Assembly (NCBI RefSeq): GCF_006402735.1
Contig: NZ_CP017174.1
Span: forward strand, 3,847,001 to 3,911,000
Direction: 5' to 3'
Length of the DNA stretch: 64,000 nt
Source of the DNA: Myxococcus xanthus
GTDB lineage: Bacteria; Myxococcota; Myxococcia; Myxococcales; Myxococcaceae
The position numbers were made by a program, and so were the translations under genes. Below the pieces are notes generated by a model. The model worked only from the letters and a program-made list of their open reading frames with translations, was not told the origin of the DNA and made no database searches. How positions within the stretch are numbered: the first letter of the stretch is position 1; every line of letters starts with the position of its first letter. Of this stretch, positions 1 to 64,000 are shown piece by piece.

Positions 1-774
1 GAGCCGCTCCACCTCTCGCACCAGCGCCGCGGGAGCGCCGCGGCCCGGTAGCTCCGCCGCCAGCTCACGGTTCGTCCGCACACGGTCTGGCCGGGCCAGC
101 CGCTGCTCCTCCAGTGAGGACAGCAGGCTCAACAGGCCTTCCCGGATGGCTTCGCGTGCATCGGTGGAGAGCGCCGCGCGGGCCCTGCGCAGGTGCTCCG
201 CCGGAGAGTCCAGGACCAACGGCTCCGCGCTCGTCGCGGAGGATGCGGAGACCCGCGCCGCCCTGCGTCCACGCCTCGCGCGGAGCCGGAGCACGCCCCA
301 CAGGATGAGCGCGAGCGCCAGCCCCAGCATCACCGCGCGCGTAGCCACCGCGAAGCCCTGGGCCTCCCTCGATTCGAAGAGGCCCTCCAGCCACGCTGTC
401 ACCTCCCGCATGATGCGCTTCAGTGCATCGCCGTGTCGCTGGCGCGCGCGGGCGAACTCGGGCCTGTCGAGGATGGCCTCCAGCCGCTCGGGTTCTGTCG
501 GTGGAGGAGAAACGGCGTTGGGATTGTTCGCCAGCGCCTGGACGTCACAGGCCTCCTTCAGGAAGCGCGCGATCTGCTCCGCGCGCTCGGGCGTGGTGTC
601 CCCATCCTGGGCGGGAGGCAGCGGGATTCCGCCCAGGCGTGCTGACAGCGTGCTCACTTCATCGGCGAACCCGGCGGGGCGGTGTTCGGCCGTCTCGCGC
701 AGGTCCAGGGTGATGTCCTCGCGCTCGGCGCAGGGCAGGGAGGCCAGCAGCAGGAGGAGGGGCAGGCTCGGCAC
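1..774 (-). CDS. Exported DUF4129-like protein, C-terminus cut by window edge
   Basis: The reading frame runs leftward from a GTG at 774 to the window edge, so the C-terminus is missing; 258 codons are visible. The previous gene's stop (796-798) lies in the same frame 8 codons upstream, which leaves this GTG as the first usable start. Residues 1-15 (MPSLPLLLLLASLPC) look like a signal peptide or lipoprotein signal. An acidic periplasmic stretch follows, then one membrane helix near residue 140 (VMLGLALALILWGVL), then a cytoplasmic helical region with the RxNREL-type ending typical of DUF4129 C-terminal domains. Such proteins often sit beside MoxR/DUF58/transglutaminase genes. The neighbour upstream is another membrane protein in the same direction. 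The family call is from recall; the function is unknown. Confidence 0.7.
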   Translation of the reverse strand, partial: MPSLPLLLLLASLPCAEREDITLDLRETAEHRPAGFADEVSTLSARLGGIPLPPAQDGDTTPERAEQIARFLKEACDVQALANNPNAVSPPPTEPERLEAILDRPEFARARQRHGDALKRIMREVTAWLEGLFESREAQGFAVATRAVMLGLALALILWGVLRLRARRGRRAARVSASSATSAEPLVLDSPAEHLRRARAALSTDAREAIREGLLSLLSSLEEQRLARPDRVRTNRELAAELPGRGAPAALVREVERL

Positions 775-795
775 GGTGGAGTCCAGGGGGTGCCG

Positions 796-1818
796 TCAGA
801 CGGCGGGCGTCTTCGTGTTGAGCTGGTGCTCCAGGTCCAGGGCTTCGCGGCGCACGCGCATGTCCAGGTAGAAGAGCGCGCAGAAGACGAAGTTGATGGG
901 CGTGAAGAAGGACTGCGCCACCGTCTGCAGCAGCTCCACGGGCACCAGCAGCAGCTGCGGCGTGCGGGCCATGGTCCCCGGGTCGAAGGGACTGCCGTAG
1001 GGCATCATCACCAGCCACGACGGCAACCCGGAGACGAGCTGGACGGAGATGAGGATGAGGCTCACCACGGTGAAGAGAATCATCGCCCGCACCATCACCC
1101 GGCCCATGAAGCCGGGCTCCACCCGGCCCGACAGGAGCTGACCGGAGCGCTGGAACGTCTCCCAGGCGCTCAGGTCCTCCATGGCAAGCACCGGGGGGAC
1201 CAGCAGGAAGCGCAGCATGTACCAGAGCGCCGCGGCCAGCAGGCCCAGGCTCGCGAGCACTACGCCGACCACACCCAGGACGACGGCCAGGGTGTTGGAA
1301 CCCGAAGCCACTCCGACGGCGATGCCGATGACCGCCAGGATGAACCCGGGCAGCATGAGCGCCATCGTCACCAGCGCGGACCAGCCGAGCGACAGCAGAT
1401 ACACCCCCGTCAGCGTGCCCAGCCGCGAGAAGCTCCGGCGCAGGGCATCCGCGGGGCGGACCGGCTCTCCCAACTGGGAGGTGAGGACGTAGCGGGACGC
1501 GGCCAGGGTGGCCAGCCAGTACGCCCAGACGAGGAACAGGAAGAGGCCCATCCACAGCGCGATGGTGATGCTCGCTTGCGGCAGCATGACCGCCGGGTCC
1601 AATTGGGCGCGCGACTCCGCGTCTCCCATGTAGAGCAGTGGCGCTAATCGCTGACCAATCACCAACGTCGCCTTGGTCACGATGTAGTTCACCAGCGTGA
1701 AGCCGAAGCTCAGCAGGAAGAGGGGCTTCAGGTGGGAGCGCCAGAAAGTGGCGGCTCGGTCGATCATCTCCCCCATGGCGAGGGGGCGCAGCGCGGCGGC
1801 AGCGGGAGTGGATCTCAC
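796..1818 (-). CDS. Multi-spanning inner-membrane protein (GPDPase-membrane-domain-like)
   Basis: This 340-residue protein has a soluble N-terminus (LRPLAMGEMIDRAATFWRSH) followed by about six hydrophobic segments, for example around FLLSFGFTLVNYIV, LGWSALVTMALMLPGFILAVIG and VVLASLGLLAAALWYMLRFLL. The 'GEMIDRAATFWRSHLKPLF' start resembles the membrane domain that accompanies some glycerophosphodiester phosphodiesterases, but no catalytic domain is present. I chose GTG at 1818 because it overlaps the stop of the upstream thiE-like gene (GTGA), implying translational coupling. An in-frame start 30 bases further upstream would lie inside that gene. It probably shares a transcript with the DUF4129-like gene that follows. 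The function is unknown. Confidence 0.75.
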   Translation of the reverse strand: MRSTPAAAALRPLAMGEMIDRAATFWRSHLKPLFLLSFGFTLVNYIVTKATLVIGQRLAPLLYMGDAESRAQLDPAVMLPQASITIALWMGLFLFLVWAYWLATLAASRYVLTSQLGEPVRPADALRRSFSRLGTLTGVYLLSLGWSALVTMALMLPGFILAVIGIAVGVASGSNTLAVVLGVVGVVLASLGLLAAALWYMLRFLLVPPVLAMEDLSAWETFQRSGQLLSGRVEPGFMGRVMVRAMILFTVVSLILISVQLVSGLPSWLVMMPYGSPFDPGTMARTPQLLLVPVELLQTVAQSFFTPINFVFCALFYLDMRVRREALDLEHQLNTKTPAV

Positions 1819-2453
1819 GGGGTGCGCAGCATATCCCGCCCGGCGCACGCGGCCAGCAGGCTCCGAGCCGCCGCGGTGGGGTCGTCGGCCTCCAGGACGG
1901 ACGAGATGACCGCGAAGCCCGCCGCGTCCGGCAGCGTCACCGCGCGCGCGGGGGTGATTCCGCCCAGGGCCAGCGCGGGAAAGGGCAACGCCGCGGCCAG
2001 GGCGCTGAATCCCTCGGGTCCAAGAGACGGCCGCGTGTCCCCCGGCTTGGAGCCGGGAGCGAACACCGGGCTCACCAAGGCGAGGTCCGCGCCCCGGGCC
2101 GCATGGGCCTCCGCCACGTCATGGACGGCGGCGCTGATCCACCTCCCCGCGGGAAGGTGCGGGCGGACGTCCATGGGGAAAGGGCCATGGGCGGGAAGGT
2201 GGACATGGGCGCCGACGAGCAGCGCCACGTCGACCCGCCCATTGATGAAGAGCGGGTTGCCTCGCGGGTGGCACAGCGCGGCCAGCTCCCGCGCCTCGTC
2301 GAGGAAGCGGCGCCCGGTGGCCTCGGGGTGGCGGTGCTGGACGGCCACCCCGGGCCCGGCGTCGAGCGCCCGGGTGAGCGCCCACCTCAGCCGCTCGGGC
2401 GGCAGGCGCCAGTCGGTGATGACGACGAGCCGAGGAAGGGTGGAAGGCACCAC
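1815..2453 (-). CDS. ThiE/TenI-family protein (thiamine phosphate synthase or thiazole tautomerase)
   Basis: This TIM-barrel-type protein of about 212 residues lies directly after thiG and thiS. The family joins the thiazole and pyrimidine halves of thiamine (ThiE) or aromatises the thiazole phosphate (TenI). The fold signature is visible (LVVITDW, GNPLFINGRVDVALLVGA, LALVSPVFAPGSKPG, FPALALGGI). Several ThiE residues are altered: the LREK segment reads VQHRHPE, the ND metal ligand reads NG, and the second metal Asp after the VHL motif is not seen. TenI's catalytic His in GHVF is also absent (SPVF). GTG at 2453 is preferred because the codons upstream up to the thiG stop contain no start (V27 of the longer frame is GTA). 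The family is clear; the exact activity is not. Confidence 0.75.
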   Translation of the reverse strand: MVPSTLPRLVVITDWRLPPERLRWALTRALDAGPGVAVQHRHPEATGRRFLDEARELAALCHPRGNPLFINGRVDVALLVGAHVHLPAHGPFPMDVRPHLPAGRWISAAVHDVAEAHAARGADLALVSPVFAPGSKPGDTRPSLGPEGFSALAAALPFPALALGGITPARAVTLPDAAGFAVISSVLEADDPTAAARSLLAACAGRDMLRTP

Positions 2454-2469
2454 CGTGCGTACCCGGCCG

Positions 2470-3255
<786 letters not shown>

Positions 3256-3269
3256 GTGCGGACTCCTGG

Positions 3270-3470
3270 CTAGCCGCCGCCGACGAAGGTGACGATTTCC
3301 ACGCGGTCTCCCGCCTGGAGGTGGTGTTCGGGATGGCGGGCGCGGCGCACCACCTCCGCGTTCACTTCCACGGCGACGCCGGGGCCGCCCACTTGAAGCG
3401 ACTCCAGCAGCGCCGAAAGGGTGGTGCCTTCCGGCACCTCGCGCGTCTCTCCGTTGACCCAGACCTGCAT
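3270..3470 (-). CDS. thiS: Sulfur carrier protein ThiS
   Basis: This 66-residue ubiquitin-like carrier begins [18 protein letters not shown] and ends FVGGG, giving the C-terminal Gly-Gly that is adenylated and thiocarboxylated by ThiF/ThiI-type enzymes. ATG at 3470 gives the normal family length; a longer in-frame start would add 14 unrelated residues. It is the first gene of the thiS-thiG-thiE/tenI unit. I looked for a TPP riboswitch (CUGAGA and ACCUGAUC-type motifs) between 3471 and 3587 and saw none. Confidence 0.93.
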
Positions 3471-3587
3471 GGCCTCACGGCTCCTTGCGACGACGGGGAC
3501 CTGGGCACGCACTACAAGGGTGACTCCGCGCTGTCAACGCGCTCGCCGGCCCATGCGCCCGCCACCGTCACCGGTATACTCGGGGGC

Positions 3588-4049
3588 ATGCTCGTGGCTT
3601 CTCGCCGGCACATCGCGCTCGCACTGCGTGTCGCGGCGAGGCCAGGGGAAGGGCGCACCTGTGAAGTGCTGGGACTGCCGGGGGCGCCGGACGGCGGTGA
3701 CGCGGGGCCCGTGCCCACGTGGTGCGGGGACATCCAGCCCATCATGGCGGCGAGTTGCGTGAGCTCGTGCCACGGCGCCGATACGAGCAGCAGCGGCGTG
3801 ACGTCATTCCGCCTGGATTATCTCGCGCCCGAGGATGGAGGTGTCCCGGGCGCGCAGGCGATGGCGGCGCGCATCCAGGCGCGAGCGTACGTGTTCCAGG
3901 ACATGCCGCCTCCGGGGAGTCCGGTGCCCATGCCGACAGCACAGGAGCGCGAGCACATCGCGCGGTGGGCGCGAGAAGGCGCGCCGCTGTGCGCGGACGC
4001 TGGCTCCGAAGAGGTGCCCCGTGACGGTGGCGTGGGCGGCGGTCTCTAG
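3588..4049 (+). CDS. Small protein with a CXXXCH cytochrome-like motif
   Basis: The 153-residue protein has the pattern of myxobacterial c-type-cytochrome-like proteins: TWCGDIQPIMAASCVSSCHG, then a spacer with Tyr/Phe, and a C-terminal MPPPGSPVPMPTAQEREHIARWAREGAP motif (given in two parts: MPPPGSPVPMPTAQ and REHIARWAREGAP). The heme-type motif is CVSSCH, three residues between the cysteines instead of two. The N-terminus (MLVASRRHIALALRVAARPG) looks like a signal sequence interrupted by charged residues, so a frameshift near 3635 is possible. ATG at 3588 has no clear Shine-Dalgarno. It is divergent from thiS. Confidence 0.65.
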   Translation: MLVASRRHIALALRVAARPGEGRTCEVLGLPGAPDGGDAGPVPTWCGDIQPIMAASCVSSCHGADTSSSGVTSFRLDYLAPEDGGVPGAQAMAARIQARAYVFQDMPPPGSPVPMPTAQEREHIARWAREGAPLCADAGSEEVPRDGGVGGGL

Positions 4050-4293
4050 CCGTTCTTGCGGTTGGGCCCGGTATCTCCGTTTTCTGCCCTTGTTCCCTGG
4101 TAGGGCAGGCGGGCGGCCATGCGCCCCGTGGTCCGCCGTGTGCCCCTAAGGCATCCGTGTGCGCCAGACAACCCCTGTTCAAGGGCAGGGGGAGCACCCA
4201 GTTTCTGCCCAACGCCGGGGGAAACGCTCTCTCGGCCGCAAGTGAGTGAGGGGGAAACCTTCTCCCGTTTCCACGTGAAAGGAGCAGGAACAA
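4050..4293 (+). promoter_or_regulatory. Leader/intergenic region with duplicated GGGGGAAAC
   Basis: This 244-base gap precedes the hendecad lipoprotein. The element GGGGGAAAC occurs twice, around 4217 and 4250, each followed by a pyrimidine-rich stretch. I could not place a convincing -35/-10 pair. It may hold an alternative sigma factor promoter, but that is only inference. Confidence 0.25.
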
Positions 4294-4899
4294 ATGCGCA
4301 AGCTCATGATGGCGGTCACTGCGGTTGCGGGTATGTCGTTGGTCGTCACTGGCTGCAGCAAGCGCGACAACGTCGAGTCGCAGCGCCAGGACGTCGCCGA
4401 GGCTCAGGTGGAGGCGCAGCAGGAGACGGCGGAGATCCGTCAGGACGCGCGGGAGGACATCGCCAGCACGCAAATGGAGGCCCAGGAGGACATCGCTGGG
4501 ACGCAGCGTGAGGCCGCGGAAGAGGTCGCCAGCGCGCAGCAGGACGTCCAGGACGAGCGCCAGGACCTGGCCGAGGCCGAGGCTGATCGACGGGCGGACC
4601 TGAATGATGACATGGCCCTTGGTGGCTCCGGCGCGGCGGGTGCCACCGCTGCCGCGAGCAGCGTCAGCGGCCGCGTGCTCTCCACCGGCAGCGATGAGCT
4701 GACCGTGGTCGACACCAGCAACAACAAGCAGCTCGAGCTGAAGACGAACGACCAGACGCGCATCCTGCACAACAACCAGCCGCTGAAGCTGGATGACATC
4801 GAGGAGGGTGCCCAGGTCCGCGCCTCGTATGTCCAGGACGGTAAGGACTTGGTGGTTCGCGAGCTGACCGTGACGCAGCCGGTGCAGAAGAAGAAGTAG
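4294..4899 (+). CDS. Lipoprotein with hendecad coiled coil and C-terminal beta domain
   Basis: The 201-residue protein starts with a lipoprotein signal (MAVTAVAGMSLVVTGC; lipobox VTGC). Residues about 30-105 form an acidic, Ala/Gln-rich helix with 11-residue repeats such as REDIASTQMEA, QEDIAGTQREA and AEEVASAQQDV, the pattern of a right-handed coiled coil. After a short Gly/Ala linker comes a small beta-rich domain (SGRVLSTGSDELTVVD, then TRILHNNQPLKLDDIEEGAQVRAS in two halves) resembling DUF5666-type OB-like folds. A strong Shine-Dalgarno (AAAGGAGC) precedes the ATG. It is monocistronic, with a terminator immediately downstream. It may act as an envelope spacer or stress lipoprotein; the function is unknown. 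Confidence 0.8.
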   Translation: MRKLMMAVTAVAGMSLVVTGCSKRDNVESQRQDVAEAQVEAQQETAEIRQDAREDIASTQMEAQEDIAGTQREAAEEVASAQQDVQDERQDLAEAEADRRADLNDDMALGGSGAAGATAAASSVSGRVLSTGSDELTVVDTSNNKQLELKTNDQTRILHNNQPLKLDDIEEGAQVRASYVQDGKDLVVRELTVTQPVQKKK

Positions 4900-4950
4900 T
4901 CAACGCGTCGAGCGCAGCGGGCGTCTCGTTTCCTCACGGGCCGCTCAGGG

Positions 4951-4986
4951 ACGGCCTCCGCTTCGGCGGGGGCCGTTTCCTTTTTT
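4951..4986 (+). terminator. Intrinsic terminator of the lipoprotein gene
   Basis: An 11-bp stem (ACGGCCTCCGC / GCGGGGGCCGT, one T-G wobble) closes a TTCG tetraloop and is followed by TTCCTTTTTT. It lies 51 bases after the lipoprotein stop. Confidence 0.92.
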
Positions 4987-5044
4987 CCCTGAATCCGTGC
5001 TGGGAGGTTGGAAGGGTGTGTCGGACGTGGGTGGTAGGAGGGAT

Positions 5045-5062
5045 GCGTGAGGTTTTCTCACG
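5045..5062 (+). promoter_or_regulatory. Short inverted repeat upstream of the kinase-like gene
   Basis: A perfect 7-bp inverted repeat GCGTGAG-GTTT-TCTCACGC-type sequence lies about 50 bases before the kinase-like start. No U tract follows. It could be an operator or a 5'-UTR hairpin. Confidence 0.3.
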
Positions 5063-5110
5063 CCTTCCCAACCCAGGGGAGGACTTCCTGCCCAGGAGGC
5101 ATCACCCGAG

Positions 5111-6244
5111 ATGTCCACTCACCCCCCAGAGCCACCCGCTTCAAAGCCGTTCATCCTCTTCACAACCGGGGCCACGGCGTATGAGTTGATCCGCTACCTC
5201 GGGGCACGGGGCTCCGGAGAGCTGCTGCTCGCCCGGCGGCACTATGCGGGCGTCCCCGGCGACCTCGTGCTCATCAAACGTTTGCAGGACGTCGGCGACG
5301 CGCAGGGGCGCGCGCGCCTGCGCGAAGAGGTCAAGCTGCTGATGCGGCTCAGCCACCCGGCCATCGTGCAGGTGTTCCTGGTGCGGGTGCATGAAGGATT
5401 GCCCCATCTGGTCATGGAGCACGTAGACGGAAAGTCGCTGGAGACGCTCATCAGCTACGCGGCCCTGCGGCGTCGGCCCTTCTCAGAAGCGTTCGCCGCC
5501 TACGTGGGCGCGGAAGTGGCGGATGCGCTGCACCATGCCCATGCGCTGGAAGATGCCCGGGGCCGTCCGTTGGGCATCGTCCACCGGGATGTGTCGCCGC
5601 GGAGCCTGCGTCTGGACGCGCGGGGCCATGTGAAGCTGTCTGACTTCGCCATGGCCTGGGCGAAGCTGCCGGGGCGCATCGTCACGGAGACCCATGTCGT
5701 CCGGGGCGACCTGGCCTATGCCTCACCGGAAGCGCTGGCGCGAAAGCCGCTGGACGGCCGCGCCGACCTTTTCTCCCTGGGGGTGGTGCTGCTCGAGGTG
5801 CTCACCGGCTTGCACCTGTTGGATCTGGAGGACGTGGAGCGGGCCGCGCTTGCCGCGGGGCCGCTGCCTGACGCGGAGGTGCTGCTGGCGGAGGTGCCCA
5901 GCTGGCTGCCCGCGCCCTTGATGGCCGCGCGCATGGCGTGTCTGGCTCCGGCGCATGTGGAACGCGCCACCCAGGGATTGTCCCCGGCCATGCGGGCCAT
6001 CCTCGGCCGGCTCTTGCGCCGGGAGCCTTCAGAGCGCTTCCAGTCCGGGCAGGAACTGGCGGACGCCCTGCGCGCCGTGTTGGCCGGTCAGGGGTATGCC
6101 TACGGACCGACCGAAGCCGCGCGGGAGGCCACCCAGGTCCGCCGCGACGCCCGCTGCCGCCGGCAGATGGCGGATGTGCTGCGCTGGGAGGACTCCGAGC
6201 GTCCGGAGGCCCCGCCGCGCACGACATCCGGGTCGGGGCCTTGA
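5111..6244 (+). CDS. Ser/Thr protein kinase-like protein, possible pseudokinase
   Basis: The 377-residue protein is one kinase domain with no membrane segment. Visible landmarks are a glycine-loop region (YLGARGSGELLLAR), the ATP-anchoring lysine K56 (LVLIKRL), helix C glutamate (REEVKLL), HRD with catalytic Asp160 (IVHRDVSP) and the APE-like YASPEAL. Two metal-loop positions deviate: the catalytic-loop Asn is Ser165 (HRDVSPRS) and DFG reads DFA (residues 178-180). Activity may therefore be weak or lost. The C-terminal 60 residues are charged and unstructured. ATG at 5111 follows AGGAGG at a good distance. It stands alone, followed by the dipeptidase gene in the same direction. Confidence 0.85.
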   Translation: MSTHPPEPPASKPFILFTTGATAYELIRYLGARGSGELLLARRHYAGVPGDLVLIKRLQDVGDAQGRARLREEVKLLMRLSHPAIVQVFLVRVHEGLPHLVMEHVDGKSLETLISYAALRRRPFSEAFAAYVGAEVADALHHAHALEDARGRPLGIVHRDVSPRSLRLDARGHVKLSDFAMAWAKLPGRIVTETHVVRGDLAYASPEALARKPLDGRADLFSLGVVLLEVLTGLHLLDLEDVERAALAAGPLPDAEVLLAEVPSWLPAPLMAARMACLAPAHVERATQGLSPAMRAILGRLLRREPSERFQSGQELADALRAVLAGQGYAYGPTEAAREATQVRRDARCRRQMADVLRWEDSERPEAPPRTTSGSGP

Positions 6245-6346
6245 GGGACGGCGGAGGCAAAGGGGTCGGGGCAGGGACCTTGAGTGAGCACTGGGACACG
6301 GGTGGTGCTTGTTTCGCGCACGCGGGTGGGCAGACTTGCGCGCATG

Positions 6347-7348
6347 GGTGACGTGAAAGAGTTCCACCAGCGGTGGTGCATCGCGGACGGCCATGCGGAT
6401 TCCCTCATGTGGAACCGCGACCTGTGTGCACGCTCTGAAGAGGGCCATGTGGACTTCCCCCGCCTGCGGGAGGCGGGGGTGAAGCTGCAGTGCTTCACCA
6501 TCGTCACCCGGGGCTTCCCCTTCATCGGAGGCTTCCCGGTGTTCGCAGCGTGGCGTGGGTGGCCCCGGGAGGCCCGGGCGAGCGAGTGGACCCGGGCGCT
6601 CTGGCAGATTGAACAGATGGCATCCTTCTGTGCGCGCTCCGGGGATGCCGCCCGCATCACCACCACCGGCGCCATGCTGGAGGACAACCTCGCGCAGGGG
6701 CGGCTGTCCGCGGTGCTGGGCGTGGAAGGGGGGCACGCCATCGAAGGCCAGGTGGCGCGCCTGACGGAGCTTCACCAGGGTGGGGTGCGCTTCATGGGCC
6801 TCACCCACCTGTCCAACAACGACCTGGGCGGCTCTTCCTTCCCGATGATGGGCAACCGGGGCCTCACACCGCTGGGCCGGGATGTCATGGAGGAGATGGC
6901 CCGGCTGGGCATGAGCGTGGATGTGGCGCATGCCTCGGAGTCCACCCTCAAGGACCTCTTCACCCACCCCTCGGTCCGGTTCTTCTGCTCGCACACGGGC
7001 GTTCGCGCGGCGGGCGGCGGCTGGCGCAACCTCTCCGACGAATCCCTGCGCTTCATCGCGGACCGGGGCGGGGTGGTGGGCATCATCTTCGCCCCCGTCT
7101 ATCTGGGCGGTGACACCGTGGATGACGTGGTCCGGCACATCGAGCACGCCGTGGGCGTCATGGGGGAGGGCGGGGTGGGGTTGGGCTCCGACTACGATGG
7201 AATGGTGCCGCTTCCTCGTGGCATGAAGGATGTCACCGGGTTGCCTTTGCTCACCGAGGCGCTGTTGCGCCGCCATCCACCGTCCTGGGTGGAACGCGTC
7301 ATGGGTGGAAACTTCCGTCGTTTCTTCCAGGAGACACTGGGTGGTTGA
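6347..7348 (+). CDS. Membrane dipeptidase (peptidase M19 family)
   Basis: M19 enzymes are binuclear-zinc dipeptidases. The key ligands are visible: the HxD-type DGHAD near the N-terminus, Glu in GVEGGHAIEG, His in LTHLSNND, His in DVAHAS, His in CSHTGVRA, and Asp in GSDYDG. The protein is about 333 residues, close to family length, and has no signal peptide, so it is probably cytoplasmic. ATG at 6347 is preferred because the domain starts at once (MGDVKEFHQRW). A GTG at 6284 would add 21 residues and cannot be excluded. Confidence 0.92.
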   Translation, partial: GDVKEFHQRWCIADGHADSLMWNRDLCARSEEGHVDFPRLREAGVKLQCFTIVTRGFPFIGGFPVFAAWRGWPREARASEWTRALWQIEQMASFCARSGDAARITTTGAMLEDNLAQGRLSAVLGVEGGHAIEGQVARLTELHQGGVRFMGLTHLSNNDLGGSSFPMMGNRGLTPLGRDVMEEMARLGMSVDVAHASESTLKDLFTHPSVRFFCSHTGVRAAGGGWRNLSDESLRFIADRGGVVGIIFAPVYLGGDTVDDVVRHIEHAVGVMGEGGVGLGSDYDGMVPLPRGMKDVTGLPLLTEALLRRHPPSWVERVMGGNFRRFFQETLGG

Positions 7349-7373
7349 CCGGCGGCGGGACGCTCGAAATATT
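7345..7373 (+). promoter_or_regulatory. Candidate sigma-70 promoter of the Cys-rich lipoprotein
   Basis: TTGACC (7345-7350) and AATATT (7368-7373) are spaced by 17 bases. The -35 overlaps the stop codon of the dipeptidase gene. Transcription would begin about 5 bases before the ATG at 7385, giving a leaderless or nearly leaderless mRNA; no Shine-Dalgarno is visible there. Confidence 0.5.
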
Positions 7374-7384
7374 GGCTGGTGCCC

Positions 7385-7762
7385 ATGAACCGCTCACTTC
7401 TTGCACTCGTCCCGTTGATTGGCTCTCTGCTCCTCGCTGGTTGTGGCCCGAGCGCGGGAGGCGACTGCGACGGAGGCGGCTTCGTCTGTCAGGAGCGGGT
7501 GCTGGCGCTGGAGTGCCGGGGCGGCACCTGGCGTGAGTTGCCCTGCCGGGGCCCGTTGGGGTGCCGTGAGTCGTCGGAGGCCGTGCGGTGTGATACGTCC
7601 AACAACGTCGCGGGGGACGCCTGTGCCTCCAGCGCCGAGGGCACGGGGCTGTGCCGCGCGGACGGCCAGGCCGTGTTGGAGTGCCGCCAGGGCGTGTTGA
7701 TGGAGACGGCCACCTGCTCCGCCTGCACCGTGGAGAACAGCCAGGTGACGTGCCAGCCCTGA
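7385..7762 (+). CDS. Cys-rich lipoprotein with internal duplication
   Basis: The 125-residue protein has a clear lipoprotein signal (LVPLIGSLLLAGC). The mature part has 12 further cysteines in two related blocks, roughly VCQERVLALECRGGTW...LPC and LCRADGQAVLECRQGVL...ATC. Such disulfide-rich repeats are frequent in myxobacterial surface proteins. ATG at 7385 is chosen over the GTG two codons earlier because the signal sequence begins there. Location is probably periplasm or outer membrane; the function is unknown. Confidence 0.82.
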   Translation: MNRSLLALVPLIGSLLLAGCGPSAGGDCDGGGFVCQERVLALECRGGTWRELPCRGPLGCRESSEAVRCDTSNNVAGDACASSAEGTGLCRADGQAVLECRQGVLMETATCSACTVENSQVTCQP

Positions 7763-7947
7763 GGTTGGCGCTGGCCGGGGTGTCAGTCCCCTCGCCTCGA
7801 ATCGTGTGGTAGCCTCGGCGCGCCGCTCGCGGGACTCCGATGCGACTTCCGATTCAAGCCTTTGGAGCCTGACCCGCGGTCGTTTCACTCTTCCCCGAGC
7901 GGCGCTTCCTTTCCCAAGCCCGGGCGCCCGGGGAGGACGTGCACACG
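7763..7947 (+). other. Intergenic region upstream of the TROVE/VWA gene
   Basis: This 185-base gap contains a tRNA-T-loop-like GATTCAAGCC near 7851 and CTCGAATCG near 7797, but no complete tRNA or Y-RNA fold could be drawn by eye. Because Ro60-type proteins bind Y RNAs that are often encoded next door, it is the first place to look for one. Confidence 0.2.
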
Positions 7948-9447
7948 ATGGCCGCACTGGCGGAAGTCCGCGTCGAACAGGTCGCCCGCGAAGACCTGGT
8001 GATGTTCGTCAACGCCTGCTTCTCCTGCACGGGGCAGCGGGAGTTCTACGGCGACGCGCGCGGCCAGTCCGTCTCCATCGAGTTCCTGCACCAGTACATC
8101 CTGGGCAACTACCGCCGGCTCTACGCGCGAACGCTCGCGGCGGGCATCAACCACTTCAATCAAGCGCAGATCATCCTCAACCTGCTCGCCAGTGGCAGCC
8201 CAGCGGATGCCCGGGACAAGGCGGAGGAGGGCGCGCTCATCGCCGCCGCGCTGCGCGCCCTGCCGCCCCAGCGGGCCTTCCGTGTCCTGGAGTCCCTGCG
8301 CGGCCGGCGCATCAACAATCGCCGGGCGCGGGCGATTGTTCGGGACTACGTGCACGGTCGCGCCAACCTGGCCTTCGACGCCGTGAAGTACCGCTCCAAG
8401 CTGCGCGCCGCCGTGTCCCACGGACACCTGAAGCTGGAGGGAGAGCTGGGGCCGTTCCTCTTCCGTGGCTGGAAGAAGCGCTCCTTCACCCAGCCCTTGC
8501 TGGAGACCTTTCGCCGCGCGCACTACACCCACGAGGCTCTGTACGAGCTGCCCTACACGGTGGCGGAGGGCCTGGCGGTGAAGCACGGCATCTCCCGCGA
8601 GGTGTTCCTCCGGCGCATCGAGCCGCGCCTCACGGCGGCGGAGCGCCTGCGCCTGCAAGAATCCGCGGCGCGCGAGCGCGGGACTCCGCCCCCGGTGGAC
8701 CTGGGGCGGGCATCCCTGACGAAGTTGGCGCTGTATGTCCTGGCCCTGTCGCTGGAGGTTCGCCGGGAGCGCCACGCGGAGCTGCACGCCGCGCTGGAGC
8801 AGGCCGCGGCCCGCGTCCTGCGCAGGGCCCCGTCGCCGTTGCAGCGGGTGGCCGCGATTCTGGACAACAGCTATTCGTCGTCCGGGTCGCTGGAGAAGCG
8901 CCGCCGTCCTCTCGGTGTGGCACTGGCCACGCACTACCTGCTGTCCGCTGCCGCCCGGGAGTACCGCGCGTGGTGGACGTGCCCGGTGGAGGAACCGCTG
9001 CTCGTCAGTGCACGAGGGCAGACGGACATCGCCACGCCGCTGTTGGAGGCGTTGGCCTGGGGCGCCGACCTGGTGGTCATCGTCTCCGACGGCTACGACA
9101 ATGATCCGCCCAAGGCGGTGGCCGAGCTGACACGCGTGTTCCGCTCGAAGCTCGACCCGGAGCGCCACACGGCGCTGGTTCATGTCAATCCGGTGTTCGA
9201 TTCGGAGGGGTATGCCCCCCGTTCCTTCGGTGCGGCCGTGCCCACGGTGGGGGTCCGGGACGCGGAGGACTTGCCCACGGTGCTGGGCTTCGCGCGCTTC
9301 GCGGAGGGGGTGGCGTCGCTCTCTGAGCTGGAGGCCTACCTCGCGTCGCGCGTGGGCGCGATGTTGCAGCGGGACGCCGGGGGCCGGCAGGGCCATGACG
9401 AGGGGCGCCGTCAGGATGCGCCGCCGGCGGAGGAGGGCGAATCATGA
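7948..9447 (+). CDS. TROVE/VWA-like (Ro60-type) protein
   Basis: The 499-residue protein has an alpha-helical N-terminal region of about 310 residues resembling the HEAT-like TROVE ring (AGINHFNQAQIILNLLASG; LRALPPQRAFRVLESLRG). A C-terminal von Willebrand A domain follows with a full MIDAS: DNSYSSSGS (DxSxS), the Thr in GQTDIATPL, and the Asp in VSDGYDN. Ro60/Rsr proteins bind misfolded or Y RNAs and assist RNA quality control. ATG at 7948 is preferred over GTG 7939 because GGAGG lies 11 bases before it. The stop overlaps the start of the next gene (ATGA), so the two proteins are probably made together. Confidence 0.78.
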   Translation: MAALAEVRVEQVAREDLVMFVNACFSCTGQREFYGDARGQSVSIEFLHQYILGNYRRLYARTLAAGINHFNQAQIILNLLASGSPADARDKAEEGALIAAALRALPPQRAFRVLESLRGRRINNRRARAIVRDYVHGRANLAFDAVKYRSKLRAAVSHGHLKLEGELGPFLFRGWKKRSFTQPLLETFRRAHYTHEALYELPYTVAEGLAVKHGISREVFLRRIEPRLTAAERLRLQESAARERGTPPPVDLGRASLTKLALYVLALSLEVRRERHAELHAALEQAAARVLRRAPSPLQRVAAILDNSYSSSGSLEKRRRPLGVALATHYLLSAAAREYRAWWTCPVEEPLLVSARGQTDIATPLLEALAWGADLVVIVSDGYDNDPPKAVAELTRVFRSKLDPERHTALVHVNPVFDSEGYAPRSFGAAVPTVGVRDAEDLPTVLGFARFAEGVASLSELEAYLASRVGAMLQRDAGGRQGHDEGRRQDAPPAEEGES

Positions 9448-10613
9448 CGGACGCACGGCTCATTCAACGGCTGGAGCCCGCGGGCCTGCGGTTGGCTCCG
9501 TCTCAGGTCTGCGGTGGCATCCGGTTGGTGCCAGTCTTGAGGGACGAGGTGCGTGGCGACCTCCGCATGACCTTGCGGACGTACGACGACGTGGCCGCGG
9601 TCGTCTCGGTGAAGGGTGGGCTGAAGGAGCCAGGCCTCAAGTACATCTCGTATGTTCCTCACGGCCTGGTCATGACGTGGGGAAACCGTCAGGCGGAAGC
9701 CGTCTATGGAACGCAGCTGCAAGCCGTGGATGGGAAGAGCCTGAGGGCTGGCCCCTTCTCCATCCGGCTGCTGCACCGGATGGTGCACCGTGAGGACCGC
9801 CGCCAGCTTCGGATGCTCCCGTTGCATCTGGCCATGGAGGGCTTCCTGTCCTTGCAGTTCGGCGGGCCGGAGATTGCCTGGGCCGAGTATTCACGCGAGG
9901 GCCTCTCGCGAGGCCTGGCCCCTCGCTCCGAGAGCTCGGTCCCTGGGTGGGCATCGCCAATGCTGGATGGGGCGCTGCGCACCTTCGAAATCCATCCGCG
10001 GCAGGTGGGTCTGCTGCTGTTCAACGCGGACGTGTTGCTGTCGGCCTTCGTCGTCGCGCACCCGGATGACTACCGCGCGCTCCACAGGACATTGGTGGAG
10101 GACTTCTATTGCGACCTGCTGCTCCAGTACGGATTCCTGGGGGACGCGCCCGAATTGGGGCTCACCCTGGATGACGCTCGGGTGTCCAGCTTGGAGGACT
10201 TGCGCAACGAGGTGCACCGCATGCGCCAGGACTGGGCCGACTTCCACGGTTTCATGGCCGGGAGCCTCTTCGGTGCCAGCCTGTCGTCCACCCCTGTCTA
10301 CAAGGCGGGCGGTTTTCTCCTCCAGCGCTTCCACACCTCGCTGGACCCGGCAGAGGAGAACCACATCGGCGAGGCCATCGTCGGTACGGACGGCACCCTG
10401 GAGTACCTCAAGACGTATCGCTTGTCGGCGGCCCAGACGCGCCGGGCTTACCTCTTGTCACAGCTTGCCCAGTGCGAATGGCATCTGGAGGACACGGCGG
10501 AGCGTCTGCGCACCACGGCCAGCGACCTGTCCCTCCGCCTGCGAAACGCCGGATTCGGCTATCTCCTCAAGGACTCCGTCCTCGAAGCCGCCCAGCGGAA
10601 GCCTCGCCGCTGA
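9444..10613 (+). CDS. Partner of the TROVE/VWA protein, with C-terminal Fis-type HTH
   Basis: The 389-residue protein overlaps the TROVE/VWA gene by 4 bases. Its body is a mixed alpha/beta domain I do not recognise with certainty; from memory it resembles the family Pfam calls ARPP-2, unverified. The last 50 residues (LAQCEWHLEDTAERL then SLRLRNAGFGYLL) have the spacing of a Fis-type helix-turn-helix such as those ending sigma-54 activators. It has no signal peptide or membrane segment. Coupling suggests an RNA-linked or DNA-linked role with its partner; that is inference. Confidence 0.7.
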   Translation: MTDARLIQRLEPAGLRLAPSQVCGGIRLVPVLRDEVRGDLRMTLRTYDDVAAVVSVKGGLKEPGLKYISYVPHGLVMTWGNRQAEAVYGTQLQAVDGKSLRAGPFSIRLLHRMVHREDRRQLRMLPLHLAMEGFLSLQFGGPEIAWAEYSREGLSRGLAPRSESSVPGWASPMLDGALRTFEIHPRQVGLLLFNADVLLSAFVVAHPDDYRALHRTLVEDFYCDLLLQYGFLGDAPELGLTLDDARVSSLEDLRNEVHRMRQDWADFHGFMAGSLFGASLSSTPVYKAGGFLLQRFHTSLDPAEENHIGEAIVGTDGTLEYLKTYRLSAAQTRRAYLLSQLAQCEWHLEDTAERLRTTASDLSLRLRNAGFGYLLKDSVLEAAQRKPRR

Positions 10614-10630
10614 GTTCTCGCGCGGCGGTG

Positions 10631-11239
10631 TTACTCCTCGGGCTTCGCGGGCGGCGGCGGCGCATAGCCTGTGGCGGCCATCCGCTGCCCGCTGCGCTGA
10701 TACATCTCCGCGGGCATGTCCTGCACGCCGGTGCCGTCAATCCATCGATTGTAGAAGTTGAAGAGCGCGCACACCGTCACGGTGTCGAAGAGGGCTTCGT
10801 CCGTCCACCCGGCGTCCTTCAAGCGTGCGATGTCCTCCCGTCCCACCTGCGCCGCACGGTGGTTGAGGGTGTCCACGAAGGCAAAGAGCGTCTTCTCGGC
10901 CTCGGAGATGGGGGCTGTCGCCACGTCCTCCAAGACTGCTTTCACCATGTCGGGATTGCCCAGCAGTTCCGCCGCGACCGCGGCGTGAGAGCCCGTTCAA
11001 AACAAGCATTGGTTGCCGCGCGATGTGTACGCGGCAATCAGCTCTCTCAGTCCGGGCGACAGCGGGGAAGGTCCCCGCATGACTTCATGGGTGAAGCGGG
11101 ACAGGGCCTCGCCCAATCGCGGCTTGTACGCGAACAGGTGCCAGATCTGCGGGACGGGAGAGCCCACCTCTCGGGCCATGCGAATCAGCCGGCCGTAGTG
11201 GCCATCGGATTCGCGGTCCTCGACGTCCTTCAGATGCAT
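10631..11239 (-). CDS. AhpD-like (peroxidase-related) protein, probable selenoprotein with Sec81
   Basis: Two adjacent reading blocks in one frame are separated only by a TGA at 10997-10999. Read through, they give a 202-residue protein of the AhpD/carboxymuconolactone decarboxylase superfamily. The TGA falls exactly on the second redox residue of the family CxxC motif: GNQCLF-U-TGSHAAVA, Cys78 and Sec81. A GC-rich hairpin starts 11 bases after the TGA (10970-10985). The N-terminal block starts MHLKDVEDRE at ATG 11239; the C-terminal block continues through AWTDEAL-like helices (KDAGWTDEALFDTVTVCALFNFYNR given here only as start KDAGWTDEAL) to EE. The role is likely thiol/peroxide redox chemistry. 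The alternative is a gene inactivated by a nonsense mutation. Confidence 0.8.
10970..10985 (-). promoter_or_regulatory. Candidate bacterial SECIS hairpin
   Basis: On the minus strand CGCCGC-GGTC-GCGGCG forms a perfect 6-bp stem with a 4-base loop that begins with G. It starts 11 bases downstream of the in-frame TGA, within the usual window for a bacterial SECIS element recognised by SelB. It is coding sequence (Ala/Val-rich), so the GC-rich hairpin could also arise by chance. Confidence 0.5.
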
Positions 11240-11324
11240 GCGGTCCACGGCACCCTCGGCGGCAGCGGGCTGGAATGTCCAGCCCGCATGCTCGCATGGG
11301 CCACGGCGTGCCACCAGCCTTCGC

Positions 11325-12122
11325 TCAGGCGCTGGGCCCCTGAAGCGACGTCAGGAAGGCATCCAGCACGGCGTTGACCCGATCGGGCTGTTCCTGGTTG
11401 GCCAGGTGCCCCGCATCCGGAATGACCTCCAGCTTCGCTCCGGAGATCAGTCCGGCGATTTCCTTCGCCTTGGCCAGCGGGGTGAGGGCGTCGTGCTCGC
11501 CCACGACGACCAGTGCCGGGCCCGCGTACCGCGCCAGCATGTCCTTGCTGTCCGGACGCAGGGCCATGCCGCGCAGCGCGGCCGCGACGCTCGCGGGCGA
11601 GGCCGCGCGCATCAGTGCCGCCACTTCCTGGGCCACCGGTGAGTCCGGTCCCGCGGCCACCATCTTGGGAAGCATGGCCTGGATGATGGGCTCCACGCCG
11701 GCCTCCAGCGCCTGGGTCGCGGAGGTCTCCCGGCGCGCCTTGCCCTCCGCGTCGTCCGCGGTGGCCTGCGTATCCATCAACACCAGCCCGCTGACGCGGC
11801 CCGCATCCTCGCGCAGCAGGGCCATGGCGGCGTAGCCCCCCATGGACACGCCACCCACCACCACGGTGTCCAGCTTCAGCGCGTCCAGCAGCGCCAGCGC
11901 GTCACGCGCGATGCGGGACATCTCCGTGGGGCCGTCGCCCAGCGCGCTCTCACCGAAGCCTCGGATGTCCGGGATGATGAAGCGGTAGCGCCCCGACAGC
12001 GCCTTCACCTGTTTGTCGAATGTGCTGCCATTCAGCGGAAACGCATGCAGCAGCAGCACGGGCGGGCCCTTGCCCTCGTCCCGGTAGTGCAGGGGGACGC
12101 CATCCACGGCGACGGTCAGCAT
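11325..12122 (-). CDS. Alpha/beta-fold hydrolase
   Basis: The 265-residue protein is a classic alpha/beta hydrolase. It shows the oxyanion strand LLLHAFPLNGSTF, the nucleophile elbow VGGVSMGGYAAMA (Ser), acid Asp in VVGEHDALTP and His in DAGHLANQEQP. It is similar in layout to 3-oxoadipate enol-lactonase/BioH-type enzymes, but the substrate cannot be assigned. It lies 86 bases upstream of the AhpD-like selenoprotein gene in the same direction and may be cotranscribed with it. Confidence 0.9.
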   Translation of the reverse strand: MLTVAVDGVPLHYRDEGKGPPVLLLHAFPLNGSTFDKQVKALSGRYRFIIPDIRGFGESALGDGPTEMSRIARDALALLDALKLDTVVVGGVSMGGYAAMALLREDAGRVSGLVLMDTQATADDAEGKARRETSATQALEAGVEPIIQAMLPKMVAAGPDSPVAQEVAALMRAASPASVAAALRGMALRPDSKDMLARYAGPALVVVGEHDALTPLAKAKEIAGLISGAKLEVIPDAGHLANQEQPDRVNAVLDAFLTSLQGPSA

Positions 12123-12144
12123 GTTTCCTCTCCTCGCGAAAATG

Positions 12145-13089
12145 TCAGAGCCACTCTTTGTGCTTGAACCAGAAGATCATCCCCACCGGCAGCGCGAGAA
12201 TCGACGCCCACATCAGGTACCAAGCGCCGTTCGTGTAGAGCCGGTCGAAGTTCTGCCCGAAGAATCCGACGATGCAGGACAGCGGCAGGAAGATGGTGGC
12301 GAAGATGGTGAGCTGCTTGGAGATATCGTTCGTTTTGTTCGCCACCATGGACAGGTAGCCGTCAATCACGTTGCCGATGATGTCGCGCCCGGCATCAATC
12401 TGCTCGTACAGCCGCACCAGATGGTCGTACACGTCACGGAAGTAGAGCGTCGTCTTCTCGTGGACGTGGGGGATGCCTCGCCGGGACAGCAAGCCCACCA
12501 CGTCGCGCTGGGGCGACAGCACTCGCCGGAACGTCACCAGCATCCGCTTCATGGCGAAGATGCGTTGCAGGTGGGACTTCTCCGGCTTGTCGAAGATGGC
12601 GATCTCCAGGTCCTCGAGCTCATCGCTGAACGCGTCGAGGATGGGGAACTGCGCATCCACCAAGGTGTCCGCGAGCATGTAGAAGACGAAGTCCGTCCCG
12701 CGGATGAGCGTCGCCTGCGGGTCGTCCTTCACGCGGCGCACCACGGTGTCGTGGCCAGCGAAGGGGAGCTCGTGGACGCTGATAAGCCAGTCCTTCGCCA
12801 GGAAGAAGTGGTGCTCGTGCAGCGTCAGTTCGCAGATGTCCTTGCCCGTGACGGTGAATCCCTGGAGTACGACGAACTGGTGGTTGGGGTATTCCTCCAG
12901 CTTGGGCCGCTGGTCCAGGTGGAGGCAGTCCTCCACGGCCAGCTTGTGCAGACCGAACCGCGCGGCCAGCCGGGCCAACACCTCCTCGGTCGGATGCAGG
13001 ACGTCGATCCACTTCCGGCCGTCCTCGCCCAGCAGCTCTTCACCACCGGTGAGAAGTTGACCGTCCTTCACAAGACAGACCTGAATCAT
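12145..13089 (-). CDS. corA: CorA-family divalent metal transporter with GQN motif
   Basis: CorA proteins are homopentameric Mg2+ channels with a large cytoplasmic funnel and two C-terminal helices. The 314-residue protein has that plan: a soluble N-terminal domain, then helices around LTIFATIFLPLSCIVGFFG and YLMWASILALPVGMIFWF with a basic tail KHKEWL. The signature loop reads GFFGQNF, so the universal GMN selectivity motif is GQN. ATG at 13089 (MIQVCLVKDG) follows GGAG at a good distance; an upstream ATG at 13125 would add 12 residues. The upstream gene is divergent. Confidence 0.87.
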   Translation of the reverse strand: MIQVCLVKDGQLLTGGEELLGEDGRKWIDVLHPTEEVLARLAARFGLHKLAVEDCLHLDQRPKLEEYPNHQFVVLQGFTVTGKDICELTLHEHHFFLAKDWLISVHELPFAGHDTVVRRVKDDPQATLIRGTDFVFYMLADTLVDAQFPILDAFSDELEDLEIAIFDKPEKSHLQRIFAMKRMLVTFRRVLSPQRDVVGLLSRRGIPHVHEKTTLYFRDVYDHLVRLYEQIDAGRDIIGNVIDGYLSMVANKTNDISKQLTIFATIFLPLSCIVGFFGQNFDRLYTNGAWYLMWASILALPVGMIFWFKHKEWL

Positions 13090-13168
13090 CCCGTAGCGCT
13101 CCCAAGCCAGCGGCATGGCCCGCATGCGAGTGCTAGAACTCCCCCGCGCGGAAGTCGAGCGCTAGAGT

Positions 13169-14308
13169 GTGACACCCGTGTCTGAAGCCGCTGAGACCCC
13201 CCAGGCCTCGCTGTCCGCGAGGCTCGAAGAAATCCTCCAGTCCCATCCGGATCCGGCGTTCGCCGGCCGCCTGCGCAAGGTGTACGTCGCCACCGCGCAC
13301 GCCATCTCCCGGCTGAGCGACCTCGACCTGGTGCGGTACGAAACGCCCGTCGTGGATTCCTCGCCGGACCTCTCCTTGTGGGAAGAGATGGCGCCCGTCA
13401 TCCGTGACACGGTGATGGACGTCAACGGCCTGCTGAACGTCATCCGGGAAGAGTTCCCCGTGCCGTCCCCGGGCGGCGCGAGCGCGCAGGCCCCCGTCGG
13501 CATCCTCCAGGATGCGATGAGCCAGATTGCCCAGGGCATCACCCAACTGGGCGAGGCCATGCGCAATCCGTCGGTCGTGAGCGACCGGTGGACGCTGCTG
13601 GCGGAGATTCAGCGCATCCGCGCGCGCTTCCGCGAGCAGATGAGCAACCTGGTGTTCGAGTCCGCGAGCCTCCTGGGCGAGGTGACGCGGGCCCAGGTGG
13701 TGCCGGGCTACGCGGCGGAGGTGAAGGCCGCGGTGACGGTCCGCGCCATCACCGCCGACCTGGGCCGCATCCTCACCGCGCGCCTGAAGAAGGTCCGCGA
13801 TGCGGAGGCGCAGGACGTGCAGTGGAACGCCCAGCAGCTCCAGACGGAAATGGACGCCTTCGGGCGCACGGCCGCGTACCGGAATCTGCGCGCGCAGGAC
13901 AAGCGGCACATCGTGGAGATGCGCGCCGAGGTCGGCCGCCTGGCCATCCTCCCGAACCCGTCCCGCGCGGAGTTGGTGACGGTGGTGGAGGCCCTGGACA
14001 CCTTCGTCCAAGGCCTGTCCGCGGTGAACCAGCGACAGCTGCTCATCATCCATGACCGCGAGGTGTGGGCGTCGTGTGGCGTCCGGCTGGAGCGCGCCAT
14101 GTCGCTGGTGGGCTCTGACCCCGCGGGCGCGGCCCGGGCCCTGGCCGAGGCGGCCGGCAGCGGCCAGTCCCTCTACGGCCGTGCGACGGAGCTGGATGCC
14201 TTCCTGCGCAAGGCGCGCAAACTCCAGGTGGGCCAGCTCCCGCCCGACGAGCTGCGGTCCACCATCGTCACCTTCCAGGGCCTGCTCGCCGGTCTGGACG
14301 TGATGTGA
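13169..14308 (+). CDS. Uncharacterised helical cytoplasmic protein
   Basis: The 379-residue protein has no signal peptide, membrane segment or motif that I recognise. It is predicted to be mostly alpha-helical, with long Leu/Arg-rich stretches (EIQRIRARFREQMSNLVFE; LGRILTARLKKVRDAEAQD) suggestive of coiled-coil packing. GTG at 13169 and GTG at 13178 are both possible starts. Its stop overlaps the next start (TGATG), so it is translationally coupled to the HAD phosphatase gene. Confidence 0.75.
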   Translation: MTPVSEAAETPQASLSARLEEILQSHPDPAFAGRLRKVYVATAHAISRLSDLDLVRYETPVVDSSPDLSLWEEMAPVIRDTVMDVNGLLNVIREEFPVPSPGGASAQAPVGILQDAMSQIAQGITQLGEAMRNPSVVSDRWTLLAEIQRIRARFREQMSNLVFESASLLGEVTRAQVVPGYAAEVKAAVTVRAITADLGRILTARLKKVRDAEAQDVQWNAQQLQTEMDAFGRTAAYRNLRAQDKRHIVEMRAEVGRLAILPNPSRAELVTVVEALDTFVQGLSAVNQRQLLIIHDREVWASCGVRLERAMSLVGSDPAGAARALAEAAGSGQSLYGRATELDAFLRKARKLQVGQLPPDELRSTIVTFQGLLAGLDVM

Positions 14309-15138
14309 TGAAGGCGCTCCTGAAGGCGCGAGTTCCGCGCCCGCTTCGCGAGTCCGACCTGTCCCGCGTGGAGGGCATCTTCACCGACGTGGATGGCACG
14401 CTGACCACGGGCCACAAGCTGCGCTCGGACACGGTGCGGGCGCTGGAGCGCCTGTCGTCCGCGGGCCTGCGCGTGGTGCTGGTGAGTGGCCGCCCGGCGG
14501 GCTGGGGAGAGGCCTGGGCGCGGCAGCTCCCCGTGGACGGCGTCATCGTGGAGAACGGTGGCCTGTTCTTCCTGAAGGGCGCGCATGGCCGGCTGCGGAA
14601 GGTCTACGCGGAGGCGCCGGCGGAGCGGGTGGCGAACCGGCGGAGGCTCCAGTCCGAGGTGGCCCGGGTGCTCAAGAAGGTGCCCGGCGCGCGGCTGTCC
14701 ATGGACAGCGCGTACACGGAAGTGGACCTGGCGGTGGACTACAACGAGGAGGCCCGCCTGGGGGACGCGGGGGCGGACCGCATCGAGTCCCTGTTGGTTG
14801 CGCGAGGCGTGACGGCCGTGCGCTCGTCGGTCCACATCAACTGCTGGCTGGGCCGCTTCGACAAGCTGAGCGCCACGCGGCGCTTCTCGCGGGCGGCGTG
14901 GGGCGAACGGCTGGACCCACGTGACGGCCGTTATGTATACGCGGGGGATTCTTTCAACGACGCCCCGATGTTCGCCGCCTTTGGACTGGGCGTGGGCGTG
15001 GCCAACGTGCGGGCCGTCCTGGACCGCATCGAGGCGCCACCTGCTTTCATCACCCGGGCGCCCGAGGGGCGGGGCTTCGAGGAACTGGCTCGCGCCATCC
15101 TGGCCCGGAGGGGCCGCGGCGCGGCCCGTGAGGAGTGA
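14308..15138 (+). CDS. HAD-superfamily phosphatase (Cof/IIB-type)
   Basis: The 276-residue protein carries HAD motif I IFTDVDGTLTT (two Asp), motif II Ser in VVLVSGRPAG, and motif IV GDSFNDAPMF. An inserted cap of about 100 residues between motifs II and IV matches type IIB sugar-phosphate phosphatases. The substrate is unknown; candidates include phosphosugars such as mannosyl-3-phosphoglycerate. It begins at the ATG overlapping the upstream stop and lies 4 bases ahead of the methyltransferase gene start region, so the three genes probably form one transcript. Confidence 0.87.
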   Translation: MKALLKARVPRPLRESDLSRVEGIFTDVDGTLTTGHKLRSDTVRALERLSSAGLRVVLVSGRPAGWGEAWARQLPVDGVIVENGGLFFLKGAHGRLRKVYAEAPAERVANRRRLQSEVARVLKKVPGARLSMDSAYTEVDLAVDYNEEARLGDAGADRIESLLVARGVTAVRSSVHINCWLGRFDKLSATRRFSRAAWGERLDPRDGRYVYAGDSFNDAPMFAAFGLGVGVANVRAVLDRIEAPPAFITRAPEGRGFEELARAILARRGRGAAREE

Positions 15139-15142
15139 CACC

Positions 15143-16339
15143 GTGAATGTCGTGAAGCTGGAGCTGGCGCGCGGACTGGGGCGCCACCTGCGCGCGGGGC
15201 ACCCGTGGGTGTTCCGCAAGGCGCTGGAGCACGTGCCGAAGATTCCGGCCGGCAGCGTGGTGGACCTGACGGAGAACGGGAAGTTCGTGGCGCGCGGGTA
15301 TTACGACCCGCACTCGGCCATCGCCGTGCGCGTGCTCACGCGCGACTCGCGCGACACCGTGGATGCGGGCTTCATCACCCGGCGGGTGCGTCAGGCCCTG
15401 TCCGAGCGCACGGCCCTCATCGACCTCACCGACACGGACAGCTACCGCCTGATTCATGGCGAGGGCGACGGCCTGCCGGGCGTGGTGGTGGACCTGTACG
15501 CGGGCTGGGCGGTGATGAAGCTGTACTCCGCGGGCCTCACGCCGTACCGGCCGCTCCTCATCGAGGCGCTGAAGGCCGGCGTGCCCGGGCTCAAGGGCAT
15601 CATCGGCCGTGATGAGGTCGGCCGCGACGACGTCGACGAGGACGAGGGCCGCGGCTCCGGGAAGATGCTCTACGGCCACGAGGCCCCGGAGCTGATTCCC
15701 ATCCGCGAGCGCGGGGCCACCTTCCTGGTGGACGCCTGGAAGGGGCAGAAGACGGGCTTCTTCCTCGACCAGCGGGAGAACCGCTACCTCATCCGGCGGC
15801 TGGGCAAGGGCCGCGACGTGCTCAACTGCTTCAGCTTCAGCGGCGGCTTCTCCGTCAACGCGGCGCTGGGCGGGGCCAACAGCGTCTTCTCCGTGGATCA
15901 GGATCCGGACGCCATCGCCCTGGCCCGGGAGAACTTCACGCGCAACGGCATCGCCGCGGAGAAGCACGACTTCCTGGCGGCGGACGTCTTCAAGATCATC
16001 CAGTCCTTCAAGGACGAGGGCCGCACCTTCGACCTCATCATCCTGGACCCGCCCGCCTTCGCGAAGACTCAGCGCGCGGTGCAGGCGGCCATCGACGGGT
16101 ACGCGTCCCTCAACCGGCAGGCGCTGGGCATCCTCCGGCCGGGCGGGCTGTTGGCCACTGCGTCGTGCTCGGCGCGCGTGAGCCCGGAGGACTTCATGGG
16201 CGCGGTGCGCGAGGCGGGTTTCAAGGCGGGCGTGGACCTGGCGCTCGTCGAGGAGCGCTACCAGCCGCCGGACCACCCGGTGCGCCTGCAGTTCCCGGAG
16301 GGGAAGTACCTCAAGTTCTACGTGCTGCAGTCCGTGTAG
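15143..16339 (+). CDS. rlmI: RlmI-like rRNA cytosine-C5 methyltransferase
   Basis: The 398-residue protein has the RlmI plan: an N-terminal PUA domain (LRAGHPWVFRKALE...GSVVDL), a central domain, then a Rossmann methyltransferase with NCFSFSGGFS (SAM loop), DQDPDAIALA, and the catalytic LDPPAFAK. A Cys in TASCSARVS fits the nucleophile of the family. RlmI methylates a cytosine in 23S rRNA in E. coli; the exact target here is inferred. GTG at 15143 follows GAGGAG at 7-base spacing. Confidence 0.85.
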   Translation: MNVVKLELARGLGRHLRAGHPWVFRKALEHVPKIPAGSVVDLTENGKFVARGYYDPHSAIAVRVLTRDSRDTVDAGFITRRVRQALSERTALIDLTDTDSYRLIHGEGDGLPGVVVDLYAGWAVMKLYSAGLTPYRPLLIEALKAGVPGLKGIIGRDEVGRDDVDEDEGRGSGKMLYGHEAPELIPIRERGATFLVDAWKGQKTGFFLDQRENRYLIRRLGKGRDVLNCFSFSGGFSVNAALGGANSVFSVDQDPDAIALARENFTRNGIAAEKHDFLAADVFKIIQSFKDEGRTFDLIILDPPAFAKTQRAVQAAIDGYASLNRQALGILRPGGLLATASCSARVSPEDFMGAVREAGFKAGVDLALVEERYQPPDHPVRLQFPEGKYLKFYVLQSV

Positions 16340-16371
16340 CCCGCCGACGAGAAGCGCGCGCTGAAACGCAA

Positions 16372-16402
16372 GAGGCCACGAGGTTCATCACCTCGTGGCC
16401 TC
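16372..16402. terminator. Bidirectional terminator between convergent genes
   Basis: A perfect 12-bp stem GAGGCCACGAGG / CCTCGTGGCCTC closes a 7-base loop, followed on the plus strand by CGCTGTTTCC. It sits between the convergent rlmI-like and lipase-like genes and could serve both. Confidence 0.85.
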
Positions 16403-16429
16403 CGCTGTTTCCCGGTAGGGAAGGGTGCC

Positions 16430-17380
16430 TCAGAAGTTGCCGGCTCGGCCCTCTTCGAACGGGACGCGGTGGTTCAGGTACGTCTCCGTCAGCGAGTGGG
16501 CGCCGCTGAACATTCCCTTCTCTGAGAAGTGGTGCACCTGCGCGCCCTTGCCAGCGTCGCGGAACAGGTCACCCGGCGTCCAGCCCTTGCTGCCCTGGCC
16601 GAAGATGACGGGCACCGGGTCCTTGTTGTTGACGTAGTGCACGTAGTTGGGGCCGTCCGGGTAGGTGGTCGCCGCCGCGCCGAAGGTCTCCACGTTGACG
16701 CGGCTGAGCAACTGCTCCACCTGCGCCTTGGACATCCCATCTTCGATGCGCAGCCGGTTGCCGACATCCTTCAGCGCGCGCGAGGTGATGAGGCCGCCGT
16801 GGCTGTAGCCCACCAGGTGGATGTCACGGCCCGCCTTCAGCTCGGAGTAGACGATGTCCGACAGCGAGTCGACCGCGGGATTCTTGCCCTTGTTCAGCTT
16901 GTCCTTCGCGGCCTGGATGACGTCCGCAATCATGCCGGACGTGGCGTTGTGCACGCCGATGGCGCGCATGCCGGTGCTGTTCGCGAGGGCCTGCAGCTCG
17001 CGCGCCTGGCCGTCCTTGTTGGTGCTGATGCCGTTGACGTAGACGACCGTCGCCGTGGCGTTCGGGTTGTTCGCAGGAACGAAGGCGGGCACCTGGTTGA
17101 GCGGCGTGTTCGGCTCGAACGTCTGGCCGCCAGCGCCCACCAGCTTGCCGTCGAAGACCTTGTCCTTGGAGCCCGCGGGCGCGGTGAAGACGCCACCGAC
17201 GGCTTGCGTCTGCGCGGAGCGGCTGTCGAAGCCATCCACCACGACGCCGCGCTGAGCGGCGCCACCCGTCACGGGAGGCTGCACGGTGTTGGTGGCAGGT
17301 GAGCCACTTCCACGAACGCGGTCGGCAGTGCTGCGAGAGGTCTGCGCGATGCTGTTCCGTCCGCGCTGGATGGTGCTCAT
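16430..17380 (-). CDS. Lipase-like alpha/beta hydrolase
   Basis: The 316-residue protein begins MSTIQRGRNSIAQTS and has a low-complexity N-terminus of about 80 residues without a signal peptide. The catalytic half has a nucleophile elbow HLVGYSHGGLITSRAL (GxSxG), a candidate acid in NNKDPVPVIFGQG, and a late His in SGAHSLTETYL. This resembles class 3 lipase/GPI-inositol-deacylase-type hydrolases. ATG at 17380 follows AGGAG. It is monocistronic and divergent from the next hydrolase. The substrate is unknown; export, if any, would need a non-Sec route. Confidence 0.78.
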   Translation of the reverse strand: MSTIQRGRNSIAQTSRSTADRVRGSGSPATNTVQPPVTGGAAQRGVVVDGFDSRSAQTQAVGGVFTAPAGSKDKVFDGKLVGAGGQTFEPNTPLNQVPAFVPANNPNATATVVYVNGISTNKDGQARELQALANSTGMRAIGVHNATSGMIADVIQAAKDKLNKGKNPAVDSLSDIVYSELKAGRDIHLVGYSHGGLITSRALKDVGNRLRIEDGMSKAQVEQLLSRVNVETFGAAATTYPDGPNYVHYVNNKDPVPVIFGQGSKGWTPGDLFRDAGKGAQVHHFSEKGMFSGAHSLTETYLNHRVPFEEGRAGNF

Positions 17381-17541
17381 GGGGTGGGGGCTCCTGCGGA
17401 ATCTGGGGGTGTTTCCGCATTGTCCTCGAATCCACCTGGAAGTTTCCTGCTGGCGAAGATTTTGCGTGAAATCGTGTGTGGGTTTCTGTCGGATGGTGCG
17501 TGTGGGCGGGTGCGCAAGGGGGGAGGGGTTAAGGTGGGGCA

Positions 17542-18174
17542 ATGGTCCAGAAAGGTCAGTTCCTCGAACGTGCGACGCTGGTGCCGGTGGGCTCGGAGGT
17601 CATGGAGGGCACCACGCATCGGGGAAGCCGGGCGCCGCCGCTGCTCGTGATTCCGCCCCGGCCGGACGAGGGGGGCGGCATGGATCACGTCATCGCGGCG
17701 GAGCTCGTCTGGGCGGCGGCGAACGCGGGTTTTCCGACGCTGCGCTTCAACCACCGGGGGGTGGGGGCCAGCCAGGGCAAGCGGGGCAGGGACTTGGAGT
17801 TGCTGGCGGACGCGGAGGCCGCCATGCGGATGCTGCTGGAGAACGCAGGGGTCAACGCGCTGGCGGTGGCGTCACTCCACGGGGGCGCCCAGGTGGCCCT
17901 GGCGCTCCAGGCGAAGCACCCCGCCGTGGGAGGCCTGTGTCTGGTGGCCCCGGCCCTGGTGGCGCCGGAAGTCCTGTCCCGAGTGACATGCCCGCTGCTG
18001 GTGGTACAGGGCGAGGAGGACTCCCGGTTGCCTCGGGCCGCCGTCTCCGCCGCTGTCGCTCGGGCAGGAGGCGACTTAGAGGTCATCGACGATGCCGGAC
18101 CTACCTTCCAGCGGAACCTTCCTCAGGTCGGCCGAGCTGTCGCGGCCTGGCTGCGGCGGCTCTCCGGCGGATGA
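17542..18174 (+). CDS. Alpha/beta hydrolase-fold protein lacking catalytic Ser and His
   Basis: The 210-residue protein has the short dienelactone-hydrolase-like fold: FPTLRFNHRGVGASQG, then AVASLHGGAQVALALQ where GxSxG should be, then LLVVQGEEDSRLP (acid Asp retained), then VIDDAGPTFQRN where the catalytic His is expected. The nucleophile position aligns to Leu and the His position to Pro/Thr, so it is probably a non-enzymatic fold or uses other residues. ATG at 17542 starts directly after a G-rich leader. Confidence 0.78.
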   Translation: MVQKGQFLERATLVPVGSEVMEGTTHRGSRAPPLLVIPPRPDEGGGMDHVIAAELVWAAANAGFPTLRFNHRGVGASQGKRGRDLELLADAEAAMRMLLENAGVNALAVASLHGGAQVALALQAKHPAVGGLCLVAPALVAPEVLSRVTCPLLVVQGEEDSRLPRAAVSAAVARAGGDLEVIDDAGPTFQRNLPQVGRAVAAWLRRLSGG

Positions 18175-18203
18175 CCGATGTAGCGCAAACCATCGTATTT
18201 CAT
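18123..18203 (-). CDS. Candidate 26-residue antisense small ORF
   Basis: On the minus strand an ATG at 18203 is preceded by AAGGAGGAGAAACGTG, a near-perfect Shine-Dalgarno. The encoded peptide begins MKYDGLRYIGHPPESRRS, and ends at TGA 18123-18125, antisense to the last codons of the hydrolase gene. The first ten codons use A/T-rich triplets unusual for this genome. No homologue is known to me, and the ORF could be spurious; only the ribosome site makes it noteworthy. Confidence 0.35.
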   Translation of the reverse strand: MKYDGLRYIGHPPESRRSQAATARPT

Positions 18204-18336
18204 CACGTTTCTCCTCCTTGCCGCCCTTGCACGCAGGGAGAGGGGACATCCAGACTGTCGGTGCAGACCCAATCGTTGCGACGTTCGTTCGTAGGGGTCT
18301 TCCAGACGCGTGTTTCGTTTCTCAAGGAGTGGCCTG

Positions 18337-20130
18337 ATGCGGAAGGTGCGATGGACCCTGGGTGGCGCGGCGCTGGCCCTGACGCTGACGGCCGCCTGTG
18401 CGTCCGCTTCTCGTGAGCAGGACACGCCTCCCCCCGCGAATCTGCGGACGCTCGATGCCCGGGACGTGGTGGCGAGCGCCATCGTCGTGGACTTCAAGGA
18501 CGGCACGACGAAGGCGGAGTTCGACGCCTGGGAGGCCGACTGGGGCGTCGACCTGGAGCTCAACTCCGTGGAGAGCGCCGACGAGGCCCTCACGGTGGCG
18601 GTGGGCGTGGACGACGTGGACGGGGTGCTCGAGCGCATCCGCCAGCATCCAGCCGTGGAGGCCGCCGAGCCACTGATGGAGGTCCGCGCCAGCTTCACGC
18701 CGAACGACCCGCACTTCGCGCAGCAGTGGAACCTGCGGATGATCGACATGCCCAAGGCCTGGGAGCGAAACCGGGGCAAGGGCGTGGTGGTGGCGGTGCT
18801 GGACACCGGCATCGCGTACGAGGACCACGGCGACTTCAAGCACGCACCGGACCTCAAGGGCGTGAAGTTCGTGAAGGGCTTCGACTTCGTCAACGACGAT
18901 GAGCACGCCAACGACGACCACGGGCACGGCACGCACGTGGCGGGCACCATCGCCCAGGCCACCAACAATGGCGAAGGCGTGGCGGGCGTGGCCTTCGAGG
19001 CGACGCTGATGCCCGTCAAGGTGCTCAACCACTTCGGTGGCGGGAACACGGCGGACATCGCGGACGCCATCCGCTTCGCGGCGGACAAGGGCGCGAACGT
19101 CATCAACCTGTCCCTGGGCGGCGGGGCGTACTCGCAGGTGATGGCCAGCGCGGTGGAGTATGCGCGCAAGAAGGGCGTCACCGTGGTGGCCGCGGCTGGC
19201 AATGGCGGGCGGGCGACGGTGGAGTTCCCCGCGGCCTACCCGGGCGCGGTGGCGGTGTCGGCCGTGGGGCCGGACGGAATGCTGGCGCCGTACTCCTCCT
19301 ACGGCAAGGAGCTGGATATCGCCGCGCCGGGTGGCGACAAGCGCCGGGGCGACCAGGGGGGCATCCTCCAGAACACCCTGGACCCGCGCGATGTCTCACG
19401 CTTCGTCTACGCGTCATACCAGGGCACCAGCATGGCCACGCCGCACGTCGCGGCCGTGGCGGCGATGCTCTACGCGGCCGGCGCCAAGGGGCCGGACGAG
19501 GTCGAGCAGGCCCTCTACGCGGGCGCGAAGAAGTCGGCGGACCAGGCGTGGAGCGAGCAGTACGGCCACGGCCTGCTCAACGCGGAGGCGTCGCTCGCGT
19601 CGCTGCGCGGCGGGGGCTCGGCGCAGTGGCCGCCGCTGTACTGGGCGCTGGCGCTGCTGGCGTTCGTGCTGCTGACGCTGCGCGGCCGTGCGCGGCCGGG
19701 CTACCTCAACGTGCTGGTGCGGCCCGCCTTCCTCATCCCGTTGTTGCTGTCCACGGTAGGTGCCTTCTTCCTGCGCGGCTGGTTCGGGGGCGCTGAGGGG
19801 GCCGCGGGGGACGTGGTGCAGGTGGCGTCGCTGCCCCTGCCGGACTGGGAGCGCATCATCTTCGGCCGGGGCCGGACGGTGAACCCGCTGTTCTACAGCG
19901 CGCTCATCCCGCTGCTCCTGTCGCTGCCGGCCATCAAGTGGCGTGGGCTGCGGTCGGCCATGGGGGGCCTGGCGCTCGGCTTCGCGGGCTTCCTGGCCTA
20001 CACGGCCTGGGCCGGGGCGCCGGCGCTGGCGTGGCTGCCCTTCGCGTTCCTCGCCAAGCCGTGGCTGGGCTTCAACACCGTCATCTGCCTCGTCATCGCC
20101 CGCGCGATGCTCCAGAAGGAGGACGCATGA
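18337..20130 (+). CDS. Subtilisin-like serine protease (S8) with membrane C-terminus
   Basis: The 597-residue protein has a lipoprotein-like signal (LALTLTAACASAS), an I9-type propeptide (residues about 40-120), and a complete subtilase triad: Asp in VVAVLDTGIAYED, His in DDHGHGTHVAGTIA, Ser in YQGTSMATPHVAA, plus oxyanion Asn in AAAGNGG. After residue 430 come four to five hydrophobic helices (PPLYWALALLAFVLLTL; AFLIPLLLSTVGAFFL; YSALIPLLLSLPAI; LALGFAGFLAYTAW; FNTVICLVIARAML). ATG at 18337 follows AAGGAG. The stop overlaps the next start. Confidence 0.9.
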   Translation: MRKVRWTLGGAALALTLTAACASASREQDTPPPANLRTLDARDVVASAIVVDFKDGTTKAEFDAWEADWGVDLELNSVESADEALTVAVGVDDVDGVLERIRQHPAVEAAEPLMEVRASFTPNDPHFAQQWNLRMIDMPKAWERNRGKGVVVAVLDTGIAYEDHGDFKHAPDLKGVKFVKGFDFVNDDEHANDDHGHGTHVAGTIAQATNNGEGVAGVAFEATLMPVKVLNHFGGGNTADIADAIRFAADKGANVINLSLGGGAYSQVMASAVEYARKKGVTVVAAAGNGGRATVEFPAAYPGAVAVSAVGPDGMLAPYSSYGKELDIAAPGGDKRRGDQGGILQNTLDPRDVSRFVYASYQGTSMATPHVAAVAAMLYAAGAKGPDEVEQALYAGAKKSADQAWSEQYGHGLLNAEASLASLRGGGSAQWPPLYWALALLAFVLLTLRGRARPGYLNVLVRPAFLIPLLLSTVGAFFLRGWFGGAEGAAGDVVQVASLPLPDWERIIFGRGRTVNPLFYSALIPLLLSLPAIKWRGLRSAMGGLALGFAGFLAYTAWAGAPALAWLPFAFLAKPWLGFNTVICLVIARAMLQKEDA

Positions 20131-20342
20131 AGCTCACTGGCCGCGTCGTCTTCCGTGACATCGAAACGGGCGTCTGGGTGCTGGAGGGCGACGACGGCAC
20201 CACGTACCAGCTCGCTGGCGGGGACCGGAAGCTGAAGAAGGACGGTCAGCGCATCGAAGCCGAAGGCAGCGTGGACGGGGACACGCTCACCAGCGCCATG
20301 GTGGGCCCCATCTTCCACGTCAGCACGTACCGCTTCGTCTGA
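20127..20342 (+). CDS. Small OB-like protein coupled to the subtilase
   Basis: The 71-residue protein (MKLTGRVVFRDIETGVWVLE...FHVSTYRFV) is beta-rich and Gly/Asp-rich, like DUF5818-type small OB folds. Its ATG overlaps the subtilase stop (ATGA), so the two are co-translated. It has no signal peptide. It may be a regulator of the protease, which is inference from coupling only. Confidence 0.8.
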   Translation: MKLTGRVVFRDIETGVWVLEGDDGTTYQLAGGDRKLKKDGQRIEAEGSVDGDTLTSAMVGPIFHVSTYRFV

Positions 20343-20358
20343 AGCGGCACGTCGCGGG

Positions 20359-21552
20359 TCAGGGCTTCAGCCCTGGCCCGGTTTGGATGCGGTGCGCGCG
20401 AATCTGCCGCTCCCGCTCCTCGTAGTAGGCCTCCATGGGTAGCTCCCCTCGGCGCGCCGAGGCGCGGAGCGCGCTCAACGCCTTGCGCTCCGCATGCAGC
20501 GCGGGGGCCTCGGGGGACTCCAGCGTCGGAAGCGGGTGCTGCGCGTCGTAGAAGTTGAGGGCCAACCCTCGCGAGTCCACGGCCACCAGCAGGCCCAGTG
20601 ACACCGTGGCCCCCACCACCCAGGGCAGCAGCAGTCGCACCAGGGAAGGCGTGGGGCCGGGCTCCTGGGCCTCCTCGTCGCTGGCGCGTGCGCCGGGACC
20701 CCAGACGCCAGGCTGCCGCCGCGCGTAGGAGAGCAGGGCGCTCATGCCCGCCCAGCCCGCCGCGGCGAGCACGAGCACCAGGCGGGGGTCTGTCGCTTCA
20801 GACGTCGCTTCGGAGGCATCCGTGCCCAGTGCCTTGGCGGACAGGAAGAGCACCGAGGACACCAGGTTGTTGGCCGCGTGGGCGCCAATGGCGGGCCACA
20901 GCGAGCCGGTGCGCAGGTAGAGCCACCCGAAGAGCAGGCCCAGTTCCGTGCGAGCCAGGAATCCCACCGGGTCCAGGTGAAAGGCGCTGAACACCACGGC
21001 GGAGATGACCAGGGGCGCGGTGGTGGGCGCGGGTGCCGGTGGGGTGAGGCCTCGCTGGAAGATGCCGCGGAAGAAGAACTCCTCGCAGAAGGGCGCGGCC
21101 ACCGTCACACCCGTGAGGATGATGGCCAGCTCCAGCGGCGTCTGATCCGCGAACAGCTTCGAGCTGTCGAACATCCGCGTCAGCCACTCCGGCGCCACCG
21201 ACTGGGCCAGGAACTGGATGGGGACCACCACCGCGAAGAAGTTCGCCACGCCCAGGAGGAAGCCGAAGACGGTGGCCGCTCGCGGCGCTGGCAGCAGCCC
21301 CGTGTAGAGGACAGGGCGCCAGCCCGCGTTGCGCAGCATCACCCAGCCCAGGCCCAGGAACACGACCAGCTCGGTGAACCAGATGCCGAAGGCTGGGTTC
21401 GCGAGCTGGACGGTGCCGCCCACGAGGATGAACGCGCCGAGTGCAAGCGCGGCGCTCACCACCGCGAGCCATTTGGGGCTCGTGCTGAAGCGGGTGCCAG
21501 AGGGCGGCCCCGGTGGAGGGGGCGCAACGTCGCTGGGGGTGGCGTCTTCCAA
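20359..21552 (-). CDS. CPBP-family intramembrane metalloprotease
   Basis: The 397-residue protein has about eight membrane helices and the three CPBP/Abi motifs: CEEFFFRGIFQRG (EExxxR), FSAFHLDP (FxxxH) and GAHAANN (HxxxN). Family members cleave prenylated or membrane substrates, and some confer bacteriocin self-immunity. The C-terminus ends in a short helical SHOCT-like stretch (LSALRASARRGELPMEAYYE). The best start is TTG at 21552, because AGGAG lies 7 bases upstream and the Pro-rich cytoplasmic N-terminus follows; the frame stays open further upstream but without a ribosome site. Confidence 0.85.
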   Translation of the reverse strand: MEDATPSDVAPPPPGPPSGTRFSTSPKWLAVVSAALALGAFILVGGTVQLANPAFGIWFTELVVFLGLGWVMLRNAGWRPVLYTGLLPAPRAATVFGFLLGVANFFAVVVPIQFLAQSVAPEWLTRMFDSSKLFADQTPLELAIILTGVTVAAPFCEEFFFRGIFQRGLTPPAPAPTTAPLVISAVVFSAFHLDPVGFLARTELGLLFGWLYLRTGSLWPAIGAHAANNLVSSVLFLSAKALGTDASEATSEATDPRLVLVLAAAGWAGMSALLSYARRQPGVWGPGARASDEEAQEPGPTPSLVRLLLPWVVGATVSLGLLVAVDSRGLALNFYDAQHPLPTLESPEAPALHAERKALSALRASARRGELPMEAYYEERERQIRAHRIQTGPGLKP

Positions 21553-21595
21553 CGGGCTTTCTCCTATTTCTATCCTGTTCGAACCTTGACGTCCT

Positions 21596-21976
21596 TCATC
21601 CTGGCTCGAACAGCGCGGCGGACGTGGAGGAGTGGCTTTCGCGTCCTGGGCGTCCTGGGGGGAGGGCTTGGGGGCGGGCACGTCGCACGCGGCGGCGTTC
21701 CAGGTGGAAGCCCGCACCGAGGCGCAGGCGTACCAGATTCGCGCGTGGCGTGGCAGCACGCCGGAGAGTCCGGTGCTGTTGCCGCGGCGGCGAATCGTCC
21801 AGTACCTGGGGCTCAACGCCTTCGAACTCGCCACCGGCGAGGACATGGGCTTCGAGTCCAACCTCCGCATCTGGGCCGATTTCGGGCTGCCGCGAGGCGA
21901 GGCGGCGCTGGTGGACGGCTGTTGCTGGAGGATCTGGGCGGCTTCAACGCGGCGGCGGGGTATCGCAAGGCGCTGA
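21596..21976 (+). pseudogene. Remnant of an outer-membrane beta-barrel-type protein
   Basis: A degraded signal sequence near 21630 ends in a SHAAA-type cleavage site. It is followed in one frame by FQVEARTEAQAYQIRAWRG, LLPRRRIVQYLGLNAFEL and MGFESNLRIWADFGLPRG, the pattern of a myxobacterial exported barrel protein. The frame then shifts near 21915: the continuing segment LLLEDLGGFNAAAGYRKALM lies in a different frame. The intact family is several hundred residues long, so most of the gene is lost. It is divergent from the CPBP protease. Confidence 0.6.
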
Positions 21977-21994
21977 TGGAGGGGAAGACGGACC

Positions 21995-22255
21995 TGGAGC
22001 GAGCCGCTGTCCATCCATCCCAACGACTACCTGACGCTGCATCCGGTGCAGGATCGGCCGAACTCGCCCCGCTGTGAGCGCTGCCACCGGGTGCAGTCCT
22101 TCTGCGTCGCCTGTCACGAGCGCACGGGCGTGGGCATGGATGCGACGGCTCCGGCCTGGGCGGTGTCGTGCTCACTGGTGTGGCCGCGTGCCTGGAACCA
22201 GGAGCCCCGCTCTACGCCGGCCGAGGTCCGCGCGGAGTTCACGACGCAGCCCTGA
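21995..22255 (+). pseudogene. Remnant of a multiheme cytochrome c protein
   Basis: A third frame contains PLSIHPNDYLTLHPVQ, then RCERCHRVQSFCVACHERTG: two CXXCH heme-binding motifs. It then runs into unrelated sequence and stops at 22253-22255. No start or export signal precedes it, and the frame is joined directly to barrel-gene debris. It looks like the middle of a longer cytochrome gene left by a deletion that fused two neighbouring genes. Confidence 0.6.
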
Positions 22256-22380
22256 TGGCCAACGGGCCCGCCGTCTCCAGGGCTTGAAGGGGACGCCAAG
22301 GTGCGCAGGGCCAGTGCACACCGGCCTACCACCTTGCCCCCCGCCCGCGGGCGCGGACGGGGCCAGTGAGGGCCTGTGGC

Positions 22381-24936
22381 TCAGCCGCGCTTCAGGTAGC
22401 CACGGATGTCGTCAACGAGCTGTGTGCGGGCCTGCTGCTCGCTGGCGGCGGGGCCCAGCGTCAGCTTCTTGTCTGACTCGATGAGCAGCTTCTGGTCCAG
22501 GAGGAACGCCACCGCGTTCTCCAGCGTCACCTTGGCCAGGGATTCGGAGGCGGTGATGCGGCCGGCGTGGTACTCCGCGCGGCCCGTCTCCAGGGCCATC
22601 TTCACGAAGGACTTCCGGTCCGCCGCGGCGCCGTTGGCCACGTCCTGGAGCGTCATGGCCGCCAGCAGGTAGGCCTCCAGGTAGTCGCGCAGCATGTCGG
22701 CCTGGAATTCCAGGTCCGGACGCGCGTGGGCCTCGGGGGCGACGCGAAGCGCCTCGTTCTCCTCGAGCACCAGACCCATGCGCTCCAGCCGCTCCACCGT
22801 CTCCGCGAAGATGGAGTCGAACGTGGTGCCCACCCGGTAGATGAACTCCACCTTGAAGAGGCGGGACAGGAACAGTGCGCGCTCCTTCACGGTGTCATAG
22901 GGCGCGGGGCTCCCGCTGGCCAGCATGGCGTTGGCCACGAGGCTCCGGGAGGCCACCAGGTTCATCAGCGTGTTCTTGTAGAAGGACAGTTCCGGGCGGC
23001 GTGCCTCCTCCGCCTGGTAGATGACCTCGCCACGCGCTTCCTGGGTGCGCACCATCTCGTCGGAGATGAACGTGCGCATGGCGTCCTGGATGGGACCCAT
23101 CGTCTCCGGGTTGCTGGGGGCGTTGCGCATCTCCACTGACTGCGGCGAGCCCTCCTCCACGGCGATGCGGCGCAGGATGTTGATGCGGTCCGCCATCTCC
23201 CGCTGCGTCAGGCCGCGGCGCCGGTGCGAGAGCAGGGCGGTGCTGACCAGCGCGTGCGGCGTCACCGTGGACACCTTGCTGATGCCGTACATCACCCGGT
23301 TGCCCAGCGCGCGGACGAGCCCCTTCTTCTGCTCGTCCGACACCGGCTCGTCCGGGTTGATGCCGCGCGCCTGCATGAACGCGCGCAGGGAGATGGGCTC
23401 ATCGAAGCCCAGGTGGATGCGGCCATATCGCGCCGCCAGCACCTTGGGCGTGCTCAACAGGGCCTTGAGGTCCTCGGGCTTCTTCTCGCCGCCGGCCAGC
23501 TCCTTCGAGTAGCTGCTGGACTCGACGACCTTCTCGTAGTCGATGGCCACCGGCACGAAGATGAGGTCATCGCGCGCGCCCTCCAGCACGGACTCCACCT
23601 GCCAGGTGAACATGCCCAGCTTGGGCAGCAGCAGCTTGCCCGTGCGCGAGCGGCCGCCTTCCGGGAAGAACTCCTGGTGGATGCCGTCGTGCACCAGCTT
23701 GCGCACGTAGGCCTTGAAGGACGCGGCGTAGACCTTGTCGCCCTTGAAGGAGCGCCGGAGGAAGAACGCGCCGCAGCGGCGGAAGAACGTGCCCAGGGGC
23801 CAGAAGGAGAGGTTGGCGCCCGCGGCCACCAGGGGCACCGCGTAGCCCCGGTTCCACAACACCCAGCTCATCACCAGGTAGTCGACGTGGCTCTTGTGGC
23901 TGGGGCACAGGACGATGGGCGCGTGGCTCGCGGCCTTGAGCGCGCGGTGGAGGCCGGCCTCGTCCACGTGCATGCCGTCGTAGATGCGGTTGAACACCCA
24001 CTCCAGCACGGGGGAGGTGAACGCCAGCGCGGTGGGGCTGGGCTTGGCGGCAATGGCCTCCAGGTTGCGGCGAGCCTCACGCAGGACGCTCTCCGGCTTG
24101 CGCCCGGATTCAGCCGCGCACTCCTCCACCACCTTGCGCAGGGACCTGTCGCGCAGCGTCTCGTCGATGACGCGCGAGGCGGGCTTCACGGGCGGACCGA
24201 ACACGGCCCGCGTTTCGCGCGCGAGGTGGACGTGGAGACTGCTGCGCACCTTGCGGGCCAGCAGCTCATCCGAGTCGCGAGGGTTCTCCGCGACGAAGCG
24301 CTGCAGGTCGATGGGCTCGCCCACGCGGAACTGCGCGCGCTTGTAATTGCGGAAGAAGGCCAGCATCGAGTGCAGGAAGCCCGGTGCCTCCGGGCTCCCG
24401 AACACCACGTCCACCCAGTTGGGCTTCAGACGCGCGGGGCGCTTCTCCCAGACGAACAACTCCGGCACCAGGTACACCGGCTTGCCGGACTGGCGGGCCA
24501 TGGCCACCAGGGCGGGGAAGGGGTCCTCGCGCGTCTCCTTCCCGGACGGACGGAGCAGAGCGGTGCGGCGCAGGAAGACCAGTCCGCTGCCCCCCGTCTG
24601 CCGGGCGTGCTCGAAGCGCTGCGTGAAGTCACCGCTCTGTTTCGCCTGTCGCCAGGGTCTGGTGAACCACGGCCGCAGGTTCACCACGGCGCGCACGGGC
24701 GGCAGCGCCCGGCGCACCATGGCCCACGTCAGGTAGAGGAAGTTCACCCAGGCGGTGGTGCGCATGACGTGCACCACGAAGCCCTTTGCGTGCAGGTTCC
24801 GGAGCTCTGTTTCGGCTTCCGGCGGGAAGTGCACGCTCTCCAGGTAGCGCGTTCCCAGCGCCCGGCCCATGGGGCCGAATTCATCCTTCAGCGAGGACGC
24901 TCCCTGATTCGCAGTCGGTGACAGCGCGGTCTCCAA
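22381..24936 (-). CDS. plsB: Glycerol-3-phosphate acyltransferase, PlsB-like
   Basis: The 851-residue protein has the PlsB plan. The acyltransferase core is near residues 330-480: CPSHKSHVDYLV (HX4D), FFPEGGRSRTGK (G3P binding), FVPVAIDYEKV. Long helical N- and C-terminal extensions flank it. PlsB transfers an acyl chain to sn-1 of glycerol 3-phosphate, the first step of phospholipid synthesis, at the inner membrane. The start is TTG at 24936, 6 bases after GGGAG and 12 bases downstream of the argS stop, suggesting an argS-plsB operon. Confidence 0.88.
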   Translation of the reverse strand: METALSPTANQGASSLKDEFGPMGRALGTRYLESVHFPPEAETELRNLHAKGFVVHVMRTTAWVNFLYLTWAMVRRALPPVRAVVNLRPWFTRPWRQAKQSGDFTQRFEHARQTGGSGLVFLRRTALLRPSGKETREDPFPALVAMARQSGKPVYLVPELFVWEKRPARLKPNWVDVVFGSPEAPGFLHSMLAFFRNYKRAQFRVGEPIDLQRFVAENPRDSDELLARKVRSSLHVHLARETRAVFGPPVKPASRVIDETLRDRSLRKVVEECAAESGRKPESVLREARRNLEAIAAKPSPTALAFTSPVLEWVFNRIYDGMHVDEAGLHRALKAASHAPIVLCPSHKSHVDYLVMSWVLWNRGYAVPLVAAGANLSFWPLGTFFRRCGAFFLRRSFKGDKVYAASFKAYVRKLVHDGIHQEFFPEGGRSRTGKLLLPKLGMFTWQVESVLEGARDDLIFVPVAIDYEKVVESSSYSKELAGGEKKPEDLKALLSTPKVLAARYGRIHLGFDEPISLRAFMQARGINPDEPVSDEQKKGLVRALGNRVMYGISKVSTVTPHALVSTALLSHRRRGLTQREMADRINILRRIAVEEGSPQSVEMRNAPSNPETMGPIQDAMRTFISDEMVRTQEARGEVIYQAEEARRPELSFYKNTLMNLVASRSLVANAMLASGSPAPYDTVKERALFLSRLFKVEFIYRVGTTFDSIFAETVERLERMGLVLEENEALRVAPEAHARPDLEFQADMLRDYLEAYLLAAMTLQDVANGAAADRKSFVKMALETGRAEYHAGRITASESLAKVTLENAVAFLLDQKLLIESDKKLTLGPAASEQQARTQLVDDIRGYLKRG

Positions 24937-24948
24937 GAATGCTCCCGG

Positions 24949-26670
24949 CTACATGTTGTCGGGCGTGGGAATGCCCAGCAGCGTCAGTCCCGCGGCGAGC
25001 GTAACCCGAGCGGCGTCAATCAGGGCGAGTCGTGCAGAACGCAGCGCGTCATCGCCTTCGACGTTGATGCGCTTGTCCCGCTCCTGGTTGCCGAGCGTGT
25101 AGTAGCGGCTGAGCGCCGAGGCTACGTCGAGCAGCAGCCGGGCCACGAGGCTGGGCTCGTACTGCTCCGCCGCGTCGCGGACCACCTCGGGCAGGCGCAT
25201 GATTTCGCGCAGCAGGGCCTGCTCCTCGGGGAGTGTCAGCAGGGCCGCGTCGTAGCTGGCCGGCGCGCCACCGCCCTTGCGCAGCACGTTGACGGCGCGC
25301 GCGTGGGCGTACTGGAGATAGGGGCCGGTGTGACCCTCGAAGCTGAGCACCTCGTCCCAGTCGAAGGTGTAGTCGCTGGCGCGCTTGTGCTTGAGGTCGC
25401 CGAAGGCGATGGCGCCCAGGGCGATCTGCTCGGAGAGGGCGTCCGCGTCGTCCGTCTGGATGCGTCCGGCCTCCACGTTCTCCCGCACCTTGACGGAGAC
25501 ACGCTCGCGCGCCTCGTCCAGCACGTCGTTGAGCTGGACCACCTGGCCCTTGCGCGTGCTCATGCCGTGGATGCGGCCGAACGCGACGTGGACGGTGCGG
25601 TCCGCCCAGGGCAGGTCCATTTCCTTCAGCGTGCGGAACACCTGCCGGAAGTGCAGCGCCTGGTCCTGAGCGACGACGTAGAGCGACTTGTCGAACTGGA
25701 AGCGCTCGTACCGGTCCTGCGCGGCGGCCAGGTCACGCGTGGCGTACAGCGTGCTGCCGTCGTTCTTCTTCAGCAGGATGGGCGGCTCGTTCTCCGCGTA
25801 GGGCAGGTCGACGATGAGCGCGCCCTGCGACTCCTTCACGCCGGGCTTTTTCGCAATCTGGTCGATGACCGCGTCCATCTTCCCCTGGTAGCGGCTCTCG
25901 CCCTCGATGTGCTCGAACTCGATGCCCATCCGCGCGTAGATCTTCTTGAAGCCCTTGATGCTCGTGTCGCGGAACTGGTTCCAGAGCTTGAGGGCCTCGG
26001 CGTCACCGGCCTCCATGCGGCGGAAGAAGGCGCGGGCCTTCTCGTCGAACTCGGGCTCGGCCTCGGCGCGCTTGTTGGCCTTGACGTATACCTCCACCAG
26101 GTGGCCCATGTCGTCGATGCGGGCCGGGTCGCCGTACTCCTGGAATCCCACGGCCACCAGGCCGAACTGTTTGCCCCAGTCGCCCAGGTAGTTGATGCCT
26201 TCCACCCGCCAACCCAGCGCCCGGTAGATGTTGGCGATGCAGTGGCCGAGGAACGTCGTGCGGATGTGGTGGAAGCCAATGGGCTTGGCGATGTTCGGCG
26301 ACGAGTAGTCGATGGCCACCGTCTTGCCGCGGCCCGCGTCCTCGTCACCGCCGTAGCGGATGCCCGCGCCGCGCGCGGCGTCGATGACCTCCGAGGTGAA
26401 GGGCAGGGCGGTGAAGCGCGCGTTGACGTACGGACCCACGGCCTTGATTTCCAGTCCGGGGACGCTGAGCGACTGCGCCAGTCCTGCGGCGATGGCGGGC
26501 GGGGCCTTCTTCTGGGCCTTGGCGAGAGGGAAGGTGGCGAAGCTGAGGTCGCCGTGCGCCGGCTCGGCGGGCTTGACCTGGGCTTCGATGTCGGCGGCCG
26601 GCACACCCAGGGCAGTGGCAAGAGCCTGGGCGAAGGCGGCGCGGTAACGGGAGTAGACGGATGTGCTCAT
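24949..26670 (-). CDS. argS: Arginyl-tRNA synthetase with altered HIGH motif
   Basis: The 573-residue class I synthetase has an N-terminal tRNA D-loop-binding domain, IDYSSPNIAKPIGFHHIRTTFLG at the nucleotide-binding site (cited in parts: SSPNIAKPIG and FHHIRTTFLG), GDWGKQFG, a KMSKS-equivalent HGMSTRKGQVV, and an anticodon-binding C-terminus ending IPTPDNM. The usual HxGH reads GFHH, so the first His is replaced. It lies between a histidine kinase with its own terminator and the plsB-like gene. Confidence 0.95.
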   Translation of the reverse strand: MSTSVYSRYRAAFAQALATALGVPAADIEAQVKPAEPAHGDLSFATFPLAKAQKKAPPAIAAGLAQSLSVPGLEIKAVGPYVNARFTALPFTSEVIDAARGAGIRYGGDEDAGRGKTVAIDYSSPNIAKPIGFHHIRTTFLGHCIANIYRALGWRVEGINYLGDWGKQFGLVAVGFQEYGDPARIDDMGHLVEVYVKANKRAEAEPEFDEKARAFFRRMEAGDAEALKLWNQFRDTSIKGFKKIYARMGIEFEHIEGESRYQGKMDAVIDQIAKKPGVKESQGALIVDLPYAENEPPILLKKNDGSTLYATRDLAAAQDRYERFQFDKSLYVVAQDQALHFRQVFRTLKEMDLPWADRTVHVAFGRIHGMSTRKGQVVQLNDVLDEARERVSVKVRENVEAGRIQTDDADALSEQIALGAIAFGDLKHKRASDYTFDWDEVLSFEGHTGPYLQYAHARAVNVLRKGGGAPASYDAALLTLPEEQALLREIMRLPEVVRDAAEQYEPSLVARLLLDVASALSRYYTLGNQERDKRINVEGDDALRSARLALIDAARVTLAAGLTLLGIPTPDNM

Positions 26671-26696
26671 GGGACTGCGCGGATACTAGACAAACC

Positions 26697-26717
26697 GAGG
26701 TGGCCTACGGCCACCTC
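26697..26717 (-). terminator. Intrinsic terminator of the hybrid kinase gene
   Basis: A perfect 9-bp stem GAGGTGGCC / GGCCACCTC with a 3-base loop is followed on the minus strand by GGTTTGTCT. It lies between the kinase stop and the argS start. Confidence 0.75.
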
Positions 26718-26745
26718 TTGTTCGCACCCACGACGAATCCCCAAC

Positions 26746-28443
26746 TCAAGGCACGGCGGGGGCTCGTCGGCTGGGCCGGACCACCGCGGAGACGGTGTCC
26801 AGCAGCTTGGGCAGGTTGAGGGGCTTTTCGAAGAAGCCGTCAATGCGCTCCAGCCCCTGACCCGAGGTGAGTGACGCCACCTCGCTGGCTCCAGAGATGA
26901 TGTACACGACGATGTCCGCCAGCGACTCGTTGCCACGGATGTAGCGGAGCACCGACTGCCCGTCCTCCTCGCTCAGCCGCAGGTCGAGCAGGACCATGGC
27001 TGGCCGGATGTGGGAGAGAATGGACCGTGCCTCGGAGGCGCCCGAGGTGGCCATCACCCGGTAGCCCTCCTGCTCCAGCACCTGCTGAAGCACCTCGCGG
27101 CAGTCGGCGTCGTCCTCCACCAGCAGGATTCCGCCGGACTTGGGCGCGGCCTGGGCCATCTCCGGCGCGCTGACGGCGCCGGCGAACATGGGGAGCACCA
27201 TTTGGAACGTGCTGCCCTCGCCCAGGACGCTGGCGCTCTCCATGCGTCCGCCGTGGAGGGCGACAATCTTCCCCACCAGGGGCAGCCCGAGCCCCGCACC
27301 GGGCGGCCGAGGCATGCCCGGGGTGGCGCGGTAGAAGGCGTCGAAGACGTGCTCCAGGGCCTCGCTGGACATGCCCGGACCGCTGTCCTTCACGGTCAGC
27401 ATCGCCAGGCCGTCCTCGGCGGAGACGCGCACCTCGACGGTGTCGTCCGCCTCACTGTGGTGGATGCCGTTCTCCACGAGGTTGTGGATGGCCTCGGCGA
27501 TGCGCTCGCGGTCTCCGCGGACGAACACCTCGGGGCAGGGGGGAATCACCACGCGCACCTTGCAGTGCTCCGCGAGCGCCCCCAGCGAGCGCACCACTTC
27601 CTCCGCCACGGCCTTGAGGCCGAAGGGACGCTGATTGAGCTGCATCTTCCCGGACTGGAGCCGGGACATGAGCAGCAAGTCATTCACCATGCGCAGCATC
27701 CGGTCCGAGTTCCGGTCGCAGATCTGCACCGCGCGGCGCTGGGCATCCGTGAGGGCCCCCAGCTTCTCGCGGCCCATCATCGCCAGGTAGGACTTGATGG
27801 TGGTGAGCGGGTTCTTCAGGTCGTGCGAGACGTTGCCCAGCAACTCCTCGCGGTTCTGTTCCAGGCTCTTGAGGCCGGCGATGGCGGTCTGCAGATCCTT
27901 GTTCCGGCGGGCGCTGTCGTCACGCAGGCGCGCCACCTCGTAGGCTGCGGTGAGCTGCGCGGCCAGTGACTGCAACAGCGTGTCGGACGGCTCGCGCCGG
28001 GAGCCCAGCACCACCAGGACGCCACCGACGCCCTGCGGGCCCTCCAGGGGCACGGCAATCGTGTCCCCATCACGCAGTAGTGCCTTCTGGGAGAAGGCCC
28101 GGCCCACCACACCCTCACCGGGGACAGCGGCGGTGACGCGGTCGTCGTAGCGGCCTCGGACGTGCTCGACGTGGAGCTGCTCCCGGGACGGGAAGTAGCG
28201 CGCCACGTAGCAGACCTTCGGCTTGAGGAGCGTGTGGATGGTTTGCAGGTGGGAGCGGAGCGCTTCGGTGGGCCCCGCGTTGTCCGTCAGGTGCCGCGAC
28301 ATCTCCAACAGGGCGCGGTGAGCAACATCCGCATCCACCGAGGGGAGCGGCTTCGCGGGCCGCTTCGGAGTCTTCTTGGCCGCCTTCGCAACCGGACGCA
28401 GCGGTACGACTTCCGCCAGCGTCCCCTTCTTCTTTGAGCGCAC
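26746..28443 (-). CDS. GAF-domain hybrid sensor histidine kinase with C-terminal receiver
   Basis: The 565-residue protein has a Lys-rich N-terminus, a GAF domain (residues about 50-190), HisKA with the phospho-His in GNVSHDLKNPLTTIKSY, HATPase (HNLVENGIHHSEAD; DSGPGMSSE; GAGLGLPLV) and a REC domain (LLVEDDADCREVL; LLDLRLSEEDG phospho-Asp; KPLNLPKLLD). It has no membrane segment, so it senses a cytoplasmic signal. Phosphate can pass from His to its own receiver. GTG at 28443 follows AAGGA. No partner regulator is adjacent, the orphan arrangement common in myxobacteria. Confidence 0.93.
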   Translation of the reverse strand: MRSKKKGTLAEVVPLRPVAKAAKKTPKRPAKPLPSVDADVAHRALLEMSRHLTDNAGPTEALRSHLQTIHTLLKPKVCYVARYFPSREQLHVEHVRGRYDDRVTAAVPGEGVVGRAFSQKALLRDGDTIAVPLEGPQGVGGVLVVLGSRREPSDTLLQSLAAQLTAAYEVARLRDDSARRNKDLQTAIAGLKSLEQNREELLGNVSHDLKNPLTTIKSYLAMMGREKLGALTDAQRRAVQICDRNSDRMLRMVNDLLLMSRLQSGKMQLNQRPFGLKAVAEEVVRSLGALAEHCKVRVVIPPCPEVFVRGDRERIAEAIHNLVENGIHHSEADDTVEVRVSAEDGLAMLTVKDSGPGMSSEALEHVFDAFYRATPGMPRPPGAGLGLPLVGKIVALHGGRMESASVLGEGSTFQMVLPMFAGAVSAPEMAQAAPKSGGILLVEDDADCREVLQQVLEQEGYRVMATSGASEARSILSHIRPAMVLLDLRLSEEDGQSVLRYIRGNESLADIVVYIISGASEVASLTSGQGLERIDGFFEKPLNLPKLLDTVSAVVRPSRRAPAVP

Positions 28444-28543
28444 GGGTGAATCCTTGCTCAAGTTCCGCGCGCATGTGAACGGCCTCTGTCCTCCGGGGCC
28501 TTCCGGAGGACAGTGTCCATGTCGGGTGGCCGACAGCCGGGGC

Positions 28544-29275
28544 TCAGGCTCGGCGCTGGATGCGCTGGTCGTTGCCCAGGGCGTAGGGCTCCACCAGCAG
28601 CGGCTCCACCTTCTCCTGGTAGCCCTCCACGGAGAAGCCGCCTTCCGCCAGCGCGCTGAGCACGGACGTCTGCACCCGGCGAGCCGTCTCATCGGCGGTG
28701 AGCAGCTTCAGCATGGGCTCGCGCGCCGGCTCGTACTTGAAGGCGCCCAGTGCCTTGAGCGCGGCGATCTTCACGTCGTCCGACATGTCCTCCAGGAAGG
28801 GCACCACCGCGGGGGGGATGCGGGGATCCTGGCTGCCGGCCACGTGGTGCAGCAGCACCACCTTCTTCTCCGGGTTGCGCGTGTAGTAGGCGGACAGGTG
28901 CTGGAGCGCGCTCACGCAGGCGGTGATGGTCTCCTCCTCGGAGATCAGCTCACCGAGCAGCCGCAGGGCCCACGAGGCGGCCTGCTCGCTGGTGCGCAGG
29001 AACTCCAGGATGGGCGGCACGGCGACGTCCTTGCCGAAGCTCTTCACCAGCTCGAACGTGTGCTCCTTCTCATCCGCGTCCGTGGTGAGCGGGTCCACGG
29101 TGATGGTGAAGCGGCTGAGCAGCACGGACACGGCCTCGGGGACCTTCATCTCCCCCAGCTGTTGAATCGCCTTCTGCCGGGTCGCGGGGTCTCCGTACTT
29201 CTGGGTGACCTTGGGCTTGAGCTTGAGGGCTTTCTCGGGGCCCGAGCCGCCTGTGAAGATGTCTAAGAGGCCCAT
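28544..29275 (-). CDS. HEAT-repeat protein
   Basis: The 243-residue protein is built from alpha-helical HEAT/PBS-lyase-like repeats such as PATRQKAIQQLGEMKVPEAV, QAASWALRLLGELISEE and DDVKIAALKALGAFKYEPA. It has no signal or catalytic motif and is probably a protein-binding scaffold. ATG at 29275 begins MGLLDIFTGGSGPEKAL. It lies downstream of the DnaJ gene in the same direction. Confidence 0.85.
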   Translation of the reverse strand: MGLLDIFTGGSGPEKALKLKPKVTQKYGDPATRQKAIQQLGEMKVPEAVSVLLSRFTITVDPLTTDADEKEHTFELVKSFGKDVAVPPILEFLRTSEQAASWALRLLGELISEEETITACVSALQHLSAYYTRNPEKKVVLLHHVAGSQDPRIPPAVVPFLEDMSDDVKIAALKALGAFKYEPAREPMLKLLTADETARRVQTSVLSALAEGGFSVEGYQEKVEPLLVEPYALGNDQRIQRRA

Positions 29276-29366
29276 GTGCGCGTGTGCTCCGTATGGTTCG
29301 GCGGCGTGAGAAGGTGGGGCGCCGTCCGTCTATGACGGTGCGGCGCCCAGGACAAGAGGCAAGAGG

Positions 29367-30542
29367 CTAGAGCGTCAGCTCGCGGCGGACGTCGCCCTGA
29401 TAGGCCCGGGCGAGCGCCTCGGCGGCGGCCCGGGCTTCGGCGGTGGTCTCCTCGGGAACCTTCACTTGGAGGTGGAGGTACAGGTCGCCCTGTGGTCCGC
29501 CCTTGAGCGAGGGAACGCCGCGCCCCTTCAGCCGCATGCGGCGGCCGGATTGGGAATGGGGGAGCACCTTCACGGTGACTTCCCCCTGGAACGTGGGGAC
29601 GCGCACGTCGGCGCCCAGCAGGGCCTCGGAGACCGTCACGGGCAGGTCGAGGTGCAGGTCGTCGCCTTCTCGACGCACCAGGGGATGCTCGGCCACCTCG
29701 GTCTCGATGTAGAGGTCCCCTGGGGGGCCGCCCCGTGTCCCCGCCGCGCCCTGGCCGGAGAGCCGCACCTTCGAGCCGGTGTGCACGCCAGCGGGAATCT
29801 TCACCGTCAGCCGGGCCTGCTCCTCCTTCACGCCCGAGCCCGCGCACTGGGGGCAGGGCGGCGCGGCCTTGCCCGTGCCGTGGCAATTGGCGCACGCACC
29901 CGCGCTGCCGAACAGGCTTCCTGCGCGGCGGGAGCGGCCCGTGCCGTTGCAGACGGTGCAGGTGGACACCGGACCGGACGTGCCCCGGCCGTTGCACGTG
30001 GAGCACCGGCCCGGACGGTTGAAGGCCAGGGGGCGCTCGGTACCGGAGACGGCTTGGGCAAGCGTGAGTTGGACGCGGACCGTCAGGTCCTCTCCACGCT
30101 CGGGCCCGGCGTTGCGAGCGCGACGCCCGAACATCTCGCCAATGTCGAAGCCTCCCGGGGCGCCGCCCGCCGCGCCACCGCCACGGCCTCCGAACAGGTC
30201 GCCGAAAAGGTCACCCAGGTCGAAGCCCTCGGCGCCATAGGGAATGCCCCCGGCACCGGCGCTCCCGGCCGAGGCTTTGTAGGCCCGATAGGCCTCCGCC
30301 TTCTTTTCGTCGAAGCCTATCTTCTCGGCGTCCGGGCCGAACTCGTCGTAGAGCTTGCGCTTCCGGGTGTCTGACAGCACCTCGAACGCCGCGCTCACCT
30401 GCTTGAACTTCTCCTCGGCGGCCTTGTTGCCCGGGTTGACGTCCGGGTGGTACTTGCGTGCCAGCTTGCGGTACGCCTTCTTGACGTCCTCCGCTGAAGC
30501 CGACCGATCGACGCCGAGGGTCTGGTAGTAGTCGTCCGCCAT
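29367..30542 (-). CDS. dnaJ: DnaJ-type Hsp40 co-chaperone
   Basis: The 391-residue protein has a J domain with HPD (YHPDVNPGN), a Gly/Phe-rich linker ([14 protein letters not shown]), four CxxCxGxG zinc modules ([32 protein letters not shown]), and the C-terminal substrate-binding beta domains. It stimulates DnaK ATPase and delivers substrates. No dnaK or grpE is adjacent, so it may be one of several paralogues. ATG at 30542 gives the canonical [11 protein letters not shown] start. Confidence 0.92.
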
Positions 30543-30654
30543 TTGTTCCCGCCGTGGTGTACCCGATTCAACGTAACCAGCCGGTAGGCACGCGCCAGCA
30601 AGGACTGTCCAGACCGTGCGAGATGTATAAAGTCGCCGGAGGATGAGGGAGCCC

Positions 30655-31353
30655 ATGTCACCGCCTCGCTGGCTCGGCGCGGATACCCTGTGGCTTGCGG
30701 GCTGGCTCTCGCTGGCGCCAGCCGTGGGGACTGCGGCCGCCCCGCCGTCCGCCGTGGAGGGCCAGGTCGCGGACCGGGTGGTGGCCATCATCGAGGGCCA
30801 GGTCCTCACCCTGAGCGAGCTGCGCTTCGAGGCCCGGGTCGCGCTCCTCCAGCGAGGCGGCGTGCAGGCCCTGGAGCTCCCGCTCGACGAGGACACGCTC
30901 CGGGGCGCCCTGGAGCTCATCATCAACCAGCGGGTCCAGGTCCTGAACGCGGACCGGCTGCAGGCTTTCCCAGCCGAGCCCGCGGAGGTCCAGGCGCGCG
31001 TGGAGGCGTTCCAGGCGGGGCTGGGAGGGGAGGCGGCGTTGAAGCGGTTCCTCTCCCGCCATGACGTGGACGTGCAGGGGCTGGAGCGGGTGCTGGCGCG
31101 GGGGCTTCGGGCCGAGCGCATCCTGGACAGCCGCATCCGTTTGCGGGCGCAGGTGGGTGAGACCGAGGTCCGCCGCCACTTCGAGCAGAACGCGGACGAC
31201 TATCCGGAAGGCTACGAGGTGGCGCGCGCCGCCATCCGGGAGAAGCTGGTTCGGGAGCGGTATGGGGCGCTGGCAGCGGAGGAGCTGGCGCAGGTGCGGG
31301 CCTCGGCGCAGGTGCGCCGCGTGGCGCCCTTTGCCCGGGAGGCAAGTCGATGA
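30655..31353 (+). CDS. SurA-N-like periplasmic chaperone domain protein
   Basis: The 232-residue protein has a signal peptide ([13 protein letters not shown]) and a helical domain resembling the SurA N-domain: [57 protein letters not shown]. No parvulin PPIase domain follows, so it would act as a chaperone without isomerase. ATG at 30655 is preferred by spacing from GGGAG; ATG at 30643 is too close to its GGAGG. It overlaps the rimI start (ATGA). Confidence 0.82.
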
Positions 31354-31844
31354 GGCGGATGCGCGAGGAGCCGGCGCCCGGGGCCCGGCACGGCTACACC
31401 ATCCGGCAGATGATGCCGGAGGACCTGTCCGCGGTCATGCTGCTGGAGCAGGCCGCGTTCAAGAACCCCTGGTCCCAGGACCTGCTCAGGCGCGAGCTTC
31501 AACACGAATGGTCCACCATCCTCCTCGTGGAGGAGGAGCGGGAGGGGGACGCGCCGGAGCTGCTGGGCCTGGCCATCTTCTGGATCGTCCATGACGAGGT
31601 GCACGTGCTGAACGTGGCCACCGCGCCCAAGCACCGGCGCCGGGGCGTGGCGCGCGCTGTCATGGACGAGGTCCTGGCGCGGGGGAGGGCGAAGCGCTGC
31701 TCCCTGGCCACCCTGGAGGTGCGCAAGAGCAATGAGGCCGCGCTCCAGCTCTACCGGGCCTTCGGCTTCCGCCCCGTCGGCATCCGGCCGAACTACTACG
31801 TCGACGAGGGCGAGGACGCCGTCGTGATGGTCCTCGACTTCTAA
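31350..31844 (+). CDS. rimI: Ribosomal protein S18 alanine N-acetyltransferase
   Basis: The 164-residue GNAT enzyme shows the acetyl-CoA loop HRRRGVARAVMDE and the RimI-type LEVRKSNEAALQLYRAFGF, with the N-terminal IRQMMPEDLSAVMLLEQAAF. RimI acetylates the N-terminal Ala of S18. It is coupled to the SurA-like gene and lies just upstream of the ribosomal str cluster, but a separate promoter drives rpsL. Confidence 0.9.
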   Translation: MRRMREEPAPGARHGYTIRQMMPEDLSAVMLLEQAAFKNPWSQDLLRRELQHEWSTILLVEEEREGDAPELLGLAIFWIVHDEVHVLNVATAPKHRRRGVARAVMDEVLARGRAKRCSLATLEVRKSNEAALQLYRAFGFRPVGIRPNYYVDEGEDAVVMVLDF

Positions 31845-31956
31845 CCGCACGCGGAGTAGAGGACCGCCCCGTTGTAGACCAGCCGTGCGCGGAAGCGCCG
31901 AGGCGGGGAATGGGACCTGGGACCCTTGCCGGTTGTAGGCAAGGAACACGCCGTGC

Positions 31957-31984
31957 TTGACACGGGTAGGCCCCTTCCTATACT
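31957..31984 (+). promoter_or_regulatory. Sigma-70 promoter of the str operon
   Basis: TTGACA (31957-31962, consensus) and TATACT (31979-31984) are spaced by 16 bases. Transcription should start near 31990, leaving a 5' leader of about 75 bases before rpsL. Confidence 0.88.
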
Positions 31985-32018
31985 CGCGCGCCTTTCCGTT
32001 GTCTTGTAGGTAGATATG

Positions 32019-32042
32019 CGCCGCCTGGTGTCTCTGGCGGCG
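32019..32042 (+). promoter_or_regulatory. Hairpin in the rpsL leader
   Basis: CGCCGCC (32019-32025) pairs with GGCGGCG (32036-32042) around a 10-base loop. It is in the 5' leader between the promoter and the rpsL ribosome site and could affect translation or act as an attenuator. No U tract follows. Confidence 0.45.
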
Positions 32043-32065
32043 ACGAACCCGAAGAAGAGGTATCA

Positions 32066-32437
32066 GTGCCGACCATTAGCCAGCTGGTCCGCAAGGGCCG
32101 CGAGAAGCTCGTCGTCAAGGGCAAGAGCCCCGCGCTCAAGGAGTCCCCTCAGAAGCGTGGCGTCTGCACGCGCGTGTACACCACGACCCCGAAGAAGCCG
32201 AACTCGGCCCTCCGCAAGGTGGCCCGTGTTCGTCTGACGAACGGGATCGAGGTCACGTCCTACATCCCCGGCGTGGGTCACAACCTCCAGGAGCACTCGG
32301 TGGTGATGATTCGCGGTGGCCGTGTGAAGGACCTCCCGGGCGTCCGCTACCACATCGTCCGTGGAACGCTGGACTCCGTGGGTGTCGCGGGCCGCAAGCA
32401 GAGCCGCTCCAAGTACGGCGCGAAGCGTCCGAGCTGA
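32066..32437 (+). CDS. rpsL: 30S ribosomal protein S12
   Basis: The 123-residue S12 begins at GTG 32066 after GAAGAAGAGG. It carries the decoding-centre loops [13 protein letters not shown] and [12 protein letters not shown]; the lysines tied to streptomycin sensitivity are both wild type. It is the first gene of the str operon. Confidence 0.98.
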
Positions 32438-32587
32438 TCGCTCGTCACGCGGATCACCTTCTGTAGCGCAGAGTCTGGACGCATTGCCCCGCACCCTGGG
32501 GAGCGTCCTTGTGAAGTTCCTCCTGCAGTACTTGAAGCCCCGTGGATTTCTCCCAATGGGAGTGGGGCGTAAGGGAAGAGAGAAGAG
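32438..32587 (+). other. rpsL-rpsG intercistronic gap
   Basis: This 150-base spacer contains a short CTCCC-AAT-GGGAG hairpin near 32554-32566 and a purine-rich ribosome site (AAGGGAAGAGAGAAG). In E. coli the S12-S7 junction is the S7 translational control site; whether it is here cannot be judged by eye. Confidence 0.3.
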
Positions 32588-33058
32588 ATGCCTCGCCGTC
32601 GCGTAGTCGCCAAGCGCAAGATTCTTCCGGATCCGAAGTTCCAGGACCGGCTCGTCACCAAGTTCGTCAACGACCTGATGCGGAAGGGCAAGAAGTCCAT
32701 CGCGGAAGGCGTTTGCTACGGCGCCTTCGCCCTCATCGAGGAGCGCGCGAAGGAAGACCCCCTCAAGACCTTCAAGAAGGCCCTCGACAACGTCAAGCCG
32801 GTGCTCGAGGTCAAGAGCCGCCGCGTCGGTGGCGCCACCTACCAGGTGCCCGTCGAGGTCCGTCAGGACCGCCGCGTGGCGCTCGGCATGCGTTGGATCA
32901 TCACCTACTCCAAGGCGCGTGGTGAGAAGACCATGCAGGAGAAGCTGGCTGGTGAGATCATGGACGCCGCCAACAACCGCGGCAACGCGGTGAAGAAGCG
33001 TGAAGACACGCACAAGATGGCGGAGGCCAACAAGGCCTTCGCTCACTACCGCTGGTAG
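32588..33058 (+). CDS. rpsG: 30S ribosomal protein S7
   Basis: The 156-residue S7 ([18 protein letters not shown]) has usual length and nucleates the 30S head. It includes [14 protein letters not shown] and ends AHYRW. A strong terminator follows directly, separating it from fusA. Confidence 0.98.
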
Positions 33059-33079
33059 GCCCTAGAGGCTTCGCGGTTG

Positions 33080-33117
33080 CCGCCCGGATGCAGAGGATGC
33101 ATCCGGGCGGTTTTGTT
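33080..33117 (+). terminator. Terminator between rpsG and fusA
   Basis: A perfect 13-bp stem CCGCCCGGATGCA / TGCATCCGGGCGG with loop GAGGA is followed by TTTTGTT. It is a textbook intrinsic terminator placed inside the usual str operon. Confidence 0.92.
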
Positions 33118-33201
33118 AGATGAGCAGGTTCTCTGAAATCGTCCGGCCGGCAGGTGTCGAGGCCTTGGGCCCGCCCTTGCTTCCTGGAGAGGTATTGAGT
33201 C

Positions 33202-35277
33202 ATGGCCCGTGAGTACCCCCTCGAGCGCTACCGCAACATCGGCATCATGGCGCACATCGATGCCGGCAAGACGACGACCACGGAGCGCATTCTCTTCTAC
33301 ACCGGCGCCATCCATCGGATGGGCGAGGTGCACGAAGGCAACACCACCACCGACTGGATGGTCCAGGAGCGTGAGCGCGGCATCACGATCACGTCCGCCG
33401 CCATCTCCGCCTTCTGGGCCCGGCGCGACCAGCGCTACCGCGTCAACATCATCGACACGCCGGGACACGTGGACTTCACCATCGAGGTGGAGCGCAGCCT
33501 GCGCGTGCTGGACGGCGCCATCGCGGTGTTCGACGCGGTGAACGGTGTGGAGCCGCAGTCGGAGACGGTGTGGCGCCAGGCGGACAAGTACAAGGTCCCC
33601 CGCATCTGCTTCATCAACAAGATGGACCGGGTGGGCGCCGACTTCGAGATGTCCGTGGGGACCATCCGCGAGAAGCTGGGCGCGCGTGCGGTTCGCATGC
33701 AGCTGCCGCTGGGCGCGGAGGACAAGCACCGCGGCGTCATCGACCTGGTGAAGATGAAGGCCCTGGTGTTCCAGGACTCGGAGCAGGGCAGTCGCTACGA
33801 CGAGACGGACATCCCCGAGGAGTTCAAGGAGGAGGCGGACGCCGCCCGGGCCGAGTTGCTCGAGGCCGCGGCCGAGCAGGACGACGCGCTGACCGAGAAG
33901 TTCCTCGAGGGCGTGGAGTTGACCGAGGACGAAGTGCGTGGCGCCATCCGCAAGGGCTGCGTGAGCCTGAAGCTGTTCCCGGTGTTCTGCGGCTCGGCCT
34001 TCCGCCACAAGGGCGTGCAGCCGCTGCTGGACGCGGTGGTGGACTACCTGCCCAGCCCGCTGGAGGTGCCGCCCATCCACGGCAAGACGCCCAACGGCGA
34101 GGACGCCGTGCGCGAAACGCGGGACGACGCGCCCTTCAGCGCGCTGGCGTTCAAGATCATGAACGACCCCTCGTTCCAGTCCCAGACGCTGACCTTCCTC
34201 CGCGTGTACTCCGGCAAGCTGGAGGCGGGTTCAGCGGTATGGAACTCGGTGAAGGGCAAGCGCGAGCGGGTCAGCCGGCTCGTGCAGATGCGCGCGGACA
34301 AGAAGGACGAAATCACCGAGTGCTACGCCGGTGATATCTGCGCCGTGGTGGGCCTGAAGCTGGCCGGCACGGGCGACACGCTCTGCGACGACAAGCAGCC
34401 CATCATCCTGGAGCGGATGGAGTTCCCCGAGCCCGTCATCGACATCGCCATCGAGCCGAAGTCGACGGCGGACCAGGACAAGATCCTCCAGTCGCTGCAG
34501 CGCCTGGCCATGGAGGACCCGTCCTTCCGCGTGAGGACGAACGAGGAGACGGGTCAGACGCTCATCGCCGGCATGGGCGAGCTCCACCTGGAAATCATCG
34601 TCGACCGCCTCCTGCGTGAGTTCAAGGTCGACGCGAACATCGGCAAGCCCCAGGTGGCCTACCGTGAGACGGTCACCTCCCGGGTGGAGATGGAAGGGAA
34701 GTACATCCGCCAGACGGGCGGCCGAGGCCAGTACGGCCACATCTGGCTGCGCGTGGCCCCCAACGAGCCGGGGCAGGGGTTCTCCTTCGAGAACAAGGTC
34801 ACCGGCGGCGTGGTGTCCAAGGAGTTCGTCGACGCGGTGAAGGCCGGGTGCGCGGAGGCCATGCAGAACGGCCCGGTGGCCGGCTACCCCATGGTGGACG
34901 TGAAGGTGGAGGCCTTCGACGGCTCCATGCACGACGTGGACTCCAGCGAGATGGCGTTCAAGATCGCCGGCTCGCTGGCCTTCAAGGATGCCGTGCGCAC
35001 GGCCACGCCCGTGCTCCTCGAGCCCATCATGAACTGCGAAATCGTCACGCCCGATGACTTCATGGGCGACGTCATTGGCGACCTGAACGGACGGCGCGGG
35101 AAGGTGCTGGGGATGATCCCCCGGCCTGGCCGTGTGCAGGCCATCCAGGCGCAGGTGCCCCTGGCGGCCATGTTCGGCTACTCGACCGACCTGCGCAGCC
35201 GCAGCCAGGGAAGGGCGACGTACACCATGCAGTTCAGCCACTACGCGCCCGCGCCCAAGACGGCGCTCAACCGCTGA
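33202..35277 (+). CDS. fusA: Elongation factor G
   Basis: The 691-residue translocase has G1 [14 protein letters not shown]2 [11 protein letters not shown]3 [12 protein letters not shown]4 [11 protein letters not shown] and the domain IV tip near [10 protein letters not shown]. It is normal length for EF-G and should promote ribosomal translocation. Because of the terminator upstream, it may have its own promoter or rely on read-through. Confidence 0.98.
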
Positions 35278-35421
35278 GTGGCTTCGGCCCGGCCGCGGAC
35301 CGGACGGGCGATTTCAGTTGACGTTGTGGCAGGTTTGGAGCAGGACGCAGCACCTTCGCAGTTGTTTTCCGCGAGTCGAGACGTGCCGGGCTTCGGACCG
35401 GCAACCCCGTGAGGAGAGGCC

Positions 35422-36612
35422 ATGGCCAAGGAAAAGTTCGAGCGTAACAAGCCCCACGTGAACATCGGCACGATCGGACACGTGGACCACGGCAAGACGT
35501 CGCTGACGGCCGCCATCACCAAGGTGCTGGCGAAGACGGGCGGCGCCACGTTTCTGGCGTACGACTTGATTGACAAGGCGCCGGAGGAGCGTGAGCGCGG
35601 AATCACGATTTCCACCTCGCACGTCGAGTACCAGACGGCGAGCCGGCACTACGCCCACGTCGACTGCCCGGGCCACGCCGACTATGTGAAGAACATGATT
35701 ACGGGCGCGGCGCAGATGGACGGCGCCATCCTGGTGGTGTCGGCCGCGGACGGCCCGATGCCGCAGACGCGTGAGCACATCCTGCTGGCGCGCCAGGTCG
35801 GCGTTCCGTACATCGTGGTCTTCCTGAACAAGGTGGACATGCTGGACGACCCCGAGCTGCGCGAGCTCGTGGAGATGGAAGTCCGCGACCTGCTGAAGAA
35901 GTACGAGTTTCCTGGCGACGACATCCCCATCGTCCCGGGCTCGGCGCTCAAGGCACTGGAGGGTGACACCAGCGACATCGGCGAGCCGTCCATCCTGAAG
36001 CTGATGGAGGCGGTGGACAGCTATATCCCGACGCCGCAGCGCGCGACGGACAAGCCCTTCCTGATGCCGGTGGAGGACGTGTTCTCCATCTCTGGCCGCG
36101 GCACGGTGGCCACGGGCCGCGTCGAGCGCGGTATCATCAAGGTCGGCGAGGAAGTGGAAGTCGTCGGTCTGCGGCCGACGCAGAAGACGGTTGTCACGGG
36201 CGTGGAGATGTTCCGCAAGCTGCTGGACATGGGCATGGCGGGCGACAACATCGGCGCGCTGGTGCGCGGCCTGAAGCGCGAGGACATGGAGCGCGGCCAG
36301 GTGCTGGCCAAGCCGGGCAGCATCACCCCGCACACCAAGTTCAAGGCGCAGATCTACGTGCTGTCGAAGGAAGAGGGCGGCCGTCACACCCCGTTCTTCA
36401 AGGGGTACCGGCCGCAGTTCTACTTCCGCACCACGGACGTGACGGGCACGGTGAAGCTGCCGGAGAACGTCGAAATGGTAATGCCGGGCGACAACATCGC
36501 CATTGAGGTGGACCTCATCACCCCCGTGGCCATGGAGAAGGAGCTGCGCTTCGCTGTTCGCGAGGGCGGCCGCACGGTGGGCGCCGGCGTTGTGGCGGAA
36601 GTCATCGAGTAG
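35422..36612 (+). CDS. tuf: Elongation factor Tu
   Basis: The 396-residue GTPase has [28 protein letters not shown] and a C-terminal barrel ending VAEVIE. It delivers aminoacyl-tRNA to the ribosome. A gap of 144 bases separates it from fusA, with GAGGAGAGG before the ATG. A large hairpin follows the stop. Confidence 0.98.
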
Positions 36613-36626
36613 CGCAGGCCCCCAGT

Positions 36627-36666
36627 GGCTCCTTGAGTTCCCATTCCTGGGAATTATCAAGGAGCC
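36627..36666 (+). terminator. Long nested hairpin after tuf
   Basis: GGCTCCTTGA / TCAAGGAGCC forms a perfect 10-bp outer stem, and TTCCCA / TGGGAA a 6-bp inner stem with loop TTCC. No U tract follows, so it may be a terminator assisted by Rho, an RNase site or a barrier protecting tuf mRNA. Confidence 0.6.
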
Positions 36667-36679
36667 GTTGGGAATCCAG

Positions 36680-36708
36680 TTGCACACCCTGGGGCGGGAT
36701 GGTAGACA
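36680..36708 (+). promoter_or_regulatory. Weak candidate promoter of the S10 operon
   Basis: TTGCAC (36680-36685) and TAGACA (36703-36708) are separated by 17 bases and lie about 110 bases before rpsJ, after the tuf hairpin. Neither box is close to consensus. Confidence 0.3.
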
Positions 36709-36813
36709 CCGCGCCCCTTCGTTCTGAAGAAACGGCTCTGTGAAATCCAGGGGACGTCGGTCGTAACGCCCTCCCGCGGCAGAGGCAGAGTCCGTTCAAA
36801 GAGGTTCTTGCGA

Positions 36814-37122
36814 ATGGCGACACAGAAGATCCGCATCCGGCTGAAGGCGTACGACTCGAAGCTCCTGGACCAGAGCGCGGGTGAGATCGTCGAGACGGCC
36901 AAGCGCACGGGCGCGAAGGTGGCCGGTCCGATCCCCCTTCCCACGCGCATCAACAAGTTCACGGTGCTGCGGTCTCCGCACGTGGACAAGAAGAGCCGTG
37001 AGCAGTTCGAGATCCGCACGCACAAGCGCCTGCTCGATATCCTCGAGCCCACGCAGCAGACGCTGGATGCGCTGATGAAGCTGGATCTGTCGGCTGGCGT
37101 TGACGTCGAGATCAAGTCCTAG
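36814..37122 (+). CDS. rpsJ: 30S ribosomal protein S10
   Basis: The 102-residue S10 ([19 protein letters not shown]) has the loop [20 protein letters not shown]10 also binds NusB in antitermination. ATG at 36814 follows AGAGG. The next gene is rplD, not rplC. Confidence 0.98.
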
Positions 37123-37175
37123 GAAGCGGGTGGGCGTTCGAGTGGTTACACTCCGACCCCCGCGAGGAAAGTGCC

Positions 37176-37799
37176 ATGGCGAAGTTTGACGTTGTCGACC
37201 TGGATTTGAAGAAGGTGTCGGAGATTGAGCTCTCCGACGATGTCTTCGGCACCGAGCCGAACGCCCACCTGTTTTACGAGGTGGCGAAGATGCAGCAGAT
37301 CAACCGGCGCCGCGGCACGGTCGGGGTGAAGAACACCTCGCTGGTCAGCGGCGGCGGCAAGAAGCCCTGGAAGCAGAAGGGCACCGGCCGCGCTCGTCAG
37401 GGCTCCATCCGCGCTTCCCACTGGGTGGGCGGCGGTAAGGCGATGGCTCCCAAGGCGCGCGACTACTTCTACCGCCCGCCCCGCAAGGTGCGCCGCGGCG
37501 CCCTGAAGTCCGCGCTGTCCCTGCGGGCCCAGGAGAAGACGCTCATCATCCTGGACGGTTTCTCCCTGGATGCTCCGAAGAGCAAGCAGGCCTTCGAGGT
37601 CCTCACCAAGCGTCTGAAGCTCCAGAACGCCCTGGTGATTGACGACAAGGGCAACACCAACCTGCACCGCAGCGTGCGCAACCTGGCGAAGTTCGACGTG
37701 CTGCCGCCCGAGGGCCTGAACCTCGAGGCCGTTCTCCGGCACTCGCACCTCGTGCTCACGTCCGCGGCCGCGAAGACCCTCGAGGGGGCGCTGTCATGA
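37176..37799 (+). CDS. rplD: 50S ribosomal protein L4
   Basis: The 207-residue L4 shows the exit-tunnel extension [16 protein letters not shown] and the C-terminal globular domain. L4 represses its own S10 operon in E. coli. It follows rpsJ by only 53 bases, so rplC is absent from its normal place. It overlaps rplW (ATGA). Confidence 0.97.
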
Positions 37800-38089
37800 A
37801 TCTGAACGACGTCATCAAGGGCCCGCTCATCACCGAGAAGCTGGACAAGGCCCGCGAGAAGTTTCGCCAGTACTCGTTCATCGTCGACCGCAAGGCGACG
37901 AAGCACGACGTGGCCCGCGCGGTGGAGACGCTCTTCAAGGTCACCGTCGAGGGCGTGAACACCAACATCGTCCGCGGCAAGATCAAGCGGGTGGGTCGTA
38001 GCATCGGCAAGCGGCCCAACTTCAAGAAGGCGGTTGTGACGCTGAAGCAGGGCGACTCGATCGAACTCTTCGAGGGAGGGGCGGCCTGA
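37796..38089 (+). CDS. rplW: 50S ribosomal protein L23
   Basis: The 97-residue L23 ([20 protein letters not shown]) sits at the tunnel exit where trigger factor and SRP dock. It includes [21 protein letters not shown] in two halves ([19 protein letters not shown]). The start overlaps the rplD stop. Confidence 0.97.
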
Positions 38090-38123
38090 CGCCACGGCGT
38101 CGAGCCAGCCTGAGGAACACACC

Positions 38124-38969
38124 ATGGGCATCAAGAAGTACAAGCCGACTAGCTCCGCCCGCCGTCTGATGACGGTGTCCGACTTCGCGGACATCACCAA
38201 GGACTCGCCCGAGAAGAGCCTCACCGAGCCGCTCAAGCGCTCCGGTGGTCGCAACGTCCACGGGCACATCACCCGCCGGCACCAGGGTGGCGGCCACAAG
38301 CGCCGCTACCGTGTCATCGACTTCAAGCGCCGGGACAAGGATGGCGTCCCCGCGAAGGTCGTGGCCGTCGAGTACGACCCCAACCGCACCGCCAACATCG
38401 CGCTGCTGCACTACGCGGACGGCGACAAGCGCTACATCCTCGCTCCGGTCGGTCTGAGCGTGGGTGACACGGTGTTCGCCGGCGAAGGCGCGGACATCCG
38501 GCCGGGCAACAGCCTGCCGCTGCAGAACATCCCGGTGGGTACGGTCATCCACAACGTGGAGCTGAAGCCGGGCCGTGGCGCCCAGGTCATCCGCTCCGCC
38601 GGCACGTCCGGACAGCTGATGGCGAAGGAGGACCGCTACGCACAGGTGCGTATGCCCTCCGGCACCGTCCGCAAGGTCCTCATCGAGTGCCGCGCCACCG
38701 TGGGCCAGGTGGGCAACATCGAGCACGAAATCATCCGTATCGGCAAGGCGGGTAAGAGCCGCTGGTTGGGCATCCGTCCCACCGTCCGCGGTCTGGCGAT
38801 GAACCCGGTCGACCACCCGCACGGCGGTGGTGAAGGCAAGTCCGGTCAGGGTAACCCGCACCCTGTGTCCCCCTGGGGGAAGAAGACCAAGGGTCTCACC
38901 ACGCGCACCAACAAGCGCACTGACAAGTTCATCGTGTCCGGCCGCCGCCAGGGCGCGCGCAGCCAGTAA
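38124..38969 (+). CDS. rplB: 50S ribosomal protein L2
   Basis: The 281-residue L2 contains the conserved [15 protein letters not shown] segment near the peptidyl-transferase centre and the C-terminal [15 protein letters not shown]. Length and start ([14 protein letters not shown]) are normal. Confidence 0.98.
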
Positions 38970-38978
38970 GAGGATTCC

Positions 38979-39266
38979 ATGGCTCGTTCGATCAAGAAGG
39001 GTCCGTTCGTCGATGACTTCCTCGTGAAGAAGATCGAGGACATGATCAAGACGAACAAGAAGGCCGTCGTAAAGACGTGGTCCCGCCGCTCCACGATTCT
39101 TCCGGAGTTCGTGGGTCACACCTTCGCGGTGCACAACGGGAAGAAGTTCATCCCGGTGTTCGTCACGGAGAACATGGTTGGCCACAAGCTCGGCGAGTTC
39201 GCCCCGACGCGTACGTTCGGCGGTCACTCGGCGGAGAAGAAGGTCGCCAAGGCCCCGGGCAAGTAG
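38979..39266 (+). CDS. rpsS: 30S ribosomal protein S19
   Basis: The 95-residue S19 ([20 protein letters not shown]) has the typical [22 protein letters not shown] core and [16 protein letters not shown]-terminus (quoted in parts). It lies 9 bases after rplB. Confidence 0.98.
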
Positions 39267-39301
39267 CCTGGCGCATTGCCTGAGAGCCTGAGGAGAAGAC
39301 C

Positions 39302-39646
39302 ATGGAGTCGACTGCACATCTGCGTTTCCTGCGCATGAGCCCCCGCAAGATTTCTACCGTTGCGGAGCTCATCCGGGGCAAGCCTGTTGAGGCGGCCCTC
39401 AACATCCTGAAGTTCACCAAGCGCGCCGCGGCCAAGCCGGTGGAGAAGCTCATCAAGAGCGCCGTGGCCAACGCGACTGACAAGTCCAAGGGCCAGGTCG
39501 ACGTGGACACGCTCTACGTGAAGACCATCTCCGTGGACCAGGGTCCCACCCAGCGCCGGTTCATGCCGCGCGCCATGGGCCGGGCCACCCCCATCAAGAA
39601 GAAGACGGCCCACGTCCACGTGGTGCTCGCCGAGGCGAAGAAGTAG
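39302..39646 (+). CDS. rplV: 50S ribosomal protein L22
   Basis: The 114-residue L22 has [20 protein letters not shown] at the N-terminus and the tunnel hairpin [20 protein letters not shown]. No macrolide-resistance deletion is seen in the hairpin. Confidence 0.98.
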
Positions 39647-39687
39647 GACCCGTCGGGCCCTGCCCGGACGCTTCAAGGAGAATCACG

Positions 39688-40350
39688 TTGGGACAGAAAG
39701 TTCATCCGATCGGGTTCCGGCTTGGTGTCATCAAGACCTGGGACTCCAAGTGGTTCGAGCACAAGAACTACGCGCAGTGGCTCCACGAGGACATCCGCAT
39801 CCGCGAGTTCGTGAAGAAGTCGCTGAACCACGCGGGCGTGTCGAAGGTGGAGATCGAGCGCGCGGCCAACAAGGTCAAGGTCAACGTCCACACTGCGCGG
39901 CCGGGCATCGTCATCGGCAAGCGTGGCGCGGGCATCGAGACGGTGAAGAAGGACCTCCAGCAGTTCACGAAGAACGAGGTCTTCCTCAACATCGTCGAGG
40001 TCCGCAAGGCCGAGACCGACGCGCAGCTGGTGGCGGAGAACATCGCCACGCAGCTCGAGCGCCGCATCGCGTTCCGCCGCGCCATGAAGAAGGCCCTGCA
40101 GACGGCGATGAAGTTCGGCGCCAAGGGCATTCGCGTGGCCTGCTCGGGCCGCCTCGGTGGCGCGGAGATGGCGCGCTACGAGTGGTACCGCGAGGGTCGC
40201 GTGCCCCTGCACACCCTGCGCGCGGACATTGACTACGGTTTCGCCGAGGCGAAGACGACCTACGGCAAGATCGGCTGCAAGGTCTGGGTCTGCAAGGGCG
40301 AGGTCCTCCCGGGCAAGGGTGGCCAGGCCCCCATGCCCTCCAACCGGTAA
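39688..40350 (+). CDS. rpsC: 30S ribosomal protein S3
   Basis: The 220-residue S3 starts at TTG 39688, 7 bases after AAGGAG, giving [13 protein letters not shown]. The KH domain [16 protein letters not shown] and mRNA-entry helicase residues are visible. Confidence 0.97.
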
Positions 40351-40364
40351 TCAGCCCACCCGCG

Positions 40365-40391
40365 CCGGGCGCTCCCAAAAGGGGCGCCCGG
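40365..40391 (+). promoter_or_regulatory. Hairpin between rpsC and rplP
   Basis: CCGGGCG / CGCCCGG with an inner TCCC / GGGG extension closes an AAAA loop. It fills the intercistronic gap and has no U tract. Confidence 0.55.
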
Positions 40392-40416
40392 GGCAGGGCG
40401 GCGAAGGACAGCGACG

Positions 40417-40836
40417 ATGCTTCAGCCTGCTCGTACGAAGTACCGCAAGATGCACAAGGGCCGCATGCCTGGCAGTGCCCACCGGGGTAGCGACATGACC
40501 TACGGTGAGTACGGCCTGATGAGCCTCCAGCCGGGGTGGATCACCTCTCGGCAGATCGAGGCGGCTCGTATCGCGATGACGCGTCACGTGAAGCGTGGCG
40601 GCAAGATCTGGATCCGTATCTTCCCGGACAAGCCCATCACCAAGAAGCCCGCTGAGACCCGTATGGGTACCGGTAAGGGTGGCGTGGAGTACTACGTCGC
40701 GGTGGTGAAGCCCGGCCGCATCCTCTACGAGATGGAGGGTATGACGCCGGAAGTGGCCACCGGAGCGCTGAAGCTGGCGCAGGCGAAGCTGCCGGTGCTC
40801 ACGAAGATCGTGAAGCGGGCGGACCTGAGCCTCTAA
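40417..40836 (+). CDS. rplP: 50S ribosomal protein L16
   Basis: The 139-residue L16 ([17 protein letters not shown]) includes [21 protein letters not shown] at the tRNA-binding surface (quoted as [10 protein letters not shown] and [10 protein letters not shown]). Normal length. Confidence 0.98.
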
Positions 40837-40893
40837 GGCACCGAGCGGCGGGAGCTGGTCCCCAGGACGGCTTCCGCTCGCATGGAGAGTGAA

Positions 40894-41088
40894 ATGGCGA
40901 CTGCGAAGGAATTGAAGGAACTGTCGGCGGACGACCTGAAGCAGCGCGCGGCCGAGCTGCGTGAGACGCTGTTCCAGGACCAGCTGAAGCGTCGGACCGG
41001 TTCGCTGGACAACCCGGCCGAGCGCACCCAGCACCGGCGGGACCTGGCGCGGGTTCTGACCGTGCTGACCCAGAAGATGAAGGCTTAA
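40894..41088 (+). CDS. rpmC: 50S ribosomal protein L29
   Basis: The 64-residue L29 (MATAKELKELSADDLKQRA) is a two-helix tunnel-exit protein. ATG at 40894 lies 6 bases after GGAG; an ATG 12 bases upstream would be too close to a ribosome site. Confidence 0.96.
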   Translation: MATAKELKELSADDLKQRAAELRETLFQDQLKRRTGSLDNPAERTQHRRDLARVLTVLTQKMKA

Positions 41089-41112
41089 GGGCTGAACACC
41101 CACGACTCCAAC

Positions 41113-41167
41113 CGCGCTCAGCTGATAGAGGAGCGCGTGCGGCCATCCGGGCGCCAATGCCCGGGTG
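41113..41167 (+). promoter_or_regulatory. Two tandem hairpins between rpmC and rpsQ
   Basis: CGCGCTC (41113-41119) pairs with GAGCGCG (41131-41137), and CATCCGGGC (41144-41152) pairs with GCCCGGGTG (41159-41167). Neither is followed by a U tract. They fill a 102-base gap. Confidence 0.5.
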
Positions 41168-41190
41168 CATGAGAGACAGTGAGAGAGAAG

Positions 41191-41505
41191 ATGGCTGAAG
41201 CGACCGAGACGCAGTCTCCCGAGACTTCCACCCGTGGCCGTCCCAAGACGCGCGTGGGGATTGTCACCTCCAACAAGATGCAGAAGACGGTGGTCGTCAC
41301 CGTCCAGCGCCGGGCTCCCCACCCGAAGTACGGGAAGATCATGAGCCTGCGCGAGAAGTACAAGGCGCACGTGGAGGATCACGACTACCCCAAGAAGATC
41401 ACCATCAACGAGGGTGATCGGGTCCGGATCGCCGAGACCAAGCCCGCTTCGAAGGACAAGCGTTGGCGCGTGGTCGAGGTGCTGGAGAAGAGCAAGAACG
41501 TCTAG
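41191..41505 (+). CDS. rpsQ: 30S ribosomal protein S17
   Basis: The 104-residue S17 has a roughly 20-residue N-terminal extension ([19 protein letters not shown]) before the OB fold [23 protein letters not shown] at 41191 follows AGAGAG. Confidence 0.97.
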
Positions 41506-41572
41506 CACGCATGTCCCTTCCGCGCGGCCGTGAGGTGGCGCGGGATGGTCACCGGCGACAGGAGATTCCCAG

Positions 41573-41941
41573 ATGATTCAGATGACGAGCGTGCTCGACG
41601 TGGCGGACAACTCGGGCGCGAAGAAGGTGTTCTGCATCAAGGTGCTCGGCGGCTCGAAGCGCAAGTATGCGTCCATCGGCGACGTGATTGTCGTCTCGGT
41701 GCGCGAGGCGCTTCCCAACTCGAAGGTGAAGAAGGGTGACGTGGCCAAGGCCGTCATCGTTCGCACCAAGCGCGAGGTGGGTCGCCCGGACGGCAGCTAC
41801 ATCAAGTTCGACGGCAACTCCGCGGTCCTCATCAACAAGGACATGGAGCCCATTGGTACGCGTATCTTCGGGCCGGTGGCCCGTGAGCTCCGCGCCCGCA
41901 AGTTCATGAAGATCATCTCGCTGGCGCCCGAAGTCCTCTGA
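41573..41941 (+). CDS. rplN: 50S ribosomal protein L14
   Basis: The 122-residue L14 ([19 protein letters not shown]) is normal length and begins the spc segment. It ends [13 protein letters not shown]. Confidence 0.98.
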
Positions 41942-41984
41942 GAGGACAGCAGGCCGGACGGCGAGCAGCCAGAGAGAGGAAGCC

Positions 41985-42320
41985 ATGCAGAAGCTGAAGG
42001 TAGGAGACACGGTCCAGGTCATGGCCGGGGCCGAGGCCTCCGAGAAGAACCCGGCGACCAAGCGCGGCAAGGTACTGAAGATCGATCGCGAGGCTGAGCG
42101 CGTGACGGTCGAGGGCCTGCGCCTGGTCAAGCGTCACATGAAGAAGACGCCCCAGAGCCCGGAAGGCGGCATCGTCGAGAAGCCGGGCACGATCGCGCTG
42201 GCGAACGTGCAGGTGGTTTGCGTCAAGTGCGACAAGCCGACTCGGGTGGGCATCCGTACTGAAGGTGAAGAGGGCAAGAAGAAGCGGTTCTGCAAGAACT
42301 GCGACGCCCTGATTGACTAG
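41985..42320 (+). CDS. rplX: 50S ribosomal protein L24
   Basis: The 111-residue L24 has the KOW motif ([12 protein letters not shown]...[11 protein letters not shown]) and a C-terminal zinc-type CVKC...CKNC pair. Two strong hairpins lie between it and rplE. Confidence 0.97.
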
Positions 42321-42346
42321 GTGTCCGCGTTGGTGCATGTATGCGC

Positions 42347-42378
42347 GCCCTTTGCCCACCCCAGTGGTGGCGAAGGGC
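42347..42378 (+). promoter_or_regulatory. Strong hairpin 1 in the rplX-rplE gap
   Basis: GCCCTTTGCC-ACC (42347-42360, one bulged C) pairs with GGTGGCGAAGGGC (42366-42378) around CCAGT. In E. coli the L24-L5 junction is where S8 represses the spc operon, so this is a candidate S8 target. Confidence 0.6.
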
Positions 42379-42393
42379 GGGCGTGCAGGCATG

Positions 42394-42421
42394 GAGGGCC
42401 CGTGGAGCAACAGGGGCCCTC
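42394..42421 (+). promoter_or_regulatory. Hairpin 2 in the rplX-rplE gap
   Basis: GAGGGCCC (42394-42401) pairs perfectly with GGGCCCTC (42414-42421) around a 12-base loop. It follows hairpin 1 by 15 bases and lies 80 bases before the L5 start. Confidence 0.6.
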
Positions 42422-42501
42422 GCGGTGTTTCCAGGTTCCATACGAAGGACTGATCGGGCGTGCTGGGTCCACGACGGCGCCCCGAAGCAGAGGACAGGAC
42501 G

Positions 42502-43155
42502 ATGGCTGACGAGAAGAAGGCCGAGCAGAAGGAAAAGAAGGCGAAGCGGGGCAAGAAGGAAGAGGCCAAGAAGGTTGGCTTCGCCGCCAATATCGAGGAA
42601 GGCCTGGAGTCCAAGCCTGCCCGTCTGAAGGTGCGTTTCTTCAAGGAAGGTGTTCCGTCCCTCCTGAAGGAGCTGAGCCTGAAGAACCCGATGCAGGTTC
42701 CCCGGCTGGAGAAGATCGTCGTCAACATGGGTCTGGGCGAGGCGCTCGCCAACAACAAGATCCTGGAGTCGGCGGTGGACCAGCTCGCGGCGATCACCGG
42801 CCAGAAGCCGATTGTCACGCGCGCCCGCAAGTCCATCGCGAACTTCAAGCTGCGCCAGGGGCAGGCCATTGGTGCCGCCGTCACGCTGCGCGGCGACCGT
42901 ATGTACGAGTTCATGGACCGCCTCATCACCGTGGCGCTGCCGCGCGTGCGTGACTTCAAGGGCGTGTCCCCCAAGGCGTTCGACGGGAAGGGCAACTACA
43001 CGCTCGGCGTGCGCGAGCAGATCATCTTCCCTGAGATCAACTACGACCAGATCGAGAAGGTGAAGGGGCTCAACATCAGCTTCGTCACCACTGCGGCCAA
43101 CGACGAGCAGGGGCTGGCGCTGATGCGTCACTTCGGCATGCCGTTCCGTCAGTAA
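42502..43155 (+). CDS. rplE: 50S ribosomal protein L5 with Lys-rich N-terminal extension
   Basis: The 217-residue L5 is about 38 residues longer than usual; residues 1-38 ([19 protein letters not shown]...) are highly basic and precede the L5 core ([31 protein letters not shown]). ATG at 42502 follows AGAGGACAGGAC. The extension may contact 5S rRNA or the central protuberance; inference. Confidence 0.96.
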
Positions 43156-43182
43156 GCCCTCGAGCCAAGGACCCGACGAAAC

Positions 43183-43368
43183 ATGGCCAAGCTCTCCAAG
43201 ATCGCCCAGGCAAAGCGCAAGCCGAAGTTCTCGGTGCGCCAGTACAACCGCTGCCCGCTGTGTGGCCGGCCGCGCGCGTTCCTGCGCAAGTTCAAGATGT
43301 GCCGTATCTGCCTCCGTAATCGCGCCCTCCGCGGCGAGATCACCGGCGTTACCAAGTCGTCCTGGTAG
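43183..43368 (+). CDS. rpsN: 30S ribosomal protein S14, zinc type
   Basis: The 61-residue type Z S14 has CPLCGRPR and CRICLRNRA Zn ligands and ends TKSSW. No long S14 paralogue is in the window. Confidence 0.98.
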
Positions 43369-43530
43369 CCGGAAGGGCAGGGTGCCTGGCGGGCCTCAGC
43401 GGCCGGCCAGGCACATCGAAGTAGGAAGTTCGTAGTGGCGGTCAGCGCGAACCCCCGGGATGGGCCCGGCAGGCGCGGTGGCTGCGAACGCGAGGCGCTC
43501 GGTACGAGGCCTCGCTTTGGAAGGTACTCC

Positions 43531-43947
43531 ATGCCGGTCAATGATCCCGTCGGCGACATGCTGACCCGCCTGCGCAACGCTTCGCGCGCGCGTCACGACA
43601 AGGTCGTCATCCCCCACTCGAAGCTCAAGCTCGAGATCATCAAGGTCCTCAAGGATGAGGGCTACATCGGTGAGTTCGTGGTCCACGAGCAGACCGTGCA
43701 GAACAAGCGCACGGTGTTCCCGGAGATCTCCGTGCAGCTGAAGTACGGTCCGGACCGTGCGCCTGCCATCACCGGTATCCGCCGCGTGTCGAAGCCGGGT
43801 CTGCGCCGCTACGCCGCCGTGCGTGAGATTCCGCAGGTGCTGGGTGGCCTGGGTATCTCCATCCTGTCCACCTCGCGCGGCATCATGGTGGATTCCGAGG
43901 CCCGCAAGCAGAAGGTCGGCGGCGAGCTGCTCTGCACCGTCTACTAG
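43531..43947 (+). CDS. rpsH: 30S ribosomal protein S8
   Basis: The 138-residue S8 ([20 protein letters not shown]) has the RNA-binding C-terminus [23 protein letters not shown] at 43531 follows GGAAGG; upstream in-frame codons have no support. It may bind the rplX-rplE leader. Confidence 0.97.
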
Positions 43948-44011
43948 CCAGCCGCCCGGGTGCGGCGCCCCGTGAGGGAGCGCGCCCCAGGCACACAGGA
44001 CCGAGGCAACC

Positions 44012-44578
44012 ATGAGTCGGATTGGAAAACTGGCGATCAAGCTCGGCGACAAGACGAAGGCCGTCATCGCCGGCGAGCAGGTGAACTTCGAGGGCCCCAA
44101 GGGCAAGCTGTCGGTGAAGCTGCCTGGCAAGGTCAAGGTCGAGATCAAGGACGGCCAGATGACCGTGCAGCGCGAGGATGACTCGCGTGAGGCGCGCAGC
44201 CTGCACGGCCTGACCCGGACCATCCTCGCGAACGCGGCGAAGGGTGTGACCACGGGCTTCGAGAAGAAGCTGGACATCCGCGGCGTTGGTTTCCGCGCCG
44301 AGGTGAAGGGCAAGGCCATTCACTTCGCGCTGGGTTACTCGCACCCGGTGGTCTTCAACCTGCCCGAGGGCGTGACCGCCGAAGTCGACAAGGCGCCGCG
44401 CAACGAGGACAGCTTGCCTACCGTGGGCCTGACGCTCCGTTCTTCGGACAAGGAAGCGCTGGGCGCGACGGCGGTGAACATCCGCTCGCTGCGTCCGCCC
44501 GAGCCCTACAAGGGCAAGGGCATCAAGTACTCCGAGGAGCGCATCCGCCGCAAGGAGGGCAAGACCGGTACGACCTAG
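44012..44578 (+). CDS. rplF: 50S ribosomal protein L6
   Basis: The 188-residue L6 has GKLSVKLPGKVKVEIK and the C-terminal signature RPPEPYKGKGIKY. Normal length. Confidence 0.98.
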   Translation: MSRIGKLAIKLGDKTKAVIAGEQVNFEGPKGKLSVKLPGKVKVEIKDGQMTVQREDDSREARSLHGLTRTILANAAKGVTTGFEKKLDIRGVGFRAEVKGKAIHFALGYSHPVVFNLPEGVTAEVDKAPRNEDSLPTVGLTLRSSDKEALGATAVNIRSLRPPEPYKGKGIKYSEERIRRKEGKTGTT

Positions 44579-44608
44579 TCGTCCTGTCTTTCCTAAGTGT
44601 TCCAAACT

Positions 44609-44633
44609 CCACCGGGTCCTCAGGACCTGGTGG
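44609..44633 (+). promoter_or_regulatory. Hairpin between rplF and rplR
   Basis: CCACCGGGTCC / GGACCTGGTGG forms an 11-bp stem (one G-T) with a UCA loop. No U tract follows. Confidence 0.6.
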
Positions 44634-44686
44634 CATCATCCGGCGGCGGAAGGCCGCATCGCCTCCGGACGGAAAAGGAAGCAGCC

Positions 44687-45043
44687 ATGCCTACGAAGAT
44701 CGAAGCCCGTCTCAAGAGGAAGAACCGCATCCGCAAGAAGCTGTCGGGTACGACAGAGCGGCCGCGGCTCACCGTCTACAAGAGCCTCAAGCACATCTAT
44801 GCGCAGGTGGTGGATGACACCACGGGCAAGACGCTTGCGTTTGCTTCGTCGCTGTCCAAGGACCTGAAGGGTCAGGACGAGGGCGACAAGAAGGCGGATG
44901 CGAAGCGTGTTGGTTCCCTGATTGCGCAGAAGTGCAAGGCCGCCAACGTCGAAGCGGTGGTGTTCGACCGCAACGGCTTCCCTTATCACGGGCGCATCGC
45001 CGCCGTGGCCGACGCCGCGCGCGAGGCCGGGCTGAAGTTCTAA
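44687..45043 (+). CDS. rplR: 50S ribosomal protein L18
   Basis: The 118-residue L18 ([19 protein letters not shown]) binds 5S rRNA; it ends [20 protein letters not shown]...KF. ATG at 44687 follows AAAAGGAAGCAGCC. Confidence 0.98.
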
Positions 45044-45065
45044 GAATTCGAAAGGAATCCCCCAA

Positions 45066-45587
45066 GTGGCAACTCCGATCAATCCGAACGATCTGGACCT
45101 CACCGACCGCGTGGTGAATATCAACCGCGTGGCCAAGGTCGTGAAGGGCGGCCGCCGTTTCTCGTTCGCCGCCCTGGTGGTGGTGGGGGACGGCGCCGGA
45201 CACGTGGGCGTCGGCCTGGGTAAGGCCAACGAAGTCCCCGAGGCCATCCGCAAGGGTGGCGAGAACGCGAAGAAGAACCTGTTCCGCGTTCCGCTCGTGG
45301 GTCACACCATTCCGCATGAGGTGCTCGGGCACTTCGGCGCTGGCTGGGTGCTGTTGAAGCCGGCCAGCCAGGGTACGGGCGTCATCGCCGGCGGCGCGGT
45401 TCGCGCGGTGCTGGAGGCGGCGGGCATCCGGAACATCCTGACCAAGAGCCAGGGCTCGCGGAACCCGCACAACGTGCTGAAGGCCACTGTCGCTGGCCTG
45501 AAGCTGCTGCGCAGCGCGGAGCAGGTTTCGCGTCTCCGTGGCAAGGACGTCGAGCCGGCGAAGCTCGCCGGGGAGCAGAGGGGCTAG
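45066..45587 (+). CDS. rpsE: 30S ribosomal protein S5
   Basis: The 173-residue S5 starts at GTG 45066 ([17 protein letters not shown]) after GAAAGGA. The S5 dsRBD-like [20 protein letters not shown] and [20 protein letters not shown] segments are visible. Confidence 0.97.
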
Positions 45588-45590
45588 CCC

Positions 45591-45860
45591 ATGGCGCTCA
45601 AGGTGAAGCTGGTGAAGAGCTTTGCGGGTGCGTCCAGCGACATGCTGGACACCATCCGTGGGCTGGGCCTGAAGAAGTTCGGTGACGAGCGGCTCCTCAA
45701 GGACACGCCTGCGGTTCGCGGGATGGCGTTCAAGGTGAAGCACCTGGTCACCCTGGAAACCGTTTCCGGCGACGCGCCGGCGCCCAAGCGCCGCAAGCCC
45801 GCCAAGATTGCCCTGCGGGAGCGGGCGATCGCGTATCAGGCCAAGCAGAACAAGGCCTGA
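45591..45860 (+). CDS. rpmD: 50S ribosomal protein L30 with C-terminal extension
   Basis: The 89-residue L30 has a normal core ([27 protein letters not shown]) followed by about 28 extra residues, basic and helical ([20 protein letters not shown]). Typical bacterial L30 is about 60 residues. It begins 3 bases after the rpsE stop. Confidence 0.96.
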
Positions 45861-45880
45861 GTCACGAGAGGATCGAGACG

Positions 45881-46408
45881 ATGAGCACTCTGAACAAACT
45901 GCAGCGTCCGGCGCGCTCGTGGCACCGCAAGAAGCGCGTGGGCCGCGGCCAGGGTAGTGGTCTTGGCAAGACGGCCGGCCGCGGTGGTAAGGGCCAGAAG
46001 GCCCGCAGCGGCAACATGCGGTTCGAAGGCTTCGAGGGTGGCCAGAGCCCCCTGCAGCGGCGTCTGCCGAAGTTTGGCTTCACGCCGCCGAACCGGACTG
46101 TCTACGCGGTCGTCAACCTGTCGGACCTCGAGCAGCACTTCGATGCCGGCGCCACGGCGGACGTGGAGACGCTGCGCAAGGTCGGCCTGGTCAAGGGTCG
46201 CTACCACGGCGTGAAACTGCTGGCCCGCGGCGAGCTGACCAAGAAGGTCACCGTGGTCGTGCACAAGGCTTCTGAGGCGGCGAAGGCGGCCATCCAGAAG
46301 GCGGGCGGCGCGGTGGAAGAAATTCCGCTGGTGGCCCACAAGCCGGAGTCCGCGGCCAAGGCGCACGCTGGCAAGGGCGTCAAGGCTCCTCGGCAGCCCA
46401 AGGCCTGA
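45881..46408 (+). CDS. rplO: 50S ribosomal protein L15
   Basis: The 175-residue L15 has [20 protein letters not shown] and the [18 protein letters not shown] core, plus a C-terminal Ala/Lys tail of about 25 residues. Two hairpins, one terminator-like, separate it from secY. Confidence 0.97.
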
Positions 46409-46417
46409 GCGTGTCTA

Positions 46418-46445
46418 GCGCGCATCACTTGCTAGTGGTGCGCGC
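46418..46445 (+). promoter_or_regulatory. Hairpin 1 between rplO and secY
   Basis: GCGCGCATCAC / GTGGTGCGCGC forms an 11-bp stem (one wobble) around TTGCTA, followed by AGTTTCGCTTG. Confidence 0.6.
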
Positions 46446-46468
46446 AGTTTCGCTTGTGTAGGCTTCTG

Positions 46469-46505
46469 CGCCCCTTTCCCGCTCGTGGAACAGGGGCGTT
46501 TTGTC
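46469..46505 (+). terminator. Terminator-like hairpin directly before secY
   Basis: CGCCCCT / AGGGGCG plus inner TTCC / GGAA pairing is followed by TTTTGTC. It lies between rplO and secY and would lower secY relative to the ribosomal genes unless antitermination operates. Confidence 0.75.
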
Positions 46506-46542
46506 GTCCTGGCAGAACCCTCTCGAAGAGGATGGCTACCCC

Positions 46543-47889
46543 GTGGCTCTGAACGCCTTCGCCAACGTCTTCCGTATCGCTGAGCTGCGCAGTCGGCTCG
46601 CGTATACGCTCGCGCTGCTCGCCGTCTATCGCATCGGCATCTTCATCAACACGCCAGGCGTGGACCGTTCGGCGATGAACGCGTTCATGGACGCCCAGAA
46701 GCAATCGGGCGGCCTCGTCTCGCTGTTCAACCTCTTCTCCGGCGGCGCGCTGGAGCAGATGTCCATCTTCGGATTGGGCATCATGCCGTACGTCAGCGCC
46801 TCCATCATCATGCAGCTGCTCGCGGTGGTCGTACCCAGCCTGGAGCGGCTGCAGAAGGAAGGCGCCGGCGGCCGGCAGAAGATCAACCAGTACACCCGCT
46901 ACGGCACGATCGCGCTCTCCATCGTGCAAGGCATCGGCATCTCGCGGTGGCTGGCGTCTCTGGGCCGCTCCGACGGTGGCCAGAGCGGCTTCAACCAGGT
47001 GGTCGTCCCCGACGACAGCGTCTGGTTCACCTTCATGACGGTGGTCAGCCTCACGGCCGGCACGGCCTTCATCATGTGGCTGGGTGAGCGCATCACCGAG
47101 CGCGGCATCGGCAACGGCATCTCGCTCATCATCTTCGCCGGTATCGTGGCGGGCCTGCTCCCGGGCGCGAAGCAGCTGCTGGACCTGACCCGTCAGGACG
47201 TCATCTCGGTGGCCGAGGTGCTGGCGCTGGTCTTCTTCATGCTCGTCATCATCGCCGCGGTCGTCTATGTCGAGCGCGGCATGCGGCGCATTCCCATCCA
47301 GTATGCCAAGCGGATGGCGGGACGCCGGATGTTCGCCGGCCAGGCGACGTACTTCCCGATGAAGGTGAACACCTCGGGCGTGATTCCGCCCATCTTCGCG
47401 GGCGCGGTGCTGTCCTTCCCGGCCACGCTGGGAACTTGGTTCCCGTTCCTGCAGGGCTTCCAGCGCGCCATCGAAGGCAACCTGTGGATCTACAACGGGT
47501 TGTTCGTCCTGATGGTCATCTTCTTCGCCTACTTCTATACGGCGCTGACGTTCCGGCCGGACGACGTGGCGGACAACATCAAGAAGCAGGGTGGCTACAT
47601 CCCGGGCATCCGTCCGGGCCGTCAGACGGCGGAGTTCATCGAGCGCGTGCTCAACCGGCTCACGTTCGGTGGTGCCATCTACCTGTCGGTCGTCTGCGTG
47701 ATTCCGTCGGTCATCAGCGGCTTGCTGGGGGTGCGGTTCACCTTTGGCGGCACGGCGCTGCTGATCGTCGTGGGCGTGGCGCTGGATACGGTGCAGCAGA
47801 TCGAGGGCCACCTCATCAGTCGTAACTACGAGGGCTTCGCCGGCCCTCGCGGCCCGCGCATCCGGGGCCGGGTGCGCGTGGCGGCCTGA
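46543..47889 (+). CDS. secY: Sec translocase subunit SecY
   Basis: The 448-residue channel has ten membrane helices; it begins MALNAFANVFRIAELRSRLAY in two parts (MALNAFANVF; RIAELRSRLAY). It shows FINTPGVDRSA and the cytoplasmic loop near NIKKQGGYIPGIRPGRQT. GTG at 46543 matches the family start; a TTG 42 bases upstream lies inside the terminator and is rejected. Confidence 0.96.
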   Translation: MALNAFANVFRIAELRSRLAYTLALLAVYRIGIFINTPGVDRSAMNAFMDAQKQSGGLVSLFNLFSGGALEQMSIFGLGIMPYVSASIIMQLLAVVVPSLERLQKEGAGGRQKINQYTRYGTIALSIVQGIGISRWLASLGRSDGGQSGFNQVVVPDDSVWFTFMTVVSLTAGTAFIMWLGERITERGIGNGISLIIFAGIVAGLLPGAKQLLDLTRQDVISVAEVLALVFFMLVIIAAVVYVERGMRRIPIQYAKRMAGRRMFAGQATYFPMKVNTSGVIPPIFAGAVLSFPATLGTWFPFLQGFQRAIEGNLWIYNGLFVLMVIFFAYFYTALTFRPDDVADNIKKQGGYIPGIRPGRQTAEFIERVLNRLTFGGAIYLSVVCVIPSVISGLLGVRFTFGGTALLIVVGVALDTVQQIEGHLISRNYEGFAGPRGPRIRGRVRVAA

Positions 47890-47909
47890 GCCTCCGCGCG
47901 GGCGTTCCG

Positions 47910-47940
47910 GGCGCCTCTCCCCGTCGCGGGGAGGGGCGCC
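47910..47940 (+). terminator. GC-rich hairpin after secY
   Basis: GGCGCCTCTCCCC / GGGGAGGGGCGCC makes a 13-bp stem (one wobble) with a GTCGC loop; the tail TCGTCGTTCCC is only weakly U-rich. Confidence 0.65.
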
Positions 47941-48052
47941 TCGTCGTTCCCAGGCTAGGTGTTGTTCAAGGGTATTCGCTGGTGCACACGGAGCGCGCTC
48001 GGGGGTTTGAGTCCTACGACTTCCGTGCCTTCCTTCGGAGCTGAGAGGACAC

Positions 48053-48700
48053 ATGAACCTGATCCTGTTGGGGCCGCCAAACGCGGGGAAGGGGACGCAG
48101 GCGAAGCGACTGTTCGCCGACTTCCAGATCCCCCAGATCTCCACCGGGGACATCCTCCGCAAGGCAGTCGCGGAGGGTACGGAGCTGGGCAAGGTGGCCG
48201 GCCCGCTGATGGCCGCTGGGCAGTACGTCCCGGACGACGTCGTGATTGGCATCGTCGAGGAGCGCCTCAAGGAGGCGGACGTGGCCAAGGGCTTCGTCCT
48301 GGACGGCTTTCCGCGCACGCCGGGCCAGGCCGACGCGCTGGACAAGATGCTGGGCCGCCTGGGCAAGCAGCTGAGCGCCGTCATCTCACTGGAGGTGCCG
48401 CACGCGAAGCTGGTAGAGCGCGGCTCCGGGCGGCGGGTCTGCCCGGCGGATGGCAGCGTCTACCACGTCTATCAGAGCCCCCCGAAGCGGGCGGGGTACT
48501 GTGACAAGTGCAATGCCGGGCTTGTCCAGCGCCCGGATGACATGCCCGAGGTCATCGAGAAGCGCCTGCAGAAGTACGACTCGGAGACGGCGCCGCTGAA
48601 GGCCTTCTACGAGAAGAAGGGCCTGCTCAAGAGCGTGGACGGTGTGGGGACGCCGGAGGGCATCTACGAGGAGATCAAGGCCGCCGCGGGCAAGGCCTGA
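48053..48700 (+). CDS. adk: Adenylate kinase, long LID form
   Basis: The 215-residue enzyme (ATP + AMP to 2 ADP) has the P-loop GPPNAGKGTQAKR, AMP-site DGFPRTPGQAD and a long LID with CPADGSVYHVYQ...YCDKC, three cysteines and one Asp that can hold zinc. map, which usually follows in this cluster, is absent. Confidence 0.97.
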   Translation: MNLILLGPPNAGKGTQAKRLFADFQIPQISTGDILRKAVAEGTELGKVAGPLMAAGQYVPDDVVIGIVEERLKEADVAKGFVLDGFPRTPGQADALDKMLGRLGKQLSAVISLEVPHAKLVERGSGRRVCPADGSVYHVYQSPPKRAGYCDKCNAGLVQRPDDMPEVIEKRLQKYDSETAPLKAFYEKKGLLKSVDGVGTPEGIYEEIKAAAGKA

Positions 48701-49058
48701 TCCGCCCGGAGAGGTGGGGAGACGGCCTGGTGGGTGCCTCCTCACCGGCTCGCCGCTCCAGGGACAGAGCTTGCTTCTCCCGGGCACGGGGAACTTCGGC
48801 CTGGGGGAGATCTGGACTCCCGTGAGGGGCGGGCGCAAGTTCACCCCGCAGTCAGAGCACTCGCTCCAGGTGTGGACCTTGACGAGGTCTCACCGTAGGA
48901 GTTGATTTTGTTGTGACTGCAGGTGAAATAGCCCGCCGTTATGTGGGGTTGGTAGGAATCCGAGTTTTGCAGTCGCGCGACGCTTGCCACTTGCGGACCA
49001 AAGTGCTATCCCGCCGCGCTTCCAAGAGGTTCGTGGTCCGGGGAAGAGAGTCTGACGC
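48701..49058 (+). other. adk-infA intergenic region
   Basis: This 358-base stretch encodes nothing convincing. Positions about 48895-48965 are unusually A/T-rich for the genome (GGAGTTGATTTTGTTGTGAC). A promoter candidate lies at 48984-49012. It marks a likely transcriptional break between the spc genes and infA-rpmJ-alpha. Confidence 0.6.
48984..49012 (+). promoter_or_regulatory. Candidate promoter for infA and the alpha cluster
   Basis: TTGCCA (48984-48989) and TATCCC (49007-49012) are spaced by 17 bases, giving a start near 49019 and a 40-base leader before infA. Confidence 0.5.
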
Positions 49059-49277
49059 TTGCCGAAGGATGATTCCATCGAAGTCGAGGGGACCGTGATG
49101 GAGCCCCTCCCGAACGCGATGTTCCGCGTGGTGCTGGACAACGGCCACAAGGTGCTCGCGCACATCTCGGGCAAGATGAGGATGCACTTCATCCGCATCC
49201 TCCCGGGTGACAAGGTGAAGGTCGAACTGTCTCCATACGACCTGACGCGCGGGCGGATCACGTACCGGGCGAAGTAG
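49059..49277 (+). CDS. infA: Translation initiation factor IF-1
   Basis: The 72-residue S1-like OB fold ([39 protein letters not shown]) is normal. The start is TTG at 49059 (MPKDDSIE) after GGGAAGAGAG. Confidence 0.97.
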
Positions 49278-49286
49278 TAGGGTGTA

Positions 49287-49326
49287 CCCGCCTGGGAATG
49301 GCGGGCCGCCCGTTGGGCTTTTCTTT
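49287..49326 (+). terminator. Possible attenuator between infA and rpmJ
   Basis: CCCGCC / GGCGGG pairs around TGGGAAT, followed closely by GCCC-GTT-GGGC and TTTTCTTT. The tract resembles a weak intrinsic terminator. Confidence 0.45.
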
Positions 49327-49350
49327 AGCTGAGGAAGGAAGTTCGCTCCA

Positions 49351-49467
49351 ATGAAGGTTCGGGCGTCCGTCAAGAAGATCTGCGACAAGTGCAAGGTTGT
49401 TCGCCGTAAGGGAATCGTGCGCGTCATTTGCGCCTCCAACCCCCGGCACAAGCAGCGCCAGGGCTAA
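49351..49467 (+). CDS. rpmJ: 50S ribosomal protein L36
   Basis: This 38-residue protein ([20 protein letters not shown]...) ends NPRHKQRQG. Zinc ligands Cys-x2-Cys, a later Cys in RVICASN and a His mark the zinc type. A clear GAGGAAGGAAG precedes the ATG. Confidence 0.97.
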
Positions 49468-49521
49468 CGGCCAAGCGGCCGTTGGCTTCAGACCAACTCC
49501 ACTTAAGAAGGAAGACCGAAG

Positions 49522-49905
49522 ATGGCTCGTATCGCCGGCATCGATCTGCCGCCCAACAAGCGCGCGGTGATCTCGCTCCAGTACATCTACGGGATCGGCA
49601 ACAAGTCCGCGCAAGATATCATTGCCGCGGCGGGCATCGATCCCACGACCCGGACCAAGGACCTCACCGAGGAGCAGGCCCGTAAGATCCGCGAGATCAT
49701 CGAGGCCAGCTACAAGGTGGAGGGTGACCTCCGGCGTGAAGTCACCATGAACATCAAGCGGCTGATGGACCTGGGTTGCTACCGGGGCCTTCGTCACCGC
49801 AAGGGCCTGCCGGTTCGTGGCCAGCGGACCCACACCAACGCGCGTACCCGCAAGGGTCCGAAGCGTGGCATCGTTCGGGCGAAGCCGGCCGCTCCGGCCC
49901 GGTAA
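49522..49905 (+). CDS. rpsM: 30S ribosomal protein S13
   Basis: The 127-residue S13 ([20 protein letters not shown]) has the helix-two-turn-helix [10 protein letters not shown] and the C-terminal tail [17 protein letters not shown] that contacts P-site tRNA. Confidence 0.98.
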
Positions 49906-49966
49906 ACGCAGCGCCGGCCCGTAAGGTGCCGGCGTCGATCACCTCCTCCCAGGAGCAGCAATTCAC

Positions 49967-50407
49967 ATGGCTGACGAGATCAATACTTCGGCTGCGGCGC
50001 CCACGGGCACCGAGGGCGAGGCCCCTGCCGCGAAGAAGTCGAAGCGCAAGGGCAAGAAGAGCATCCTCAACGGCGTGGTCCACATCCAGTCCACGTTCAA
50101 CAACACCATCATCACGATCACGGACGTGTCCGGGAACGTGATCTCCTGGTCGTCCGCCGGGGCGCGTGGCTTCAAGGGAAGCCGCAAGTCCACCCCGTTC
50201 GCGGCGCAGGTGGCCGCTGGCGACGCCGCGGCGAAGGCGATGGAGCACGGCCTGAAGAACGTGTCCGTGTTCGTGAAGGGCCCGGGCGCGGGCCGCGAGT
50301 CGGCGCTGCGCGCGCTGGCCGCCGCCGGTCTGAAGATCAACCTCATCCGCGACGTGACGCCCATCCCGCACAACGGATGCCGTCAGCCCAAGCGTCGCCG
50401 CGTCTAA
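49967..50407 (+). CDS. rpsK: 30S ribosomal protein S11
   Basis: The 146-residue S11 has an N-terminal extension of about 20 residues ([19 protein letters not shown]) and the core [18 protein letters not shown], ending [16 protein letters not shown]. Confidence 0.98.
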
Positions 50408-50476
50408 CCCCTTCGTCAGGGCAGCCCTCACACCCTGGTGTGGGGGCGGCTCCAGATCACCTCTAAGGACCTCTCA

Positions 50477-51103
50477 ATGGCTCGTTACACTGCCAGCGCC
50501 TGCCGCATCTGCCGGCGCGAAAACCTGAAGATGTACCTCAAGGGCGACCGTTGCTACACGGACAAGTGCGCCATTGAGCGCCGCCCCTATCCCCCGGGTC
50601 AGCACGGCCAGGGCCGCGTGAAGTTCTCCGGCTACGGCGTGCAGCTGCGCGAGAAGCAGAAGGTCAAGCGCATGTACGGCCTGCTGGAGAACCAGTTCCG
50701 CGGCTACTACCACCGCGCGTCCGCCGCCAAGGGCAAGACGGGTGAGAACCTCCTGCAGCAGCTGGAGCTCCGCCTGGACAACGTGGTGTTCCGCATGGGC
50801 TTCGCGGACACGCGCAACGAGGCGCGCCAGCTGGTGCGTCACGGTCACTTCCAGGTGAACGGCCGCAAGGTGAACATCCCCTCGTTCGCCGTGAAGCCGG
50901 GCACCGCGGTGGAGGTGGTGGAGAAGAGCCGCAAGGTGCTCCGCATCTCCGAGGCGCTGGAGACGGTGGACCGCCGTGGCGTTCCGCAGTGGATCTCCCT
51001 GGACAAGAAGGCGTTCAAGGGCACGGTCACCACGGTTCCGAACCGTGAGGACCTGACGATGCCCATCTCCGAGCAGCTCATCGTCGAGCTCTACTCGAAG
51101 TAA
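50477..51103 (+). CDS. rpsD: 30S ribosomal protein S4, zinc type
   Basis: The 208-residue S4 has a Cys cluster ([17 protein letters not shown]) and the S4 domain [21 protein letters not shown]4 represses the alpha operon in E. coli. ATG at 50477 follows AAGGAC. Confidence 0.97.
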
Positions 51104-51123
51104 GTACGCTGGATGTCGCAGTG

Positions 51124-51160
51124 GACGCCCTGGCCGACGAGGCCGGGGCGTCTTGCTTTC
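51124..51160 (+). terminator. Terminator-like hairpin between rpsD and rpoA
   Basis: GACGCCCTGGCC / GGCCGGGGCGTC is a 12-bp stem (one wobble) with loop GACGA, followed by TTGCTTTC. Confidence 0.75.
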
Positions 51161-51245
51161 AAGCAGTCGCAGTCCCGCGTGCGCATCCTCCCGCCAGGCC
51201 GGTGGGTAAGTCGGTGGTGCGGCACGAACCGAGGAGCGGTACACC

Positions 51246-52268
51246 ATGGCTGATACGTTCGTTGCGAAGAACTGGCGTGACCTGATCAAGCCCCGTCGCA
51301 TGGAGGTGGATCAGGACAGCGCGACCCCCACCTACGGCAAGTTCGTCGCGGAGCCGCTCGAGCGCGGTTTCGGTACGACGCTGGGCAACTCGCTCCGCCG
51401 GGTGCTGCTGTCGTCGCTGCAGGGCGCCGCCATCACCTCCGTGAAGATTGAAGGCGTGGACCACGAGTTCACCACCATCCCCGAGGTGTCCGAGGACGTC
51501 ACGGACGTCGTGCTGAACCTGAAGGAAGTCCTCCTTCGGATGCACACGAACGAGACGAAGACGCTCCGCATCGAGGCGGAGGGCCCCAAGGAGGTCAAGG
51601 CCGGTGACATCATCACCGACCCGGACACCGAGATCCTCAACCCGGGCCACCACATCTGCACCATCTCCGAGGGTGGCAAGCTCCGCATGGAGCTGACCTG
51701 CCGCCGCGGCCGCGGTTACACGCCGGCCAACGTGAACAAGGTCGCCGGTTCGCCCATCGGTACCATCCCCATCGACTCGCTGTTCTCGCCCATCCGCAAG
51801 GTGAACTACCAGGTCACCAACGCGCGCGTCGGTCAGGTCACGGACTTCGACAAGTTGTCGCTAGAGGTCTGGACGGACGGCTCCGTGTCCCCGCAGGACG
51901 CGGTGGCGTACGCGGCGAAGATCATCAAGGAGCAGCTCACCGTCTTCGTGAACTTCGACGAGACGGAGGAGCCCGTCGTCGCCGAGGCGCCGAAGGAAGA
52001 GGCGAAGCTGAACGAGAACCTGTTCCGCTCGGTGGATGAGCTCGAGCTGTCGGTCCGCTCGGCGAACTGCCTGCAGCAGGCGAACATCAAGTCCATTGGC
52101 GACCTCGTGCAGCGCACCGAGGCCGAGATGCTCAAGACGAAGAACTTCGGCCGCAAGTCTCTGAAGGAGATCAAGGAGATCCTCGCGGAGATGGGCTTGT
52201 CGCTGGGCATGAAGCTGGAGAACTGGCCGCCGAAGCAGGCGCCGGCTCCCGCGCAGCCGAAGGCGTAG
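51246..52268 (+). CDS. rpoA: RNA polymerase alpha subunit
   Basis: The 340-residue subunit has the N-terminal dimerisation domain ([20 protein letters not shown]) and the C-terminal DNA-binding domain ([40 protein letters not shown]). A flexible linker at about 240-255 joins them. Confidence 0.98.
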
Positions 52269-52363
52269 TAGGGTTCACGCAGGGCCTCCCCACGCGGCCG
52301 CGGGTACGGCGGTCAGCGGCGCGAGGGGAGGGGGCTGGGACGTCTTCCGGTCCGAATGACAGC

Positions 52364-52441
52364 GGCGGGCCCCGTACCGGGTCCGCCCATCCCACCCGGT
52401 ACCTGATACGGCCGGAGTGGTGGAGTCCTCACCAGGACTCC
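52364..52441 (+). promoter_or_regulatory. Two hairpins between rpoA and rplQ
   Basis: GGCGGGCCC / GGGTCCGCC (52364-52372 with 52379-52387) and GGAGTCCT / AGGACTCC (52422-52429 with 52434-52441, loop CACC). The second ends next to the rplQ ribosome site (GGAG), so it could modulate L17 translation. Confidence 0.55.
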
Positions 52442-52452
52442 GGAGCACGACG

Positions 52453-52872
52453 ATGCGCCATAAGGTCGGACAGAGGAAGCTTCACCGCAGCACGAGCCAC
52501 CGGCTCGCGATGCTCAACAACATGGTGACCTCGCTGCTGGAGCACCAGGCCATCCGCACCACGCTTCCCAAGGCCAAGGAGGCCCGGAAGATCGCGGAGC
52601 GGATCATCACCCTGGGCAAGCGTGGCGGCCTCGCCAACGTTCGCCTGGCGGCCCGTACGGTCAAGGACCGCGACGTGCTGCAGAAGGTGTTCAGCGAGTA
52701 CAAGGACCGGTACGCCAGCCGTCCCGGTGGCTACACCCGCATCGTTCGGCTCGGCTTCCGCCGGGGCGACGCCGCGGAGATGGCCCTCCTGGAGCTCGTG
52801 GACCGGCCGGAGAAGGCCGCTCCCGTCGACACCGAGGCGGCTGCGCCCGCGGACGAGACGAAGGCGGAGTAG
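52453..52872 (+). CDS. rplQ: 50S ribosomal protein L17
   Basis: The 139-residue L17 ([20 protein letters not shown]) has an acidic Ala/Glu C-terminal tail ([16 protein letters not shown]) not typical of short homologues. It is the last gene of the ribosomal cluster. Confidence 0.98.
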
Positions 52873-52894
52873 TCCCGTACTGACTGCATACCTG

Positions 52895-52966
52895 GCCCCT
52901 TCGAGAGAAGGGGCTGGGAGCAACGCGAGGGCGCGCTTCCGAAAGGAAGGGCGCCCTTCGTGTTTC
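52895..52966 (+). terminator. Tandem terminators ending the ribosomal cluster
   Basis: GCCCCTTC-GAGA-GAAGGGGC (52895-52914) is followed by a longer stem GGGCGC-g-CTTCC / GGAAG-g-GCGCCC with a GAAA loop and a TTCGTGTTTCC tail. They also lie at the 3' end of the converging gene at 52976. Confidence 0.88.
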
Positions 52967-52975
52967 CACGGCGGA

Positions 52976-53656
52976 CTACCGCTGCGGCTTGCGAATGCGC
53001 TCCCAGGCGGCGTTGAGGTCCTCGGTGAGGTCCGCGCTGTCATCCCGGCTGCGCATCTGGATGGACTGGAAGCGGAGGTCCGCAGGCGCGGCGCCGCTGG
53101 AGCCCATGAGCTGCTTGGGGGTGATGGTGATGAACTCACCCGGGGCCACCGTCAGCACCGCCGCCTGATACTGCCCGTTGACGGTGAGGGTGACGTCGTA
53201 CCAGGGCTCCTTGCTCTCGTTCCAGATGGTGACCGAGGGCCGGTCCAACCTGTCACTGAGCACCAGGCGCGCGTCCATGTCCCCCTTGCGCACCGTGCTG
53301 CCCGGGCACGCAATGGCCAGGCTCATCACCGTCATCACCAGCCAGCCGGCGATGATGGACGCCTTGTATTTGAAGAAGCGGTCGCTCCGTCGGAAATCCG
53401 CGACCAGCTCCTTGAGGATGGAGAGGCCGTTGAGGAGGTGGTTCGACGCATCTCCCGCCAGGCGCTTCCCCAGCGGGCCGTCTGGCTTCTCCTTCAGCAG
53501 AGGCTCGGTGCGCGCGGCGGACATCACCCGCAGGTTGGACTGGCTGGGCGCGCGCGGCATGCCGGGGTTCGTCGGCGTGCGCGGCTGAGAGCCAGACGGA
53601 GACGCCGCCCGAGGAGGCTGCGTTCCAGGCTGAGGGGGCTTGCGACCGTCGCTCAT
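52976..53656 (-). CDS. Membrane-anchored protein of unknown function
   Basis: The 226-residue protein has a long Pro/Ser/Arg-rich cytoplasmic N-terminus (about 90 residues), one membrane helix (IIAGWLVMTVMSLAIACPG) and a periplasmic beta-rich domain (VTIWNESKEPWYDVTLTVNG). ATG at 53656. I do not recognise a family. Confidence 0.75.
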   Translation of the reverse strand: MSDGRKPPQPGTQPPRAASPSGSQPRTPTNPGMPRAPSQSNLRVMSAARTEPLLKEKPDGPLGKRLAGDASNHLLNGLSILKELVADFRRSDRFFKYKASIIAGWLVMTVMSLAIACPGSTVRKGDMDARLVLSDRLDRPSVTIWNESKEPWYDVTLTVNGQYQAAVLTVAPGEFITITPKQLMGSSGAAPADLRFQSIQMRSRDDSADLTEDLNAAWERIRKPQR

Positions 53657-53692
53657 CGGACAGCGAGTGTAGAGGGCTGGGCCCGTGGATGG

Positions 53693-55072
53693 CTACTGTG
53701 CCTTGAGTTGCTGAAGCGCTCGTGACGCCACCGCGTTTTCAGGCTGGGTCTCCAACACCTTCATCAGCCAGCGCTCGGCCTCACTGGCTGCGGTCTTCCG
53801 TGCCTCGGGACGCGAGGCCTTCATAGCCTGCTCGGTGTAGAGCAGCCCCAGCCGCAGGCTGAACTCCATGTTCTCCGGGTCCTTTTTGACCACGCGGCGC
53901 AGCTCGCGCTCGGCGGCGGCGAAGTCACCCTCCAGTTGGTACACGAGCGCCAGCTTGCCTCGCATCGCCACGGCTTCCGGTGCCAGGGAGGTGGCCACGG
54001 TGAAGGACTCGCGGGCGGCCGTGAGGTCCCTGCGCTCCAGGTGGATGTCACCCAGGTGGAACCACGCGGTCTCCAGCAACGGATGGAGCGCCACGGCTTT
54101 CTCGAAGGAGACACGGGCCGCGTCGGGGCGCTGGCGCGCCAGGTAGAGCTCGCCCAGATAGAAGTGGTTCTTGCCGTCGCGGGGGGCGCGTTCGATGGCC
54201 TGCTTGAACTCATCCACCGCGCGACCCGCGTCATCCAGGCGTTGGTAGGCCAGGCCCAGCAGGGCATGCACGACCGCGACGTCCGGGTAGTCGAGCAGGA
54301 TTTCCTCGAAGGCGAGGATGGCGTGCTGGGGCGCATCCAGGTCCTTGAGGTAGCGCATGCCTTCTTCCAGCTTGGCCTCGGCGGCCTTGGGGAAGCCGGA
54401 GAAGGGATCCGCGATTTGCTCCATCAGTGCCCGCGCGGTGGTGACGTCGGCCGGCGTGGGCTGGCCCCGCACCACCGTGCCCAGGGCTTCCACGGCCCCG
54501 GGCGCGTCTCCCGTTCGGTGCAGCGCCTTGGCCAGCGGCAGGCGCCAGGCGGTGCGGTCTGGCGCCAACGCCGTGGCGCGCCGCAGGGGCCCGAGCGCCT
54601 CCGTGTACTGTTCGGACTCCAGCTGCGCGAGCCCCAGCCGGTAGTGGAACTCCGCAGTGTCCGGTGCCAGGGTCGTGGCGCGCTCGAAGGCGGCGACGCT
54701 GGGCGCCCCCGCATCGCGAGCGCGTGAGAAGAGGGCGAGGCCCAGCATGTACTGGTCGACCGCACGCTCACCCGCCGCGATGCGTTTCTGGAGCTCCGCG
54801 ATCCACGCGTCCGTCTGCCCCGCCTTCACGTAGGCCTCGGTGAGCGAGCGCGCCACGTCCAGGTCGTCCGGCGTTTGCCGGTGCAGGTCCGTCAGCAGCC
54901 CCAGGGCCTTCGTGGGCTGATGCTCGTCCAGGTAGGCCCGCGCCTGGGAGAGCGGATCGGTGGGGCGCGCCTTGGCGGAGGTCGAGGAGGTGGTGCTGCA
55001 ACCAGTCAGGAGGCCCACGCCGAGAACCGCGGCGCGAATCCAGGGACGGGAACGGAGGTGGCGAATGGTCAT
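53693..55072 (-). CDS. TPR-repeat lipoprotein
   Basis: The 459-residue protein has a lipoprotein signal (AAVLGVGLLTGC) and about ten TPR units (for example AVVHALLGLAYQRLDDAGRA, NHFYLGELYLARQRPDAAR, ETAWFHLGDIHLERRDLTAA). It likely scaffolds an envelope complex. It follows the PlsC-like gene by 14 bases in the same direction. Confidence 0.9.
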   Translation of the reverse strand: MTIRHLRSRPWIRAAVLGVGLLTGCSTTSSTSAKARPTDPLSQARAYLDEHQPTKALGLLTDLHRQTPDDLDVARSLTEAYVKAGQTDAWIAELQKRIAAGERAVDQYMLGLALFSRARDAGAPSVAAFERATTLAPDTAEFHYRLGLAQLESEQYTEALGPLRRATALAPDRTAWRLPLAKALHRTGDAPGAVEALGTVVRGQPTPADVTTARALMEQIADPFSGFPKAAEAKLEEGMRYLKDLDAPQHAILAFEEILLDYPDVAVVHALLGLAYQRLDDAGRAVDEFKQAIERAPRDGKNHFYLGELYLARQRPDAARVSFEKAVALHPLLETAWFHLGDIHLERRDLTAARESFTVATSLAPEAVAMRGKLALVYQLEGDFAAAERELRRVVKKDPENMEFSLRLGLLYTEQAMKASRPEARKTAASEAERWLMKVLETQPENAVASRALQQLKAQ

Positions 55073-55086
55073 CTCGGAGAGGCGTC

Positions 55087-55881
55087 TCAGGTGGAGGAGA
55101 GGGCTCGGGCGCGCGCGTCGCTGACGCCCTCGGCGCCCGCGGCGGCCACGGCGTCATCCACGTCGCCGCCCTTGCCCCCGAGGGACAGGCTGTCCGCGAT
55201 GATGACGGCGCGGACGGCTCGGGCCAGCCCTTCGCGGTCGTTCTCGGCGAACGTGGTCGTGTCGATGGGCTTGCCAATCTTCACGCGGATGGGACCGGGG
55301 GTGATGTTCCAGGTGGACTTGGGCATCAGGTCGCCGGAGCCCTCGATGGTGACGGGGCAGACGGGGACGCGGGCCTTCAGCGCCAGGGCGAAGGGGCCCT
55401 TCTTGAAGGGCAGGACGCGGCCGTCCGTCGAGCGGGTGCCTTCCGGATACAGGAAGATGCTGGTGCCGCCGCGAATCTTGGCCGCTGCCGCGTTGAGCGA
55501 GGCAATGGCCTTGGAGCGGTTGGACCGGTTGATGAAGACGTGGCCCGCGAGCGCCAGGTACCAGCCGATGAGGGGCACCCACTTGAGCTGCGTCTTGGCG
55601 ACGTAGCGGAAAGGGACGGGGACGGCCAGGAAGTGCGCCGGGATGTCGATGGTGGACTGGTGGTTGGCCACATAGATGGTGGGCCGATTCGGGTCCACGT
55701 TCTCCTGGCCGATGACTTCCAGCTTCGCGCCCCCTGCCCACAGCAGCACGGGCGACCAGAGCTCGCGCGCCACCCAGATGGAGCGCGATGGGTTGAGCGT
55801 GAGCAGCATCGCCAAGATGGCAAGGGGGAAACAGAAGAGCGTCCAGACGCCCGCCACGAAAATGCAAAAGAGCTTGCGCAT
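55087..55881 (-). CDS. plsC: 1-acyl-sn-glycerol-3-phosphate acyltransferase
   Basis: The 264-residue enzyme has an N-terminal membrane segment (FVAGVWTLFCFPLAILAMLL in two halves) and PlsC motifs VANHQSTIDIP (HX4D), FINRSNR and YPEGTRSTDG. It makes phosphatidic acid. The C-terminal 30 residues are Ala/Asp-rich. Confidence 0.92.
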   Translation of the reverse strand: MRKLFCIFVAGVWTLFCFPLAILAMLLTLNPSRSIWVARELWSPVLLWAGGAKLEVIGQENVDPNRPTIYVANHQSTIDIPAHFLAVPVPFRYVAKTQLKWVPLIGWYLALAGHVFINRSNRSKAIASLNAAAAKIRGGTSIFLYPEGTRSTDGRVLPFKKGPFALALKARVPVCPVTIEGSGDLMPKSTWNITPGPIRVKIGKPIDTTTFAENDREGLARAVRAVIIADSLSLGGKGGDVDDAVAAAGAEGVSDARARALSST

Positions 55882-56116
55882 CCCTCAGCCCGCCTCCTGG
55901 GGGCCGATGTTCAGGGCCGGAAGGTGCCCGGGCCCGCGGGCTTGCCCGCCGAAGCTCCCTGGACAGACGCTCAGGCGGCGACTCCCACGAGGGAGGACGG
56001 CGGCACCTGTCACGCGTTGAACGGGACGACGGGGGGGCATGCACTTCTTCTACCACGTCCTACCTACACGTTGTTTCTGGTGCGCGCCGCTCGGCGGGGT
56101 TACAAGCAGGGGTGGT

Positions 56117-56731
56117 GTGGCCAGGAAAAAGTTCATCGCCATCGCGGGCAACATCGGCGCCGGAAAGACGGAGCTGACGTCCTTCCTCTGCCGGAAGTAC
56201 GGGTTGACGCCCTCCTTCGAACCCAACGACCAGAACCCCTATCTGGCAGACTTCTACAAGGACATGAAGACGTGGGCGTTCCGCTCACAGCTCTTCTTCT
56301 TGACGCACAAGTTCCGCCTGCACCGGGAGCTGGAGCGCACCTCCGGGACGGTGCTTCAGGACCGCACCCTCTATGAGGACGCGGAGATCTTCGCCAAGAA
56401 CCTCCACCGGCAGCGGCTCATCGACAAGCGGGACTGGAAGACGTACTGCGAGCTGTACGAGACGATTTCGGAGTCGTTGCGCCCCCCCGACCTGATGATC
56501 TACCTCCGCTGCCCGGTGCAGACGATTCGTGAGCGCATCCGCATCCGCGGCCGGGCCATGGAGCGGGACATCCCCACCCGCTACCTGCAGCGCCTCAACG
56601 CCCTCTACGAGGAGTGGTTCGAGGGCTACCGCCTGTCGCCGGTGCTCGTGCTTCCCACGGACAAGCTCGACTATTTGACCAACCTGGTGGACCGCGTGGA
56701 CCTCTTTCGGCAGATCGAGAAGCACCTGTGA
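56117..56731 (+). CDS. Deoxynucleoside kinase
   Basis: The 204-residue dNK-family kinase has P-loop AGNIGAGKTELTS, the DRTLYEDAEIFA (DRS-like) motif and the lid arginines RERIRIRGRAMERD. It phosphorylates deoxynucleosides such as dA or dG for salvage; specificity cannot be read. GTG at 56117 precedes the conserved ARKKFIAIAGNIG start; an ATG at 56039 would add an unlikely leader. It is coupled to the next gene (TGATG). Confidence 0.87.
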   Translation: MARKKFIAIAGNIGAGKTELTSFLCRKYGLTPSFEPNDQNPYLADFYKDMKTWAFRSQLFFLTHKFRLHRELERTSGTVLQDRTLYEDAEIFAKNLHRQRLIDKRDWKTYCELYETISESLRPPDLMIYLRCPVQTIRERIRIRGRAMERDIPTRYLQRLNALYEEWFEGYRLSPVLVLPTDKLDYLTNLVDRVDLFRQIEKHL

Positions 56732-57903
56732 TGGAGGTCTACCTGCTGGCGACGGAGCAGGAGGGCTCGGCTCCGCTTGATGCACTGCGCGCGTCCTTCG
56801 CGAACGATGAGGTGGAGTTCACCCCGGACGCGGACGGCGAGGGTTTCACGCTGCGGGCGGACGGCTCCGAGGTGCTGGTGCGTCTGACGCGGGGCTCCGA
56901 GGGACTGCCGCGCTTCCGCAAGGAGGTGTTCAGCGGCAGCCCGGAGGCCTTCGAGCGGCTGGGGCGCGCCAAGGCCTACTACCATCTGTCCGTGGAGCCG
57001 GGCGGGGCGCAGCCCACGCTGCCTGTCTTCGAGGCCCTGTGGGCCGTGCGCACGCTGCTGGAGCACGTGCAGGGCGTGCTGGTGGACCTCACGGCCTTCA
57101 AGCTTCATGAGCCCGACGACGTGGCGGAAATCACGGAGCTGGACTTCGACATCCGCGACCACGTCCACCTCCATGCCGTGGAGGCGACGGAGGGGGACAC
57201 GCCCTTGTGGGTGCACTCGCACGGGATGGAGAAGTTCGGGGCCCGGGACCTGGAAATCTTCCACCTGGCCGAGAAGGACCTGCTGGCCGCGGAGAGCTTC
57301 CTTCACGAGCTGTGCACCGACCTGGCCTTCGGGCAGGGGCCAGCGCTGCGCACCCAGGTAGGCACCAGCGAGGGACAGGTCTTCACGCTCGTGCCCTCGG
57401 AAGAGGCCCGCGCCAACCTGTTGGGCGTCCCCCTAGACACCTTCGAGGGCCACGAGGGGCTCTTCCTCACGGTGGTGTCCCCGCTGGGCCGGCACAACAC
57501 GTCCCAGTTGTTGGAACCCTATCGCGAGCGCTTCGAGAAGGAGCCGGAGGAGCAGACGCAGGCCATGCGGCGGGAGGCCCAGCTGGTGCTCCCGTCCTTC
57601 CTGGCGCGCTTCCAGCGCAAGGGCCTGATGGAGCCACTCACCTTCCTGGTGCGTGCTCCCTTCGACACCCATCCCGAAGGGAACACCGTCACGGAGAACT
57701 TGTGGTTGGAGGTCATGGGCAGGGACGAGGGCTCCGTGGTGGGCAAGCTCGTTGATGGCGCGGTGCATACAACCGAGTGGCGCAAGGGTGCCCACGTAGA
57801 GGTCGCGGAGACCCAGGTCAACGCGCTGGCCATCAGCCGGGAAGGCCGGGCGTTGGACGAGCGGGAACTCCGTGAACTCCTGAACGCCGAACGGCCGATG
57901 TAG
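56731..57903 (+). CDS. DUF4026/DUF2314-like protein
   Basis: The 390-residue cytoplasmic protein begins MEVYLLATEQEGSAPLDALR. The C-terminal part (TENLWLEVMGRDEGSVVGKL...HVEVAETQVNALAI) has the outline of DUF2314. Family names are from recall. Its ATG overlaps the stop of the deoxynucleoside kinase. Function unknown. Confidence 0.75.
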   Translation: MEVYLLATEQEGSAPLDALRASFANDEVEFTPDADGEGFTLRADGSEVLVRLTRGSEGLPRFRKEVFSGSPEAFERLGRAKAYYHLSVEPGGAQPTLPVFEALWAVRTLLEHVQGVLVDLTAFKLHEPDDVAEITELDFDIRDHVHLHAVEATEGDTPLWVHSHGMEKFGARDLEIFHLAEKDLLAAESFLHELCTDLAFGQGPALRTQVGTSEGQVFTLVPSEEARANLLGVPLDTFEGHEGLFLTVVSPLGRHNTSQLLEPYRERFEKEPEEQTQAMRREAQLVLPSFLARFQRKGLMEPLTFLVRAPFDTHPEGNTVTENLWLEVMGRDEGSVVGKLVDGAVHTTEWRKGAHVEVAETQVNALAISREGRALDERELRELLNAERPM

Positions 57904-57959
57904 CAAGCGGCGCCAGGGGGCCTTGCCCAGCCATCGCGGGGCGCTAGGCTCCGCGCCCC

Positions 57960-59660
57960 ATGCCCGCCCTCCTGCTGCTCACCGGTCCTTCCGCGGGGCG
58001 TCGTCACGACGTGCTCGTGGAGGCGACGATTGGCCGCAGCCCGTCGTGTGAAATCCCGCTGGATGACCATCAGGTCTCCCGCAAGCACGCGCTGATTTCC
58101 GTTCTCGACGGGCAGGCGCGCATCCGCGACTTGCGCTCGCGCAACGGGACGTTCGTCAACGGCGAGCGCCTCGTGGATGAGGTGGTGCTCAAGCCCGGTG
58201 ACCAGGTGCGCGTGGGCGCGACGACGGCCCTCTTCGAGCCGCCTCCAGTGACCCTGGTGGCCGACGGGCCGGAGAAGATGGGGCAGGTGCCCATCGAGGA
58301 AGTGTTGCCTCACGTGGGCACGGCGGCGGCGATTTACTCGGCGGGCATCGCCCTGCTGGGAGCGACGAGTGGCGCCCTGGTGCTGCGGCGCCTGGCGGAT
58401 GAGGTCGCGCACGCACTCAATGCCGACCGCGCGGCCGCGCTGCTGGGGAGCAGTGATGGCTTGCTCACCGCGGCGGTGGCGGGCGCGGAGGCGCTGACGA
58501 TGCCGCGCGCGCTGGCGCAGGCCGCGCTGGAGCGCAAGGAGTTGGTCCAGACGGATGACGTCCTCTGCGCGCCCCTGGTCGCCTCAGGCGGCATGCCCTT
58601 CGGCGTGCTGTACGTGACGCGAGCGGAGCCGAAGTTCAGTGAGGGCGAGGGCCAGTTGCTCGCGGCGCTGGGACGGTTGGGTGGCGAGGCCTACACCACC
58701 GTGCGCTCCCGCGTGGATGCGGAGCCGCCAGTGGCCGCGCTCTCCGGTACGTCCCGGCCGCTGCGGGCCTTGCTGGAGCTGGCGCGCCGGGTGGCCGCCA
58801 GCGCCGCGCCGGTGGTGATTCATGGCGAGCCGGGCGTGGGCAAGGCGCTGCTGGCTCGCTTCGTCCATGCGCGTTCACCTCGGGCCCTGGGGCCTTTCAT
58901 CGTGGTGGACTGCCGGGAGCCGGCCGAGGCCGTGGAGGAGGCGCTGTTCGGCAGGGCGAGCGCGCCCGGGCAGCCGCCTGTCGTGTCCGCGCTGCTTCGC
59001 GCGGATGGGGGCTCGCTGGTGCTGCTTCATGTGGAATCGCTCGCGCGGCCAGCTTCGGAGCGGCTTGCGAGGGCCCTGGCGCGTCGCTCGGCGCCCGCGC
59101 GGCACGGCGGCGAGGAGCCCGTGGACGTGCGGGTGCTGGCCACCGCGCCTGCGTCGGTGTCGTTGCTGGCGGCGCGCGGCGACGTGGAGTCCTCGTTGGC
59201 TCGGGCGCTGTCGGGCTTCGAACTGGACGCTCCGCCCATCCGTGAGCGGCGCGCGGACGTGCTGCCGCTGCTGGAGCAGTTCGCGGCGCGCGCGGCCCGC
59301 CGGATTCGCAAGGAGCCACCGACGCTCAGTCCCGAGGCCCGGCGGCTGCTGACGGAGTACGCGTGGCCGCAGAACCTGCGGGAGCTGGAGCTGGTGGGGG
59401 AGCGACTGGGCCTGCTGTACGCGGCGAGCCGAGTGGGCGCGCTGCAACTGCCCCCGGAGTTCCAGGAGGGCGGCGACGAGGGCGCGAAGACACTGCAGGG
59501 ACGCGTGGCTCGGCTGGAGCGCGATGCCATCGCCGAGGCTTTGCGCGAGGCGTCGGGAAAGAAGGTTCGCGCCGCGGCGCTGCTCGGCATCAGCCGGCCC
59601 ACGCTGGACAAGAAGATCGAGGAGTACGGGCTCGCGGTGGAGCGGGGTCGCCGGGAGTGA
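57960..59660 (+). CDS. FHA-GAF-AAA+ protein, degenerate sigma-54-activator-like
   Basis: The 566-residue protein has FHA (residues 1-95: IGRSPSCEIPLDDHQVSRKH), a GAF-like domain, an AAA+ domain (GEPGVGKALLARF Walker A) and a Fis-type HTH (VRAAALLGISRPTLDKKIEE). The GAFTGA loop is missing (RASAPGQPPVVSALL in its place), and the Walker B acids are replaced (GSLVLLHVE). It is thus unlikely to hydrolyse ATP or open sigma-54 promoters. It may act as a phosphopeptide-responsive DNA-binding regulator. ATG at 57960 has no clear ribosome site. Confidence 0.87.
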   Translation: MPALLLLTGPSAGRRHDVLVEATIGRSPSCEIPLDDHQVSRKHALISVLDGQARIRDLRSRNGTFVNGERLVDEVVLKPGDQVRVGATTALFEPPPVTLVADGPEKMGQVPIEEVLPHVGTAAAIYSAGIALLGATSGALVLRRLADEVAHALNADRAAALLGSSDGLLTAAVAGAEALTMPRALAQAALERKELVQTDDVLCAPLVASGGMPFGVLYVTRAEPKFSEGEGQLLAALGRLGGEAYTTVRSRVDAEPPVAALSGTSRPLRALLELARRVAASAAPVVIHGEPGVGKALLARFVHARSPRALGPFIVVDCREPAEAVEEALFGRASAPGQPPVVSALLRADGGSLVLLHVESLARPASERLARALARRSAPARHGGEEPVDVRVLATAPASVSLLAARGDVESSLARALSGFELDAPPIRERRADVLPLLEQFAARAARRIRKEPPTLSPEARRLLTEYAWPQNLRELELVGERLGLLYAASRVGALQLPPEFQEGGDEGAKTLQGRVARLERDAIAEALREASGKKVRAAALLGISRPTLDKKIEEYGLAVERGRRE

Positions 59661-59675
59661 GTCGGGCCGCGGCGC

Positions 59676-60587
59676 CTAAGACTTCCGCCGGCTGAGCAGC
59701 ACGCCGGAGAGGACGAGTCCCGCTCCGAACACCTGCATCCAGGTGGGCCGCTCTCCACGCACGGCCCACGCCGTGAGGGCGGCCACCACGGGGATGCCCG
59801 TGTTGTAGAGCCCCGCGCGGCTGCTGCCCACCTTCTGCACGGTGCGGCCCCAGATGAAGTACGCGAGCACCAGCGGCACCAGCGCCGAGTACACGACGCC
59901 TGCCCAGGCGCTGGCGCGGATGTTCTCGGTTTCCAGGCGCAACAGCTCGGGCACTCCCGCGAGCACCACGCCCGGTGCGCCCGTGAGCATGCTGATGGCG
60001 GTGATGCGCAGCGCGGACACCTCCGGACCCACGGTGCGGATGCCCACCGTGTAGATGGCCCAGCAGAGGCTCGCGCCGACGATGAGCCCGTCGCCAAGCA
60101 AGGACGCGCCATGTTCGGACGCGCCGCGTCCCCCCAGCACCAGCAGCATCCCCAACACGCCCAGCGCCAGTGCCGCGACGAGCGGGCGGGTGAGTCGATC
60201 CACGCCGAACATGGCGCCGAGCGTGGCCACCAGCACTGGCGTCACCGCCGTCAGCATCCCGCTGTTCGCCACCGAGGTGTTCGCCAGGCCGAGGATGAAG
60301 CACAGCTGGTACACGGTGTTGCCCACCAGCCCCAGCCCCAGCAGCTTGAGGAACACCGGGCGGGGAAGCGGCTTCCAGCCTTCGACGCCGAGGAGCAGCG
60401 CGCCCATGGCCAACGCCGCGATGGTGAAGCGCAGCGACATGAAGGCCAGGGGAGGGAGCGTCTCCATCGCCTCCTTCACCACCGTGTAGTTGGTGCCCCA
60501 GGCAATCACGACACCGACGATGGCCAGGTCGGACACGGAGAATCCGCGTGAGGGGGCGGGCACAACGGCGGTGGTGGGCGTGGACAC
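59676..60587 (-). CDS. EamA/DMT-family membrane transporter
   Basis: The protein has ten helices in two EamA repeats (LAIVGVVIAWGTNYTVVKEA; LCFILGLANTSVANSGMLTA; IVGASLCWAIYTVGI). It probably exports a metabolite. The preferred start is GTG 60587 (VSTPTTAVVP); ATG 60647 is also open but would leave only 15 bases to the divergent psuG start. Confidence 0.8.
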   Translation of the reverse strand: MSTPTTAVVPAPSRGFSVSDLAIVGVVIAWGTNYTVVKEAMETLPPLAFMSLRFTIAALAMGALLLGVEGWKPLPRPVFLKLLGLGLVGNTVYQLCFILGLANTSVANSGMLTAVTPVLVATLGAMFGVDRLTRPLVAALALGVLGMLLVLGGRGASEHGASLLGDGLIVGASLCWAIYTVGIRTVGPEVSALRITAISMLTGAPGVVLAGVPELLRLETENIRASAWAGVVYSALVPLVLAYFIWGRTVQKVGSSRAGLYNTGIPVVAALTAWAVRGERPTWMQVFGAGLVLSGVLLSRRKS

Positions 60588-60662
60588 GGCGGCAGGGGAA
60601 TAGGCCCGAGGGGCCGCGCGCGCAAGCCGACGTTTGGAGCCGGGCATGCTAAACGCCTGGGC

Positions 60663-61574
60663 ATGGACCTACGCTTTTCGGAAGAGGTGCGCCGCGCGCT
60701 CGAGGCCGGCCAACCGCTGGTGGCCCTGGAGACGAGCGTCGTGGCCCAGGGCCTTCCGTATCCGGACAACCTGGCCGCGGCCCGGGCATGCGAGGAGGCC
60801 ATCCGCCGCGCTGGCGCCGTTCCCGCCGCCACCGCCCTCATCGACGGGCAGCTGTGCATCGGGCTGGAGGAGCCGGAGATGCGCCGGCTGGCGGAGGGCA
60901 AGGAGCGCCTGCTCAAGGTGGGGTCCCGGGACCTGGCCATCGCCATGGCCACGCGCGCCACGGGAGGCACCACCGTGAGCGCCACGTGTGAGATGGCCGC
61001 CGCCGCGGGCATCCGTGTCTTCTCCACCGGTGGCATTGGGGGTGTGCACCGCGGGGCGTCGGAGCACTTCGACATCTCCCAGGACATCGCCGCGCTGGCT
61101 CGCTTCCCCGTCGCCGTGGTGTGCGCGGGCGCGAAGTCCGTGCTGGACCTGCCCAAGACGATGGAGCTGCTGGAGACGGCCGGCGTGCCCGTCATCGGCG
61201 TGGGGACGGACGAACTGCCGTCGTTCTACAGCCGGGGTTCCGGCATTCCCCTGGAGCACCGCGCGGATGACGTGGACACGGCCGCCCGCATCGCCCGCGC
61301 CCGCTTCGAGACACTGAAGCAGGGTGGGGTGCTCTACACCGTGCCTCCACCCGAGGAGACGTCCCTGCCTCGCAACGAGGTGGAGTTGCACATCGCCGCG
61401 ACGCTCGCCGACGCGGACCGGCAGGGCATCCGCGGCAAGGCCGTGACGCCCTTCCTCCTGACGGAGATGGCGAAGCGCACCGGGGGCAAGACGCTCAAGG
61501 CCAACCTGGCGCTGCTCACCAACAACGCGCGCTTCGCCGGTCAGCTCGCCGTGGCGTACGCACGCGCGAGCTGA
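60663..61574 (+). CDS. psuG: Pseudouridine-5'-phosphate glycosidase
   Basis: The 303-residue PsuG splits pseudouridine 5'-phosphate to uracil and ribose 5-phosphate. It shows ETSVVAQGLPYPDN, ATGGTTVSATCEMAAAAGIR, FSTGGIGGVHRGA and FAGQLAVAY. No psuK is adjacent. Start MDLRFSEEVRRAL. Confidence 0.93.
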   Translation: MDLRFSEEVRRALEAGQPLVALETSVVAQGLPYPDNLAAARACEEAIRRAGAVPAATALIDGQLCIGLEEPEMRRLAEGKERLLKVGSRDLAIAMATRATGGTTVSATCEMAAAAGIRVFSTGGIGGVHRGASEHFDISQDIAALARFPVAVVCAGAKSVLDLPKTMELLETAGVPVIGVGTDELPSFYSRGSGIPLEHRADDVDTAARIARARFETLKQGGVLYTVPPPEETSLPRNEVELHIAATLADADRQGIRGKAVTPFLLTEMAKRTGGKTLKANLALLTNNARFAGQLAVAYARAS

Positions 61575-61595
61575 GTGTCCGGACGCGGGCCGCCG

Positions 61596-62081
61596 CTACT
61601 TCTGGAACCAGCGCACCAGATCTTCCAGTTCGCGGCGGTCCACCTCGTCGAAGGTGCCCTTGTGCTCGGAGTCGATGTCGAGCACGGCGAGCAGCTCCCG
61701 GTTGCGGCCGAACACCGGGACGACAATCTCCGACGCTGAGCGTCCGTCGCAGGTGATGTGACCGGGGAAGGCGTGGACGTCCGCCACCACCACCGTCTCG
61801 CCCTTCGCCGCGGCGGCGCCGCACACGCCCTTTCCGAAGGGGATTTCCAGGCACCCGAGCGTGCCCTGGTAGGGGCCCACGCGGAGCAGCTTGCCCGGCG
61901 TGACGACGCGGTAGAAGCCCGTCCACAAGTGCCCGAAGGCGTGGTGCAGCAGGCAGCTCAGGGTGGCCATGCCGGTGATGTCGTCATCGATGCCCTCGAG
62001 CACCGCGCGCGCATGCTGCTTCAGCTCGGCGTAGGCTTCGGCCTTGGGCATGCCGCGCAGATCCAGGGTGACTTCCGCCAT
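61596..62081 (-). CDS. msrC: GAF-domain free-methionine-(R)-sulfoxide reductase type
   Basis: The 162-residue GAF protein has the fRMsr cysteine pattern: QGTLGCLEIPFGKGVCGAAA and HITCDGRSASEIVVPV (three Cys). It would reduce free Met-R-sulfoxide using thioredoxin. ATG at 62081 follows GAGG by 8 bases; a TTG 15 bases upstream is the alternative. Confidence 0.87.
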   Translation of the reverse strand: MAEVTLDLRGMPKAEAYAELKQHARAVLEGIDDDITGMATLSCLLHHAFGHLWTGFYRVVTPGKLLRVGPYQGTLGCLEIPFGKGVCGAAAAKGETVVVADVHAFPGHITCDGRSASEIVVPVFGRNRELLAVLDIDSEHKGTFDEVDRRELEDLVRWFQK

Positions 62082-62180
62082 GATGGGACCTCGCAAGGCG
62101 ACCCCCCGCGAGCGTCAGGCCCCGGTAGGGTCAGCGCCCCATCCATAGCTTGATTCGCTTTCCACCGCACAGGAGCCGAC

Positions 62181-62918
62181 ATGGATTCGCTCATCCTCGA
62201 TTCGAATACCTGGCTGCTCGTTCTCACGGGCGCGGGAGTCTCCGCTGAAAGCGGAGTTCCCACCTTCCGCGGGATGAGCGGACTCTGGGAGGACCAGCCC
62301 GTGGAGGCCGTGGCGTCGCCCGAGGGCTTCCGGAAGGACCCGGCGCTGGTGTGGCGCTTCTACTCGGAGCGCCGCAAGGCCGCCGCCGCCGTCCACCCCA
62401 ACCCGGGCCACGAGGCGCTCGTCGCCTGGGAGCGCCATCTGGGGGACCGCTTCCTGCTCGCCACCCAGAACGTCGACGGCCTGCACACGCGCGCCGGAAG
62501 TCAGCGGGTGGTGGAGATGCACGGCAACCTCTTCAAGACGCGCTGCAGCGGCTGCGAGCGGCCCCCGTTTGAGGACACCACCGTGTACCCCACGGGGTCG
62601 GTGCCCGAGTGCGACGCGTGTGGAAAGCGGCTGCGGCCCCACATCGTCTGGTTCGGCGAATACCTGGACCCGGCGGACATCCAGCGCATCGAGGACTTCT
62701 CGCTGCGGGCCGCCACCTCGGGTGGACGCTTCGTCTTCCTGGCGGCGGGGACTTCTGGCGCTGTGTACCCGGCCGCTGGAATCGTGGACCAGGTGCGCAA
62801 GGCGGGCGGGAAGACGTGGCTCGTCAACCTGGACCCGGCGGAGAACTCCAACCGCTTCGAGCACCGCGTCGTAGGCAAGAGCGGGGAAGTCCTCCCGACA
62901 CTCGCGAAGCTCGCCTGA
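62181..62918 (+). CDS. cobB: Sirtuin (NAD-dependent deacylase), class III-like
   Basis: The 245-residue sirtuin has GAGVSAESGVPTFRG, TQNVDGLH, catalytic His in VEMHG, and zinc Cys CSGC and CDAC. The Y-x-x-R pair in FYSERR matches class III enzymes that remove succinyl or malonyl groups. It is divergent from the msrC-type gene. Confidence 0.9.
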   Translation: MDSLILDSNTWLLVLTGAGVSAESGVPTFRGMSGLWEDQPVEAVASPEGFRKDPALVWRFYSERRKAAAAVHPNPGHEALVAWERHLGDRFLLATQNVDGLHTRAGSQRVVEMHGNLFKTRCSGCERPPFEDTTVYPTGSVPECDACGKRLRPHIVWFGEYLDPADIQRIEDFSLRAATSGGRFVFLAAGTSGAVYPAAGIVDQVRKAGGKTWLVNLDPAENSNRFEHRVVGKSGEVLPTLAKLA

Positions 62919-62978
62919 CGCGGGTGGCGGAAGGACAGGCGGGCACTGCGGCGCTTCCGCGTGCCGCCCGTGGGGGGA

Positions 62979-64000
62979 CTACTCGAAGACGGAGATGTCC
63001 GGACCGGACGGGCTCGACGGCTTCGGCGGGGGGCGAGGCGAACGCCCAGGGGCCGCGGCTCGCACGGGCTCCAGCACCACGTTTGCCGTCTGCGTATCCC
63101 CGGCCACCCGGCGCAGGTTGAGCGTGAGCTCCTTGTCCTGGTGCCCCGGCATGCGGAAGCTGAAGGAATGCACCTTGTCGCGGCGGAGCTGGAGCTTCGT
63201 GGGCGTGGTGCCCACCATCTCTTCGCCTTCGTAGATGGATGCGCCGGACGGCGTCGAGTCGAGGCTCACCGTGAGGACGGACGACTCCTCGGGCGTTCCC
63301 GTCGTGCCGGTCGCGACCTGTGTCGTGGTCGGTGACGCATCGCGGGGGACGTTCACCACCACCGGCGTCGCGGGTGCGCTGCCGCCACCCTGGTTGCCGA
63401 GGACCACGGCCGCGCCAATACCCAGCAGGACCAGCGGCACGGCGATCAGGGCCACCTTCTTGCCGGTGGACATGCCCTCCGGCTCGGGAGGCGGGGGAGG
63501 CGGCGCGGACCGCGACGTCTGTGAGCGGACGCGGCTGGGAGAGGACGAGGTGGCGCCACCGCCGCCCTGGGCCCTGGCGACGACGACGTTGGACGGCGTG
63601 GAGCCCCGGCCCAGGGTCGGCGAGGCGCCCACCCGCGAGGAGCGGATGCCGCTCTGGCTGCCCTGACGGCTGGAACGGCTGCGGCTGTTGCTGCCGCGCT
63701 CGCTGGCGCTGGCGACGCCGCCGCTCGGCATCGCGTCGAGCTCCTCGGAGGAGAGGTCCGCCACGGTGTCCAGCATCGCGTCGATGAACTCCTGCGCGTT
63801 CTGGTACCGGTCCTCCTTCTCCGGGGCGAGCGCCTTCTTGAAGAAGGCATCCAGCGTGGCCGGCACGGGGGCGCCCTGGCGCTTGGTGTTGACGGAGGGC
63901 ACCGCCTGGGTGAGCGACGCCGTCAGCGCCTTGCGCACCGTGTTCGCGCCGAAGGGCGAGCTGCCGGTGAGGCAGAAGTAGAGAACGCCCGCCATGGAGT
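62979..64000 (-). CDS. Ser/Thr kinase with PEGA domain, N-terminus cut by window edge
   Basis: The visible 340 residues begin in kinase subdomain IX-XI (AGVLYFCLTGSSPFGANTV; LAPEKEDRYQNAQEFIDAML). A Ser/Arg-rich linker, a Pro-rich stretch, one membrane helix (VALIAVPLVLLGIGAAVVLG) and a PEGA domain (LDSTPSGASIYEGEEMVGTT) follow, ending DISVFE. Kinase core and start lie beyond 64000. A typical transmembrane myxobacterial kinase. Confidence 0.85.
   Translation of the reverse strand, partial: SMAGVLYFCLTGSSPFGANTVRKALTASLTQAVPSVNTKRQGAPVPATLDAFFKKALAPEKEDRYQNAQEFIDAMLDTVADLSSEELDAMPSGGVASASERGSNSRSRSSRQGSQSGIRSSRVGASPTLGRGSTPSNVVVARAQGGGGATSSSPSRVRSQTSRSAPPPPPPEPEGMSTGKKVALIAVPLVLLGIGAAVVLGNQGGGSAPATPVVVNVPRDASPTTTQVATGTTGTPEESSVLTVSLDSTPSGASIYEGEEMVGTTPTKLQLRRDKVHSFSFRMPGHQDKELTLNLRRVAGDTQTANVVLEPVRAAAPGRSPRPPPKPSSPSGPDISVFE

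What the first reader, a model, noticed from the sequence alone, without database searches (positions are those of the whole stretch)
10631..11239. In-frame TGA at the second redox position of an AhpD-like protein: probable selenocysteine
The TGA at 10997-10999 replaces exactly the second Cys of the CxxC active site (GNQCLF-TGA-TGSHAAVA). Homology continues on both sides in the same frame. A 6-bp GC hairpin with a G-initial loop begins 11 bases later, in the place of a bacterial SECIS. A random nonsense mutation would be unlikely to hit that codon. Gene callers usually split such genes into two.
Basis: partly seen in the sequence, partly recalled or inferred. Interest (0 to 1): 0.85.

Follow-up and report, generated by a model that had tools for sequence, protein, structure and literature searches.

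The report
Selenium-containing AhpD-like enzyme gene
A Myxococcus gene carries an internal TGA that is almost certainly read as selenocysteine in the active site of a small antioxidant-type enzyme, a sound example of a selenoprotein family that is already known.

Summary
On the minus strand, complement(10631..11239) encodes a 202-residue CMD/AhpD-type protein of NCBIfam TIGR01926, broken only by TGA at 10999-10997 (codon 81, motif C78-L-F-U81). The selenocysteine reading is strongly supported. The genome holds tRNA-Sec, selA, selB and selD and a second TGA gene, SelW-like. In all 40 orthologues (56% identity or more, own gene included) among 96 family genomes the TGA sits at this codon; all 40 genomes have a strong tRNA-Sec. 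Of 29 fetched weaker relatives reaching this codon, 11 have TGA there and 18 Cys. The hairpin meets the published bacterial SECIS constraints, is frozen at silent sites and keeps pairing through double changes. Five orthologues from other phyla, 53-60% identical, also have the TGA. The kind is not new: a 2026 review lists "AhpD-like protein, TIGR01926, CxxU", citing the 2005 Sargasso Sea study. This is a well-supported new member of a known selenoprotein kind; selenium in the protein is not shown and the substrate is unknown.

The parts
10631..11239 (-). AhpD-like (CMD domain, TIGR01926 peroxidase-related) selenoprotein gene, 202 residues with U81
   Evidence: Single frame ATG to TAA with one TGA; PF02627 42.5 bits over 23; TIGR01926 102.6 bits over 81.8; 40 orthologues, own included, with the TGA
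10997..10999 (-). TGA codon 81, read as selenocysteine (CxxU)
   Evidence: TGA in 40 of 40 orthologues; of 29 fetched weaker relatives reaching this codon 11 have TGA and 18 Cys
10970..10985 (-). Apical hairpin of the bacterial SECIS: 6-bp stem CGCCGC/GCGGCG, loop GGTC, loop starts 17 nt after TGA
   Evidence: Meets the constraints quoted in PMC13188914; codons 85-90 identical in 40 of 40 orthologues; double changes keep two pairs
11006..11008 (-). Codon for C78, the partner Cys of the CxxU motif
   Evidence: Invariant in 40 of 40 orthologues; position computed from the frame
10985..10987 (-). Codon for H85; with E66 and C78-x2-U81 it matches the AhpD active-site spacing (spacing recalled)
   Evidence: E66, C78, U81 and H85 invariant in 40 of 40 orthologues; aligned with Glu, CxxC and His of solved relatives 6k40, 2pfx and 2oyo
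11325..12122 (-). Neighbour upstream on the same strand: alpha/beta hydrolase, 85 nt away; probably kept by descent rather than as an obligate partner
   Evidence: Abhydrolase_1 94.7 bits; beside the gene in 28 of 30 family loci examined (own included), not found in 5 of 5 loci from other phyla

Best explanation
This is a functional selenoprotein gene. During translation the UGA at codon 81 is decoded by SelB-GTP carrying Sec-tRNA(Sec, anticodon UCA), which recognises the GGUC-loop hairpin just downstream; SelA and SelD make the Sec-tRNA. The product is an AhpD-like oxidoreductase whose redox pair is C78/U81 (CxxU), with E66 and H85 as likely proton-relay residues. Most likely U81 is the attacking selenolate and C78 the resolving thiol, forming a selenenylsulfide during reduction of a peroxide or disulfide. 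Shown here by computation: the reading frame, the TGA and its conservation, the hairpin and its conservation, genes for the Sec machinery, and the Sec/Cys pairing. Inferred: actual Sec insertion, the roles of the Sec factors (established knowledge), the catalytic roles (from recalled knowledge of AhpD) and the reaction; the substrate is unknown.
For: tRNA-Sec 70 bits, called SeC (tca) by ARAGORN; selB, selA and selD above cut-off; TGA in 40 of 40 orthologues at 56% identity or more, own included; all 40 of these genomes are among the 87 of 96 with a tRNA-Sec of at least 59 bits, and the 9 genomes without one have 0 such genes; of 29 fetched weaker relatives reaching codon 81, 11 have TGA and 18 Cys, none another residue; a second TGA gene, SelW-like with CTAU and a 7-bp hairpin, in the same genome; silent-site freezing in codons 83-91, 5 of 6 against 0 of 35 elsewhere; a stem of at least 5 bp in place in 56 of 56 Sec-type against 2 of 18 Cys-type sequences; 162 of 162 cells paired with two double-changed pairs, covariation 0.169 against a shuffled mean of 0.044 (register-matched rows only); purifying selection on both sides of the TGA; 5 orthologues with TGA from Acidobacteriota, Actinomycetota, Planctomycetota and Gemmatimonadota, 5 of 5 with tRNA-Sec in the genome or record.
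Against: No protein-level evidence of selenium. The hairpin is not unusually stable (47 of 200 shuffles as stable here, 177 of 200 in L062), and 16.6% of all window TGAs meet the simplified SECIS model. In L070 the minimum-energy fold of 51 nt is a different hairpin, and in L062 the centroid is. In L071 the stem in the usual place has a loop without G in its first two positions. 47 of the 87 family genomes with a strong tRNA-Sec have no such orthologue, so the gene is dispensable. Eight of the nine cells with double changes share one C-G to G-U change; on the wider alignment that forces L072 into the same register, only one pair has double changes and 96.7% of cells pair. No Rfam family matches.
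Confidence: 0.96

Rival explanations
1. Pseudogene or recent nonsense mutation: the TGA truncates the protein and the downstream part is decaying.
For: A TGA does interrupt the frame; the standard-code ORF list gives two pieces.
Against: TGA at the same codon in 40 of 40 orthologues down to 56% identity (own included), and in 5 of 5 from four other phyla; amino-acid constraint after the TGA (pN/pS 0.12-0.59 in 11 pairs); 30 invariant residues after codon 91, 24 of them with more than one codon.
Confidence: 0.01
2. Two separate short proteins (split gene) or a functional truncated protein, with the downstream ORF started at an internal ATG (10948).
For: An internal ATG opens a 105-residue frame downstream of the TGA.
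Against: A split would not be expected to keep TGA rather than TAA or TAG in 40 of 40, nor the Cys/Sec pairing, nor frame continuity with one-piece Cys relatives and solved relatives.
Confidence: 0.01
3. UGA is read through with another amino acid (for example Cys or Trp by a near-cognate tRNA), without selenium; Sec machinery present but not used here.
For: The computation cannot see the residue. Such replacement under selenium starvation is possible in principle (recalled).
Against: A dedicated tRNA-Sec, SelA, SelB and SelD are present; the SECIS-like hairpin is frozen at silent sites in 40 of 40; strong tRNA-Sec in the 45 genomes or records with an orthologue that were tested.
Confidence: 0.02

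Closest known systems
AhpD-like selenoprotein, TIGR01926, CxxU (table in PMC13188914, which cites the Sargasso Sea study PMC1088965)
   Same: Same NCBIfam family above cut-off (102.6 over 81.8 bits), same CxxU motif with Sec at the second position; the 2005 paper reports stem-loops after the TGA in its new families (passages read).
   Different: The review names MCB9421940.1 as example; I could not compare the letters. The 2005 paper files its AhpD-like family under COG2128, which was not tested here.
CMD-domain selenoprotein, PF02627, CxxU (PMC1088965 / PMC13188914)
   Same: Same Pfam domain and motif.
   Different: A broader label; TIGR01926 is the tighter fit.
AhpD_rel_CFYUT (seleno)protein, NF041238
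   Same: Shared AhpD core (48.4 bits, profile positions 223-335); listed as CxxU in PMC13188914.
   Different: Far below its cut-off of 175 bits: not a member.
Solved peroxidase-related / AhpD proteins, e.g. 6k40, 2pfx, 2oyo
   Same: Alignment over 119-152 of the 202 residues, E 3e-16 to 4e-15; Glu and His aligned, CxxC where this has CxxU.
   Different: Cys, not Sec, at the second position.
Mycobacterium tuberculosis AhpD (recalled)
   Same: E-x11-C-x2-C-x3-H active-site spacing (recalled; here E66, C78, U81, H85).
   Different: Cys enzyme; not compared by any search here.

Membership tests
TIGR01926 peroxidase-related enzyme | Score over the curated cut-off (81.8 bits) | tested here: met
   102.6 bits
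PF02627 CMD domain | Score over the gathering cut-off (23 bits) | tested here: met
   42.5 bits
Bacterial selenoprotein | In-frame TGA conserved in orthologues | tested here: met
   40 of 40 family orthologues, own included; 5 of 5 from other phyla
Bacterial selenoprotein | Cys in homologues at the TGA position | tested here: met
   18 of 29 fetched weaker relatives have Cys there, the other 11 TGA; also L111 and L123
Bacterial selenoprotein | tRNA-Sec, SelA, SelB and SelD genes in the genome | tested here: met
Bacterial SECIS (model quoted in PMC13188914) | Loop 3-9 nt; stem 4-16 bp; G in the first two loop positions; 16-37 nt from UGA; MFE at most -7.5 | tested here: met
   Loop 4 nt GGTC, stem 6 bp, spacing 17 nt, -10.8 kcal/mol for the bare hairpin; 259 of 1558 window TGAs also meet a simplified form
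Bacterial selenoprotein | Selenium found in the full-length protein | not testable with these tools
   Needs 75Se labelling or mass spectrometry
NF041238 AhpD_rel_CFYUT | Score over the cut-off of 175 bits | tested here: not met
   48.4 bits
AhpD-type peroxidase | Peroxidase or disulfide-reductase activity | not testable with these tools
   No assay; inferred from family and active-site residues

The most novel reading that the evidence does not exclude
The gene belongs to a Sec-fixed branch of TIGR01926: a supported clade (24 thinned rows, support 97/93) from Myxococcota, Acidobacteriota, Actinomycetota, Planctomycetota and Gemmatimonadota in which every member found here that reaches codon 81 has Sec and none Cys. 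Its hairpin core CGCCGCGGTCGCGGCG is identical at the DNA level in Myxococcus, a Bryobacteraceae genome and a Gemmatirosa megaplasmid that also bears a tRNA-Sec. This would be an enzyme that does not revert to Cys and that moves between phyla with the Sec trait.
Probability: 0.35. Interest if true: 0.4.

Novelty: new member of a known kind. Interest (0 to 1): 0.25.

Why it matters
It would mend the reading of a gene that the standard code splits, in many Myxococcaceae, and suggests that this Myxococcus uses selenium in at least two proteins (this one and a SelW-like one). It could give laboratory myxobacteria a simple reporter for Sec insertion. It does not change what is known about how Sec is inserted or about the AhpD-like selenoprotein kind.

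Tried and rejected
Pseudogene, split gene and sequencing error were rejected on conservation. The hairpin's folding energy as evidence was dropped because shuffles do as well; likewise the mere match to the SECIS model. In one search the L060 stretch was taken from the wrong coordinates (not the Cys codon) and is not used as a control. Rfam gave nothing in 10700-11300. A covariance model of the TGA region (R1) run on the own genome found only this gene clearly (101.7 bits); the next three, 18-23 bits at E 0.08-0.76, were not followed up, and only 150 of 16142 first-look candidates were scored, so it says little about other selenoproteins. A Fdh-alpha search found no member over the cut-off and no stop inside its five matches. 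An operon role for the alpha/beta hydrolase and CorA neighbours was set aside because they were not found beside the 5 orthologues from other phyla. A search of plasmids with the own selB region gave 106 records, none covering 80% of the query, and did not settle whether the Gemmatirosa plasmid has selB (5 rows seen). No structure prediction was run, because solved relatives align directly. Literature searches touching Myxococcus or myxobacteria (search listings only) showed no paper on this gene; that covers only this open-licence library.

Rows dropped or chosen: alignment A1 used 15 of 40 orthologues and 10 of 11 weaker TGA relatives (L071 left out). A2 used the same 15, 9 of the 11 weaker ones and 3 of 5 from other phyla; L071, L072, L107 and L110 were left out because their hairpins lie in another register (each has a stem of at least 5 bp, but L071's loop breaks the G rule), so the 100% pairing is for register-matched rows. 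The tree dropped 21 near-duplicate loci. L088 (51% identical over residues 121-200 only) does not reach codon 81 and is in no count. The 18 Cys-type relatives are those fetched out of a longer list of weak matches; 10 of them are one close group of Myxococcaceae paralogues, so they are not 18 independent cases. Some of the 18 hold a TGA elsewhere in the match, perhaps their own stop; not examined. L064 has a second TGA that was not examined. One search looked for exact short peptides, one of them with Cys at position 81, so it favours near relatives.

Full report
What is there. The finding lies on the minus strand. Window 10631-11239 minus, read with TGA=U, is one 202-residue frame from ATG to TAA with a single TGA at codon 81 (10999-10997)...ELIAAYTSRGNQCLF-U-TGSHAAVAAELLG.... 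The standard code gives two pieces, 10997..11314 and 10631..10948. The protein, given to the programs with C for U, has the CMD domain PF02627 (42.5 bits, cut-off 23) and belongs to NCBIfam TIGR01926, peroxidase-related enzyme (102.6 bits, cut-off 81.8). Solved relatives 6k40, 2pfx and 2oyo align over 119-152 residues at E 3e-16 to 4e-15 with CxxC where this has CxxU.

The window lies in a 9.3-Mb single-contig genome; the nearest named relatives found are Myxococcus, including M. xanthus AM003 at 98%.

Sec machinery. The genome has a tRNA-Sec of 70 bits, called SeC with anticodon tca by ARAGORN; SelB in one 688-residue frame, 284.8 bits (309.6 with its neighbour) against a cut-off of 242.25; SelA, 545 bits against 268; SelD, 386 bits against 125. 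A second selenoprotein candidate is present: a TIGR02174 SelW-like gene, 39.5 bits over a cut-off of 34.2, with one TGA inside, in CTAU, followed by a 7-bp hairpin.

Conservation of the TGA. Of 96 genomes of the family (own included), 60 have some match and 40 have an orthologue of 56% identity or more; each of the 40 has one TGA in the match, and it is at codon 81 in 40 of 40. A tRNA-Sec of at least 59 bits is listed for 87 of the 96 genomes, these 40 among them; the 9 without one have none of the 40 genes (one search read; the tool itself counts 88 of 96 over the family's cut-off). The weaker tRNA hits, at or below 48.8 bits, I take to be other tRNAs (inference). 47 genomes have a strong tRNA-Sec but no such orthologue, so the gene goes with the trait but is not required by it.

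Weaker relatives (23-40% identity) were fetched, a part of those listed. Of the 29 that reach codon 81, 11 (L062-L072) have TGA exactly there, in C-x-x-U, and 18 have Cys. Orthologues from other phyla came from a scan of species genomes and of plasmids: Acidobacteria bacterium (55%), Acidimicrobiia bacterium (57%), Bryobacteraceae (53%), Gemmataceae (60%) and Gemmatirosa kalamazoonensis plasmid 2 (53.6%); 5 of 5 have TGA at this codon, and 5 of 5 of their genomes or records have a tRNA-Sec of 68 bits or more. The same scan gave one far relative with Cys, from Flavobacterium at 27%.

The hairpin. After the TGA come 11 nt, then CGCCGC-GGTC-GCGGCG. The bacterial SECIS model quoted in PMC13188914 (passage read) asks for a 3-9 nt loop, a 4-16 bp stem, a G in the first two loop positions, 16-37 nt from UGA to the loop, and an energy of -7.5 kcal/mol or less. 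Here: 4 nt, 6 bp, GG, 17 nt and -10.8. On its own this is weak: 259 of 1558 TGAs in the window meet a simplified version, and the 51-nt energy is matched by 47 of 200 shuffles. Conservation is what counts. Among residues invariant in all 40 orthologues and coded by at least three-fold degenerate codons, 5 of 6 in codons 83-91 use a single codon in 40 of 40, against 0 of 35 elsewhere; the five are those inside the hairpin (86-90), and the one that varies is Ser84, just before it. An uninterrupted stem of at least 5 bp with its loop starting 16-22 nt after the codon occurs in 56 of 56 Sec-type sequences and 2 of 18 Cys-type ones (in L071 the loop lacks the early G). On alignment A2 (27 register-matched rows) 162 of 162 cells pair; one pair is C-G in 19 and G-U in 8, another C-G in 26 and U-A in 1; the covariation score is 0.169 against a shuffled mean of 0.044, none of 500 as high. 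With L072 forced into this register (A1) 96.7% of 150 cells pair and one pair has double changes. Eight of the nine double changes are the same change, so this is few events.

Selection. In 11 pairwise comparisons pN/pS is 0.02-0.52 before the TGA and 0.12-0.59 after the hairpin. After codon 91, 30 residues are invariant in 40 of 40, 24 of them with more than one codon. The downstream part is therefore under selection as protein in this frame.

Evolution. A tree of 54 rows needs three Sec/Cys changes. The window's gene sits in a clade of 24 Sec rows (97/93) that includes the other phyla. Long branches make the deeper joins unsure. A nearby Streptomyces Cys relative has TPYC, the first Cys replaced.

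Neighbourhood. An alpha/beta hydrolase and a CorA transporter lie upstream on the same strand. They are found in 28 of 30 family loci examined (own included) and not found beside the 5 orthologues from other phyla, so they look like shared ancestry rather than a functional unit.

Mechanism. Best reading: SelB-directed Sec insertion at UGA81, giving an AhpD-like oxidoreductase with a C78/U81 redox pair. E66, C78, U81 and H85 are invariant in 40 of 40 with the spacing that I recall for the AhpD active site. That U81 attacks and C78 resolves is inferred from recalled AhpD chemistry. The substrate is unknown.

Literature. PMC13188914 (2026 review; passages read) lists 'AhpD-like protein, TIGR01926, CxxU, MCB9421940.1', citing PMC1088965 (2005; passages read), which found 27 AhpD-like and 4 CMD-domain Sec sequences with CxxU. 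PMC2398784 (passages) and PMC1794560 (passages) also list AhpD-like Sec families. Searches joining Myxococcus or myxobacteria with selenoprotein or selenocysteine (listings only) showed nothing on this gene. So the kind is known and this is a new, well-supported member.

Noticed in passing
L122 (own genome G000:C1:8466423-8466626, minus): SelW-like (TIGR02174) gene with in-frame TGA in CTAU and a 7-bp hairpin after it: a second probable selenoprotein of this genome.
   Followed up: partly
L112 and NZ_CP007130.1:460131-460223: A 1.04-Mb Gemmatirosa kalamazoonensis plasmid carries both a TGA orthologue and a 68-bit tRNA-Sec, so parts of the Sec trait sit on a plasmid.
   Followed up: partly
window 9444-10613 (+) and 7939-9447 (+): An ARPP-2 domain protein (364 bits) whose start overlaps the end of a 502-residue ORF with no Pfam, NCBIfam or PDB sequence match at the limits used.
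   Followed up: partly
L088 (G003:C1:1573242-1573487): A fragment 51% identical to residues 121-200 of the protein with no upstream part matched: perhaps a decayed second copy.
   Followed up: no
L123:986-1540: Streptomyces plasmid relative (43%) annotated peroxidase-related enzyme has TPYC instead of CxxC: the first Cys is gone.
   Followed up: no
L099 (BNCN01000010.1): A record titled Comamonas sp. KCTC 72670 carries a 92% identical TGA orthologue; its contig length equals that of a contig in G067, which the genome search files in the window's own genus, so the name looks wrong.
   Followed up: no
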